50,957 bases of DNA from Actinomycetes bacterium. GTDB taxonomy: Bacteria > Actinomycetota > Actinomycetes > S36-B12 > UBA5976. The DNA lies in NCBI GenBank assembly GCA_021814565.1, contig JAKAIC010000003.1:1-50957 (forward strand). The letters run 5' to 3'. A program made the position numbers and the translations under genes. Numbering within the stretch: position 1 is the first letter of the stretch; each line of letters starts with the position of its first letter. This document shows, one piece after another, positions 1-50,957 of this stretch. The notes under the pieces were generated by a model. That model was given only the letters and a program-made list of their open reading frames with translations, searched no databases and had not been told where the DNA came from.

Positions 1-2
1 AC

Positions 3-995
3 GAACAGCGTGTCGTCGCCTATGCCGAGCGCCATGGCCTCACGCAGAACCGTGGCGCCGTGAATCGTGCGCTGGCGGTGCTCGACCCCGAGGGCCACGC
101 CGCCCGCCGCGCCCGAGCCGCACGCGCCACCTCCGAGGTGCGCCTTGATCACGGACTGGATGGCATGAGCACGCTCACCGCCACCTTGCCCAGCGAACAG
201 GCACTCAGCTGCTGGCGCGCCATCGATGCCCTGGCCCAGCAACCAGCGCTGGCCGATCCGTCGCAGCCAATCGGCGTGCGTCGGGTCGCTGCGCTGCTGG
301 CCCTCCTCACCCGACACACGACCAGCGACAACGCTGCAGTTCCAGTGCAGGTCGACATTGTGATCGACCTCGAGACTCTGCTCGGGCTCAATGACCACCC
401 GGCACACGTCCACGGTGCTGGCCCTCTGCCGGCTGATGTGGCACGTGAACTCATCGCCGGTGACCCCCGCGCCACCATCCGTCGCATAGTCACGGATCCC
501 GTCACCGCGGCGCCGATCGAATTGGGCCGCCGCTATCGCATCGACACTGCACTCCGACGAGTGATCGAGGCCCGCGATGGCAGCTGCCGTTTCCCGGGGT
601 GCGGACAGCCCGCCCATCGCTGCGAATGCGACCACGCCCAGGCCTTCGAAAGTGGCGGAACGAGTACCACCCGCAATCTGGGGCTGGCCTGCAAACGTCA
701 TCATCAATGCAAGACGCATGCCGGCTGGCAGATCACGAGCACCGATGACGATGGCACTTGCACCTGGGTGTCGCCGCTCGGTCGCCAGTACCGCCACTCG
801 CCCACTCCTGTGCTGCCCGCACTCGAAACACTGGAAGAGGCGGAACCGGATCACGGCGATAGTCGGCTTTGCCGTATCACAAGACGAGCATTCGCACTCC
901 ACCACACCCGCACCTGCTCGAGCCTGCACAGCGTTGAACAGTGCCCACGCCTTCAGAACGTCGCTCCCAGCCAGGACGACCGTCCACCCTTCTAG
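3..995 (+). CDS. HNH endonuclease, DUF222-type (5' end outside window)
   Basis: Frame open from base 3; C-terminal HNH motif CRFPGCGQPAHRCECDHAQAFESGGTSTTRNLGLACKRHHQCKTHAGW. Confidence 0.8.
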   Translation, partial: EQRVVAYAERHGLTQNRGAVNRALAVLDPEGHAARRARAARATSEVRLDHGLDGMSTLTATLPSEQALSCWRAIDALAQQPALADPSQPIGVRRVAALLALLTRHTTSDNAAVPVQVDIVIDLETLLGLNDHPAHVHGAGPLPADVARELIAGDPRATIRRIVTDPVTAAPIELGRRYRIDTALRRVIEARDGSCRFPGCGQPAHRCECDHAQAFESGGTSTTRNLGLACKRHHQCKTHAGWQITSTDDDGTCTWVSPLGRQYRHSPTPVLPALETLEEAEPDHGDSRLCRITRRAFALHHTRTCSSLHSVEQCPRLQNVAPSQDDRPPF

Positions 996-1026
996 CACCG
1001 GCTGGCCGCGAGGCGTCTGCCCAGCG

Positions 1027-1431
1027 CTACTCCTCGGGAGCGGGCTGGTTGCTGCGATAGATGATGCCGAGCTCCTCGGCCTCGAAGTCCACGTCGAAAG
1101 GCTTGACACCCTTGAGGACCATGGCTTCCTGTGCCGCACGTGAGAACCCGCGCTCCTCGCCGTCGAGCACCACTGATTCCACCTCCACCCAGGCGTCGAA
1201 CCACTCCGCATGGTCGGCGCGCTGGTTGTAGAGAAAGCCCAAGGGCTCCGGCCTTCCTGCGGCCACCCAGACCTCGGAAAGCGATAGGCCCCGGCCCTCA
1301 AACTTCGCGGTTAACTTATGGATGCGGCGGCCCCGCTCCAGGGGCGGCAGTGTGGGGTTCTCGGCGATTGCCATCACCTGGCGTTCCAGCTCGCGGCTGG
1401 AGACCAGCGTCGCGTGCAGTTCCCGATTCAT
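1027..1431 (-). CDS. Conserved hypothetical protein
   Basis: Intact ORF; internal start MNRELHATLVSS preferred over the 1503 start, which would overlap the divergent MOSC gene. Confidence 0.5.
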   Translation of the reverse strand: MNRELHATLVSSRELERQVMAIAENPTLPPLERGRRIHKLTAKFEGRGLSLSEVWVAAGRPEPLGFLYNQRADHAEWFDAWVEVESVVLDGEERGFSRAAQEAMVLKGVKPFDVDFEAEELGIIYRSNQPAPEE

Positions 1432-1505
1432 CGCCGTCCCTCTCCCGAGCGCGCGCATGATGCCTGCAATCAGCCTATTCAACCGGCGCCAGTACGCTCG
1501 CACCC

Positions 1506-2135
1506 ATGCCGCAACTGCTCTCGGTCAACATCGCCACTGAGGTGCGCACCGGGGACTGGACGGGCGACGTCGGCGCCACCGGAATCGACAAGCGCGGGGT
1601 CCCCCAGCGCGTACGCATCTTCGATGATCACGTGGACGGCGATCACGTGATGGATACCACGCACCACGGCGGCCCCTACAAGGCCGTGTACGCCTACTCG
1701 CATGAAGATACCATGTGGTGGGAGACCAAGATCGGGCGTGGCCTGCCTCCGGGATCCTTCGGCGAGAACCTCACCACCGCCGGACTCGACATCAATCACG
1801 CTCGCATCGGTGAACGCTGGCGCATAGGCACGGTGGTGCTGCAGGTGACGGAGCCGCGCATCCCCTGTCGCGTGTTCGCCGGCTTCTGGGAACGACCGCA
1901 CCTGGTCAGGGAGTTCACGGAAGCCGGTCGCTCCGGCACCTACCTGCGCATCATCGAAGCCGGCGAAGTGCGTGCCGGTGATCGCATCGTCGTCATTTCA
2001 CGGCCCGACCATGACGTGACCGTGGCCACGGCCTTCGCCGCCCGCACGGGCACCGGCCCTGCACGCGCATCGCTGCGCGCGGCCTACGACGACTTCCCAC
2101 CGAAATGGCAGGCCTGGGTCGACGCCGGCAACTGA
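1506..2135 (+). CDS. MOSC domain-containing protein (YiiM-like)
   Basis: Motifs GSFGENLTT and EPRIPCRVFAGFW typical of MOSC/YiiM proteins. Confidence 0.8.
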   Translation: MPQLLSVNIATEVRTGDWTGDVGATGIDKRGVPQRVRIFDDHVDGDHVMDTTHHGGPYKAVYAYSHEDTMWWETKIGRGLPPGSFGENLTTAGLDINHARIGERWRIGTVVLQVTEPRIPCRVFAGFWERPHLVREFTEAGRSGTYLRIIEAGEVRAGDRIVVISRPDHDVTVATAFAARTGTGPARASLRAAYDDFPPKWQAWVDAGN

Positions 2136-2295
2136 CGGCACGCACTTGCGGTTTCGCCGTAGCCCCACCGGGGGGGCGGAGCGGGTTTGTGGTGAGGGCG
2201 TAGAGGCGTCAGCCGCCGACCCGCCCGAGCGCGAACCCGCGCAGCCCACGGCCTGGGCGCGCCGCCTTGAAGCTGTCCACCGGTACCCTGACGCG

Positions 2296-2853
2296 ATGGA
2301 ACTCGTGAAGCCCACACTCGAGATGGTGCCGAGCTACGTCGCCGCGCGCGAACGCGGATTCTCCTTTGACATCAACCCCGATCCCGGGGCCGTGGCTGCA
2401 CTCACCGAGCAGATCAAGGCCGACCCGCAGGCCTTCATCAAGACCGTGGAAGACCTCCACCCGGTGGGCCGCACCGTCACCCTGCCCGATGGCAGCGAAG
2501 TCCCGCGGCTGCCGCAGTACACGCGCTGGATGTGGGATGACGAATTCGCCGGTGTCATCACCTTCCGCTTCCAACGCGGAACGCCGGAATTGCCGGCACA
2601 TGTGCTCGGCCACATCGGCTACGCGGTGGTGGAATGGAAACGTCGCCTTGGATACGCGGCACAGGCACTGCGCGACATCCTCGCACTGCCGCGCGCCGAG
2701 GGCCTGCCCTACGTGGAAGTGACGACCAACGTCGACAACCTGGCCTCGCAGGGCGTCATCCTCAAGGCCGGCGGCGAGTTCGTCGAGACCTACAACCGGC
2801 CAGCCTCACAGGGTGGCGCACCGATCAACAAGTACGTCATCCACCTGCAGTGA
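2296..2853 (+). CDS. GNAT family N-acetyltransferase
   Basis: ORF with internal ATG at 2296 (MELVKPTLEMVPSYVAARERG); LGHIGYAVVEWKRRLGYAAQALRDIL acetyl-CoA binding pattern. Confidence 0.75.
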   Translation: MELVKPTLEMVPSYVAARERGFSFDINPDPGAVAALTEQIKADPQAFIKTVEDLHPVGRTVTLPDGSEVPRLPQYTRWMWDDEFAGVITFRFQRGTPELPAHVLGHIGYAVVEWKRRLGYAAQALRDILALPRAEGLPYVEVTTNVDNLASQGVILKAGGEFVETYNRPASQGGAPINKYVIHLQ

Positions 2854-2917
2854 TGCCTGCGTGATTCGGCCGGACGACCATGGTGATCGTCAGGCCGAAT
2901 GCGTGGCCGCGCAGCGC

Positions 2918-5900
2918 TCAGTGCACCTGGGGTTGGGGACCGGCGCCGACATTGCCGTAGCGGTGGTTGGTGATGCTGACGCTCTGCTCATGCACCCAAC
3001 GCGCCACTTCCACCGCCCCGTTGGCGGCCAAGGGGCGGCGGTCGGTGGAGATGCCACGGGCCAACAGTGCGCTTGCGTCCACGGGCTCATCGCTGAGCAC
3101 GCGCACGCGATCGGTGGCCACACGAGTCGTGAAGTCCGCCAGGTCCTCGACCGTACAGGGCTGCCCGCCGGCCAGCGGAGCTGCGGCCGAGAGCCGGATC
3201 GGCGTGCCCGTCAGCTGTTGCAGCGCGGCCAGATAGCGCAACTCATCTGCGGAAGCCGTGGGCAGCACGCGCACTTCTATGCCCTTGCTCATGGGCAGGT
3301 AGCGATGGACGTTCCGCTCCACCTTGAGCCCGGAGTGGTCGAGGCGCTGAGCGCCCACGTTGTGCCACCACACCTGGGCCTGCGAGATGGAACGCTCGAC
3401 ATCGTCGAAAGGCGTCCAGTCGCGCAGTTGGGTGACGTAGTGCTGGCCGCCGGCCTTGGAGGTCGGGCCCACCGCCGAGCGCTTCCAGCCACCGAAGGGC
3501 TGGCGGTTGACTACAGCGCCGGTGGTGCCACGGTTCACATAGACATTCCCCGCCTCGATGCGATCGATCCAGCGCTCGCATTCCTCAACATCGAGGGCGT
3601 GCAGGCCCGCCGTGAGCCCGTAGTCAACCGCGTTCTGCCATTCGATCGCGGTCTCGAAATCAGGTGCACGCATGACGCCCAACACGGGACCGAACCACTC
3701 GTTGCGATGCGACCATGACTGCGGCTGCACACCCAGCTTGACGCCCGGGCTCCACTGATGACCGGCCTGGTCCAGTTGCCGCGGCTCCACCAGCCATTGC
3801 TCACCTGCGTCGAGCTGCGTGAAGGCACGAAGCAGCGCGCCCTCGGGAGGTCGGATGACGGGGCCCACCACGGTCGAGTAGTCCCAGCCCGGTCCCACCA
3901 ACAGGGTTTCGACGGCATCCTTGAGCTGCCGGATGAAGGCCGGGTTGTCGTACACAGGGGCCTCGACGATGGCCAGGCTGGCCGCGCTGCACTTCTGGCC
4001 GGCATGACCGAAGGCGGACTGCACGAGATCCTTGACTGCCGCGTCGATGTCAGCGGAACCCGAGATGAGCAGTGCGTTCTTGCCACTGGTCTCCGCCATC
4101 AGCCGGATGTCCGGACGCCATGCGGTGAACAGTTCCGCAGTGGCGAAGCCGCCGGTGAGGACAACGCCATTGACGTCCTCATGCGTGATGAGGCGTTTGC
4201 CGTTGTCGTCGTCGCGCGTCGGCACGAACTGCAGCACATCCTTGGGCACGCCGGCCGCCCACAACTGCTGCGCCAGCAGCCAGGCCACGGCCACCGTCTC
4301 GGGAGCGGGCTTGAAGATCACGGCGTTGCCGGCGGCCAGCGCGGCGCACACCCCACCACAGGGGATGGCGTAGGGGAAGTTCCACGGCGGCACCACGGCG
4401 ACCACGCCCAGCGGTGTGGAATCCGAACCGGCGATCTGCTGGCGGGCGGAGAGCCCGTAGAAGCGTGCAAAGTCGATGGCTTCCGAGATCTCGGGGTCGG
4501 CCTCCGCGGCCGTCTTGCCGCTGTCCAACATCATGACGGCCACCACGTTGGTGCGCTGCAGTTCCATGAGCCTGGCCGCCTCGAAAAGGATGCGACGGCG
4601 CGCGGCCGAACCACGGGCATCCCAGGCCGGCACTGCCGCATTGGCTGCAGCAACCGCACGGTCCACCTGCTCGGTATTGGCGACCGAGTACCTGTACCAG
4701 GCACGACCGTTGTCGCCCGGGTCGATGCCTTCCACGAGCTCGTCACTGACGATCTGCTCGCCCTCGATGACCAGGGGCAGAGGCAGCTGCCATCCGCGTC
4801 GATGCGTCTCCAGCGCCTCGGCCAGAGTGCGGCGGTACTCAGGATGGGTGAGATCGCCGTCGGCCTGGTTCTCGAAGATGCCGCGCTCGACCAGCGCCTG
4901 CGCGTCGTGGCGCGCCATGGTGTGACGTCGTGAGGTAGTGCCGATGGTGTGCCGCTGCTGCACTGCATTACGGAAGCGCGTGGCCTGCTGCTCGAAGGCG
5001 CTGCTCGAAGGCTGCATGCCGAAGGAGGCGCGCAGGTAGTTCTCGGGTGAGGTGTTCTCGTCCAGACGACGCACCAGATAGGCAACTGCCGACGCGAAGT
5101 CGTCATGCCGCGTGACCGGGGTGTACAGCAGGATGCGGCCCAGCTGGCGCGCCACCGCGAGTGCCTCGCCATTGGCCATGCCCTCGAGCATCTCGATGTC
5201 CAGCTGTGCTTCGACACCGCGAGACTTGGCGATCTCCAGGCCCCAGGAGATGTCGAACAGGTTGTGCGACGCGATTCCGATGCGGACTGCGTCGGCGTTC
5301 TCGGGGCGCAGTGCGCAATCGACCAGCCGCTTGAAGGACGCATCGACGTCGGCCTTGGACGGGTAGGGAGCGGCCACCCAGCCGTGGAGTTCGGCCTCTG
5401 TGGATTCCATGGCCAGGTTCGCTCCCTTGACCAGGCGGATCTTGATGCGCCCGCCCAGAGTGGTGCGTCGCCACTTGGCCCACTCCACGAGATCGGCGAA
5501 GGTTGCGTGTGCCTCCGGCAGGTAGGCCTGGAGCACAATGCCCGCGTCCATGGCACCGAAGGCAGGCTCGGACAGCACCCGCTTGAACACATCAACCGTG
5601 ATGCCCAGGTCGCGGTACTCCTCCATGTCCATGTTGATGAAGGTGCCTGCGGTGCTGGCCGCGATGTACAGGCGACGAAGCCGCTCCGCGACGCGCGCGA
5701 CGGAGCCCTCATGGTCGATGGTCTGCAGCTGGCTCACCACCGCTGAGATCTTCACCGAGGCATAGGTCACATCCGGGCGCTTCACCATCTCGATGATGGA
5801 TTCCAGGCGGTGCGTGGCCTCTGCGTCACCGAGGACGGCCTCGCCCAGCACATTGACGTTGAGTTGCACACCGTCACGCTTGCGACGCTGCAGGTGAGCG

Positions 5901-6301
5901 GCCAGCGGCTTCTCCTCGGCCGGCAGGATGATCCCGGTGGCAGCGGCCCGCACCTGCCATTCCACAATGCGCATGACCAGCCCGGGCAGGGCCGGCGAGA
6001 GCGCAGCGATGAACTTCACCCCATTGGCGTCCTTGAAGCCCAGGCCGCGAGCGGTGGCCTTGGCGGCTGCCCTGCGCAAGGCGCGCGCGGCGCGTGAGGG
6101 CTCGGAGATGCGCATGACCTCGTCGGTGAGCGACATCGTCACCGACACGGCGTCCGGATCCTGGAGCAGGCGTTCGAATCGCCGCTGGTTATACCTGGCC
6201 CGGCGATCGCGCAAGCGGTCGGCATCGGCCAGGATGGAACGAGCACGGTCCACGGCGGCGGGGACCAGGGCATCGGCGTCGGACAGCGGTTCAGGCATCA
6301 T
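2918..6301 (-). CDS. putA: Bifunctional proline dehydrogenase / L-glutamate gamma-semialdehyde dehydrogenase
   Basis: N-terminal PRODH barrel (YLPEAHA, RIKIRLVKGANLAMES) plus ALDH domain (VVPPWNFPYAIPCGG, GHAGQKCSAAS, NRQPFGGWKRS); start chosen at MMPEPL. Confidence 0.92.
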   Translation of the reverse strand: MMPEPLSDADALVPAAVDRARSILADADRLRDRRARYNQRRFERLLQDPDAVSVTMSLTDEVMRISEPSRAARALRRAAAKATARGLGFKDANGVKFIAALSPALPGLVMRIVEWQVRAAATGIILPAEEKPLAAHLQRRKRDGVQLNVNVLGEAVLGDAEATHRLESIIEMVKRPDVTYASVKISAVVSQLQTIDHEGSVARVAERLRRLYIAASTAGTFINMDMEEYRDLGITVDVFKRVLSEPAFGAMDAGIVLQAYLPEAHATFADLVEWAKWRRTTLGGRIKIRLVKGANLAMESTEAELHGWVAAPYPSKADVDASFKRLVDCALRPENADAVRIGIASHNLFDISWGLEIAKSRGVEAQLDIEMLEGMANGEALAVARQLGRILLYTPVTRHDDFASAVAYLVRRLDENTSPENYLRASFGMQPSSSAFEQQATRFRNAVQQRHTIGTTSRRHTMARHDAQALVERGIFENQADGDLTHPEYRRTLAEALETHRRGWQLPLPLVIEGEQIVSDELVEGIDPGDNGRAWYRYSVANTEQVDRAVAAANAAVPAWDARGSAARRRILFEAARLMELQRTNVVAVMMLDSGKTAAEADPEISEAIDFARFYGLSARQQIAGSDSTPLGVVAVVPPWNFPYAIPCGGVCAALAAGNAVIFKPAPETVAVAWLLAQQLWAAGVPKDVLQFVPTRDDDNGKRLITHEDVNGVVLTGGFATAELFTAWRPDIRLMAETSGKNALLISGSADIDAAVKDLVQSAFGHAGQKCSAASLAIVEAPVYDNPAFIRQLKDAVETLLVGPGWDYSTVVGPVIRPPEGALLRAFTQLDAGEQWLVEPRQLDQAGHQWSPGVKLGVQPQSWSHRNEWFGPVLGVMRAPDFETAIEWQNAVDYGLTAGLHALDVEECERWIDRIEAGNVYVNRGTTGAVVNRQPFGGWKRSAVGPTSKAGGQHYVTQLRDWTPFDDVERSISQAQVWWHNVGAQRLDHSGLKVERNVHRYLPMSKGIEVRVLPTASADELRYLAALQQLTGTPIRLSAAAPLAGGQPCTVEDLADFTTRVATDRVRVLSDEPVDASALLARGISTDRRPLAANGAVEVARWVHEQSVSITNHRYGNVGAGPQPQVH

Positions 6302-6380
6302 GCCTGAATGGTTGCCCTCCCACCAGCGCAAGTCTTGGACGTTCCTGCCGCGGTTTCCGGCGATTTCCTACACTGCGACC

Positions 6381-7085
6381 ATGTCACTCGCCGCCTACCT
6401 GCAGATGGCCGAGTTGCTCGAGGGGGCACCGACCACGCTCTACTGTGTCAAGGACACCGAGGGCCGCTACCTGGCAGTGAACAACGCCTTCGTCGAGCGC
6501 ACCGGCCGCTCCAGCCGACGGGATGTCGTGGGCAAACTGGCCGCCGACCTCTTCCCCGGCGAGCTGGTGGCGAATTACCACCAGCAGGACGACGACATCC
6601 GCGAGTTGCGACACACGCTGCGTGATGAGCTCGAGCTCATCACCGAGGCCAACGGCCAGCTGGCCTGGTTCCTCACCACCAAGCAGCCGATCTTCGAGGG
6701 CGACGCACTGGTGGCCATCGCGGTGGTCTCAGTCGCCCTCGGCACACCTGCGGCCCTGGGTTCCGAGCATCCACTCCGTCCCGTCGTGGCCTACGTGCGC
6801 GCCCATCTGGCCTCAGCGATGAGCGTCGAAGCGCTGGCGGAACTGGCTGGGCTGCCACTGCGGCAGTTCGAGCGACTCATGCATCGCACCTTCGGGCTGC
6901 CCACCAAGCAGTACATCACCCAGGTGCGGGTGGTTGCGGCCACCGAACTCCTTCGCAACAGCGGCCTCCCGCTGGCGGAGATCGCGCAACGCTGTGGCTG
7001 GTACGACCAGAGCGCGTTCAGCAGGCAGTTCACCAAGGTGGCGGGGGTCACACCCGGCGAATACCGGCGCCGTACGGCCGACTGA
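6381..7085 (+). CDS. PAS domain + AraC-type HTH transcriptional regulator, divergent from putA
   Basis: MSLAAYLQMAELLEGAPTTLYCVKDTEGRYLAVNNAFVERTG (PAS) and C-terminal AraC HTH (AEIAQRCGWYDQSAFSRQFTKVAGVTPGEYRR). Confidence 0.85.
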   Translation: MSLAAYLQMAELLEGAPTTLYCVKDTEGRYLAVNNAFVERTGRSSRRDVVGKLAADLFPGELVANYHQQDDDIRELRHTLRDELELITEANGQLAWFLTTKQPIFEGDALVAIAVVSVALGTPAALGSEHPLRPVVAYVRAHLASAMSVEALAELAGLPLRQFERLMHRTFGLPTKQYITQVRVVAATELLRNSGLPLAEIAQRCGWYDQSAFSRQFTKVAGVTPGEYRRRTAD

Positions 7086-7124
7086 TTCAGGGCTCAACCA
7101 GCCGCGAATAGACTCGAACCCTTC

Positions 7125-10100
7125 ATGGAAGGCGTAACCGTGGCTGATGTATTCGGTGCCAATGAGTGGCTGGTCGATGAAATCTACGAGAAGTTCCTGC
7201 AGGACAGGAACTCCGTGGATCCGGCGTGGTGGGAGTTCTTCGCGGACTACTCACCGAAGTCGGCTCAGGGCGTGGCGGCGGTGGCCAGCGTCCCCGGCGC
7301 TCCATCGGTGGTCACGCCAACGGTGCCGGTAGCGCCTGCCACAACTGCGGCACCCGCCGCGACTGTGGCTGCTGCGGCACCGGCGGCCCCGTCAGCAATC
7401 GCCGTCGCACCGTCCGCTGCCAAACCCGCTGCCGCCGAGCCCACGCTGCTCAAGGGTCCAGCGGCGCGCACCGTCACCAACATGGAGGCCTCCCTGGCGG
7501 TGCCCACCGCCACCAGTGTTCGCTCCATCCCCGCCACGCTGCTCGTCGACAACCGACTCATCATCAACGAGCACCTGGCCCGCAATCAGGGCGGCAAGGT
7601 CTCGTTCACGCACCTCATCGCCTACGCACTGGTCAAGGCACTGCGCGCCATGCCGGAGATGAACGTCACCTACTCGCTGGCTGACGGCAAGCCCGCCGCC
7701 ACCCAGCACACGGCCATCAACCTCGGCATCGCCATCGATCTCACCAAGGCGGACGGCACCCGCCAGCTGTTGGTGCCCTGCATCAAGCAGGCGGAGAAGA
7801 TGGACTTCGCCAAGTTCTGGGTCGCCTACGAGGACCTGGTGCGTCGCTCGCGCAGCAACAAGCTCTCAGCCGACGACTTCGTCGGCACCACCGTTTCCCT
7901 CACCAACCCGGGCGGCATCGGCACCGTGCACTCGGTGCCACGTCTGATGAACGGCCAGGCGGCGATCATCGGTGTCGGCGCACTGGAGTACCCGGCGGAG
8001 TTCCAGGGCGCTGCAGACGCGGCACTCGTCGAGCGCGGCATCGGCAAGGTCACCACCCTCACCTCCACCTATGACCATCGGGTCATCCAGGGCGCGCAGT
8101 CCGGCGAGTTCCTGCGGCTGGTGCACAACTACCTCACCGGCCACGACGGCTTCTACGAGGAGGTCTTCGCCGCCCTGCGCATCCCCTACGCCCCCATGCG
8201 CTGGGCTACGGACATCGTCACCACGCACGACAGCGATGTCGACAAGACCGCGCGCGTGCACGAACTCATCCATGCCTTCCGCTCGCGCGGCCACCTGGTT
8301 GCCGACACCGATCCGCTCGTCTACGTGCAGCGCTCCAACACGGAAACCGAGATCGAAGCCCATGGCCTCACCATGTGGGATCTCGATCGGGAGTTCGCGG
8401 TCGGCGGCTTCGCCGGCAGGACCTTCATGACCTTGCGCGAGATCATGAAGGTGCTGCGCAATGCGTACGCACGCACCATGTCCGTCGAGTACATGCACAT
8501 CACTGATCGTGAGCAGCGCGAGTGGTTCCAGCAGCGGCTGGAGACACCACAGCCCAGGATCGAGCGCGACGAGCAGCTCCGCATCCTGCACAAGCTCAAT
8601 GAGGCTGAGGCCTTCGAGAACTTCCTGCACACCAAGTTCGTGGGTCAGAAGCGATTCTCGCTGGAGGGTGGCGAGTCCGTGATCCCGTTGCTGGACGCCA
8701 TCCTCGACCGCGCTGCCGCCACGCGTATGGATGAGGTGTGCATCGGCATGCCTCACCGCGGCCGCCTCAACGTGCTCGCCAACATCGCGGGCAAGTCCTA
8801 TGCACAGATCTTCCGTGAGTTCGAGGGCCAGTACGGCGAGGAGTCGGTGCAAGGCTCGGGTGACGTCAAGTACCACCTGGGCACGGCCGGCACCTACACG
8901 GGGCACAAGGGCGAGACCACCAAGGTCTACCTGGCCGCCAACCCCTCGCATCTGGAGACCGTGGATCCGGTGCTCGAGGGCATCGTGCGGGCCAAGCTCG
9001 ACATCGACGGCACGCAGGGCAAGTTCGCCGTGCTGCCGATCCTGCTGCACGGTGACGCGGCCTTCGCGGGTCAGGGCGTCGTGTACGAGACCTTGCAGAT
9101 GTCGCAGCTTCAGGGCTATCGCGTGGGTGGCACCATCCACGTCGTCGTCAACAACCAGATCGGCTTCACCACCTCACCGCAGTATTCCCGGACCTCCCAG
9201 TACTGCTCGGATCTGGCCCGCGTCATCGCCGCGCCCGTGCTGCACGTCAATGGCGACGACCCGGAAGCGGTTGTGCGCGTTGCCCGCTTGGCCTTCGAAT
9301 ACCGGGAGACCTTCCATCGCGACATCGTGATCGACATGGTCTGCTACCGCCGTCGCGGCCACAACGAGGCCGACGATCCGTCGTTGACCCAACCGCTCAT
9401 GTACGACCTGGTGGACCAGAAGCGAACGGTTCGCAAGCTGTACACCGAGCAACTTGTGGGCCGCGGGGACATCACCATCGAGGAAGCCGAAGAGGCGCTC
9501 AAGCACTTCCAGAACCACATGGAGGGCATCCTCGGCGAGGTCCGCTCCGACGAGTACGACGACTCCTTCGCCCAGATCACAGCCGCCATCATGCGCGAGG
9601 GTGAGATCAAGCTGCATCCACAAGCGCCCGCCATCGATGTGCCCACGGGCATCTCGCTGGAGGTCGTGAACCGCGTCGTGCGCAGCCAGCTCGAGATGCC
9701 GGAGGGCTTCCATGTGCATCCGCGCCTGCAGCCCCAACTGGCGCGCCGTGCCGAGATGATCGAACGCGACGAGATCGACTGGGGCATGGGCGAGGCACTC
9801 GCCATCGGCTCCCTGCTCGCTGAGGGCACCAGTGTCCGGCTGGCCGGCCAGGATTCGCGTCGCGGCACCTTCGGCCACCGCCACGCCGTGATCGTCGACA
9901 AGGAGAGTGGCCGCTGGTACAAGCCGCTCAAGCGCTGCTACCAGCAGGGCTCGCGCCTCTTCGTCTATGACTCCCTGCTCTCCGAGTACGCCGCCATGGG
10001 CTATGAGTACGGCTACTCGGTGGCACGGCCCGATGCCCTCACCATGTGGGAGGGACAATTCGGCGACTTCGCCAACGGCGCCCAGACCATCATCGACGAG

Positions 10101-10787
10101 TACATCTCCTCCGGTGAGCAGAAGTGGGGTCAGAAGAGCTCGGTGGTGCTGCTGCTGCCTCACGGCTACGAGGGCCAGGGGCCGGACCACTCCTCAGCCC
10201 GCGTCGAGCGTTACCTGCAATTGTGCGCCCAGGACAACATGACGGTGGCCATGCCCTCCACGCCGGCCTCCTACTTCCACCTGTTGCGCTGGCAGATCCA
10301 CGGCCCGCGCACGCGTCCGCTCATCATCTTCACGCCCAAGTCCCTGCTGCGTTCCAAGGCTGCCGCCTCGAAGACCAGTGATTTCACCAGCGGATCCTTC
10401 CGCGCTGTCATCGGTGACGACCGCGTCGATCCGGCCAAGGTCAAGAAGGTGCTGCTGTGCGCCGGCAAGGTCTACTACGACCTGGCGGCGGAGCGCGAGA
10501 AGCGGGGAGCCTGGGATACGGCGATCATCCGGCTGGAGCGTTTCTACCCGGTGGCGCAGGCGCTGCTGCCCGCAGCATTGGCGCCCTTCCCCAAGGCGGA
10601 GCTGCGCTGGGTGCAGGAGGAGCCGGCCAACCAGGGCGCCTGGACATTCCTCGCCGACGTCTACGGTGAGATCCTCGACCGGCCGCTGCGTCGCGTTTCG
10701 CGTCCCACCTCTTCGTCGCCGGCGGTTGGTTCGCACCACCGGCACGACGTTGAGCAGGCGGCCTTGGTGGAGGCCGCGTTCGCCTAG
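7125..10787 (+). CDS. kgd: Multifunctional 2-oxoglutarate metabolism enzyme (E2-like plus E1 domains; 2-oxoglutarate decarboxylase/dehydrogenase)
   Basis: 1220 aa; SucA-like N-terminus, Ala/Pro linker, E2 catalytic-like domain (TYDHRVIQGAQSGEFLR), E1 domain (GMPHRGRLNVLANI, GDAAFAGQGVVYE, RRRGHNEADDPS). Confidence 0.95.
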   Translation: MEGVTVADVFGANEWLVDEIYEKFLQDRNSVDPAWWEFFADYSPKSAQGVAAVASVPGAPSVVTPTVPVAPATTAAPAATVAAAAPAAPSAIAVAPSAAKPAAAEPTLLKGPAARTVTNMEASLAVPTATSVRSIPATLLVDNRLIINEHLARNQGGKVSFTHLIAYALVKALRAMPEMNVTYSLADGKPAATQHTAINLGIAIDLTKADGTRQLLVPCIKQAEKMDFAKFWVAYEDLVRRSRSNKLSADDFVGTTVSLTNPGGIGTVHSVPRLMNGQAAIIGVGALEYPAEFQGAADAALVERGIGKVTTLTSTYDHRVIQGAQSGEFLRLVHNYLTGHDGFYEEVFAALRIPYAPMRWATDIVTTHDSDVDKTARVHELIHAFRSRGHLVADTDPLVYVQRSNTETEIEAHGLTMWDLDREFAVGGFAGRTFMTLREIMKVLRNAYARTMSVEYMHITDREQREWFQQRLETPQPRIERDEQLRILHKLNEAEAFENFLHTKFVGQKRFSLEGGESVIPLLDAILDRAAATRMDEVCIGMPHRGRLNVLANIAGKSYAQIFREFEGQYGEESVQGSGDVKYHLGTAGTYTGHKGETTKVYLAANPSHLETVDPVLEGIVRAKLDIDGTQGKFAVLPILLHGDAAFAGQGVVYETLQMSQLQGYRVGGTIHVVVNNQIGFTTSPQYSRTSQYCSDLARVIAAPVLHVNGDDPEAVVRVARLAFEYRETFHRDIVIDMVCYRRRGHNEADDPSLTQPLMYDLVDQKRTVRKLYTEQLVGRGDITIEEAEEALKHFQNHMEGILGEVRSDEYDDSFAQITAAIMREGEIKLHPQAPAIDVPTGISLEVVNRVVRSQLEMPEGFHVHPRLQPQLARRAEMIERDEIDWGMGEALAIGSLLAEGTSVRLAGQDSRRGTFGHRHAVIVDKESGRWYKPLKRCYQQGSRLFVYDSLLSEYAAMGYEYGYSVARPDALTMWEGQFGDFANGAQTIIDEYISSGEQKWGQKSSVVLLLPHGYEGQGPDHSSARVERYLQLCAQDNMTVAMPSTPASYFHLLRWQIHGPRTRPLIIFTPKSLLRSKAAASKTSDFTSGSFRAVIGDDRVDPAKVKKVLLCAGKVYYDLAAEREKRGAWDTAIIRLERFYPVAQALLPAALAPFPKAELRWVQEEPANQGAWTFLADVYGEILDRPLRRVSRPTSSSPAVGSHHRHDVEQAALVEAAFA

Positions 10788-10793
10788 CAGCGA

Positions 10794-10970
10794 TCAGTCC
10801 TCGGAGTCCTCGTCGCGCGCCAACCATGTGGCAAGGCGATCGACGGGTACCTCGAATTCCGGGTTGAGATCAGTGAATTCGCGCAACTTGTCGGCGAGCC
10901 AACCCAGGCTCACCGTGTCGTCACCGCGTCGTTCCTCGAGCTCCTCGATGCCACGATCCGTGAAGTACAT
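10794..10970 (-). CDS. Small conserved actinobacterial protein (DUF6104-like), 58 aa, absent from the supplied ORF track
   Basis: Read by hand: MYFTDRGIEELEERRGDDTVSLGWLADKLREFTDLNPEFEVPVDRLATWLARDEDSED*. Confidence 0.8.
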   Translation of the reverse strand: MYFTDRGIEELEERRGDDTVSLGWLADKLREFTDLNPEFEVPVDRLATWLARDEDSED

Positions 10971-11001
10971 GGGGCGATTGTTGCACTCCTAGGCTTTGGC
11001 C

Positions 11002-12030
11002 ATGCGCTCCTTCGCCAGTGACAACTACGCACCTGCCCACCCCGACGTCCTCGCCGCGCTGCTGGCCGTGAATTCCGGCCACGCCACTGCCTACGGGGCC
11101 GATGAGGTGACGGAAGAGGCCAGGGCCATCATCCGTCGTCATGTCGGTGCGCCTGGGGCCGATGTGCACCTCGTCTTCAACGGCACGGGCGCCAACGTGG
11201 TATCGCTGTCACTGTTCCTGGAGCGCTGGGAGACGGTGATCTGCGCCGATTCCGCCCACATCAACGTCGACGAAGGCGGCGCACCGGAACGGCTGCTCGG
11301 CGTGAAACTCTCCACGCAGCGCACGGCCGACGGCAAGCTGACACCTGAACTCATTGACGCGGCCGTGATCCGCCGCGGAGATGTGCACTTTGCGCAACCA
11401 CGCGTGGTCTCCATCGCGCAGTCCACGGAATGGGGCACGCTCTACTCAGTGGATGAACTGCGTGCCATCGCCGCGGTCACGCATAGACACGGCATGTTCC
11501 TGCACATGGACGGTGCCCGCATCTCCAACGCGGCAGCAGCGCTGGGATGCACCATCGCCGACATCACTTCGGCCGTCGGCGTGGACGTGCTCTCCTTCGG
11601 CGGCACCAAGAACGGCGCCATCGGTGCCGAAGCAGTGGTGGTGCTGACGCCCGGTCGAGCCGATCGCCTGGGCCATCTGGCCAAGCAATCCATGCAGCTC
11701 TCGAGCAAGATGCGGTACAACGCGGCACAGATGGTGGCCATGTTCGAAGGCGACCTGTGGTTGCGCAACGCGTCCCACGCCAATGCCATGGCCGCCCGCC
11801 TGGCGCTGGGGCTGCGGGGCCTGCCCGGCGTCACGCTGATGCAGCCGCAACAGGTGAACTCGCTGTACGTGCAGCTGCCAACCCACACCATAAGGCCGCT
11901 GCAGGCGGCCTTCCACTTCTACGACTGGATCGAAGCGCAATCCATAGTGCGCTTCGTCACCTCTTGGGATACCAGCGCCAGCGAGGTGGATGCCTTCATC
12001 GACGCCATAAGCGTTGCCGTCAGCGGCTGA
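11002..12030 (+). CDS. ltaE: Threonine aldolase family / low-specificity L-threonine aldolase
   Basis: PLP fold: FASDNYAPAHPDVLAAL, GAND-type Lys region VDVLSFGGTKNGAIGAEAVVVL. Confidence 0.85.
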   Translation: MRSFASDNYAPAHPDVLAALLAVNSGHATAYGADEVTEEARAIIRRHVGAPGADVHLVFNGTGANVVSLSLFLERWETVICADSAHINVDEGGAPERLLGVKLSTQRTADGKLTPELIDAAVIRRGDVHFAQPRVVSIAQSTEWGTLYSVDELRAIAAVTHRHGMFLHMDGARISNAAAALGCTIADITSAVGVDVLSFGGTKNGAIGAEAVVVLTPGRADRLGHLAKQSMQLSSKMRYNAAQMVAMFEGDLWLRNASHANAMAARLALGLRGLPGVTLMQPQQVNSLYVQLPTHTIRPLQAAFHFYDWIEAQSIVRFVTSWDTSASEVDAFIDAISVAVSG

Positions 12031-12340
12031 CCCGCGGCCAGCGCACGACGCCCAGCACCTGTGCATCGGAGACAGCCCCGAAGAGCCAGGAATCGGAGTA
12101 CACGCGCCGATCCTGGTTGGCATCGCTCTCCAACCACCAACCCCGCGCATCCCGGTCGGTGATGCGTTTGATGACGTGCTGGCCCGGGCGGTCAGGGCGA
12201 TCGGCCACCACCACATCGCCGATGCGAGGTGGCGCACCGAAGCACACCACAGCCACGCGCCGCAGGCCGCTGAAGGTGGGTCGCATCGAAGGCCCCCGCA
12301 CCAGCACCAACCCCAGGTGCGTGTCCCGAGTTCTGGTCAT
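12020..12340 (-). CDS. sodX: S24/S26-type peptidase, probable nickel-SOD maturation protease
   Basis: VRGPSMRPTFSGLRRVAVVCFGAPPRIGDVVVADRPDRPGQHVIKRITD; divergent from sodN with a 45-bp gap. Confidence 0.8.
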   Translation of the reverse strand: MTRTRDTHLGLVLVRGPSMRPTFSGLRRVAVVCFGAPPRIGDVVVADRPDRPGQHVIKRITDRDARGWWLESDANQDRRVYSDSWLFGAVSDAQVLGVVRWPRVSR

Positions 12341-12385
12341 ACGGGTAGTCTGCTGCATAGGTCGAACGTCCCACTGGAGGTACCA

Positions 12386-12769
12386 ATGCTTCTTTCCGTC
12401 GCTCACGCACATTGTGATCTGCCCTGCGGTGTCTACGACCCCGCTCAGGCCAGGCTTGAGGCGCAATCCGTCAAGGCCTGCATGGAGAAATACCATGCAT
12501 CCAACGACCCCGAATTCAAGGCGCGCGCCATCTCCATCAAGGAGGAGCGCTCGCACATGGTGAAGGAGCACCTGTGGGTGCTCTGGACCGACTACTTCAA
12601 GGCCCCGCACTTCGAGCAGTACCCGCAACTGCACGGCCTCTTCAATGAAGCTACCAAGCTGGCCGGCGCCGCGGGCACCAAGGGCACGGTGGATGTGGCA
12701 GTCGCCGACAACCTGCTCACCAAGATCGACGCCATCGCCGAGATCTTCTGGGCGACGAAGAAGGCCTGA
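12386..12769 (+). CDS. sodN: Nickel superoxide dismutase
   Basis: Ni-hook motif HCDLPCGVYDPAQARLEAQSVKAC; C-terminal IDAIAEIFWATKKA. Confidence 0.96.
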   Translation: MLLSVAHAHCDLPCGVYDPAQARLEAQSVKACMEKYHASNDPEFKARAISIKEERSHMVKEHLWVLWTDYFKAPHFEQYPQLHGLFNEATKLAGAAGTKGTVDVAVADNLLTKIDAIAEIFWATKKA

Positions 12770-12810
12770 CCGGCCCTGATTGGCGCCCGGCGGCGCCCCA
12801 CCAGCAGACA

Positions 12811-12851
12811 CACGAGAGGGCCGCACCCAACCCAGTTGCGGCCCTCTCGTG
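12811..12851. terminator. Bidirectional hairpin terminator between convergent sodN and rhodanese genes
   Basis: 15-bp perfect inverted repeat CACGAGAGGGCCGCA ... TGCGGCCCTCTCGTG. Confidence 0.8.
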
Positions 12852-12860
12852 CGTCCGGCG

Positions 12861-13271
12861 TCAACTCGTGACGAGTGCGCCGCCCGCGGCCTCCCAGGCG
12901 ATGATGCCGCCGTCGAGGTTGTAGATGTTGCCGAAGCCGGCATCAGCCATAGCCGAGGTGGCGACAGCGGAGCGTCGGCCGCTGTGGCAATACACGGCGT
13001 AGGTCTTGGTCTTGTCCAGCTTGGCGATGTCCGAGGTGAAGGTGCTGCCCTCGAGGTCGATGTTGATGGCTCCAGCGATGTGACCGGCCGCGTACTCGGC
13101 GGGCGTGCGCACATCCACCACGGTGACGCCCGCCGCCCGTGCCTGCTTGGCGAAGTCGGCGACACCCACCGTGTTGACCTGGCTGCCGCCACCGCAGGCA
13201 GCCAGGGTGAGGGCAGCCAGTAGGCCAACCATGGCCAAGGCAGCCCGGCGCAGGGAAGTCGTCGTGTACAT
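12861..13271 (-). CDS. Rhodanese-like domain lipoprotein
   Basis: Signal peptide with lipobox LAAC; rhodanese active loop CHSGRRS. Confidence 0.9.
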   Translation of the reverse strand: MYTTTSLRRAALAMVGLLAALTLAACGGGSQVNTVGVADFAKQARAAGVTVVDVRTPAEYAAGHIAGAINIDLEGSTFTSDIAKLDKTKTYAVYCHSGRRSAVATSAMADAGFGNIYNLDGGIIAWEAAGGALVTS

Positions 13272-13285
13272 ACCCCCTAGGGTAT
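13270..13285. promoter_or_regulatory. CsoR/CstR-family-like operator palindrome
   Basis: ATACCCCCTAGGGTAT overlapping the rhodanese start codon; closely similar to 29138-29155. Confidence 0.55.
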
Positions 13286-13335
13286 ACTGAATCCAAGCTC
13301 AGCGCATCCCGGCGCCCGCGTTCGGAGGAATATCC

Positions 13336-13521
13336 ATGTGCACTCGCACCACCTGTCGTGTCTGCAACAAGCCCACCTGGACCGGTTGCGGCCAGCACAA
13401 GGAAATGGTGCTCGCAGGAGTGCCCAAGGGTCAGCGCTGCAAGTGCACCGCAGCCGACATCGCAGCCTGGCGGGCCGCCAACAAGCGTCCGCTGTTCGGC
13501 AAGCTCTTCAGCCGCAAGTAG
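13336..13521 (+). CDS. Small Cys-rich conserved protein (61 aa)
   Basis: MCTRTTCRVCNKPTWTGCGQHKEMVLAGVPKGQRCKC; divergent from the rhodanese gene; SD-like ggagg before ATG. Confidence 0.75.
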   Translation: MCTRTTCRVCNKPTWTGCGQHKEMVLAGVPKGQRCKCTAADIAAWRAANKRPLFGKLFSRK

Positions 13522-13542
13522 CCGTTGCCGGGCGCCAACTGC

Positions 13543-13944
13543 TCAGCGGAGCGACTCCCGTGAGGCCGGGGCCAGGGCACTGCCGGCGGCGATCAGGGCC
13601 ACCACTGCCACCACTACGCCCAGCACACGGGTCGCGTTCCCCAGCAACAAGGGTTGCGCCACCACCAATGCGAATGCCTGCACCAGCAGGAAGGGCGTGA
13701 GTCCGGCCCGCCTCCTCCGCACCAGCACGGTCGTCACTATGCCCATGAGGGTGGCGAAGGCGGCGTAGAGCACGGTCAGCACGCTGGGGGCCAGATCGGC
13801 GCCAGATCCCGAGATGCCAGATGTCGAACCCGTGGTCTCGAAGGCGCGGATGGAGATGCCGTAGCTGATCACGGCCAGCGCCTCGAGGTAACCGAGGACA
13901 CCTGCGATTCGCAGTCCGGTCGGCAAGGAGGCGAAGGCTGGCAT
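13543..13944 (-). CDS. Integral membrane protein, hypothetical
   Basis: Four hydrophobic segments; start MPAFASLPTGLRIAGVLGYLEAL. Confidence 0.65.
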   Translation of the reverse strand: MPAFASLPTGLRIAGVLGYLEALAVISYGISIRAFETTGSTSGISGSGADLAPSVLTVLYAAFATLMGIVTTVLVRRRRAGLTPFLLVQAFALVVAQPLLLGNATRVLGVVVAVVALIAAGSALAPASRESLR

Positions 13945-13972
13945 CCCCGAACAGTAGAAGTACGCTCCAGGG

Positions 13973-14917
13973 GTGTCCACGCTGGTGATCGTGAATCCCA
14001 ACGCCACGGCCATCCAGCCCTCCGTGCTCGGAGTCGTGGTCGAGGCCCTCACCAGCTTGGGCGAGATCCGGGTGCGCACCACGGAGTCGCGTGACGAGGC
14101 CTATGCAGCAGCCGCGGCCGCCGTCCATGACGGCACCGATGTGCTGGTGGCGCTCGGTGGCGACGGCACGGTCAACGAGATCGTCAACGGCCTGCTCTCG
14201 CACGGCCCCAATGCCGGGGCTCCGGCCCTGGCTGTGGTGCCCGCAGGCCATGCCAACGTCTTCGCCAGGGTGCTCGGCTTCCCCAACGATCCGGTGGAGG
14301 CCACCTCCCTGCTGATCGACGGCATCCGCTCCGGGCGACTGGACACCGTGAACGTGGGGCGTGCCGACGAGCGCTATTTCCTGTGCTCCGCCGGGTTGGG
14401 GCTCGATGCCGAGGTGCTGGACCGGGTCGAGCGACAGCGAGCCCGGGGCGTCCGCGCCTCGGTGCCGCTCTATGTCGCTTCCGGGGTGCTGGCCCACGCC
14501 ACGCGCAGTTCCCACAGCGAGGCGCCGATGCGAGTGGAGTTCCCCGACCGCCGGCCGCTCACCCATGTCTTCAGCATCATCGTGCAGAACGCCCCGGTCT
14601 GGACCTACTTCGGGGCCATTCCCGTCACCTTCGCGCCCGATGCCGGCCTCCACGACGGGCTGTCGGTGTACGGCGTGCGCTCGCTGGACGTGCTCTCCGT
14701 CAGCAACCACCTGGCTCGGGCGGCACTGGCTCCCTCCCGGCTGGACTCCGAAGCGGTTGCCAGCGATGTGGAGTCCTTCGTCGTGCACGCGACGGTGCCC
14801 ATCCCCCTGCAGCTCGACGGAGATGTCATCGGCGATCGCAGCGAGGTGCACTTCCGGCTGGTTCGGGACGCGCTGCGCGTCGTCACGGCCACCCCTATTT
14901 CGGGTGATTTGACATGA
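13973..14917 (+). CDS. Diacylglycerol/lipid kinase family protein
   Basis: IVNPNA, ALGGDGTVNEIVNGL, VPAGHANVFARVLGFP motifs of DAGK catalytic domain. Confidence 0.88.
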   Translation: MSTLVIVNPNATAIQPSVLGVVVEALTSLGEIRVRTTESRDEAYAAAAAAVHDGTDVLVALGGDGTVNEIVNGLLSHGPNAGAPALAVVPAGHANVFARVLGFPNDPVEATSLLIDGIRSGRLDTVNVGRADERYFLCSAGLGLDAEVLDRVERQRARGVRASVPLYVASGVLAHATRSSHSEAPMRVEFPDRRPLTHVFSIIVQNAPVWTYFGAIPVTFAPDAGLHDGLSVYGVRSLDVLSVSNHLARAALAPSRLDSEAVASDVESFVVHATVPIPLQLDGDVIGDRSEVHFRLVRDALRVVTATPISGDLT

Positions 14918-15055
14918 TTTCCGAGGGTTGAGGCAGCTGTCGTCGTTATCTGAATGTGACCTATCCCACGACGACTCCACGCAAATTCCCTGTTAAGGCC
15001 GTTGGTTTCGGTAGCCAAACGTGTGAGGCTGTGCGCTTGCAGGTCATCCCCAGAA

Positions 15056-15082
15056 GGGAATTGCCTGCCTACTTGGGACGTT
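15056..15082 (+). promoter_or_regulatory. SigR/SigH-type promoter upstream of whiB
   Basis: GGGAAT-N18-GTT (gggaat tgcctgcctacttgggac gtt). Confidence 0.55.
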
Positions 15083-15148
15083 AACGCTGAGGCAAACGGC
15101 TGCAGCGGACTTCCCCCCGGCCGCTCGGCCGCACCCAAGGAGGACGCG

Positions 15149-15406
15149 ATGGATTGGCGCCACAATGCCGCCTGCCGCGACGAAGACCCCGAGTTGTTCT
15201 TCCCCATCGGGAACACGGGCCCGGCGCTGCTGCAAATTGAGGAAGCGAAGGCGGTCTGCCGTCGCTGCACGGTGGTGGAGACCTGCCTGGCCTGGGCCAT
15301 CGAATCAGGTCAGGATGCCGGTGTCTGGGGCGGCCTCTCCGAGGACGAGCGCCGTGCCCTCAAGCGTCGCAACCAGCGCGCCCGCGCGGCCATGCGCGCC
15401 CTCTGA
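15149..15406 (+). CDS. whiB1: WhiB-family iron-sulfur regulator (WhiB1-like)
   Basis: MDWRHNAACRDEDPELFFP, CRRCTVVETCLAWAIESGQDAGVWGGLSEDERR; SD aggag upstream. Confidence 0.92.
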   Translation: MDWRHNAACRDEDPELFFPIGNTGPALLQIEEAKAVCRRCTVVETCLAWAIESGQDAGVWGGLSEDERRALKRRNQRARAAMRAL

Positions 15407-15421
15407 GTCTCGAACTCGTGC

Positions 15422-15445
15422 AACGGCCGCCTTCGGGCGGCCGTT
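15422..15445. terminator. Hairpin terminator with TTCG loop between convergent whiB and kinase genes
   Basis: AACGGCCGCC-TTCG-GGCGGCCGTT. Confidence 0.8.
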
Positions 15446-15451
15446 CTGCGT

Positions 15452-16885
15452 TCAGCTGGCCAGGGGCACGTCGATGGTGGCCCGGGTGCCGCCTGCCGGT
15501 CCCTGTCCCACGGTGAGGGTGCCGTGCAGCTCCCCGGTCACCAGGGAACGCACGATGCTCAATCCCAGTCCCTCTGTGGCGTCGGCCACGCCCGGGCCAT
15601 CATCATCCACATGGATGACCAGGCGTTCGCCGCGAATCGACGTGATGCGCACCGCGCCGCCGACGCGTGCCAGCAGGCCGTGCTCCACGGCATTGCCGAT
15701 GAGCTCCGCGAGCGACATGGCGAGGGGTGTCGCACGCTCGGCTTCAAGGCTGCCCACGGTGCCGACGCGCAAGATGGTGCCACCGCCGTCGATCAGATCC
15801 CGTGCCATGGAGATAACCCGGTCGATGACCTCGTCGAAGTCCACACTGGCCCCCGGCTCATGGGCGAGAGACTCGTGCACGATGGCGATGGCCCCGACAC
15901 GACGCACAGCCTCCTGGAGTTCCATGCGCACTTCATCGGAACTGGATCGACGCGCCTGTAGCCGCAGCATGGAGGCCACCGTCTGCAGGTTGTTCTTCAC
16001 CCGGTGATGGATCTCGCGGATGGTCGCGTCCTTGGAGAGCAGGGCTTGCTCGCGGCGCCGGATGTCGCTCACATCGCGCAGGAGCACCACCGCACCATCC
16101 GGTGTCGCGTTGCGGATCAAGGGGATGCCACGCAGGGTGACCACCGCATCCCGGTACTCGATTTCCGCCTCTCCCGCTGCTCGCCCCTGTGCTATCGACA
16201 CCAACGCCTCATTGGTGGTCCCGGTCTTCTGCAACAGCCGCGAGAGCGTGGCTGCCAGATTGGCGCCCGTGATCTCGGTGGAGATGCCGAGACGATGACA
16301 TGCCGACTGCGCGTTGGGAGACGCGTACGTGACGGTGCCTCCGGCATCGATGCGGAAACAGCCGTCGCCGACACGGGGCGGGCTGTCCGTGAGCGCCACC
16401 CCCTCACCCAGTGGGAAGAGCCCCTCGCGCGCCATCGCTGCCAGGGCGTCGAAGGCATCGAGGTACATGCGCTCGAGCGCGCCGTCAGCGCGAGCCTCCA
16501 CGCTGGAACGTCGTTCGATGACAGCGACGACGGTTCCTTCCAGGATGACCGGGAAGGCTTCGTCGCCACGCGGGACACGCGGCTGCTCGGGGCGTCGGTC
16601 CGTGGCCGGCCAGCGCGTTGAGGCGGCACGGTCCAACCCCGCATTGCGGCCCTTGGGCAGGAAGGTGCCGACCATGTCGTCGGGCAGGCGGGTGGGGCCG
16701 GTGGTGGGCCGCACCTGGGCCGCGGCCACGAATCCGCCGCTGTTCCAGGTGGGAATCCAGAGCACGAGGTCGGCGAAGCCGAGATCGGCCAGCAGCGTCC
16801 ACTCCGACACCAAGGCCTGCAGATGCGCAATGGCGGCATCACCCAGATCAGTACGGTCGCGGGCCAGTTCAGCGATGCTCGCCAT
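15452..16885 (-). CDS. pdtaS: Sensor histidine kinase, HisKA_2 type (PdtaS-like)
   Basis: PAS-like centre and DATIREIHHRVKNNLQTVASMLRLQARR; next to whiB and biotin carrier protein as in mycobacteria. Confidence 0.88.
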   Translation of the reverse strand: MASIAELARDRTDLGDAAIAHLQALVSEWTLLADLGFADLVLWIPTWNSGGFVAAAQVRPTTGPTRLPDDMVGTFLPKGRNAGLDRAASTRWPATDRRPEQPRVPRGDEAFPVILEGTVVAVIERRSSVEARADGALERMYLDAFDALAAMAREGLFPLGEGVALTDSPPRVGDGCFRIDAGGTVTYASPNAQSACHRLGISTEITGANLAATLSRLLQKTGTTNEALVSIAQGRAAGEAEIEYRDAVVTLRGIPLIRNATPDGAVVLLRDVSDIRRREQALLSKDATIREIHHRVKNNLQTVASMLRLQARRSSSDEVRMELQEAVRRVGAIAIVHESLAHEPGASVDFDEVIDRVISMARDLIDGGGTILRVGTVGSLEAERATPLAMSLAELIGNAVEHGLLARVGGAVRITSIRGERLVIHVDDDGPGVADATEGLGLSIVRSLVTGELHGTLTVGQGPAGGTRATIDVPLAS

Positions 16886-16943
16886 GACGGGAGCGTACGG
16901 CCGACTGGCTGGTACGGGACACATGTGCAACGGTACGTCGGTG

Positions 16944-17162
16944 ATGGTTGCGGTGCATGCAGACATGGTGGCCAGCGTGCTCGTGGTCTATGCCCAGCCC
17001 GGTGCTGCTGTCGAGGTCGGCGACACCCTGCTGCTACTGGAGAGCATGAAGATGGAGATCCCGGTCATCGCAGAGCATGCGGGGCAGGTGCGCGAGGTGC
17101 GCGTGGAGCCCGGATTCGTGGTCCAGGAGGGCGATGTGCTGGTCACGCTGGAGTCCCGCTAG
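16944..17162 (+). CDS. Small biotin/lipoyl-attachment carrier protein
   Basis: 72 aa with LESMKMEIPV biotinylation motif. Confidence 0.88.
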   Translation: MVAVHADMVASVLVVYAQPGAAVEVGDTLLLLESMKMEIPVIAEHAGQVREVRVEPGFVVQEGDVLVTLESR

Positions 17163-17206
17163 ACTGCACCACCTGCAGGCGAGTGCTTGCGATGTTTGGA
17201 GACACC

Positions 17207-17281
17207 ATGAGCAAGCGTGCGCGCAAGAAGCGTGATCGCAAGAAGAAAGCCGCTAACCACGGCAAGCGACCCCGCGCCTGA
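17207..17281 (+). CDS. Ribosomal protein bL37-like (AURKAIP1/COX24 domain), 24 aa, absent from the supplied ORF track
   Basis: MSKRARKKRDRKKKAANHGKRPRA*, matches the remembered bL37 pattern (..RKKRDRK..ANHGKRP.A). Confidence 0.88.
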   Translation: MSKRARKKRDRKKKAANHGKRPRA

Positions 17282-17285
17282 TGAC

Positions 17286-17318
17286 AGACCCCGCTCCGTG
17301 AGCGGGGTCTTCTTCTTT
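17286..17318 (+). terminator. Rho-independent terminator
   Basis: AGACCCCGCT-CCGTG-AGCGGGGTCT followed by tcttcttt. Confidence 0.88.
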
Positions 17319-17325
17319 CCGGGGA

Positions 17326-17616
17326 TCAGTCCTCGGAGATGCGGGTTTCCCGGACGGTTATGTCCTCGCTGTGGATTTCCGTGAGCCGTTGCATGACCCG
17401 GTAGCGGAGGTCGTCGGGCGCATGACAACCGCAGGCACGAGCCACCAGCTTCTGGATGAGCTTGGCCTGGGTCAGGAGATCGCTGCACGGGGGACATTCA
17501 CGGAAATGCTGTTCCAGCAGGGCCACATCGTCGTTCGTGAGCTCGCGATCAAGGTACTCGTCGAGGTGGGCGTCCACTTCCGCGCACGGCGTCGCGTGGG
17601 GGTTACCGCAACTCAT
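17326..17616 (-). CDS. rsrA: Zinc-binding anti-sigma factor (RsrA/RshA-like)
   Basis: [12 protein letters not shown] (HxxxCxxC) motif; start overlaps upstream sigma gene stop. Confidence 0.88.
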
Positions 17617-18320
17617 GACCGCACCTCCTCATCGCGCAGCAGGCCCAGCTCGCGGGCGTGGTCGGCCAGTGATTCGCGCAGGCGCTTGCGTCCGCGATGG
17701 ATGCGTGACATCACGGTGCCCGTAGGAGTGTGCATGATTTCGGCGATCTCCGCGTAGGAGAAGCCTTCGACGTCAGCGAGGTACACCGCAGTACGGAATT
17801 CATCGGGCAGCGCCTTGAGGGCGTCAAGCACATCACCGTCGGGAAGCTTGTCGAGCACGACTTCCTCAGCCGAGGGCAGCGCCGTGCGCGCATTGGACTC
17901 CATGCGCGAGACCTGCCAGTCCTCCATGTCGTCCGTGGAGGTGAGCAGCGGCTCACGCCGCTTCTTGCGGTAGTCGGAGATGAAGGTGTTCTGCATGATG
18001 CGGAACAGCCAGGCCTTGAGATTGGTGCCGTCCTGGTACTGGTTGAAGGCCTTGTACGCCTTCATCATGGTGTCCTGGACGAGATCCTCGGCCTCGGTTG
18101 GATTCGAGGTGAAGCGCATGGCGCCCGCATACAGGGCGTCAAGGTATTGGAGGGCATCGCGCTCGAAGCGGGCCTCGCGTTGGGCTTCGGTTTCCATCGG
18201 CCAAGAGCCTACGCGGTCATCCACATGCCCCGCCCACAGCGATCTCTGGAGTTGGTCCGAGACCTGCTGGCAGGAAAGGCGGGGAGTCCCCTGGTCGAGC
18301 AGATTCGCCGGCTCAGACAT
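17613..18320 (-). CDS. sigR: ECF sigma factor SigR/SigH family (alternative internal start at 18197)
   Basis: [48 protein letters not shown] and region 4 [32 protein letters not shown]. Confidence 0.92.
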
Positions 18321-18344
18321 GGGCCTCCTTCCATCACGGAAAGG

Positions 18345-18372
18345 AACGATAGGCCGGGGTCGGCCTATTCCC
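18345..18372 (-). promoter_or_regulatory. SigR-type autoregulatory promoter
   Basis: Minus strand GGGAAT-AGGCCGACCCCGGCCTATC(N19)-GTT directly upstream of the 18320 start. Confidence 0.7.
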
Positions 18373-18373
18373 G

Positions 18374-19090
18374 TCAGAAGAGGAGCGCTTGTTCCGGGCT
18401 GGGCGCAGGCGGCGGCTCCATCGGCTCGATGAGCGAGGGATCGTTGTTCCGGACCTGGCTCACCGCCCGGGACACACGCCAGGCCTGCACCGTGCCTGCG
18501 GGCGCCGGGCGCAGCAGATGCAGCAACTCCCCGGTCCCGGTGGCCGGATCGAGCCAGGCTGCGAAGTCATCTGGATCGATGAGCACCGGCATGCGGTCGT
18601 GCACATGCACGGTGTCGGGGCTGGCCTCGGTGGTGATGATGGACATGGAGTGGTACACGGCCGCGGGGTTGGATGGATCGGCGTTCGCGGGACGCCAGCG
18701 TTCGCAGATGCCGGCCACGGCGGCCAGCCCGTCCATGCGCGACAGGAACCAGGGCTGCTTACCCGCGCCCTGCCACTCGTACCAACCATCCATCGGTACC
18801 AGGCATCGACGTCGGGCGAACGCGGCCTTGAATGACGGCTTCTCCGCGACGGTCTCCGCGCGGGCGTTGATGAGCCGCGCCGCGCCGCTCACATCACGAC
18901 TCCAGGCTGGCACCAACCCCCAATTGACCACGCGCAGTCGCCGTTCCTGCTCGGGGGCATCGATGATGTAGGTCTCCTGCGTCGGTGCGATGTTGTAATT
19001 GGCAGGAAGCGCGCGCGACTCCGGCACCGCGATGTCGAAGAGCAGTTGCAGCTCCAGCACCTCGCGTGACGCCGCGTACCGACCGCACAT
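18374..19090 (-). CDS. SOS response-associated peptidase (SRAP/YedK/HMCES family)
   Basis: [10 protein letters not shown] catalytic Cys2; [37 protein letters not shown]. Confidence 0.95.
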
Positions 19091-19123
19091 GCGGGCAATG
19101 GTGCCACGACTACCCTTGCCACC

Positions 19124-20431
19124 GTGGCCACTGAGGAACTCTGGGATGCGCCGTGGGCAAGCGCGCCCGTCACCGGGACGCTGACCATTCCCGGATCGAA
19201 ATCGGCCACCAACCGTGCCCTGGTTCTAGCGGCACTGGCCGAGGGGCCCAGCCTGTTGCGGCGGCCACTTCTGGCACGCGATACGCGGCTCATGGCAGCA
19301 GCGCTGCGCAGTCTCGGCGCCCGCGTGGACGAGGTCGAGGGAACCCTGGGCGTGGACTGGATGGTCACCCCCCGAACCCTCAGCGGCCCAGCTTCGGTGG
19401 ACTGTGGGCTGGCGGGCACCGTCATGCGCTTCGTGCCGGCGGTGGCCATGCTGGCTCAGGGTCCCGTCACCTTCGACGGGGACGAGCGCGCACGGGCGCG
19501 ACCGATGGACACCATGATCCACACCATCCGCGCGCTGGGAGTGCGGGTTGATGACGGTGACCGTGGGACCCTGCCCTTCACTGTCCACGGTGTCGGCGTC
19601 GTCGCGACCTCGCATGTCGTAATCGACGCATCGGCTTCGTCGCAGTTCGTGTCGGCGTTGATGCTGGTGGCTGCGCGCTTCGAGAACGGCTGCACCATCG
19701 AGCACCGCGGCCCCGCGATTCCCTCCATGCCCCACCTCGACATGACCGTGGCAATGCTGCGCGAACGGGGCGTGATGGTGGAGGTTGACACCAGCGATCC
19801 CACCAACGCTGTGTGGTCCGTGCAGCCGGGGCAGATCTCCGATCTTGATTGCACCATCGAACCCGACCTCTCGAATGCGGCACCCTTCTTGGCGGCGGCT
19901 ATGGTCACGGCTGGCACGGTCACCGTGCTCAACTGGCCCATTGCCACCACCCAGGCAGGCGATCAGCTGCGCGAACTCTTCGCCAGCATGGGTGGAGCAG
20001 TGTCACTCGAGCACGGTCGCCTCACGGTGACCGGGCCGCATGAACTGTTGGGATTGCAAGCCGATCTGCGTGACGTCGGCGAACTCACCCCGGTGATCGC
20101 CGCGCTGTGCGCACTGGCCACCACACCGTCGCGACTCTCGGGCATCGCGCACCTGCGCGGCCATGAAACCGACCGCCTCACGGCGCTGGCCAGCGAGTTG
20201 CAGCGCGTGGGCGCGCAGGCCCAGGAGACGGAAGACGGTCTGGTCATAGAACCCGCAGGCGCGCTGCATGGTGCCCGACTCGAGACCTACGACGACCACC
20301 GCATGGCCACCGCAGCGGCAGTACTGGGCCTGCGCATTCCCGGCATCAGGGTGGTGAACGTCGGCACCACGGCCAAGACCCTGCCCGATTTCGCGGGCAT
20401 GTGGCAGGACCTGGTGGCGGGCCGCCAATGA
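19124..20431 (+). CDS. aroA: 3-phosphoshikimate 1-carboxyvinyltransferase
   Basis: PGSKSATNRALVLAALAEG; CGLAGTVMRF; LRGHETDRLTALASEL; DDHRMATAAAVLGLR. Confidence 0.95.
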   Translation: MATEELWDAPWASAPVTGTLTIPGSKSATNRALVLAALAEGPSLLRRPLLARDTRLMAAALRSLGARVDEVEGTLGVDWMVTPRTLSGPASVDCGLAGTVMRFVPAVAMLAQGPVTFDGDERARARPMDTMIHTIRALGVRVDDGDRGTLPFTVHGVGVVATSHVVIDASASSQFVSALMLVAARFENGCTIEHRGPAIPSMPHLDMTVAMLRERGVMVEVDTSDPTNAVWSVQPGQISDLDCTIEPDLSNAAPFLAAAMVTAGTVTVLNWPIATTQAGDQLRELFASMGGAVSLEHGRLTVTGPHELLGLQADLRDVGELTPVIAALCALATTPSRLSGIAHLRGHETDRLTALASELQRVGAQAQETEDGLVIEPAGALHGARLETYDDHRMATAAAVLGLRIPGIRVVNVGTTAKTLPDFAGMWQDLVAGRQ

Positions 20432-21429
20432 GCCGCGACCGGCACGATCTCGACGAGGACGATGTGCGCATCCGCCCGGGCCGCACCAAGTCGCGACGGC
20501 GCACCAAGGACCGGCCCAGTTTCGGCGACTCCATCGAAGGTTTTGTGGTGGCCGTCGATCGCGGTCGCTTCACGCTCGATGTCGATGGAGTGAGCGTCTA
20601 TGCCGTCAAGGCACGTGAACTCGGCCGCAAGGGCGTGATGGTGGGCGATCACGTTTCCGTGACGGGCGATGCCAGCGGCGCTGCAGACGCCATGGCCCGC
20701 ATCGTCACCGTGAATGAACGCCACCATGTGCTGCGCCGCAGTGCCGACGACACCGATCCCGTGGAGCGTGCGATCGTCGCGAACGTGGACTGCGTCGCCG
20801 TGGTCACGGCACTCGCGGACCCGGCGCCCAGCACCGGCCTCATCGATCGCTGCCTGGTGGCGGCGTATGACGCCGACGCGGAGCCCTTGCTCATCCTCAC
20901 CAAGCAGGATCTCGCGGACCCGGCTTCATTGCTGGAGCAGTACGAAGCCCTTGAAGTACCGGTCGAGGTGGTGGCCATGGGCGCCGACCTGACAGGGCTG
21001 CGTGCACGTCTGGCCCATCGCGTGACGGTGTTCGTCGGCCATTCCGGCGTCGGCAAGTCCACGCTCGTCAACGCGCTGGTGCCGGACGCCGATCGCGTCA
21101 CCGGTGACGTCAACGACGTGACGGGGCGCGGACGGCACACCTCCACCTCCGCCATAGCTCTGCCGCTTCCCGGAGGTGGCTGGATCATCGATACGCCCGG
21201 CGTGCGCTCCTTCGGCCTTGCGCACGTGGATATCAAGCAATTGCTGGGCCACTTCCCAGACCTGGCCGGCGGCGCTGAGGAGTGCCCGCGTAGCTGCACC
21301 CACGACGAGGAGGAGTGCGGCCTTGACGATTTCGTGGCGTCCGGTGCGGCGGGTACTCGCGGCGCCGCAAGACTCGCCTCACTGCGACGACTGCTCCGAT
21401 CCATGCGTTCCGAGGAGAGGACGAGCTGA
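20428..21429 (+). CDS. rsgA: Ribosome small subunit-dependent GTPase A
   Basis: Circularly permuted GTPase: TKQDL, GHSGVGKSTLVNAL, DTPGVRSFGL; Cys/His zinc motif; ATGA overlap with aroA. Confidence 0.95.
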   Translation: MSRDRHDLDEDDVRIRPGRTKSRRRTKDRPSFGDSIEGFVVAVDRGRFTLDVDGVSVYAVKARELGRKGVMVGDHVSVTGDASGAADAMARIVTVNERHHVLRRSADDTDPVERAIVANVDCVAVVTALADPAPSTGLIDRCLVAAYDADAEPLLILTKQDLADPASLLEQYEALEVPVEVVAMGADLTGLRARLAHRVTVFVGHSGVGKSTLVNALVPDADRVTGDVNDVTGRGRHTSTSAIALPLPGGGWIIDTPGVRSFGLAHVDIKQLLGHFPDLAGGAEECPRSCTHDEEECGLDDFVASGAAGTRGAARLASLRRLLRSMRSEERTS

Positions 21430-22232
21430 TGGAAACCCCTGGCATCACCGGGGAATTCGCCCATGAACTGGGTCTGGCCATGGCCATGGCTGATGCTGCC
21501 GACGCGCTCTCGATGCAGTACTACCGGCGTGAAGGCCTGCTGGTCACGACCAAGCCCGACGCCACACCCGTCACCGAGGCCGACCAGGCGGTGGAGCGTG
21601 CCATCCGCTCGACGCTGGCCGAGCAGAGGCCGGGCGACAACATCATCGGCGAGGAGTTCGGTGGCGAGACCGGCGCCGGACGTCGCTGGATCATCGATCC
21701 CATCGACGGCACCAAGAACTACATGCGCGGCGTGCCGGTGTGGGCCACGCTCATTTCGCTCGCTGTCGATGCCTCACTGGTGGTTGGCGTAGTGAGCGCA
21801 CCGGCCATGGGCCGGCGTTGGTGGGCAGCAAAGGGCGCCGGTGCCTGGACGCGTGATGTGGACGGCAGCATCCGTCGCCTCCATGTGTCGTCGGTGGGCT
21901 CGCTCGCAGATGCTTCCTTCGCCTTCTCAGATGCCGTGGACTGGGACCGCCATTCGCAGACTGCCGGCGCACTGCAACGCGTGATCGACGCCACCTGGCG
22001 CCAGCGCGGTTACGGCGACTTCTGGTCGCACATGCTGGTGGCGGAGGGTGCCCTCGACATCAGCGCCGAGCCCACGCTCGCGCCATGGGATATGGGGGCG
22101 CTACTCCCTGTCATCACGGAAGCCGGAGGCCGCGTCTCTGGCTATCGCGGTGGGGATCCCATCGAGCAGCTCAGCCTGATCGCCAGCAATGGTCTCCTGC
22201 ACGACCAGATGCTCGACCTCATCGCGCGCTGA
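21429..22232 (+). CDS. hisN: Inositol monophosphatase family / histidinol-phosphatase
   Basis: GEEFGGETGAGRRWIIDPIDGTKNYMRGVPVWATLISL; WDMGALLPVITEAGGRVSG. Confidence 0.88.
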   Translation: METPGITGEFAHELGLAMAMADAADALSMQYYRREGLLVTTKPDATPVTEADQAVERAIRSTLAEQRPGDNIIGEEFGGETGAGRRWIIDPIDGTKNYMRGVPVWATLISLAVDASLVVGVVSAPAMGRRWWAAKGAGAWTRDVDGSIRRLHVSSVGSLADASFAFSDAVDWDRHSQTAGALQRVIDATWRQRGYGDFWSHMLVAEGALDISAEPTLAPWDMGALLPVITEAGGRVSGYRGGDPIEQLSLIASNGLLHDQMLDLIAR

Positions 22233-22311
22233 GGCGCGGCTTCGTCAAGCTTTCACCTGGCGATTACACGGGCGCTGGCACGCGCGCCGATCGGTATGCG
22301 ATGCTGCCGGC

Positions 22312-23046
22312 ATGTGTCACAGTGATGAGAGCCGGCCTCCGGCACCACCCGCGCGCGGAGCAGTCATCGGTCACCACGAACGCACGCTCACCGCGAGTGA
22401 TGGCAATTCCTTCGACGCCTATGAGGCCCACCCCGAGGCCGAATCCAGCAAGGGCTTCGTCATCCTCCCCGACGTCCGCGGCCTGCACACGTACTACAAG
22501 GACCTGGCCGTGCGCTTCGCCGAGGCAGGCTTCCACTCCATGGCCTTCGACTACTACGGCCGTAGCGCCGGGCGCGGTGATCGCAGCGAGGCCTTCGATT
22601 ACGTGCCGCACTGGAAGGCCACCACACCGCAGGGTGTGGATGCCGATGTGCGTGCCTGCATTGACAAGTTGCGCGCCAATGGAGTGGAGCAGATCTTCAC
22701 CGTCGGCTTCTGCTTCGGCGGCACCAACTCCTGGCGTCAAGCCGCCGTGCAGCCGGACGTGACCGGTTGCGTCGGCTTCTACGGCCGGCCCGACGGCATC
22801 CTGCCGCTGCAGGATCAGGTGCATGCTCCCCTGCTCATGCTGCTGGGTGGCGCCGATCCCTCCATCGATCCCGCCTCCTACGACGACATGCTGGTGAAAT
22901 TGCACGCCCGCGGCATCGATGCCGAACGCCACGTGTACGAGGGTGCGCCGCATTCCTTCTTTGACCGTTCCTTCCAGGACCACCAAGCGGCCTGCGTCGA
23001 CGCATGGTCGCGGATGCTGGCCTTCACCGATCGCGCGTCCGCATAG
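22312..23046 (+). CDS. Dienelactone hydrolase family protein
   Basis: VILPDVRGL, IFTVGFCFGGTNSW nucleophile motif, HSFFDRS. Confidence 0.85.
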   Translation: MCHSDESRPPAPPARGAVIGHHERTLTASDGNSFDAYEAHPEAESSKGFVILPDVRGLHTYYKDLAVRFAEAGFHSMAFDYYGRSAGRGDRSEAFDYVPHWKATTPQGVDADVRACIDKLRANGVEQIFTVGFCFGGTNSWRQAAVQPDVTGCVGFYGRPDGILPLQDQVHAPLLMLLGGADPSIDPASYDDMLVKLHARGIDAERHVYEGAPHSFFDRSFQDHQAACVDAWSRMLAFTDRASA

Positions 23047-23053
23047 TTCTCAA

Positions 23054-23125
23054 GTGCTTCGGAGCCAAGAAGGCGTATCCGTGCCGCTTGAGCAACCGGG
23101 ATACGCCTTCTTGCTTCCGAAGCAC
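23054..23125. repeat. Long hairpin element, copy 1 (terminator-like)
   Basis: GTGCTTCGGAGCCAAGAAGGCGTATCC / GGATACGCCTTCTTGCTTCCGAAGCAC, 25 of 27 paired, 18-nt loop; starts 7 nt after the hydrolase stop. Confidence 0.85.
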
Positions 23126-23205
23126 GCGGATCAGGGCACGAAACTGCCAGCAGGACTGGGGATTTGGCTGCTCCCCGACGCCGCCGGTAGACTCACCGCT
23201 ACCGA

Positions 23206-23282
23206 CGCGGGGTGGAGCAGCTCGGTAGCTCGCTGGGCTCATAACCCAGAGGTCGCAGGTTCAAATCCTGTCCCCGCTACCA
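23206..23282 (+). tRNA. Initiator tRNA-fMet (CAT)
   Basis: CGCGGGGTGGAGCAGCTCGGTAGCTCGCTGGGCTCATAACCCAGAGGTCGCAGGTTCAAATCCTGTCCCCGCTACCA; initiator-type GGG/CCC anticodon stem, C1 mismatch, encoded CCA. Confidence 0.97.
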
Positions 23283-23286
23283 ATGT

Positions 23287-23324
23287 GAAGTCCCGGGATG
23301 CCCTATTGGGTGTCCCGGGACTTC
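23287..23324 (+). terminator. Hairpin terminator after tRNA-fMet
   Basis: GAAGTCCCGGGA ... TCCCGGGACTTC with nested CCCTATTGGG. Confidence 0.8.
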
Positions 23325-23679
23325 TCTGTGTCGGTTCTGTTGGCGGCGGCTACGCAGCGCGTGGTACGCAGCACGAGTGCGCAAAACCTCGGCCTGATGA
23401 TCGCCGACACAACACATGGTCAAGCCGCACGCCTCGTCACAACGCATATGCCGGATGTCCGAACGACTCGCAGGGTGGGGAATTTCAGTGAGCGCCATCA
23501 GCGTCACGCCGCCCTGTGTGGCTCGGCTGACGACCACACGCGGCAGGTTGTCCAGCAGCGGGGCCGCTCGCCCGCGAGCGTGAATCCGGTGCCCAACTGC
23601 TGGTGCCAGTAGAGTCAGATTGGGCGTGCTGGGAAGTCTGGTCAGCGTACGAGTTGGTATGCGCAGAAACGGATGCAGC

Positions 23680-24792
23680 ATGAGTGTGCAGGATCGCGAT
23701 CGCCGCTGGGTCGCGCGCCTGATCGCCGAAGAACGCCTGGCTGCGGCCGTCCTGTTGGTCGCGGGCGCGATAGGCATCATCGGGGCGCAAATGCTGGGCG
23801 CCACCGCCACTCACACGCTCCTCCACCCCCATATCGCCGGGCGCATTCTGGACTTGCCCTGGTTCGCAGCGGACGGACTGCTCGTCACCTTCTTCTTCGT
23901 CGCAGGCCTGGAACTCCGACACGAGTTCACCAAAGGATCACTCACCTCGGTACGAGCGGCCATGGTGCCGTCGGTGGCCGCGGCCTTCGGCATGCTGGTG
24001 CCGGCGCTGCTCTTTCTGATGCTTGCACCGGGTAGTGCACGCGCTGCATGGGGCGTCCCCATGGCCACCGACCTGCCCCTGGCCCTGGCACTCGTCGCGG
24101 TCGCAGGCCGTGGACTGCCGCTGCGCTTCCGGGCCTTCATCCTGAGCCTGGCCATTGTCGATGACGCCTTGTCGATACTGGTGATCGCCGTCGTCTTCGG
24201 CGGTCGGATCTCAATTCCTTGGCTGGCGCTCACAGCCCTGCTCGTAGTCGCCTACGCGAAGACACAGCAAAGGTCCAATGCCTTGGCTGCCGTCGTGGCC
24301 ATCGCCGCCTGGCTGGCCATGCTGCACACCGGCATCCACGCCACGGTGCTGGGCGTTGCCCTGGGCCTCATCACCGGCCGCCAGACCGACACCTGGCGCA
24401 ATCGCTGGCAGCCCTTTGCCGGCTTGGTTGCGGTGCCGCTCTTCGTCCTGACCTCACTGGCCTTGCCGCTTTCGACCAGCGACATCAACCCGCGCCTCAT
24501 CACCGGCATCACGCTGGCTCGCATCATAGGCAAACCGCTGGGCATCATGGTTGGCGCCATGCTGGCCGTGCGCCTGTTCAAGCCCAATGACAGTTTGCCG
24601 GCACGCGCCTACGCGGTGGCGGGAAGCGTTGCCGGCCTTGGCTTCTCGGTACCCATGCTGTTTGCAGATCTGGGCCTGCAGAGCCCGCTGGTGGAGTCGG
24701 TGAAGATCGCCATCGTTGCCGCTCTCGTGGGTTGCGGCGCGGTGGCAGCTGTGGCGCTCACTTGCCTGCGCCGCACTGCACTGGCCCGTTGA
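23680..24792 (+). CDS. nhaA: Na+/H+ antiporter NhaA family
   Basis: FFVAGLELRHEFTKGSL; MATDLPLALALVAV; LAIVDDALSILVIAV; start chosen at MSVQDRDRRW. Confidence 0.9.
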   Translation: MSVQDRDRRWVARLIAEERLAAAVLLVAGAIGIIGAQMLGATATHTLLHPHIAGRILDLPWFAADGLLVTFFFVAGLELRHEFTKGSLTSVRAAMVPSVAAAFGMLVPALLFLMLAPGSARAAWGVPMATDLPLALALVAVAGRGLPLRFRAFILSLAIVDDALSILVIAVVFGGRISIPWLALTALLVVAYAKTQQRSNALAAVVAIAAWLAMLHTGIHATVLGVALGLITGRQTDTWRNRWQPFAGLVAVPLFVLTSLALPLSTSDINPRLITGITLARIIGKPLGIMVGAMLAVRLFKPNDSLPARAYAVAGSVAGLGFSVPMLFADLGLQSPLVESVKIAIVAALVGCGAVAAVALTCLRRTALAR

Positions 24793-24892
24793 ACTCCCTA
24801 GTCGACGCAGTCGCTGGTCGACGTGCCGACTGCGCCTATGCAGTTACCCGCCGTCAGGGCAGTATGCGATCAGGGCATACGGGAGGACGCAG

Positions 24893-25813
24893 GTGGCGAG
24901 CATCGAGGACATCAAGCAGCGGCTCACCCTTCCCGTCGTGGTTGCCCCCATGCTCCTGGTGTCGGGTCCGGAGTTGGTGATTGCGTCGTGCCAAGCGGGC
25001 CTGGTCGGCAGTTTCCCCGCCTTCAACGCGCGCACCATCCCCGACCTCATGGCCTGGATGACCCGCATCCGCGAAGCCGTCGGCGATGCGCCCTGGGCCA
25101 TGAATCTGGTGGTGCTGGAAGAGCACAATCCCCTGCTGCCACAGCAGATCGAGTTGCTCGACGAGTTCCGCCCGCCCATTGTCATCACCAGCCTGGGCCA
25201 ACCGCATGCCGTGGTGCAGCATGTGCACGCCTATGGCGGGCTGGTGTTCCATGACGTCACCACCATGCGTCACGCGCAGAAGGCCATAGAGGCAGGTATC
25301 GACGGCCTCATCGCCGTCACTGCCGGCGCCGGTGGCCATTGCGGCAGCCTGCATCCATTCACCTTCGTGCGGCAGCTGCGAAGCATCTGGGACGGCACGC
25401 TGTTGCTCGCCGGTGCCATCAGCGACGGAGCGGGCATTGCCGCCGCACAGACGCTGGGCGCCGACTTCGCCTACATGGGCACGCGTTTCATCGCCACCCA
25501 GGAGTCGATGGCCGATCCGGAGTACAAGCAACTGCTCGTAACGCAGGATGCGTCCGACCTCATCGTCACCGATCGCATCTCGGGCCTCCAGGCCTCGTTC
25601 CTGCGTGCGTCGCTGACGCGCGCAGGGCTGGACCCTGATCAGCTGCCCGCGCTTCGGGCGCCGCGACAACCCGACCTGCCGGCAGGCGTGCGCCCCTGGC
25701 GTGACGCCTGGAGCGCCGGCCAGGGCATCGGCCTCATCCACGACATTCCCACGGTGGCCGATCTCGCAAGCCGCTTGCGTGCGCAATACCAAGGGGCGCT
25801 GGTCGCGAACTGA
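24893..25813 (+). CDS. Nitronate monooxygenase (2-nitropropane dioxygenase family)
   Basis: LPVVVAPMLLVSG; TAGAGGHCGSLHPF; GADFAYMGTRFIATQES; GTG start. Confidence 0.88.
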   Translation: MASIEDIKQRLTLPVVVAPMLLVSGPELVIASCQAGLVGSFPAFNARTIPDLMAWMTRIREAVGDAPWAMNLVVLEEHNPLLPQQIELLDEFRPPIVITSLGQPHAVVQHVHAYGGLVFHDVTTMRHAQKAIEAGIDGLIAVTAGAGGHCGSLHPFTFVRQLRSIWDGTLLLAGAISDGAGIAAAQTLGADFAYMGTRFIATQESMADPEYKQLLVTQDASDLIVTDRISGLQASFLRASLTRAGLDPDQLPALRAPRQPDLPAGVRPWRDAWSAGQGIGLIHDIPTVADLASRLRAQYQGALVAN

Positions 25814-25855
25814 CGCCTTCCCCGGGCCGTCTCGGGCCTCTGGCTGAGCAGCCTC

Positions 25856-26731
25856 TCAGTGCTCGGTGGCGCCTGCCTTCACGATGACACGTGCCGCCAG
25901 CGCATGGGCCGCGCTCACATTGGCGACGGGATCCCATCCGCGCTCCAGGTGATCGACGAGGAAGCCGGCCATGAAGGCATCACCTGCACCGGTGAGATCC
26001 CGTACCTCGCTGACGGGAGGCACGGGAATGGAGGCCACCAGCTCACCGGCACGGAAGACATGTGTGGGCTGGGCGCCGGAGCGCGCGAGCAGCACCGCGT
26101 CACCCAGCCGCGCCAGGTTGGCCCCGGGTTGCGCGCCATCCGCGAGACCCAGCAACAGGCTTTCGTCGCGGTTGGCCGACACGAAGTCGGGCCCGCACCT
26201 CTCCAACATCTCGAGAAAGGCCGGCACTCCGACGCTTTCGATGAGGCCGATGGAGGAGACGTCGATGGATATGCGGCCACCGTTGGTGCGTACCTGCTTG
26301 ATGGCTGCCAGAACTGCCGTCGGGGTCGTACCACCGAAGAGCCCATAGGCCGGAACATGCAGCAGCTCGATGCCCTGCAACCACTCCGGATCCACGGCCT
26401 CCAACATGGCGGAGGCTCCGCGCGACGGGTACATGGTGCGCTCGCCATCCGGCTCCACGATGACGACGATGGTGCCGGTGCTGCCACGCGTCTGTGTCCG
26501 CACATCCACCTGCCCATCCCGCAGCGACGCACACAACGCAACGCCGGCGACGTCGTCACCGACGCAGCCGATGAAGCGCGTGGGATAGCGCGGACCGGCA
26601 AAGGCAGCCACATTCGCTGCCTGCCCCCCGCGCTGCACGCGTATGTCGGATGCCGTGTCCGTGGCGGAGCGGGTTTGCTCGCGCTGCCAGACCACGACGT
26701 CCTGTACGAGGTCGCCGATGACGCCGAGCAT
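25856..26731 (-). CDS. PfkB-family carbohydrate kinase, probable pseudouridine kinase
   Basis: VRDLTGAGDAFMAGFLVDHL; coupled (TGATG) to psuG. Confidence 0.82.
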   Translation of the reverse strand: MLGVIGDLVQDVVVWQREQTRSATDTASDIRVQRGGQAANVAAFAGPRYPTRFIGCVGDDVAGVALCASLRDGQVDVRTQTRGSTGTIVVIVEPDGERTMYPSRGASAMLEAVDPEWLQGIELLHVPAYGLFGGTTPTAVLAAIKQVRTNGGRISIDVSSIGLIESVGVPAFLEMLERCGPDFVSANRDESLLLGLADGAQPGANLARLGDAVLLARSGAQPTHVFRAGELVASIPVPPVSEVRDLTGAGDAFMAGFLVDHLERGWDPVANVSAAHALAARVIVKAGATEH

Positions 26732-27648
26732 CAGCCCTGCGCACCCACAAGCGACTTGGCGATCTGCACGGCCAGGCGAATGTTGTTGAGGTACAAGGCC
26801 ACATTGGCATCGAGGCTGCGGCCGTCGGTGGCACGACGGATGTAGTCGAGCAGGTAGGGTGTGGCCCTCTGGCCCGAGACGCCATCACGCTCGAGGTCGT
26901 GCCAGGCACGCTGGATGATGATGTCAAGCTCCTCGGAGTCCAGCGAATCGGCCGCGGGAATGGGGTTGGCGATGAGCAGGCCGCTGGCAGCTCCGAGACC
27001 GCGATGCCTGCGCAGCATCTGTGCGATCTGCTGGGGGCTGTCGAGGCGCGCGGATACCGCGTAACCGGAATCGGCCACGTAGAAACCGGGGTAGCGGTTG
27101 GTGCGGTAGCCGATCACGGGAACGCCGAGACTTTCAAAGCGTTCCAGGGTCTTGGCGATGTCGAGAATGGCCTTGGCGCCCGAGCTCACCAGCACGATGG
27201 AGGTGTTGGCCATGCCGGCGAGGTCGGCGGATTCGTCAAAGCTGGTCTCAGCACCGTGGTGCACACCGCCGAGGCCGCCGGTGGAGAAGACGTCGATGCC
27301 GGCGGCACGCGCCAGGAAGGCGGTGGCGGCGATGGTGGTGCCAGCGCTCACGCCGGTTACGGATGCATAGGCCAGCTCGCGCGTGGCAGCCTTGATGAGG
27401 CTGTCGTCGTTGGCCATCTCCTCGATCTGCGCTGCGCTCAGGCCCACCGTGGGGACGCCGCGAAACACACCGATGGTGGCCGGCAGCGCACCGGCAGCGC
27501 GGATCACCGCCTCGCCCTCCAGCGCCACCTCGAGGTTGCGGGGGCGTGGCAGGCCGTGGGTGAAGATGGTGGACTCCAGGGCCACGACGGGCTGCCCGGC
27601 GGCCAGCGCTTCGCGAACCTCGGTGCTGACGGAGAAGAAGTCGGTCAT
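26731..27648 (-). CDS. psuG: Pseudouridine-5'-phosphate glycosidase
   Basis: VALESTIFTHGLPRPRNLEVA; GTTIAATAFLARAAGIDVFSTGGLGGVH; start MTDFFSVSTEV. Confidence 0.93.
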   Translation of the reverse strand: MTDFFSVSTEVREALAAGQPVVALESTIFTHGLPRPRNLEVALEGEAVIRAAGALPATIGVFRGVPTVGLSAAQIEEMANDDSLIKAATRELAYASVTGVSAGTTIAATAFLARAAGIDVFSTGGLGGVHHGAETSFDESADLAGMANTSIVLVSSGAKAILDIAKTLERFESLGVPVIGYRTNRYPGFYVADSGYAVSARLDSPQQIAQMLRRHRGLGAASGLLIANPIPAADSLDSEELDIIIQRAWHDLERDGVSGQRATPYLLDYIRRATDGRSLDANVALYLNNIRLAVQIAKSLVGAQG

Positions 27649-27745
27649 GAGCGGCCTTTCGAGACTGGGGTGCCAGGCCAAGACGATACGCGGCTGCTTC
27701 ATGCCCAACAAGCACTGATCTTGCATCGCTACATAGACTGAAGCT

Positions 27746-28630
27746 ATGGAGCTGACGCTGCGCCAGTTACGGGCCTTTCGAGCGGTGGCCGCGGAATCGC
27801 ATTTCGGTCGTGCCGCCGTCGGTCTGGGCCTGGCGCAGCCGACACTGAGCAAGGAGATCAAGCTGCTGGAGCGCACGCTCGGCACGACCCTCTTCGAGCG
27901 CGGTCCGGGCGGGGCCCGGCTCACGGCGGCTGGGGGTGCGCTGCTGCCCATCGCCGAGACCATGCTGGCCGACGCAGCGCGTCTCATGAGTGAGGCGCAG
28001 CAGCTGCGCTCCTCCGGTACGCGTGCCCTGCGCGTCGCCGCGACGCCCAGCGTGGTGAACCGGCTGCTGCCCGCGGTACTGCGCACGCTGGAAACCCAGC
28101 GGCCGGAGATCGAGATCCATGTGGTCGAAGTGGACACTGGTGGCGTGCCTGAAGCGGTGCGAGCCGGCCGCGCCGACCTGGGCATCGGACATCACGTCAC
28201 CGCCACGCCTGGCTGCGGCCGGCGCACACTCGCGCATGACGAACTGCAGGTGGTGGTGCATGCGTCGCTGGCGGGTCAGGGGCGCAGCATCGATCTCAAG
28301 CGCTTTGCGCGACTGCCCCTGCTCATGTGGCCACGGGAACAGAATCCCGAGTACCACGACGCCTTGCTCAAACTGTGTCAGGAGCGCGGTCTCGATCCGC
28401 TCATCCTCACTGGCAGCACTCGGATTTCCGGCGCACGGTCCTATCTGCTGCGCGAGGGCAGGGCCTTTGCCATCGTGCCGCGGGACTATGCCGTCACGGA
28501 GCCGGCGCCACTCGTATCACGACCACTGACGCAGCCCGCGACCGTGCCCTTGCAAGCGCTGTGGCGGCCGCCCCTGACCGCGCCCGTGAGCGCACTGCTG
28601 CGCGCGGCCCGTGAGGCCATCGACGAGTAG
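27746..28630 (+). CDS. LysR-family transcriptional regulator
   Basis: MELTLRQLRAFRAVAAESHFGRAAVGLGLAQPTLSKEIKLLERTLGTTLFERG. Confidence 0.93.
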   Translation: MELTLRQLRAFRAVAAESHFGRAAVGLGLAQPTLSKEIKLLERTLGTTLFERGPGGARLTAAGGALLPIAETMLADAARLMSEAQQLRSSGTRALRVAATPSVVNRLLPAVLRTLETQRPEIEIHVVEVDTGGVPEAVRAGRADLGIGHHVTATPGCGRRTLAHDELQVVVHASLAGQGRSIDLKRFARLPLLMWPREQNPEYHDALLKLCQERGLDPLILTGSTRISGARSYLLREGRAFAIVPRDYAVTEPAPLVSRPLTQPATVPLQALWRPPLTAPVSALLRAAREAIDE

Positions 28631-28631
28631 G

Positions 28632-28870
28632 TCAGAGCGCTTGCCCCGGACGCAGCGAGAGCACGGCGTGCATGAGGTCGAGCCGCGGCATGTCCACAGC
28701 GGATTTCCGAGCCAGACGGATGATGCCACCCGTCTGCGCATCAAGCTCAGATGCTTTGCCATCCATGATGTCGCGCTGCATCGAGGTGGTGGCGTCCTCG
28801 GGCATGGCGTCGACGAACTGCAGTAGCCACCGATGGCACCGGCACCGGCACCGATGATGGCAATTCTCAC
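28632..28870 (-). pseudogene. Ketopantoate reductase (PanE/ApbA) remnant with internal deletion
   Basis: GTG start reads VRIAIIGAGAGAIGGY (Rossmann N-term), then switches frame into C-terminal ...LQFVDAMPEDATTSMQRDIMDGKASELDAQTGGIIRLARKSAVDMPRLDLMHAVLSLRPGQAL*. Confidence 0.85.
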
Positions 28871-28913
28871 GCGTCAAACGTACCGCGCGTGTTGCAGCCA
28901 CCGATGGCATGCC

Positions 28914-29111
28914 TCACTTCTTGGTGCTGAGCCCGAGCAATCGGTAGAGCGGGCAGAAGCCGACCGCGGCAGTGACCAGCAGCACGACGGCGACGACGAG
29001 CAGCACAATGCCCAGTGCGCTGGACGCGCCCACGGAGAAGGCGACGATCAGGGCCACCAGGCCCAGGACCACGCGAATGATGCGATCAAGATTGCTTTCG
29101 TTCTTCACCAT
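28914..29111 (-). CDS. DUF2892 (YgaP-like) membrane protein
   Basis: MVKNESNLDRIIRVVLGLVALIVAFSVGA...AAVGFCPLYRLLGLST. Confidence 0.92.
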   Translation of the reverse strand: MVKNESNLDRIIRVVLGLVALIVAFSVGASSALGIVLLVVAVVLLVTAAVGFCPLYRLLGLSTKK

Positions 29112-29137
29112 GATGGGTGTTCCAATCCTCGGAGTTG

Positions 29138-29155
29138 TATACCCCTACGGGTATA
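29138..29155. promoter_or_regulatory. CsoR/CstR-family-like operator palindrome
   Basis: TATACCCCTACGGGTATA 27 bp upstream of the DUF2892 start. Confidence 0.65.
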
Positions 29156-29192
29156 GAACTCCGCTCCGTCCGCAACTGCAAGGCGCCACGCG

Positions 29193-30158
29193 TCAGTCGG
29201 CGTCGCGGAAGGGCGGCGCCGGCGTGAGTTCCTCACCGAGTGCTGCGCTCTCGGGCAAGGAGGCTTGAATACGCGCGAACTCGTCGTCGTTCAGCTCGAA
29301 GCTCGCCGCACTGGCACTGCTGTTTGCCGAGGCGAGGCTGGAAGTGCCGGGAATGGGAATGACCACCGGCGCCAGCCGCAGGTGCCAACCCAGCGTGACC
29401 ACATAGGGCGAGACCCCACGCTCCTCGGCAATGCGGGCGATGACCGGGAAGCGCTCGGGCAGTTGCTTGAAGTTGCTGCCGCCACCCAACGGCGACCAGG
29501 GCAGGAAGGCGATGCCGTGTTGCGCGCACAGGTCAAGCACGTCCGCCCATTGCCGGTAACCGGGCGAGAACTCGTTCTGCACCGACACCACACCGCCGTC
29601 GAGCGGCGAGCCGGCCATGCGAATGGCTCGACGCAACATGTCGGCACTGACGTTGGAGAGACCGATGCGACGCACGATGCCCTGCTCGCGCAGTGCCATC
29701 ACGTGTTCGAACTGCTCCTCGAAGGACATCGAGGGATCCATGCGATGGTGCTGCCAGAGATCGATGTGCTGCACGCCCAATCGACAGGCCGAGGCCTCGA
29801 CTGCACGCAGCAGATAATCCAGCCCACCGTTGCGTCCCCAGCGTTCGCCGGGGCGCCGCGTGATACCGCCCTTGGTGGCGACGACGACGCGGGCCCTGGC
29901 CTCGGCCGAGCCGTTCCAGGTGCGCAGGGCCTCGGCCACCAGGCGTTCGTTGTGGCCCATGGCATTCCATGTGGGCGCGTAGATGTCGGCCGTATCGAGG
30001 AAGTTGATGCCTGCGTCCAGCCCCTGCTGGATGGCGGCAATGCCCTGCTCATGGCGGGCCGGGTCGGAGGTGAAGGAGGCGGGCATGCAGCCCAGGCCGA
30101 TGCGGGAGACCTCGAGATCGGCGATGCGACGAGTTGGGAGTTCTGGAATCACGGACAT
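29193..30158 (-). CDS. Aldo/keto reductase
   Basis: GLDAGINFLDTADIYAP; VVATKGG; RLGVQHIDLWQHHR; GIVRRIGLSNVS. Confidence 0.92.
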   Translation of the reverse strand: MSVIPELPTRRIADLEVSRIGLGCMPASFTSDPARHEQGIAAIQQGLDAGINFLDTADIYAPTWNAMGHNERLVAEALRTWNGSAEARARVVVATKGGITRRPGERWGRNGGLDYLLRAVEASACRLGVQHIDLWQHHRMDPSMSFEEQFEHVMALREQGIVRRIGLSNVSADMLRRAIRMAGSPLDGGVVSVQNEFSPGYRQWADVLDLCAQHGIAFLPWSPLGGGSNFKQLPERFPVIARIAEERGVSPYVVTLGWHLRLAPVVIPIPGTSSLASANSSASAASFELNDDEFARIQASLPESAALGEELTPAPPFRDAD

Positions 30159-30172
30159 GTGCCACAGCGTAG

Positions 30173-30523
30173 GCGGAGCCGCGCAATCTGCTGCGCGCTG
30201 TGGATCTGGTGGCTTGCTACGGGGAGCGCCTGCTTCCGCTCTACCGCTTCGACACGGCCAGCGGGCGGTGGCGTCATCAGGGCGGCCTGATCGAGCCGCC
30301 ACTGCGACTGGCTGATGTGCACTACGACGCGGATGGACGCATGGTCTATCCCACGCACCACGACCGTTCCGACGAAACCGAACTCGACCACTACCTGCAG
30401 TCCGCCCGACAGTTGCTGCAGTCCTTGCCCAGGCCCCAACTCCCCGAGCACGTCGCGGGCCTGTCCGCGGATTTCGAGCACCTGCGCTGGTTCGGGTTGA
30501 GCACCGAATCCGTGCAGCGCTGA
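30173..30523 (+). other. Unassigned short ORF, possible C-terminal fragment of a larger enzyme
   Basis: Open frame 30173-30523 with no good ATG; GTG at 30200 gives VDLVACYGERLLPLYRFDTASGRWRHQGG... Confidence 0.4.
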
Positions 30524-30592
30524 GGGCAGGTTGCGCAGCCCGCTCCCGGCCCGGCGTCTGCGCTACTCTGCCAAGGAGTCCGAGGGGGACAC

Positions 30593-32065
30593 ATGGCATT
30601 GCAGGCACTCGTCACCGGCGCCACCGGCTACGTCGGTGGCCGATTGGTCACACGCTTGCTGGAAGAGGGCTTCCGGGTGCGGGTCATGGCCCGCGATCCC
30701 GAGCGTCTGCGCGACTACCCCTGGATCCACGAGGTGGAAGCCGTGCGCGGCGATGCCGAGGATCCCGTATCACTGGAAGCGGCCCTGCACGGCATCGATG
30801 TCGCGTATTACATGCTGCATTCGCTCTCCGAGCACCACGGTTTCGAGACCATCGAAGCGCGCATGGCCAGCAACTTCGGTCAGGCCGCCAAGACGCAGCA
30901 GGTGAAGCGCATCGTCTATCTCGGCGGCATCACGCCCCCCAACACGCAGCTCAGCACCCATCTGGAGTCCCGTCGCAACACCGGTGCCCTACTGCGCGCA
31001 TCGGGAGTGCCCACCACGGAGTTGCGTGCCGCCGTCATCATCGGCTCGGGCAGCGCATCCTTCGAGATGCTGCGTTACCTCACCGAACGCCTGCCCTTCA
31101 TGATCACTCCGCGCTGGCTCAACAACCGCGTGCAGCCCATCGCCATCCGCGATGCCCTGCACTATCTGGTGAAGGCCGGGGAGGAAGCCGGCAACGAGAG
31201 CCACATCGGTGATATCGGTGGCCCCGACGTCATGCTCTACAGCGAGATGATGAAGCGTTATGCCAAGGTGGCTGGTCTACGTCCACGCACCATCGTCACC
31301 GTGCCCGTGCTCACGCCCAGGCTTTCCTCGCACTGGGTTTCCCTGGTGACCCCGGTACCGCGCCGGCTCGCACTGCCGCTCGTCGATTCTCTGGTCAACG
31401 AGGTGGTGGTGAACCCGGAACTCGATGCGCGCAACTTCCTGGCGGCGCCGGAGGACGGCCTGCTGGATTTCGCCACGGCCGTGGAATACGCACTGGACCG
31501 GGTGCGCAATCAGGACGTACTGACACGGTGGTCATCCGCATCGGTGCCGGGCGCACCGAGTGCACCGCTCCCGACCGACCCCGATTGGTCCGGAGGGACG
31601 CTCTACGTCGATCTGCGTGAGCGCAGCACGTCCGCCTCACCTGAGGCCTTGTGGCGGATCATCGAGGGTATCGGCGGCAGCAACGGCTACTACTCGGCCC
31701 TCTTCCTGTGGGAGATCCGCGGCCTGCTCGATCGCCTGGCGGGCGGTGTCGGACTGCGGCGTGGCCGCCGCGATCCCGACCACCTCTACGTGGGTGAGAC
31801 GGTGGACTTCTGGCGCGTTGAGCGCTGCGATCGCGGGCAGTTGCTGCGCCTGCGGGCGGAGATGCGCATGCCCGGCCTGGCCTGGCTCGAGCTCATCGTG
31901 GACCACGATGATGCCGGCAACACCGTGTATCGGCAGCGTGCCACCTACCGCCCGACGGGCCTGCTCGGTCACGCCTACTGGTGGTCGGTGGTCCCCTTCC
32001 ATGCCTTCGTCTTCGGGTCCATGGTGCGCCGCATCCCGGCAGCGGCGGAGCGCCTCGGCGGCTGA
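30593..32065 (+). CDS. NAD(P)H-binding SDR-type protein with C-terminal DUF2867 domain
   Basis: VTGATGYVGGRLVTRLLEEGFRVRVMARDPERL; C-term FLWEIRGLLDRLAGGVGLRRGRRDP, YRQRATYRPTGLLGHAYWW. Confidence 0.9.
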   Translation: MALQALVTGATGYVGGRLVTRLLEEGFRVRVMARDPERLRDYPWIHEVEAVRGDAEDPVSLEAALHGIDVAYYMLHSLSEHHGFETIEARMASNFGQAAKTQQVKRIVYLGGITPPNTQLSTHLESRRNTGALLRASGVPTTELRAAVIIGSGSASFEMLRYLTERLPFMITPRWLNNRVQPIAIRDALHYLVKAGEEAGNESHIGDIGGPDVMLYSEMMKRYAKVAGLRPRTIVTVPVLTPRLSSHWVSLVTPVPRRLALPLVDSLVNEVVVNPELDARNFLAAPEDGLLDFATAVEYALDRVRNQDVLTRWSSASVPGAPSAPLPTDPDWSGGTLYVDLRERSTSASPEALWRIIEGIGGSNGYYSALFLWEIRGLLDRLAGGVGLRRGRRDPDHLYVGETVDFWRVERCDRGQLLRLRAEMRMPGLAWLELIVDHDDAGNTVYRQRATYRPTGLLGHAYWWSVVPFHAFVFGSMVRRIPAAAERLGG

Positions 32066-32147
32066 CGAACTTCTCTCAACGACCTCCGAACAGTGCTGTG
32101 CCCCCGATTGCAGCAAGCGGCCGGGGCGCAGCAATCTGCGAGCACGC

Positions 32148-32386
32148 CTAGGGCACGATCACCGCACGACCCCGTACCTTGCCCGCGTGCAGATCCGCGT
32201 AGGCCTTGGCAGCGTCATCCAGTGAGTAGCGCGTGGCCTCGGAGTGCACCAGGCCGCGTCCTGCCAGGTTGAGGATCTCGATGAGCTCCGGCCGTGATCC
32301 CCAGTAGGTCCCGGACCGGGAGTCGGCTTCGGCACCTCGACGAGTTGCGGATCGCTCTTCCACTTCATGATGCGTAGCGCACGCAT
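32148..32386 (-). pseudogene. MDR (zinc-type) alcohol dehydrogenase remnant with internal deletion
   Basis: N-term MRALRIMKWKSDPQLVEVPKPTPGPG, then frame switch into C-term GTYWGSRPELIEILNLAGRGLVHSEATRYSLDDAAKAYADLHAGKVRGRAVIVP*. Confidence 0.88.
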
Positions 32387-32494
32387 TTGCTCCATCCTTC
32401 CGGTGACGCAACCCTGCGCCACCCCTTCGCAGTGTTCGCGCAGGGCGGGTTGGCGAGAAGGGAACAACGACTCCCGCAGCCCTGCCCAACCATC

Positions 32495-32569
32495 CACGCT
32501 GTCGCAGCAGGAAGGCGTATCCGCACTGCCTGAGCAGCATGGATACGCCTTCTGGAGGTTGCAGCAGTG
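32495..32569. repeat. Long hairpin element, copy 2
   Basis: Core GGAAGGCGTATCC-N18-GGATACGCCTTCT; same 11-bp arms and loop length as 23054-23125; 8 nt past the heliorhodopsin stop. Confidence 0.85.
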
Positions 32570-32577
32570 AACGGTGC

Positions 32578-33360
32578 TCAGTTGGTGCTGGCGGCGAGCA
32601 CGCCGGCGAAGATCTGCCAGGCCAGCGCGCTCTTGGCCACGAAGCTGAGGGTGATGTACGTGCGCTCCCCCACCAGGTAGTCGCGCCAACGGCCCACCTG
32701 CTTGTACTGCAGCCACTGCACCAAGGCGAAGCAGTTGAAGAACAGGAACAGCGAGATGACGATGCCGTAGACGAAGCCCGGGGCATGGTTGCTGGCGCCG
32801 GGGGCGATGAGCAGCCAGAACATGGCGATCCACGGGAAGGCACCGGCGATGCAGCCGAACCAGAACGGCAGCATGCCGCCTGAGCCCGGCTTCTCGTACT
32901 TCTCCTGCAGCCAGCCGAACAGGATCATGGACACATTGCAGCCGATGATGCCGAGCAGGGCCACCAGGTTCCACACCGCGTTCACCATGGAGATGAGCAC
33001 GATCATGAGGGTTGAGGAGATGGCATATTCAACCCAGCGCGCGAGGTTCTGCTGTCGGGCCAGACCCGCGCCATATCGCGCGAAACCCGGGCCTACGATC
33101 CAGAAGTGCGCCGCGGCGCTGAGCAGCGAGAAGAGAGCAACGCCGTAGCCCATGCGAATGTCGAAGACATGCACCTGCTCGAAGCTGGCTCCCGGTGTCG
33201 GAGCACCGGTAAGGTAGTTGACGAAGACGGGCAGGGCGAAGCTGTTGGACAGGGCCAGGATGGCGATGGCCTGCAGCAGATGGAAGATGCCGGCGATGAG
33301 GTTGTAGCGACGCAGGCTGGCAAGTCTTGCAGCGGGAATGCTGGCGGTGCTGGTAGTCAA
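32578..33360 (-). CDS. Heliorhodopsin
   Basis: FHLLQA, AAAHFWI, RWVEYAISSTLMIVLI (counterion Glu), NVSMILFGWLQEKYEKP, LPFWFGCIAGAFPWIA, FVYGIVISLFLFFNCFALVQWLQY, and retinal Lys in SFVAKSALAWQIF; TTG start with GGAGG SD 5 nt upstream. Confidence 0.96.
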   Translation of the reverse strand: MTTSTASIPAARLASLRRYNLIAGIFHLLQAIAILALSNSFALPVFVNYLTGAPTPGASFEQVHVFDIRMGYGVALFSLLSAAAHFWIVGPGFARYGAGLARQQNLARWVEYAISSTLMIVLISMVNAVWNLVALLGIIGCNVSMILFGWLQEKYEKPGSGGMLPFWFGCIAGAFPWIAMFWLLIAPGASNHAPGFVYGIVISLFLFFNCFALVQWLQYKQVGRWRDYLVGERTYITLSFVAKSALAWQIFAGVLAASTN

Positions 33361-33559
33361 GAGGTCCTCCGCTATCCGGTGGCGAGCCACAGCCCGGCAG
33401 GTGCACCGATCGGACACCCGCCACAACGCAGGCTGCCACAGATCCCTGCGCCCTTATCGGCAGCCATGCGCGCGTGTCGTGACGATCTGCTTCCGGCTGC
33501 ACGCTGCGCTGGCCCGGTTACGCTCTGTGCTGGGTTCCAATGAAGCACCGGGAGCAGTC

Positions 33560-34030
33560 ATGGGCTACGCAGTCGACTTCCTGAACGTGTCCACGGTGGG
33601 CCTGGAGTCTTCGCCAATGGCCGCGGCACTGGCCGGGCTGCGCGCCAATGAGGCCCGCTACTTCAAGAACAAGTACGACCACACCTTCACCACCGAGCCG
33701 GCATCGTCAGCCAAGGCCAGGAAGCTCATCAGCTACGTGGCCAAAATCCTCAAGCAGGAACGTGACATCGTCATCGAGTCCCGGCCGCTGGAGGCCACAG
33801 AATGCAAGGTTGACGGCATCCGTTGGACTTACGTGTTCTATGAGAGCGGCCTGTCGATCAACGTGTTGTACACACTCGAGGACAAGGGCAAGCGGGCGGT
33901 CGGCTTCAAGCTCTCCGATGGCATGGACGTCCCTGCGGAGTTGGCGGAGAAGTTCAAGTTCGCCCGCCAGAAGTCAAAACTGGCTGGCACCATCCGTGGT
34001 TCCTTCTTCGTCATCAAGGGCGAGTACTGA
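33560..34030 (+). CDS. Hypothetical protein, divergent from heliorhodopsin
   Basis: Intact 156-aa ORF MGYAVDFLNVSTVGLESSPMAAALAGLRANEARYFKNKYDHTF... Confidence 0.7.
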   Translation: MGYAVDFLNVSTVGLESSPMAAALAGLRANEARYFKNKYDHTFTTEPASSAKARKLISYVAKILKQERDIVIESRPLEATECKVDGIRWTYVFYESGLSINVLYTLEDKGKRAVGFKLSDGMDVPAELAEKFKFARQKSKLAGTIRGSFFVIKGEY

Positions 34031-34058
34031 AGGCCCTTGAGCAGCATGGCAAACGGAG

Positions 34059-34451
34059 CTACAGCGCCGGCTGGCTACCCGGGGCCTCGAATTCGGTACC
34101 CGTCAGGTGCAAGTGCATCGCCCGCGTGATGGCACGCAGATCGGCCAGTTCCTCCGAATGCGACTGGCGGGCGTTCTTGGCCAGTTCGAATTCAGCAAGT
34201 GAGGCCTGATGCGTCTCGTTGATCTTCTGCTCGGTGAGCTTCCCCTGCATGGTCTGCCCCACCATGATGATGGGCAGCAGTACCAACTGCAGGAAGGTCT
34301 GCGCCACCCAGGCCACGATCACGAGCGCATTGCGTGAGGCGATGGCCGCCGGCAGGCTGATCAGCGCAAGCGCGGCGAACAGATACCCCGCCCACATGGT
34401 GCCGACCGCACCCGTGATCTTCTCAGCCAGCCATGTATTGAATTTCACCAT
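34059..34451 (-). CDS. Small membrane protein, hypothetical
   Basis: Two TM segments (MWAGYLFAALALISLPAAIA; VIVAWVAQTFLQLVLLPIIMVGQ) then charged tail. Confidence 0.7.
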   Translation of the reverse strand: MVKFNTWLAEKITGAVGTMWAGYLFAALALISLPAAIASRNALVIVAWVAQTFLQLVLLPIIMVGQTMQGKLTEQKINETHQASLAEFELAKNARQSHSEELADLRAITRAMHLHLTGTEFEAPGSQPAL

Positions 34452-34570
34452 GTGATTCCGCCCTCATTCCACACCTACGAGACACCATTGTCACGGTCGT
34501 CAGCATGCTGGCGGCTCATCTTCATCGCGCGTCGCGGTACGGAATCGCAGCACGCCAGCACCCACACACG

Positions 34571-35209
34571 CTACTTGGCTACTGCAGAGAGCTCCGAGGT
34601 GACCAACCTGGCAGTGACGATATAGCGCTGCGGCGAGGGCCCGTAGTGGACGAAGGGATAGCAGGTGATCATGGTCAGCACCGCTGTCTTGGTGGGCGCA
34701 AGCACGGAGACGGCGGTGGGCTTCACAATGCGCGTGCCGGTGACCCGGTAGGTGAAGCGACCGTCATCGGTGCGCACGACGACGCGATCACCTATTGCCA
34801 GACGACCGAGCTTGTCGAACACCGTCTCGCGATGGCCGGCCAGCACTGTGTTGCTGGTGGCGCCAGGCATGGCTGTCCCCACCACGTGACCTACGCCCAG
34901 TCGCAGATCGGACATGCGCGTGCCCTGCACGATGGCCCACCGTTGGTTGAGGCTGGGCAGCCAGATGGCTCCGAAGGCCCTCCCCATGTGAGGTCGCGCC
35001 AGCAATGTCGCAGCATCAGACACGGAGGCGGGTGGCAGCCCTGATGGTGCGCGAAGCGCCGACAAGGGGGCCAGTGGCGGCAATGCGACACTGCTGACGC
35101 TGGCCTCCGCCTGTCGGATCTGCATTGTGGCCACGGTGAAGGTGACGGCGCCCGTGATGAGCAGGGCCGCCCCCGCCACCGTGAGCGCACGCGCCCGGAT
35201 GGCGGTCAT
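34571..35209 (-). CDS. Sortase, class D-like
   Basis: VLAGHRETVFDKLGRLAIGD; AVLTMITCYPFVHYGPSPQRYIVTARL (His/Cys/Arg triad; TCYPF..G..PQRYIV). Confidence 0.9.
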   Translation of the reverse strand: MTAIRARALTVAGAALLITGAVTFTVATMQIRQAEASVSSVALPPLAPLSALRAPSGLPPASVSDAATLLARPHMGRAFGAIWLPSLNQRWAIVQGTRMSDLRLGVGHVVGTAMPGATSNTVLAGHRETVFDKLGRLAIGDRVVVRTDDGRFTYRVTGTRIVKPTAVSVLAPTKTAVLTMITCYPFVHYGPSPQRYIVTARLVTSELSAVAK

Positions 35210-35213
35210 CGCA

Positions 35214-36188
35214 TCAACGGATACGACGACGGACCAGCAGTGTCACTCCACCAAGCAGCAGCAAGAGCAGGGCTACGGCCTGGATGTTGTACCAGGGCTC
35301 GGAGGTGTCAGGCAGCTGAGCGGTGGCGACTGGCGTGGGTGTCGGTGTCGGCGTCGGAGTCACCGTGGGTGTCGGAGTCACCGTGGGTGTCGGAGTCACC
35401 GTGGGTGTCGGAGTGGAGGTGGGCGTGACGGTTGCTGTCGGTGTCGGCGTCGGGGTGACCACAGCTGCGCAGGCACTGTTCGTGATGACGTTGGAATCCA
35501 GCGTCACCGCTCCCGAGCGCGCCAACAGGGAACCGTTGACGGTTGCACCGGTGGTGGCAGTGATCGAGGCCTGGGCCAGGATGTGGCCCGCGAAGTCAGA
35601 TGTGGTGCCCAGCGTGGCAGAGGTGCCAACCTGCCAGAACACGTTGCAGGACTGCGCACCATTGGCGAGCGCGACGTGACTGCCCGATGCGGTGATGAGG
35701 GTGGATCCCGCCTTGAAGATGAAGACCGCACTGGGATCACCGAGTGCGTCAAGCGTGACCGTGCCGGTGATGGCCAGTGTCGAAGCGTAGGAGTGGACAC
35801 CGGGCGTCAACGTGAGTCCGCCGATATCAGCAGGAATCAGCACAGCAGTGGTGGCGGGACGCGCCGCTGCATCGGTGAACGCTGCACTGAGGGCAACTTG
35901 ACCGGCCGCCGAGACCGCGTCAGCGGCGTGGAGGGTTCCGGCGATGCCGGGCGGGAATCCAGTGATGGCGGTACCGGGCGAGAGGCCGACGTCACCACCG
36001 GCAGTACCAGCGATGGTGGAGGAACCGGTGTTGGTGATGGTGCTTCCCGCGAGCACGGCGAAACTCTTGGCCGATCCAAGGTCGACAGTGGCGGTTGCTG
36101 CAGATGCGACTGTTGGGACGATCAGCAGGCCGGCGACCGCGATCACTCCGGCTAGCGACAATCCGCGCGCAATGTTCATGCGCTTCAT
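35214..36188 (-). CDS. Ice-binding (DUF3494) family protein with Pro/Thr linker and LPXTG-like sorting signal
   Basis: SAKSFAVLAGSTITNTGSSTIAGTAGGDVGLSPGTAITGFPPG; AVFIFKAGSTL; CNVFWQVGTSATLGTTSDFAGHILAQASIT; C-term AQLPDTSEPWY-hydrophobic-RRRIR. Confidence 0.94.
   Translation of the reverse strand: MKRMNIARGLSLAGVIAVAGLLIVPTVASAATATVDLGSAKSFAVLAGSTITNTGSSTIAGTAGGDVGLSPGTAITGFPPGIAGTLHAADAVSAAGQVALSAAFTDAAARPATTAVLIPADIGGLTLTPGVHSYASTLAITGTVTLDALGDPSAVFIFKAGSTLITASGSHVALANGAQSCNVFWQVGTSATLGTTSDFAGHILAQASITATTGATVNGSLLARSGAVTLDSNVITNSACAAVVTPTPTPTATVTPTSTPTPTVTPTPTVTPTPTVTPTPTPTPTPVATAQLPDTSEPWYNIQAVALLLLLLGGVTLLVRRRIR
35332..35460 (-). repeat. In-frame tandem repeat encoding the (TPTPTV) linker
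   Basis: 18-bp unit gtgggtgtcggagtcacc repeated, with degenerate flanking units. Confidence 0.85.
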
Positions 36189-36370
36189 GGGGTGCTTCTT
36201 TCTAAGCGTGCATTGGCGAGTGGGCCGTCATTCATTGGCGGAGCCAAGTTGGCCACTTCATGCTGGACTCGTGCGCGTGTCACGCATCCGCGTCCATTGC
36301 CACCGTACGCCCAATCACTGCCTGGAAGCAGAAAATCCCTTGATTCACAAGCACTTCACCGGTTTGAACA

Positions 36371-36413
36371 GGCATGAGGGCCGCAGCTGTCGCGCAGCCG
36401 CGGCCCTCATGCC
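36371..36413. terminator. Hairpin terminator-like inverted repeat
   Basis: 14-bp perfect arms GGCATGAGGGCCGC / GCGGCCCTCATGCC. Confidence 0.7.
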
Positions 36414-36444
36414 GACGTCCGTAGGGGGTGACGCAGACGCGTCT

Positions 36445-36636
36445 CTAACCGCCCGTCAATTTGTCCTTCGCTTTGTCTATGGTGCTCTTCGCGGCATCGG
36501 CAGCGTCCTGCACGACGTGCTTGGCCCTGCCCGATGCCTCGTCGGCCTTGCCTGCCGCTCTCATCTTGCGATCGCCTGTGAGTGCGCCGACCGCTTGCTT
36601 GATGCGACCTTTGAATTCTTCGATATTGGGGCCCAT
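36445..36636 (-). CDS. CsbD family stress protein
   Basis: EEFKGRIKQAVGALTGDRKMRAAGKADEASGRAKHVVQDAADAAKSTIDKAKDKLTGG. Confidence 0.9.
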   Translation of the reverse strand: MGPNIEEFKGRIKQAVGALTGDRKMRAAGKADEASGRAKHVVQDAADAAKSTIDKAKDKLTGG

Positions 36637-36677
36637 AGCAGGCCTCCTTCAGTTGTCAGTGGTGCTGGGATGCGACG

Positions 36678-36821
36678 TCAGTGGAAGATGCTGACCCCGC
36701 CGGGACCGATGAGCAGGCCCACAATGATGAGAACGACACCGGAGAGCATTTTCCCTCTGATGATGTCCCGGACACCGGCGACGAAACAGAAGATCGCGAT
36801 GATGAGCAATAGCAGCGTCAT
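36678..36821 (-). CDS. Small two-TM membrane protein (47 aa), absent from the supplied ORF track
   Basis: MTLLLLIIAIFCFVAGVRDIIRGKMLSGVVLIIVGLLIGPGGVSIFH*. Confidence 0.7.
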   Translation of the reverse strand: MTLLLLIIAIFCFVAGVRDIIRGKMLSGVVLIIVGLLIGPGGVSIFH

Positions 36822-36872
36822 GAGTACACCTCTCTTGCACGGTAGCACCGCACGGCCACGGAATACGGGGCC

Positions 36873-36918
36873 ACAGGGAATCCCCAGATTGCGACTGTCA
36901 ATACTGGGGATTCCCTGT
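36873..36918. terminator. Long near-perfect hairpin downstream of the PTS operon
   Basis: ACAGGGAATCCCCAG ... CTGGGGATTCCCTGT (15 of 15) with inner ATTG/CAAT. Confidence 0.7.
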
Positions 36919-36955
36919 CGATCTTGAAGCAGTCACCTCGTCCTCCCGTTCGCGC

Positions 36956-37999
36956 CTACGGCACGACGACGACCTTGATGGCCTCGCCGCTGAGCACAAG
37001 CTCAATGGCACGCTGCACATCGGAGAGCGGCACCTTGTGCGTCAGTAGATCAGCCACTGGCACCCGTCCGGAGGCCATGAGTTCGAGGGCGCGACGATTG
37101 TGCTCGGGTGAGGATCCATTGGCGCCGGCGAGGATGAGTTCCTTGTAGTGCACCAGGTTCGAGTCGACGCTGATAATCGGCTTGTCCTTGGGCAGGCCGC
37201 CGAAGAAGCTCACGCGACCACCGGGCTTCACCATGCGAATGGCCTGCTCCTGCGCCGCACCGGAAGGCGCTGCGGTGATGATGACGCTCGGTCCGGCACC
37301 ATCGGTCAGGCGGGCGATTTCCGCTTCGATGTCGACCGCTGACATGTCGATCGCGGCGTCGGGTTTCACGGCATGCGCGGAGAGTTGGAGCCGCCCAGCA
37401 TTGATGTCAGCAAGGAACACCTTGCTGGCGCCCAGGGCGCGGGCGAGGCGCACGTGCATGCAACCGATGGGACCAGCACCCATGACGAGCACGACATCGC
37501 CGTCGCTGACGCGCACCAACTCCTGTGCGTTCAGCGCACATGCCAGCGGTTCGGCCGCGGCGGCCTCCTCGAAGGAGAGGCCAGCCGGGATGCGATTCAC
37601 GCCGTTCACACGCACCACTTGGTTGGGGATGATCATGTATTCGGCGAAGCCACCGGGAAACTGATAGCCCATGGAGAGTTGATTGATGCAGATCTGCATC
37701 TTGCCCGCCTTGCAGGCCCAGCATTGGCCGCAGGGAATCGCTGCGATCACCTGGACGCGATCGCCGGTGGTGAAGCCTTCGACACCGGCACCGATCCCCA
37801 CGATCTCGCCGGCGATTTCATGGCCGATGATCATCGGCGGCTTCAGGCGTGGATGTCCATGATTGAAGATCTTGGCGTCGGTGCCGCAAGTGGCACACGC
37901 CTTGACGCGGATCAGGAGTTCACCCGCCTTGGGCGTCGGGGTCTCGACCTCGATCACCTGGAGGTCCTGCGGACCGCTGTAAAGCGCTGCCTTCATCAT
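36956..37999 (-). CDS. MDR zinc-binding (polyol-type) dehydrogenase, last gene of PTS operon
   Basis: ACATCGTDAKIFNHGHPRLKPPMIIGHEIAGEI; CGQCWACKAGKMQIC; MGAGPIGCMH; overlaps EIIA stop. Confidence 0.92.
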   Translation of the reverse strand: MMKAALYSGPQDLQVIEVETPTPKAGELLIRVKACATCGTDAKIFNHGHPRLKPPMIIGHEIAGEIVGIGAGVEGFTTGDRVQVIAAIPCGQCWACKAGKMQICINQLSMGYQFPGGFAEYMIIPNQVVRVNGVNRIPAGLSFEEAAAAEPLACALNAQELVRVSDGDVVLVMGAGPIGCMHVRLARALGASKVFLADINAGRLQLSAHAVKPDAAIDMSAVDIEAEIARLTDGAGPSVIITAAPSGAAQEQAIRMVKPGGRVSFFGGLPKDKPIISVDSNLVHYKELILAGANGSSPEHNRRALELMASGRVPVADLLTHKVPLSDVQRAIELVLSGEAIKVVVVP

Positions 38000-38436
38000 T
38001 CACCAAATGCTTTCGTGAGTACTTGTGCAATCTCTTCCACGTCCGTTGACGTGAAGAGGATGGCTCGCAGGTCATCATCAAGAAGTGCTTGTGCGAGCGA
38101 GCCCAGCACTTCCACGTGTTCATCCCCGGCGGAAGCGATGCCGACTGCGATCTCCACGGGTTCGCCGGCCCAGTCGACAGCCTCCGCGAAGCGCAGCACC
38201 GTGAGTTGGGCGCGCTTCACGTACTGGCGCGACCGGTCGGTGCCGTGGGGTATGGCCAGGCGCTCCCCCACGTACGACGACATCAGGAGTTCGCGTTCCC
38301 ACATGGCGTCGATGTACTCGGGGGCGATGGCCCCAAGTGCAAGCAGCGCCTCACCGCACAGGCGCACGGCCTCCTCCCTTGAGGAGGCCGTGACGCCGAG
38401 GTGGATCGCGGTGCCGGACAGCACCTGGTCAGTCAT
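37996..38436 (-). CDS. PTS EIIA, mannitol/fructose type
   Basis: YVGERLAIPHGTD phospho-His motif. Confidence 0.9.
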   Translation of the reverse strand: MTDQVLSGTAIHLGVTASSREEAVRLCGEALLALGAIAPEYIDAMWERELLMSSYVGERLAIPHGTDRSRQYVKRAQLTVLRFAEAVDWAGEPVEIAVGIASAGDEHVEVLGSLAQALLDDDLRAILFTSTDVEEIAQVLTKAFGE

Positions 38437-38743
38437 CGGACAGGTCCCGACCGTCCACTACCGCGGCCACAACCAACTGGATCTTGGGATCGCCGAGGAA
38501 CATGTCGAAGGCGACGACAACGGTGTCCGGCACGGCCTGCTTCGCGCGCGCAGCCAACCCCCGATGGCAGAGCACGACGTCAGCCTTCGCGTCAGCCAGC
38601 CGGTTCACGGGAGCATGCGTCACTTCCACGTCATGCTTCTTGAGTTGTTTCGCGAGCATCTTCTCGACCATCACGCTCGAGCCCATGCCGGCTTCGCAGG
38701 CCACGACCACTCGCTTGATGTCCTTGCCGGATACCGTTGCCAT
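38429..38743 (-). CDS. PTS EIIB, mannitol type
   Basis: RVVVACEAGMGSSVMVEKML phospho-Cys motif. Confidence 0.9.
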   Translation of the reverse strand: MATVSGKDIKRVVVACEAGMGSSVMVEKMLAKQLKKHDVEVTHAPVNRLADAKADVVLCHRGLAARAKQAVPDTVVVAFDMFLGDPKIQLVVAAVVDGRDLSDD

Positions 38744-38750
38744 CTCGCAC

Positions 38751-39857
38751 TCAGCCCTTCATTGCCTTCGACTTGGCGCGGGCTTCCTCGAGATCCTCGA
38801 TGTCCTCGTCATGCTTCTGCGTCTTGAGCAGGAAGGCGTTGACGAAGAATGAGACCGCTGCAGAGACCGCGATGGCAAGCAGCACCTTGAGTTCGTCGCC
38901 CTTGGGCGTGACCGCCATGTAGGCGAAGACCGAACCGGGTGACGGGGTCGCGACCAGGCCATTGCCCAGCGCGATGTTCATGAAGACGCCGGCCATGCCG
39001 CCGAGGATGACGCCGATTAGCGTGCGCGGCTTCATGAGGACATAGGGGAAGTAGACCTCATGGATGCCACCGAAGAACTGGATGATGGCAGCACCTGGGA
39101 CCGAGCCGCGCAGCAGCTTGGGACCAGCCACCCAGAACGCGAGCAGCAGGCCCAGACCGGGACCGGGGTTGGTCTCCAGCATGAACAGGATCGACTTGCC
39201 GGCCGTCTTGGCCTGGATGACACCAAGTGGTGCCAGCACGCCGTGGTTGATGGCGTTGTTGAGGAACAGCACCTTCGCAGGCTCGATGACGATCTGTGCG
39301 AGTGGCAGCAGGTTGTCATTCACGAGGGTCTGGACGAAGTTGCCGAGCACCGTCGACAGGCTCTTCACCGCAGGGCCGATGCCGAGGAAGCCGAGGATGG
39401 CCATGACGGTGCCGCTGATGCCGAGCGAGAAGTTGCTGATGAGCATCTCGAAGCCCACTGGGGTCTTGGGATCGAGGAACTCGTCGATCTTCTTGATGAC
39501 CCAAGCGGCCGCCGGGCCCATGATCATGGCGCCGAGGAACATCGGGATGTCAGTGCCGGCGATGACGCCCATGGCTGCAACCGCACCCATGACGCCTCCG
39601 CGGTGGCCGTGCACGAGCTTGCCGCCGGAGTACGCGATCAGGAGTGGCAGCAGGTAGATGATCATGGGGCCGACCATCTTGGCGAAGTCCGCGTTGGGGA
39701 TCCATCCGGTCGGGATGAAGAGAGCCGTGATGAGGCCCCACGCGATGAACGCACCGATGTTTGGGATGACCATGCCGGCTAGGTTGCCGCCGACTTTCTG
39801 GACGGTGGAGCGCCAGCCGGAGTGGCCCTCGCCTCCCGTTGGGATAAAGTTACTCAT
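38751..39857 (-). CDS. mtlA: PTS EIIC, mannitol type (MtlA C domain)
   Basis: VIPNIGAFIAWGLITALFIPTGW; IIQFFGGIHEVYFPYVLMKP. Confidence 0.92.
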   Translation of the reverse strand: MSNFIPTGGEGHSGWRSTVQKVGGNLAGMVIPNIGAFIAWGLITALFIPTGWIPNADFAKMVGPMIIYLLPLLIAYSGGKLVHGHRGGVMGAVAAMGVIAGTDIPMFLGAMIMGPAAAWVIKKIDEFLDPKTPVGFEMLISNFSLGISGTVMAILGFLGIGPAVKSLSTVLGNFVQTLVNDNLLPLAQIVIEPAKVLFLNNAINHGVLAPLGVIQAKTAGKSILFMLETNPGPGLGLLLAFWVAGPKLLRGSVPGAAIIQFFGGIHEVYFPYVLMKPRTLIGVILGGMAGVFMNIALGNGLVATPSPGSVFAYMAVTPKGDELKVLLAIAVSAAVSFFVNAFLLKTQKHDEDIEDLEEARAKSKAMKG

Positions 39858-39895
39858 ATGTACTTTGGGCCTTCCTAGGTTGAGAGTGCCTCCGA

Positions 39896-39948
39896 CCGTT
39901 GGGGGAGTCAAGAACAAGGTGCAGGCCTGCCCTTGACCCCCCCAACGG
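39896..39948. promoter_or_regulatory. Inverted repeat in the leader/intergenic region between DeoR regulator and EIIC
   Basis: CCGTTGGGGGAGTCAAG ... CTTGACCCCCCCAACGG (16 of 17) around palindrome GCAGGCCTGC. Confidence 0.7.
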
Positions 39949-39989
39949 GGCTTTCCTCGAGCGGCTACTCGGGGAAACCTGTTGATCGT

Positions 39990-40749
39990 TCACGCCAGCA
40001 CGACCTCGACGCCGGCGGTGACCAGCGCCTCGACGGCGACATGCGGTGCATCGATATCGGTGATCAGCCGATCGATGTCCTTCGGCATCGCGAAGGCGGC
40101 TGGGAACACGCGCCCGAACTTGCCGCTGTCGGCGAGCACCACCGTCTCACGCGCGTTGGCGATGAACGCCTGCTTCACGGCGGCCTCTTCAGGGTCGCTG
40201 GTGGTGAAGCCCAACTTGGCGTCAACACCGTTGGTACCGAGGAACACCATGTCCGCACGGAATCCGGCGATATCGGCCACCGTGCGCGAGCCCAAGGCGC
40301 TGAGCGTCGTCGCCCGCAGACGGCCACTCAGCAGGTGTACCGGTGTTCCCGAATCGGCCACCTGGTTGCCGAGGGGGATGCTGTTGGTGACGACGAGCAG
40401 CAGGGGCTTGTCGCGGAGGTACTCGGCGAGCAACTGGGTGGTGGTCCCACCGTCGACGAAGATGGCGCCGGCCTCGGGCACCTGCTGGGCCGCCAACGCG
40501 GCAATGCGCAACTTGCCCTCGGCGTGGCTGGCCTGACGCTCGGACCAGTTGGACTCGTGCTGCATGCGACCGAGCGCGATGGCACCGCCGTGCACGCGAC
40601 GGATGAGGCCACGCCGCTGCAGGGTGTCCAGGTCGCGACGTACCGTCTCGATGGCGACGTTGAGGCGGGATGCGGCATCCACGGCGTCAATTCGGCCCTC
40701 ATGCTGGGACCACTGGAGGAGCTGGATCCGGCGTTCTTCGGCCAGCACG
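39990..40749 (-). CDS. DeoR/GlpR-family transcriptional regulator (exact start uncertain)
   Basis: LAEERRIQLLQW...RLNVAIETVRRDLDTLQRRGLIRRVHGGAIAL; C-term EIFVDGGTTT-type sensor domain. Confidence 0.9.
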
Positions 40750-41013
40750 CTGGTGCCCCTTTCTGCCTGTTTCCATCTGTATTGGGAAAAAAGTAGGTCA
40801 AGAAGCGACATGTAACAACAGAAACGGGCAAGAAACTGGACTCGTGACGTGATTGGTATGTGTGTGGCACAACCAGTGCGCTCGGCTTGTGTGGCCTACC
40901 GCTGGGCGCGGCACCGTCAGGCAGGCGGGCCAGCGGCAATTGGGCTAGAAGCGGCTGTAGCCGAGGTCCAGACCCAGCATTTCGGCGATTACGTCAGCCT
41001 CCATACAGCAGGC

Positions 41014-41934
41014 CTAGCAGAGGTCGTCGAAGGGATGCACTCCCGTGAGCTCTTCGCTCAACTCCCACAGCCGCATGGCATCCAGCGCATTGCGGGCACG
41101 CCTGCTGCGGCTCACGGCACGCGGGTACCCGCGGGACATCCCACTGGGGCCCGCGAAGGTATCGCCCGGCAGGTTGGCGGTCGCTGCGAACAGTGTGGGC
41201 AACGCGCCCATAGCGGCGCTTTGCGCCAACAGGCGATTGCCCAGCTGGTTGCCCCAGAGGCCCAATCGACTGCCCCGCATCTCCGGAGCCACCGTCTGCA
41301 GGTTGGTGGCGGCAAAACCCGGATGGGCAGCCATGGCCAGCACCGTCGAATGGCTGCGCGCCAGGCGACGCTGCAATTCAGAGGTGAAGAGCAGATTGGA
41401 GAGCTTGCTGCGGCCGTAGGCCATCCAGGCGTTGTACTTGCGCCGACCCATGGGATCGTCGAAATCCATGACGCCCACCCAGTGCATCATGCTCGACACG
41501 GTGACGACGCGGGCATCCGGTGTGAGCGCCTTGAGCAGCATGCCGGTGAGAGCGAAGTGGCCCAAGTGATTGGTACCGAACTGCATCTCGAAACCGTCCG
41601 CGGTCTCGCGCCGCGGAATGGCCATCACCCCTGCGTTGTTGATGAGCAGGTGCAGGCCGTCAGGGTGTTGCTGAAGCCAGCGGTCCGCGAAACCGCGGAT
41701 CGACTGCAGGCTGGCGAGGTCCAGCTCTTCGACGCGCACCTCGCCTGAAGGCGCAGTGGCACGGATGCGCGCCGCCGCCGCTTCACCCTTGTCAGGCGAT
41801 CGCACCGCCATGGTCACTGCGGCTCCATGCTGCGCCAGCGCGCGTGCCGTCTCCCAACCCAACCCGGAGTTGGCGCCGGTCACGATGACATGGCGACCAG
41901 GAAGTGCGGGCAGGTTCGCTTCGCTCCAGGACAT
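41014..41934 (-). CDS. SDR-family oxidoreductase
   Basis: LPGRHVIVTGANSGLGWETARALAQHGA; LLINNAGVMAIP; YGRSKLSNLLF. Confidence 0.93.
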   Translation of the reverse strand: MSWSEANLPALPGRHVIVTGANSGLGWETARALAQHGAAVTMAVRSPDKGEAAAARIRATAPSGEVRVEELDLASLQSIRGFADRWLQQHPDGLHLLINNAGVMAIPRRETADGFEMQFGTNHLGHFALTGMLLKALTPDARVVTVSSMMHWVGVMDFDDPMGRRKYNAWMAYGRSKLSNLLFTSELQRRLARSHSTVLAMAAHPGFAATNLQTVAPEMRGSRLGLWGNQLGNRLLAQSAAMGALPTLFAATANLPGDTFAGPSGMSRGYPRAVSRSRRARNALDAMRLWELSEELTGVHPFDDLC

Positions 41935-41963
41935 GCACAGCTCCTCTCAGGGCTCTGGCCGCG

Positions 41964-43328
41964 TCAGATCTCGTTGTTGCGAATGACATCCCGGTACCAG
42001 AGTGCCGAGTCTTTGAGCGTGCGCTTCTGCGTCTCGTAGTCGACATGGATGATGCCGAAGCGCTTGTCGTATCCCACCGCCCATTCGAAGTTGTCCATCA
42101 AGGACCACTCGTAGTAGCCACCTACGTTCGCGCCACGTTGCATGGCATCGCCGACGGAACTGATATGGGACCGCAGGTATTCAATGCGACGAAGGTCGTG
42201 CACCTGCCCATCGTCGCTCACTCCATCGTCGTAGGCCACGCCGTTCTCGGTGATGAACATCTGCGGCACCAGGCCCGGGTACTCACGTGTCCAGCGCACC
42301 AGCAGATCACCGATGCCCTGCGGCGTGATGGGCCAGCCCATGTCAGTGGTGGGACCCACCGGCGCACCTTCCGCAGCTGCACCCATGAGACTGTCGATGA
42401 CGGTGTTGCGCGTGGGGTGATCGACAGGAACCTGATGGCCGATGCGGAAGTTGTGATAGAAGTTGATGCCCAGCCACTCCATGGGTTGTACGTCGAGATC
42501 GCCGGGATGGACCACGGAGGTGAGCCGATCGCCGTAGATCTCATAGGCCAGTTCCGGATATTCGCCAGTCAGCAGGGCCTGCATCCAGAAGGTGTTCTGG
42601 TTCATATCCTGCACCGCGGCCACACGCATCTGGAAGGGATCGCTGATGTCATCAACAGCCGGGTGTGCCTGATTAAGCACCGGGCCGACCAGCGCCTGCG
42701 GTACCACCTCGTGCAAGGCCCGGGCCGCGCGGTTGTGCGCTGCCACCGTGTGATGAGCAGCGGCAATCGCCTGCGCGGTGTCCGCGATACCGGGTGCATG
42801 GACGCCCGTTCCGTAGCCCAGCCAGGACACCACCCACGGCTCATTGATAGGAGACCAGCGTTTGACGCGGTCACCGAAGTGCTCACCCAGCGCACGGGCG
42901 TAGCCCTCGAAGGCATCAAGCATGGAACGTGAGGCCCACCCGCCGTGATCCTGCAGGGGCTGCGGGAGATCCCAGTGATACACCGTGGCGACGGGTTCGA
43001 TGCCAGCCTCCAGCAGGCCCTCGATGAGCCCGTCGTAGAAGGCGAATCCGCGGGGCTCCCGGGCGCCCGTGCCTGCGGGAATGAGCCGGGGCCAGGCGAA
43101 ACTGAAGCGGTAGGCCTTGACCCCCAACTGCTTGAGCAGTTCCAGATCCTCGGGCCAGCGGTGGTAGTGGTCGCAGGCCACATCACCGGTGTGGCCGTGT
43201 AGCACCCTGCCCGGGGTGTGACTGAAGGTGTCCCAGATGGAAGGGCCACGACCGTCCTCGTGCACTGCGCCTTCGATCTGATAGCTCGAGGTCGCGACTC
43301 CCCATAGGAATCCCTCTGGGAACTTCAT
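41964..43328 (-). CDS. Beta-glucosidase, glycoside hydrolase family 1
   Basis: FLWGVATSSYQIEGA; INEPW acid/base; MFITENGVAYDD nucleophile; DNFEWAVGYDKRFGIIHVDY. Confidence 0.95.
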   Translation of the reverse strand: MKFPEGFLWGVATSSYQIEGAVHEDGRGPSIWDTFSHTPGRVLHGHTGDVACDHYHRWPEDLELLKQLGVKAYRFSFAWPRLIPAGTGAREPRGFAFYDGLIEGLLEAGIEPVATVYHWDLPQPLQDHGGWASRSMLDAFEGYARALGEHFGDRVKRWSPINEPWVVSWLGYGTGVHAPGIADTAQAIAAAHHTVAAHNRAARALHEVVPQALVGPVLNQAHPAVDDISDPFQMRVAAVQDMNQNTFWMQALLTGEYPELAYEIYGDRLTSVVHPGDLDVQPMEWLGINFYHNFRIGHQVPVDHPTRNTVIDSLMGAAAEGAPVGPTTDMGWPITPQGIGDLLVRWTREYPGLVPQMFITENGVAYDDGVSDDGQVHDLRRIEYLRSHISSVGDAMQRGANVGGYYEWSLMDNFEWAVGYDKRFGIIHVDYETQKRTLKDSALWYRDVIRNNEI

Positions 43329-43493
43329 TCCTGTACCGCCCTTTCCGGACGTTGACGCCTGGCAGCGGCTCAGAAGGGATTATCGTCCAGATCGACAGCC
43401 TCTGGGTGCCGGGGGTGGCGCAGGTTGGGACTGGCGCCACGATGCTCGACGAGATTGGCAGCGACTCCAGTGCCAGGGAGTATCGGGGTCGGC

Positions 43494-45218
43494 TCAGTGC
43501 AACTGCATGAGGTCCAGTAGGTCCTCGAAGCGGCCGACCACATAGGCGCTGTCCCCGGCACGGAAGACGGCGTCACGTTGCAGCGGGTATTCGAAGCTGC
43601 CGTCGCTGCGATCGATGGCCACAAAGCGCGTGGATTCGCTGAGATGGTTGATGGCGCGGTCATGCAGTCGATCATCACGGCGTACCGAGATGCGCGCGGC
43701 CAGGAATGGGGCGTGGTCGACGTAGAAGGTGCCGATCACATCAAGGCCCACCGCCGCACCGACGAACCAGGGCGCGGACAGTTCCGCAACGGAACGAGTG
43801 GTGCCTATCTCCAGGCTGCTGTCGATGACGCGTGCCAGATTGCGCCCGAACACGCGAAGCGCAACCGGTACCTTGCGCTCCCCCACCACTGCCTTCACGG
43901 CCAGGCCGGTCTCGATGTTCAGCAGGTCGTCGTTGCTCAGCACTGCCACGCCGGCAGCTCGATGGACACCGGCTTCCCGATGCGTCTCGGGAAGCGTGGG
44001 ATCGCCGATGAGCACGGGAATGCGAGCGGCGCGCATCTGCGAGACGAAACGCTGCCCGCTGCCACTGTCGATGACCACCACGTCGTAGCCGGCTGCCTGC
44101 AACTCCAGCGCCACCTTGGAGCCAACCGCGCCCAAGCCGATCACCACGATGTGATCACGCATGGCGGTGACGCGCTGACGACCGATGGACTGCGCGAGGC
44201 GCCGTGACACCAGGGCGTTGGTGAGGAAGGCGGAGGCCGTGTAGACGAGGGTGGCGCCCAACAGCATCATGACGATGGCCCAGGCTCGCAGAGGAGCGGC
44301 CTGGCCACTGAAGTAGAAGTCGCCGAAGCCGACCGTCGCTATGGTCTCGGTGGTGAAGTACATGGCATCGAGCAGACCCATGCGCGAACCGTCCGGCTTC
44401 ACGAAACTGGTGGTGAGGATGAGGACGGAGATCAGGCCCAAGCCGGCAGTCACGCCCAGCGCGATGCGGAAGGGCCGTTCAATGGCGTCAAGCATGGCGC
44501 CCAGGCCCTCACGGATCCGCGTCCAGGCATGACGACGGCGTGGACCAGGTGCCTGCAGGCGGTCCCCGTAGCCTGCGGCGTGCAGTTCCTCCGCAGTGGC
44601 GAGCAGGGTGACCGTGTCACCGGCCTGCGCCTCGCGGTCACGACTGGGCGTGGTGACCGTGATGCCGCTGGCAACGGCGCGCACTGCGATGGGCGCCGCA
44701 TCGCCCCACACCGATCGCAGAGTGGCCGTACGGGGCTGCACAACATTGGTGATGTAGAAGCGCCGACGGCCGAGGGTGATGGCGTGCGTGGGTCGGTCAG
44801 CTGCCGACTCCACGAAGGCAGTCGATGCCAGATCCGCGACCTCGAGTACTCGGCTGGGCTGCGTCACCCGTTCCAATGCACGGCCCACGTTGCCATTGGC
44901 CATCTGCACGATGACCTTCACCTCAGCGGAGAGTTCGCGCACCAGCAGCGCGATCTCGATGTTGTGAAGGTCGTCGTTGGTGGCACAGATGGCCGCGCGC
45001 GCATTGCGGACGTCAACGGACTCGAGCACTTCCATGCTCTGGCCATAACCCTGCACATACTGCACGCCGTAGCGGCGCAGGGTGTCGATTTCTGAGTCCG
45101 CCAGCTGCGGATCCACGACCACAACCCGCGGGTGCACCTTGGCCAGTTGCTTCACGATGCGTCGGGCCACACCCTTGAAGCCGAACACGACGATGTGCTG
45201 TGACCTGCCCGCAGTCAT
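43494..45218 (-). CDS. Potassium-channel-like protein with N- and C-terminal RCK (TrkA-N) domains
   Basis: Two Rossmann RCK units (HIVVFGFKGVARRI; HIVVIGLGAVGSKVALEL) flanking a TM pair with filter TVGFGD. Confidence 0.88.
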   Translation of the reverse strand: MTAGRSQHIVVFGFKGVARRIVKQLAKVHPRVVVVDPQLADSEIDTLRRYGVQYVQGYGQSMEVLESVDVRNARAAICATNDDLHNIEIALLVRELSAEVKVIVQMANGNVGRALERVTQPSRVLEVADLASTAFVESAADRPTHAITLGRRRFYITNVVQPRTATLRSVWGDAAPIAVRAVASGITVTTPSRDREAQAGDTVTLLATAEELHAAGYGDRLQAPGPRRRHAWTRIREGLGAMLDAIERPFRIALGVTAGLGLISVLILTTSFVKPDGSRMGLLDAMYFTTETIATVGFGDFYFSGQAAPLRAWAIVMMLLGATLVYTASAFLTNALVSRRLAQSIGRQRVTAMRDHIVVIGLGAVGSKVALELQAAGYDVVVIDSGSGQRFVSQMRAARIPVLIGDPTLPETHREAGVHRAAGVAVLSNDDLLNIETGLAVKAVVGERKVPVALRVFGRNLARVIDSSLEIGTTRSVAELSAPWFVGAAVGLDVIGTFYVDHAPFLAARISVRRDDRLHDRAINHLSESTRFVAIDRSDGSFEYPLQRDAVFRAGDSAYVVGRFEDLLDLMQLH

Positions 45219-45247
45219 GGCACCTCCCCGTGGTGGCCGCGCTTGTC

Positions 45248-46663
<1,416 letters not shown>

Positions 46664-46687
46664 CTAACCTTCACCTACTCGACACCC

Positions 46688-46714
46688 GGGAATAGGCCAC
46701 CGCGCAGACCCGTT
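46688..46714 (+). promoter_or_regulatory. SigR/SigH-type promoter upstream of ahpC
   Basis: GGGAAT-AGGCCACCGCGCAGACCC(N18)-GTT, 54 bp before the ahpC ATG. Confidence 0.7.
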
Positions 46715-46767
46715 ACCTACCATGGAAACACGCACCACACCACGTATCCCTGAGCTCATGAGGTTTC

Positions 46768-47385
46768 ATGTCCCTGCTAGACAGCATCATCACCGACGAC
46801 GCCGACGACTTCCGCCCGACCTCGTCGCTCATCGGCACCGAAATCCGCCCCTTCAACGCGACCGCGTACCACGACAACGGCTTCATCGAGGTCAGCGAAG
46901 CCGACGTCTACGGCAAGTGGTCCATCTTCTTCTTCTACCCCGCTGACTTCACCTTCGTCTGCCCCACCGAACTCACGGACATGGCGGCCCACTACGAGGA
47001 GTTCAAGGCACTGGGCGTCGAGGTCTACTCGGTGAGCACTGACACCCACTTCGCGCACCTCGCCTGGCATTCCTCCTCACCCATGATCTCCAGCATCAGG
47101 TTCCCGATGATCGGCGACCCCACCGGCACCATCACCCGCAATTTCGGCGTGATGATCGAGGAAGACGGCCTGGCTGATCGCGGCACCTTCGTTGTGGACC
47201 CGGACGGCATCATTCAGGTGCTCGAGATCACCGCGGGCAGTATCGGTCGCTCCGCCGCCGAGCTGCTGCGCAAGGTCAAGGCCGCGCAGTACGTTCGCGA
47301 AAACCCGGGCGAGGTCTGCCCCGCCAACTGGGCGCAGGGCAGCGACACACTCCGTCCCGGCGCGGATATCGTGGGCAAGCTCTGA
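46768..47385 (+). CDS. ahpC: Alkyl hydroperoxide reductase subunit C (2-Cys peroxiredoxin)
   Basis: [19 protein letters not shown]; resolving Cys GEVCPANW. Confidence 0.96.
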
Positions 47386-47400
47386 TCCCGGCTCCAACCC

Positions 47401-47430
47401 AGAAAGCCCCAGCAGTTGCTGGGGCTTTCT
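47401..47430. terminator. Hairpin terminator between convergent ahpC and ABC ATPase
   Basis: AGAAAGCCCCAGCA / TGCTGGGGCTTTCT. Confidence 0.88.
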
Positions 47431-47443
47431 CGTGTCTGGGGAC

Positions 47444-48212
47444 CTACAACACCTTGGACAGGAAGGCCTTGGTACGCGCGTGCTGTGGGTTGGTGAGAAC
47501 GTCACGCGGGTCACCGGCCTCGACCACCACGCCACCGTCCATGAAGACGAGCGCATCGCCGACCTCGCGCGCAAAGCCCATCTCATGGGTGACGACGATC
47601 ATGGTCATGCCCTCGTCTGCCAGCTGGCGCATGACATCGAGGACCTCCCCCACCAGTTCGGGATCGAGCGCCGAGGTGGGCTCGTCAAAGAGCATGAGCT
47701 TGGGCTGCATGGCCAGCGCGCGCGCTATGGCCACGCGCTGCTGCTGACCGCCGGAAAGCTGCGCGGGATAGTTCTCGCGCTTGTCCGACAGGCCAACGCG
47801 ATCGAGCAACTTGAGCGCGCGATCACGCACCACTGCCTTGGCTTCACCCCTGACCGTGATGGGCGCTTCCATGACGTTCTCAATGACCGTCATATGCGGG
47901 AAGAGATTGAATCGCTGGAAGACCATGCCGATGCTACGTCGTTGCTCGGCCACATCCTTCTCACGCATCTCATGCAGCTTGCCGCCACGCTCGTGGTAGC
48001 CGACCAGCTGGCCGTCCACGGAGAGCCGTCCTGCGTCCACCTTCTCGAGGTGGTTGATGCAGCGCAGGAAGGTGGACTTGCCAGAGCCCGAGGGGCCGAC
48101 GATGACGAAGACCTCCTTGGGCGCGACCTCGAGATCGATGCCCTGCAGAACCTCCAGCCGACCGAACCACTTGTGGACCAGCTCGGCTTTGACCATGGGT
48201 GTCGCCGTCATG
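47444..48212 (-). CDS. Polar amino-acid ABC transporter ATP-binding protein
   Basis: [53 protein letters not shown]. Confidence 0.95.
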
Positions 48213-49134
48213 CGAGCCTCCGGCCGCTGAGGTTGGACAGCACACGCCTGAGCTTCTGCACTGGCGTCGGCGGCAGGTTGCGAGTTGCCCCCTTCGCATA
48301 GTGACGCTCGATGTAGTACTGGCCAACGGTGAGGATGCTGGACATGAAGAGGTACCAGAGGCTGGCCATGATGAGCATGGGCATGACCTGGTAGGTGCGC
48401 GTGTAGATGTTCTGCACGTTGAAGAGCAACTCGTAGAAAGGCACGTAGGCCACCAGCGAGGTGGTCTTCAGCATGGAGATGGTCTCGTTGCCGAAGGGCG
48501 GGACGATGACGCGCATGGCCTGCGGCAGCACGATGCGTCGCAGGGTCTGCATCTGGGTGAGACCCAGGGCCGTGGCCGCTTCGCCCTGACCCTCGTCGAC
48601 CGAGAGAATGCCGGCGCGCACGATCTCCGACATGTAGGCACCCTCGTTGAGCCCCAGCCCCAGCAGTGCGGCCATGACGCTGGGCACCAGATCGAAGGTC
48701 TTGTAGGTGAGGAATTCCGGACCGAAGGGGACGCCGATGCCTATGGTCGGCAGCAGGGCGCCGATGTTGGCCCAGAACAGCAACTGCACGAGTACCGGAG
48801 TGCCACGGAAGATCCACACGTAGAGCCAGGCGGCACCCGACACAATGGGATTGGTAGACAGGCGCATGATGGCGATGATCACACCCAGTGCCAGACCGAT
48901 GGCCATGGCGGCGGCGGTGAGCCAGAGTGTGGTGCGAATGCCCTCGAGCACACTGGCGTTGAAGGCGTACTTGCCCTGTTCCGACCAGTTGAAATTGGGC
49001 TGGGTGAGGAACATGTTGAGGAGCATCGCCGCGACCACGGCGACCCCCGCCACGGCGATCCAGCGTCCCGGACGACGCACAGGGACGGCCCGGATTGCCT
49101 CGGGCCGCCCCTGTGCGGTGATGTCAGATGTCAC
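48208..49134 (-). CDS. Amino-acid ABC transporter permease (GTG start)
   Basis: [63 protein letters not shown]. Confidence 0.93.
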
Positions 49135-49142
49135 TGATGGAA

Positions 49143-50030
49143 TCAGGCCGGGTTGATCTCGGACTTGGTGATGGCGCCGTCCGTGGCGCCCCACTTCTGC
49201 AAGATCGTGTTGTAAGTGCCGTCATCCATGATTGCCTGCACCGCCGCCTGGAAGGCCTTGGCGAGATCGCCCTTGGCCTTGGGGAGCGCGATGCCGTAGG
49301 GCGCCGATCCGTAGACGGAACCGATGAGTGCCAGCTTGCCGCTGGACTGCGCGATTGCGTAGCCGGTGATCGGGGAGTCAGCCAGCATGGCCTCGTCCTT
49401 GCCGCTCACGACAGCTGTCGTGGCGTCGGACTGGGCCTGGTACTGGTCGATGGTGATCGAGGGCTTGCCAGCCTTCTTGCAGGCTGCGTTGCGGGCGTTG
49501 ATGTCGTCCACCTCGACGGTGCCCTTCTGCACGGCGATCTTGTGGCCGCAAGCGGTATCGGGGGTGAGCTTGGAGCCCACCGGAGCGGCCCACGAGGTGC
49601 CGGCGGTGTAGTACGAGACGAAGTCAACGACCTTCTCGCGCTCGGCGTTGATGGTGAACGACGACATGCCGCCGTCATACTTTCCGGAACCGATGGCGGG
49701 GATGATGGAATCGAATGGCGCGTTGACGTACTCGGCCTTGATGCCGAGCTTGGCAACAATCGCATTCATGAGATCGATGTCCATGCCTTCGATGGTCTTG
49801 CCATCGGTGCCCACGTACTCGTCGGGCGCGTAGCTCGCATCGACGCCGAACAGCATGCTGCCCTTGGCCTTGATGTCGGCCGGCAGCATGTCATTGAGCG
49901 AGGCCGAGGTTGCTGACGCTGAGGCCGAGGGAGTGGTGCTGGCGGTGGTGTCGGTGCTGCTTGAGCCGCAGCCGGCGAGGGCGAGTGCCGCGACCGCTGT
50001 GATCGCGACGACGCCGAACTTCATGCGCAT
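49143..50030 (-). CDS. Amino-acid ABC transporter substrate-binding lipoprotein
   Basis: Lipobox LALAGCGSSS; GVDASYAPDEYVGTDGKTIEGMDIDLMNAIVAKLG. Confidence 0.93.
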   Translation of the reverse strand: MRMKFGVVAITAVAALALAGCGSSSTDTTASTTPSASASATSASLNDMLPADIKAKGSMLFGVDASYAPDEYVGTDGKTIEGMDIDLMNAIVAKLGIKAEYVNAPFDSIIPAIGSGKYDGGMSSFTINAEREKVVDFVSYYTAGTSWAAPVGSKLTPDTACGHKIAVQKGTVEVDDINARNAACKKAGKPSITIDQYQAQSDATTAVVSGKDEAMLADSPITGYAIAQSSGKLALIGSVYGSAPYGIALPKAKGDLAKAFQAAVQAIMDDGTYNTILQKWGATDGAITKSEINPA

Positions 50031-50115
50031 GAGGAGTCCCTTCCTTGCACAAATCGGGAGGGCGTGATTCTCTCGCATTGCCGGGGCTGAGGGAATAAAC
50101 CGGAAGCCGTAAATC

Positions 50116-50957
50116 TCATACTTCGGGCGAACGGTAGGTCAGCGTCTGTATGCGTGGGGTCCGGTCAGGGCTCATCGACAATTCCAGCACCAGGTCGCCT
50201 CGCTCGGTGCGCACCTCCCAGCGAGCGTGCGCAGGGGTGCGAGAGTTCACCGAGTGCTCGTCGCGGGTCACGTAATTTGCAGACATCCGCTCCACCGACT
50301 GCCGGCGTTCCTCACGGGACTGGTCCATGTCGAGGTTATGGGCGAACCAGGCATCGGCCAGGTCGTCGTTCCACGCGCAGAGCAGAGACTCCGCGACATC
50401 CATGGCCTGACGGGTGACCGGCCACAATCGGGCGATGGGTTTGACCAGCGGCTCGGCCTCCGTCACCAAGGCGTTGCACACCTGTTCCACCAGAGCACCC
50501 ATGGGGGCGTAGGTGCGGTTGGAGAGCGCAACCACCCCGTAACCGGTGGCCGGATGCCACCGCATGTAGGAGCCGAAACCCGGGTAGCCACCGCTGTGCT
50601 GCACGAAACGGCCCAACTGCGAGTGCTCCTCTGCCGTCAGTCCGAAGCCATAGGAGAGCGACGATGCGGACGACTCGGGCTCGCTGCGCAGCACCAGTCG
50701 CTGGAAACTGCAGGGCTGCTGCTGTTCCCGACGGCTCGACGCGGCCAAGGGGTGGTACTGCTGAGGGTGGTTGAAGGCGCTGAGGAAGCCATTGACCCAC
50801 GTGCTGAGGTCGCGCACCGAGCTGTGCAGCCCACCCATCGGCGAGAAGGCACCGGGCACTGTCTGGGGCTCTTCGTGCAAGCCGCTGGCGTCGGGTGCAT
50901 ACCCTACGGCCGACACCGCGGGGTCGAGCTCGCGGTAGTCGAAGCGCGTGGCTGCCA
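50116..50957 (-). CDS. Beta-lactamase-family serine hydrolase (C-terminal part; 5' end beyond window)
   Basis: GAFSPMGGLHSSVRDLSTWVNGFLSAF; QHSGGYPGFGSYMRWHPATGYGVVALSNRTYAP. Confidence 0.85.
   Translation of the reverse strand, partial: AATRFDYRELDPAVSAVGYAPDASGLHEEPQTVPGAFSPMGGLHSSVRDLSTWVNGFLSAFNHPQQYHPLAASSRREQQQPCSFQRLVLRSEPESSASSLSYGFGLTAEEHSQLGRFVQHSGGYPGFGSYMRWHPATGYGVVALSNRTYAPMGALVEQVCNALVTEAEPLVKPIARLWPVTRQAMDVAESLLCAWNDDLADAWFAHNLDMDQSREERRQSVERMSANYVTRDEHSVNSRTPAHARWEVRTERGDLVLELSMSPDRTPRIQTLTYRSPEV

Follow-up and report, generated by a model that had tools for sequence, protein, structure and literature searches.

The window analyzed here, a 50,957-nucleotide stretch from the genome of a freshwater-type actinobacterium, carries an intact heliorhodopsin (HeR) gene whose product is probably a stand-alone light sensor or regulator, not a pump, charged with external retinal in a genus that appears to lack a retinal route of its own. 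Both genomes representing the genus retain HeR under purifying selection, and both appear to have lost phytoene synthase, type-1 rhodopsin, and the crt operon from the place where relatives carry it. The evidence also tilts, more mildly, toward the broader reading of a genus that gave up both carotenoid synthesis and type-1 rhodopsin while selection continued to maintain HeR. HeRs in organisms lacking retinal synthesis are already known from published work, and the window protein, taken alone, is an unexceptional addition to a family already described.

Identity and predicted structure of the heliorhodopsin

The original prediction described a 260-residue actinobacterial heliorhodopsin read from a TTG codon behind a GGAGG Shine-Dalgarno motif, and re-reading of the coordinates returned each of these features as described (Table 1). 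A second in-frame TTG, 22 codons upstream, is without support, and the homologous N-termini of relatives support the start given in the table. The translated protein matches PF18761 over the full length of the profile at 307.8 bits (cut-off 26.7) and the NCBIfam equivalog NF038020 'HeR' at 306.7 bits (cut-off 100); in a phmmer comparison with 48C12 HeR, the E value is 7.6e-86. Two of the checks proposed with the prediction, a profile search and a structural alignment to 48C12, agree: 48C12 HeR is the best solved-structure match to the AlphaFold2 model (pLDDT 91), with 57% identity, a TMq of 0.91, and an rmsd of 1.6 A. Type-1 (non-HeR) rhodopsins among the matches listed reach a TMq of at most 0.69. 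The model is predicted to contain the seven helices and the A-B loop β-hairpin of the HeR fold, the latter formed by strands 42-50 and 60-69. All tests run confirm a genuine heliorhodopsin (type-3 rhodopsin).

Table 1. Coordinates of the heliorhodopsin gene, its functional codons, and neighboring features within the window
Feature	Position	Strand	Remarks
HeR gene	32578-33360	-	260 aa; TTG start at 33360, stop 32580-32578
GGAGG, Shine-Dalgarno-like	~33370-33366	-	5-nt spacer to HeR TTG; read directly
Schiff-base Lys K243	32634-32632	-	48C12 K241
Counter-ion E111	33030-33028	-	48C12 E107
H27	33282-33280	-	48C12 H23
H85	33108-33106	-	48C12 H80
GC-rich hairpin, likely terminator	32508-32555 (approximate)	-	shortly past HeR stop
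Apparent zinc alcohol dehydrogenase remnant	32150-32389	-	between SDR and HeR genes
SDR (NAD(P)-binding) + DUF2867 fusion	30593-32065	+	490 aa; convergent HeR neighbor
Conserved 156-aa gene	33560-34030	+	divergent, upstream of HeR
Ice-binding-like protein (PF11999, 198 bits)	34574-36188	-	C-terminus resembling membrane anchor; adjoins sortase gene

The retinal-binding Lys, counter-ion Glu, and conserved His residues picked out in the original prediction all align with their 48C12 counterparts. The same is true of R108, E153, E232, S239, and W248 (R104, E149, E230, S237, and W246 in 48C12), and none of the catalytic or hydrogen-bond residues compared differs from 48C12, for which the network residues have been described (PMC9726877). 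S239 and K243 constitute the TM7 SxxxK motif characteristic of HeRs, and the counter-ion E111 is the expected Glu of TM3. Residues Q152, Q215, and A242 are the same as those at Q148, Q213, and A240 of 48C12, reported to be color-tuning positions (PMC7807009), and a 48C12-like absorption maximum, in the green/yellow, would therefore be expected. Charge distribution alone supports a cytoplasmic N-terminus, and thus inverted topology, with 12 Lys/Arg residues on cytoplasmic segments and 1 on extracellular segments in the N-in orientation. Two differences from 48C12 were noted: a conserved Gly is A128 in the window protein, and D127 is N131. The latter was considered as a functional difference and given no weight, because the same Asn occurs in the relatives G017 and G012 and D127 goes unmentioned in the hydrogen-bond network paper.

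Distribution, phylogeny, and selection

The comparison set comprised 43 genomes of the bacterial family to which the window genome belongs (Ca. Nanopelagicales). Two of these represent the window genus, namely the window genome itself (G000; 1.995 Mb, 156 contigs, 97.7% complete) and G014 (89% complete). HeR is encoded in 39 of the 43. In a 107-sequence HeR tree, the window protein falls within a 12-row clade with 100/100 support, the members of which come from the same family or from contigs labeled Nanopelagicales/Nanopelagicaceae or Actinomycetota. Horizontal transfer from outside the order was rejected on this basis. The 48C12 HeR nests elsewhere in the tree, with sequences from g2, another genus of this family. 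Some family genomes contain a second, divergent HeR (G010:C81, G004:C9, and G019:C76) that is 34-39% identical to the window protein. A contig labeled Rubrivirga (Rhodothermota; L083 8001-8729) encodes an HeR identical to that of the Nanopelagicales MAG L082 and is probably mis-binned.

The 43 alignment columns that are invariant in 105 other HeRs are all unchanged in the proteins from G000 and G014. Pairwise dN/dS values for the genus HeRs (pN/pS where dS is saturated) range from 0.14 to 0.32, showing that the gene in both crt-less genomes is intact and under purifying selection. Values for crt-bearing relatives are somewhat lower (0.05-0.15 where computable), so mild relaxation of constraint in the genus is possible.

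Apparent loss of carotenoid and type-1 rhodopsin genes

Phytoene synthase, detected with the SQS_PSY profile, is encoded in 39 of the 43 family genomes and type-1 rhodopsin in 35. Neither was found in G000 or G014, as against 39 and 35, respectively, of the 41 other genomes, and these two are the only members of the set without both; a crtB match is missing also from G006 and G040, and type-1 rhodopsin from six further genomes. BCD/Blh (present in 4/43 genomes) and RPE65-type dioxygenase (1/43) were likewise not found in either genome of the genus. Each absence profile (phytoene synthase, BCD/Blh, RPE65) matched other family genomes, demonstrating that the searches work. The tested gene complement of G000, with no phytoene synthase, BCD/Blh, or RPE65-type dioxygenase found genome-wide, is that of a retinal auxotroph, which strengthens the earlier view that the retinal source must lie elsewhere than in the window. 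The genome search for blh and crt genes suggested along with that view was genome-wide for BCD/Blh and phytoene synthase; for CrtI, lycopene cyclase, and CrtE it covered the syntenic site, from which all three are absent in both genomes. Because both assemblies are fragmented, the case for absence of retinal genes is strong but not absolute.

The usual location of the carotenoid genes can be defined in relatives. The crt operon of G018 (crtE, crtI, crtB, crtYd, crtYc) abuts a thiE-thiO-thiG-PknB run, beyond which come DAHP synthase and PFK; thiE was assigned here by eye from sequence. The operon adjoins PknB or DAHP synthase in G028 and G015 and lies a few kilobases from DAHP synthase in G009. 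In both G000 and G014, the thiO-thiG-PknB-DAHPS-PFK block is intact and contiguous on one contig and contains no crt genes, which therefore appear to have been deleted from this site and not merely left unassembled. The gene run beyond the block is conserved between the two genomes.

Gene neighborhood

HeR is probably monocistronic, given the divergent gene upstream and the strong hairpin past its stop codon. The orientation of the upstream gene leaves HeR without a co-oriented upstream partner, and no histidine kinase or other signaling partner was found next to it. The hairpin region (32495-32577) folds with an energy of -38.4 kcal/mol (z -3.9), and 0 of 200 shuffles were as stable. The structure is palindromic and perhaps bidirectional, has no clear T run, and was not among the results of a T-run-based terminator scan; a promoter scan yielded nothing above chance. 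The 156-residue protein encoded upstream has no Pfam or NCBIfam match, and an actinobacterial homolog that is 62% identical (L085 10039-9464) is encoded 2.6 kb from the L085 HeR. The C-terminal piece of the alcohol dehydrogenase remnant scores 23 bits against PF13602, a weak match under the cut-off. Farther from HeR, the PF11999 protein and its adjoining sortase possibly constitute a surface adhesion or ice-binding pair.

No photolyase adjoins the window HeR and, as originally predicted, neither photolyase nor carotenoid genes were found in the window. In the close relatives G017 and G012, HeR directly adjoins a DPRP photolyase-related gene, and the partnerless state in the window genome is therefore specific to its lineage. 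The DPRP gene was not found anywhere in G000 and is present in G014. The HeR loci of these two genomes were compared for shared gene order and none was found, so the gene may have moved or been re-acquired.

The accompanying claim that the context does not directly support partner-based models is only half right: the convergent SDR-DUF2867 gene is, among relatives, repeatedly a neighbor of HeR, blh, and type-1 rhodopsin. Its product is 86% identical to the G014 copy and 80% identical to the G012 copy. The gene adjoins HeR in G033, with ~17 bp between them, and adjoins blh in G022 and G031. It lies near type-1 rhodopsin in G037 and G012, the latter on a contig that carries HeR at ~5 kb as well as the photolyase-related gene. 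Of 76 HeR loci from outside the comparison set, only 3 have this SDR gene nearby, namely L068 and the Acidimicrobiaceae loci L071 and L078. In G014, SDR-DUF2867 and HeR are on different contigs (C77 and C117).

Proposed function and alternative explanations

In the proposed mechanism, HeR would be transcribed on its own and would act as the sole rhodopsin found in G000 and G014 after loss of the crt operon, phytoene synthase, type-1 rhodopsin and, in G000, the DPRP gene. With none of the tested retinal-synthesis genes found, HeR would have to obtain its retinal, or a retinoid, from an external source such as neighbors that make retinal. Light absorption would drive the conserved His/Glu/Arg hydrogen-bond network toward the cytoplasmic face, and HeR would then signal to a partner. 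The basis for a sensing function is the literature. PMC9296517, citing Shihoya 2019, describes rapid binding of external retinal by HeR through an opening and the use of HeR by organisms without retinal synthesis, and retinal auxotrophy is common among freshwater actinobacteria (PMC12422013). A cleavage enzyme of unknown type has been inferred for Aurantimicrobium minutum (PMC7734400). An unrecognized cleavage enzyme may also exist in the window family, because 38 of the 43 genomes have no recognized one. Any such enzyme would still need a C40 carotenoid precursor, and a genome without phytoene synthase should make none.

It is quite improbable that the carotenoid/retinal and type-1 rhodopsin genes are present and simply missing from the assemblies, the window bacterium being an ordinary retinal-competent member of the Nanopelagicales. 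The contig number of G000, the incompleteness of G014, and the baseline dropout of crtB or type-1 rhodopsin matches in other family genomes are all compatible with this explanation, but both losses are common to two genomes of one genus and co-occur nowhere else. Incompleteness alone would give a shared loss with a chance of ~0.003 for either gene and, if the two are independent, ~7e-6 for the pair. In both genomes, moreover, the assembly runs through the usual crt site, which is empty. A HeR that works without retinal, for instance by binding some other ligand or by serving constitutively as a scaffold or regulator in the membrane, would account for a gene kept under constraint where no tested retinal-synthesis gene was found, and published HeR partners do act via protein-protein contacts (PMC9529153, PMC11109279). 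Disuse of retinal should, however, relax the retinal-binding Lys, its counter-ion, and the conserved His residues, all of which are kept, and uptake of external retinal by HeR is documented (PMC9296517), making this explanation very hard to credit.

A third possibility concerns output only and is compatible with retinal scavenging: instead of being a stand-alone sensor, HeR could form a light- or oxidative-stress response module with the neighboring SDR-DUF2867 protein as its partner. The recurrence of the SDR gene near HeR, in the family and in three distant loci, and near blh and type-1 rhodopsin points in this direction, as does the listing of 'SDR family oxidoreductase' among ten HeR-operon neighbor groups (PMC11109279). 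The two genes are nevertheless convergent here and separated by a degraded alcohol dehydrogenase fragment and a strong hairpin, and so do not form an operon. Their separation in G014 and the rarity of the association among the outside HeR loci also weigh against the module, which we regard as unlikely. A HeR sensor or regulator supplied with external retinal remains the favored reading.

Relation to known systems

The window HeR resembles 48C12 HeR, from an actinobacterial fosmid (PDB 6su3, 6su4, 6uh3), in identity over the aligned structure (~57%), predicted fold, all functional residues checked, and bacterial family. Besides the two substitutions noted above, there are phylogenetic and genomic differences: the window protein belongs to a separate, fully supported clade of 12 sequences, and most genomes around 48C12 carry crtB and type-1 rhodopsin, whereas the window genome has neither. 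TfHeR, AbHeR, and OcHeR belong to the same protein family and have photolyase, glutamine synthetase, or ABC transporter operon partners (PMC9769723, PMC9529153, PMC11109279). This arrangement has its likeness in the relatives G012 and G017, with HeR beside DPRP; no such partner is found beside the window HeR. Rhodoluna lacicola, Acidiparvus, and Saccharibacteria, for which external retinal has been proposed (PMC12422013, PMC11561045, PMC9296517), resemble the window genome in having a rhodopsin without a complete retinal pathway. Those cases involve type-1 rhodopsins, whereas the only rhodopsin found in the window genome is HeR, and the window genome differs further in that other genera of its family nearly all keep crtB.

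Implications

The function of HeRs is still argued from gene neighbors and in vitro partners. Nearly every other genome of the family pairs HeR with type-1 rhodopsin and carotenoid synthesis, making their roles inseparable there, and a lineage in which HeR is intact and the other two are lost separates its role from theirs. If the proposed losses are real, HeR would have a fitness role independent of phototrophy, with scavenged retinal or none, and the genus would offer a naturally occurring case in which the function of HeR can be studied by itself. The proposal predicts that retinal supplied by neighbors would matter for the window bacterium.
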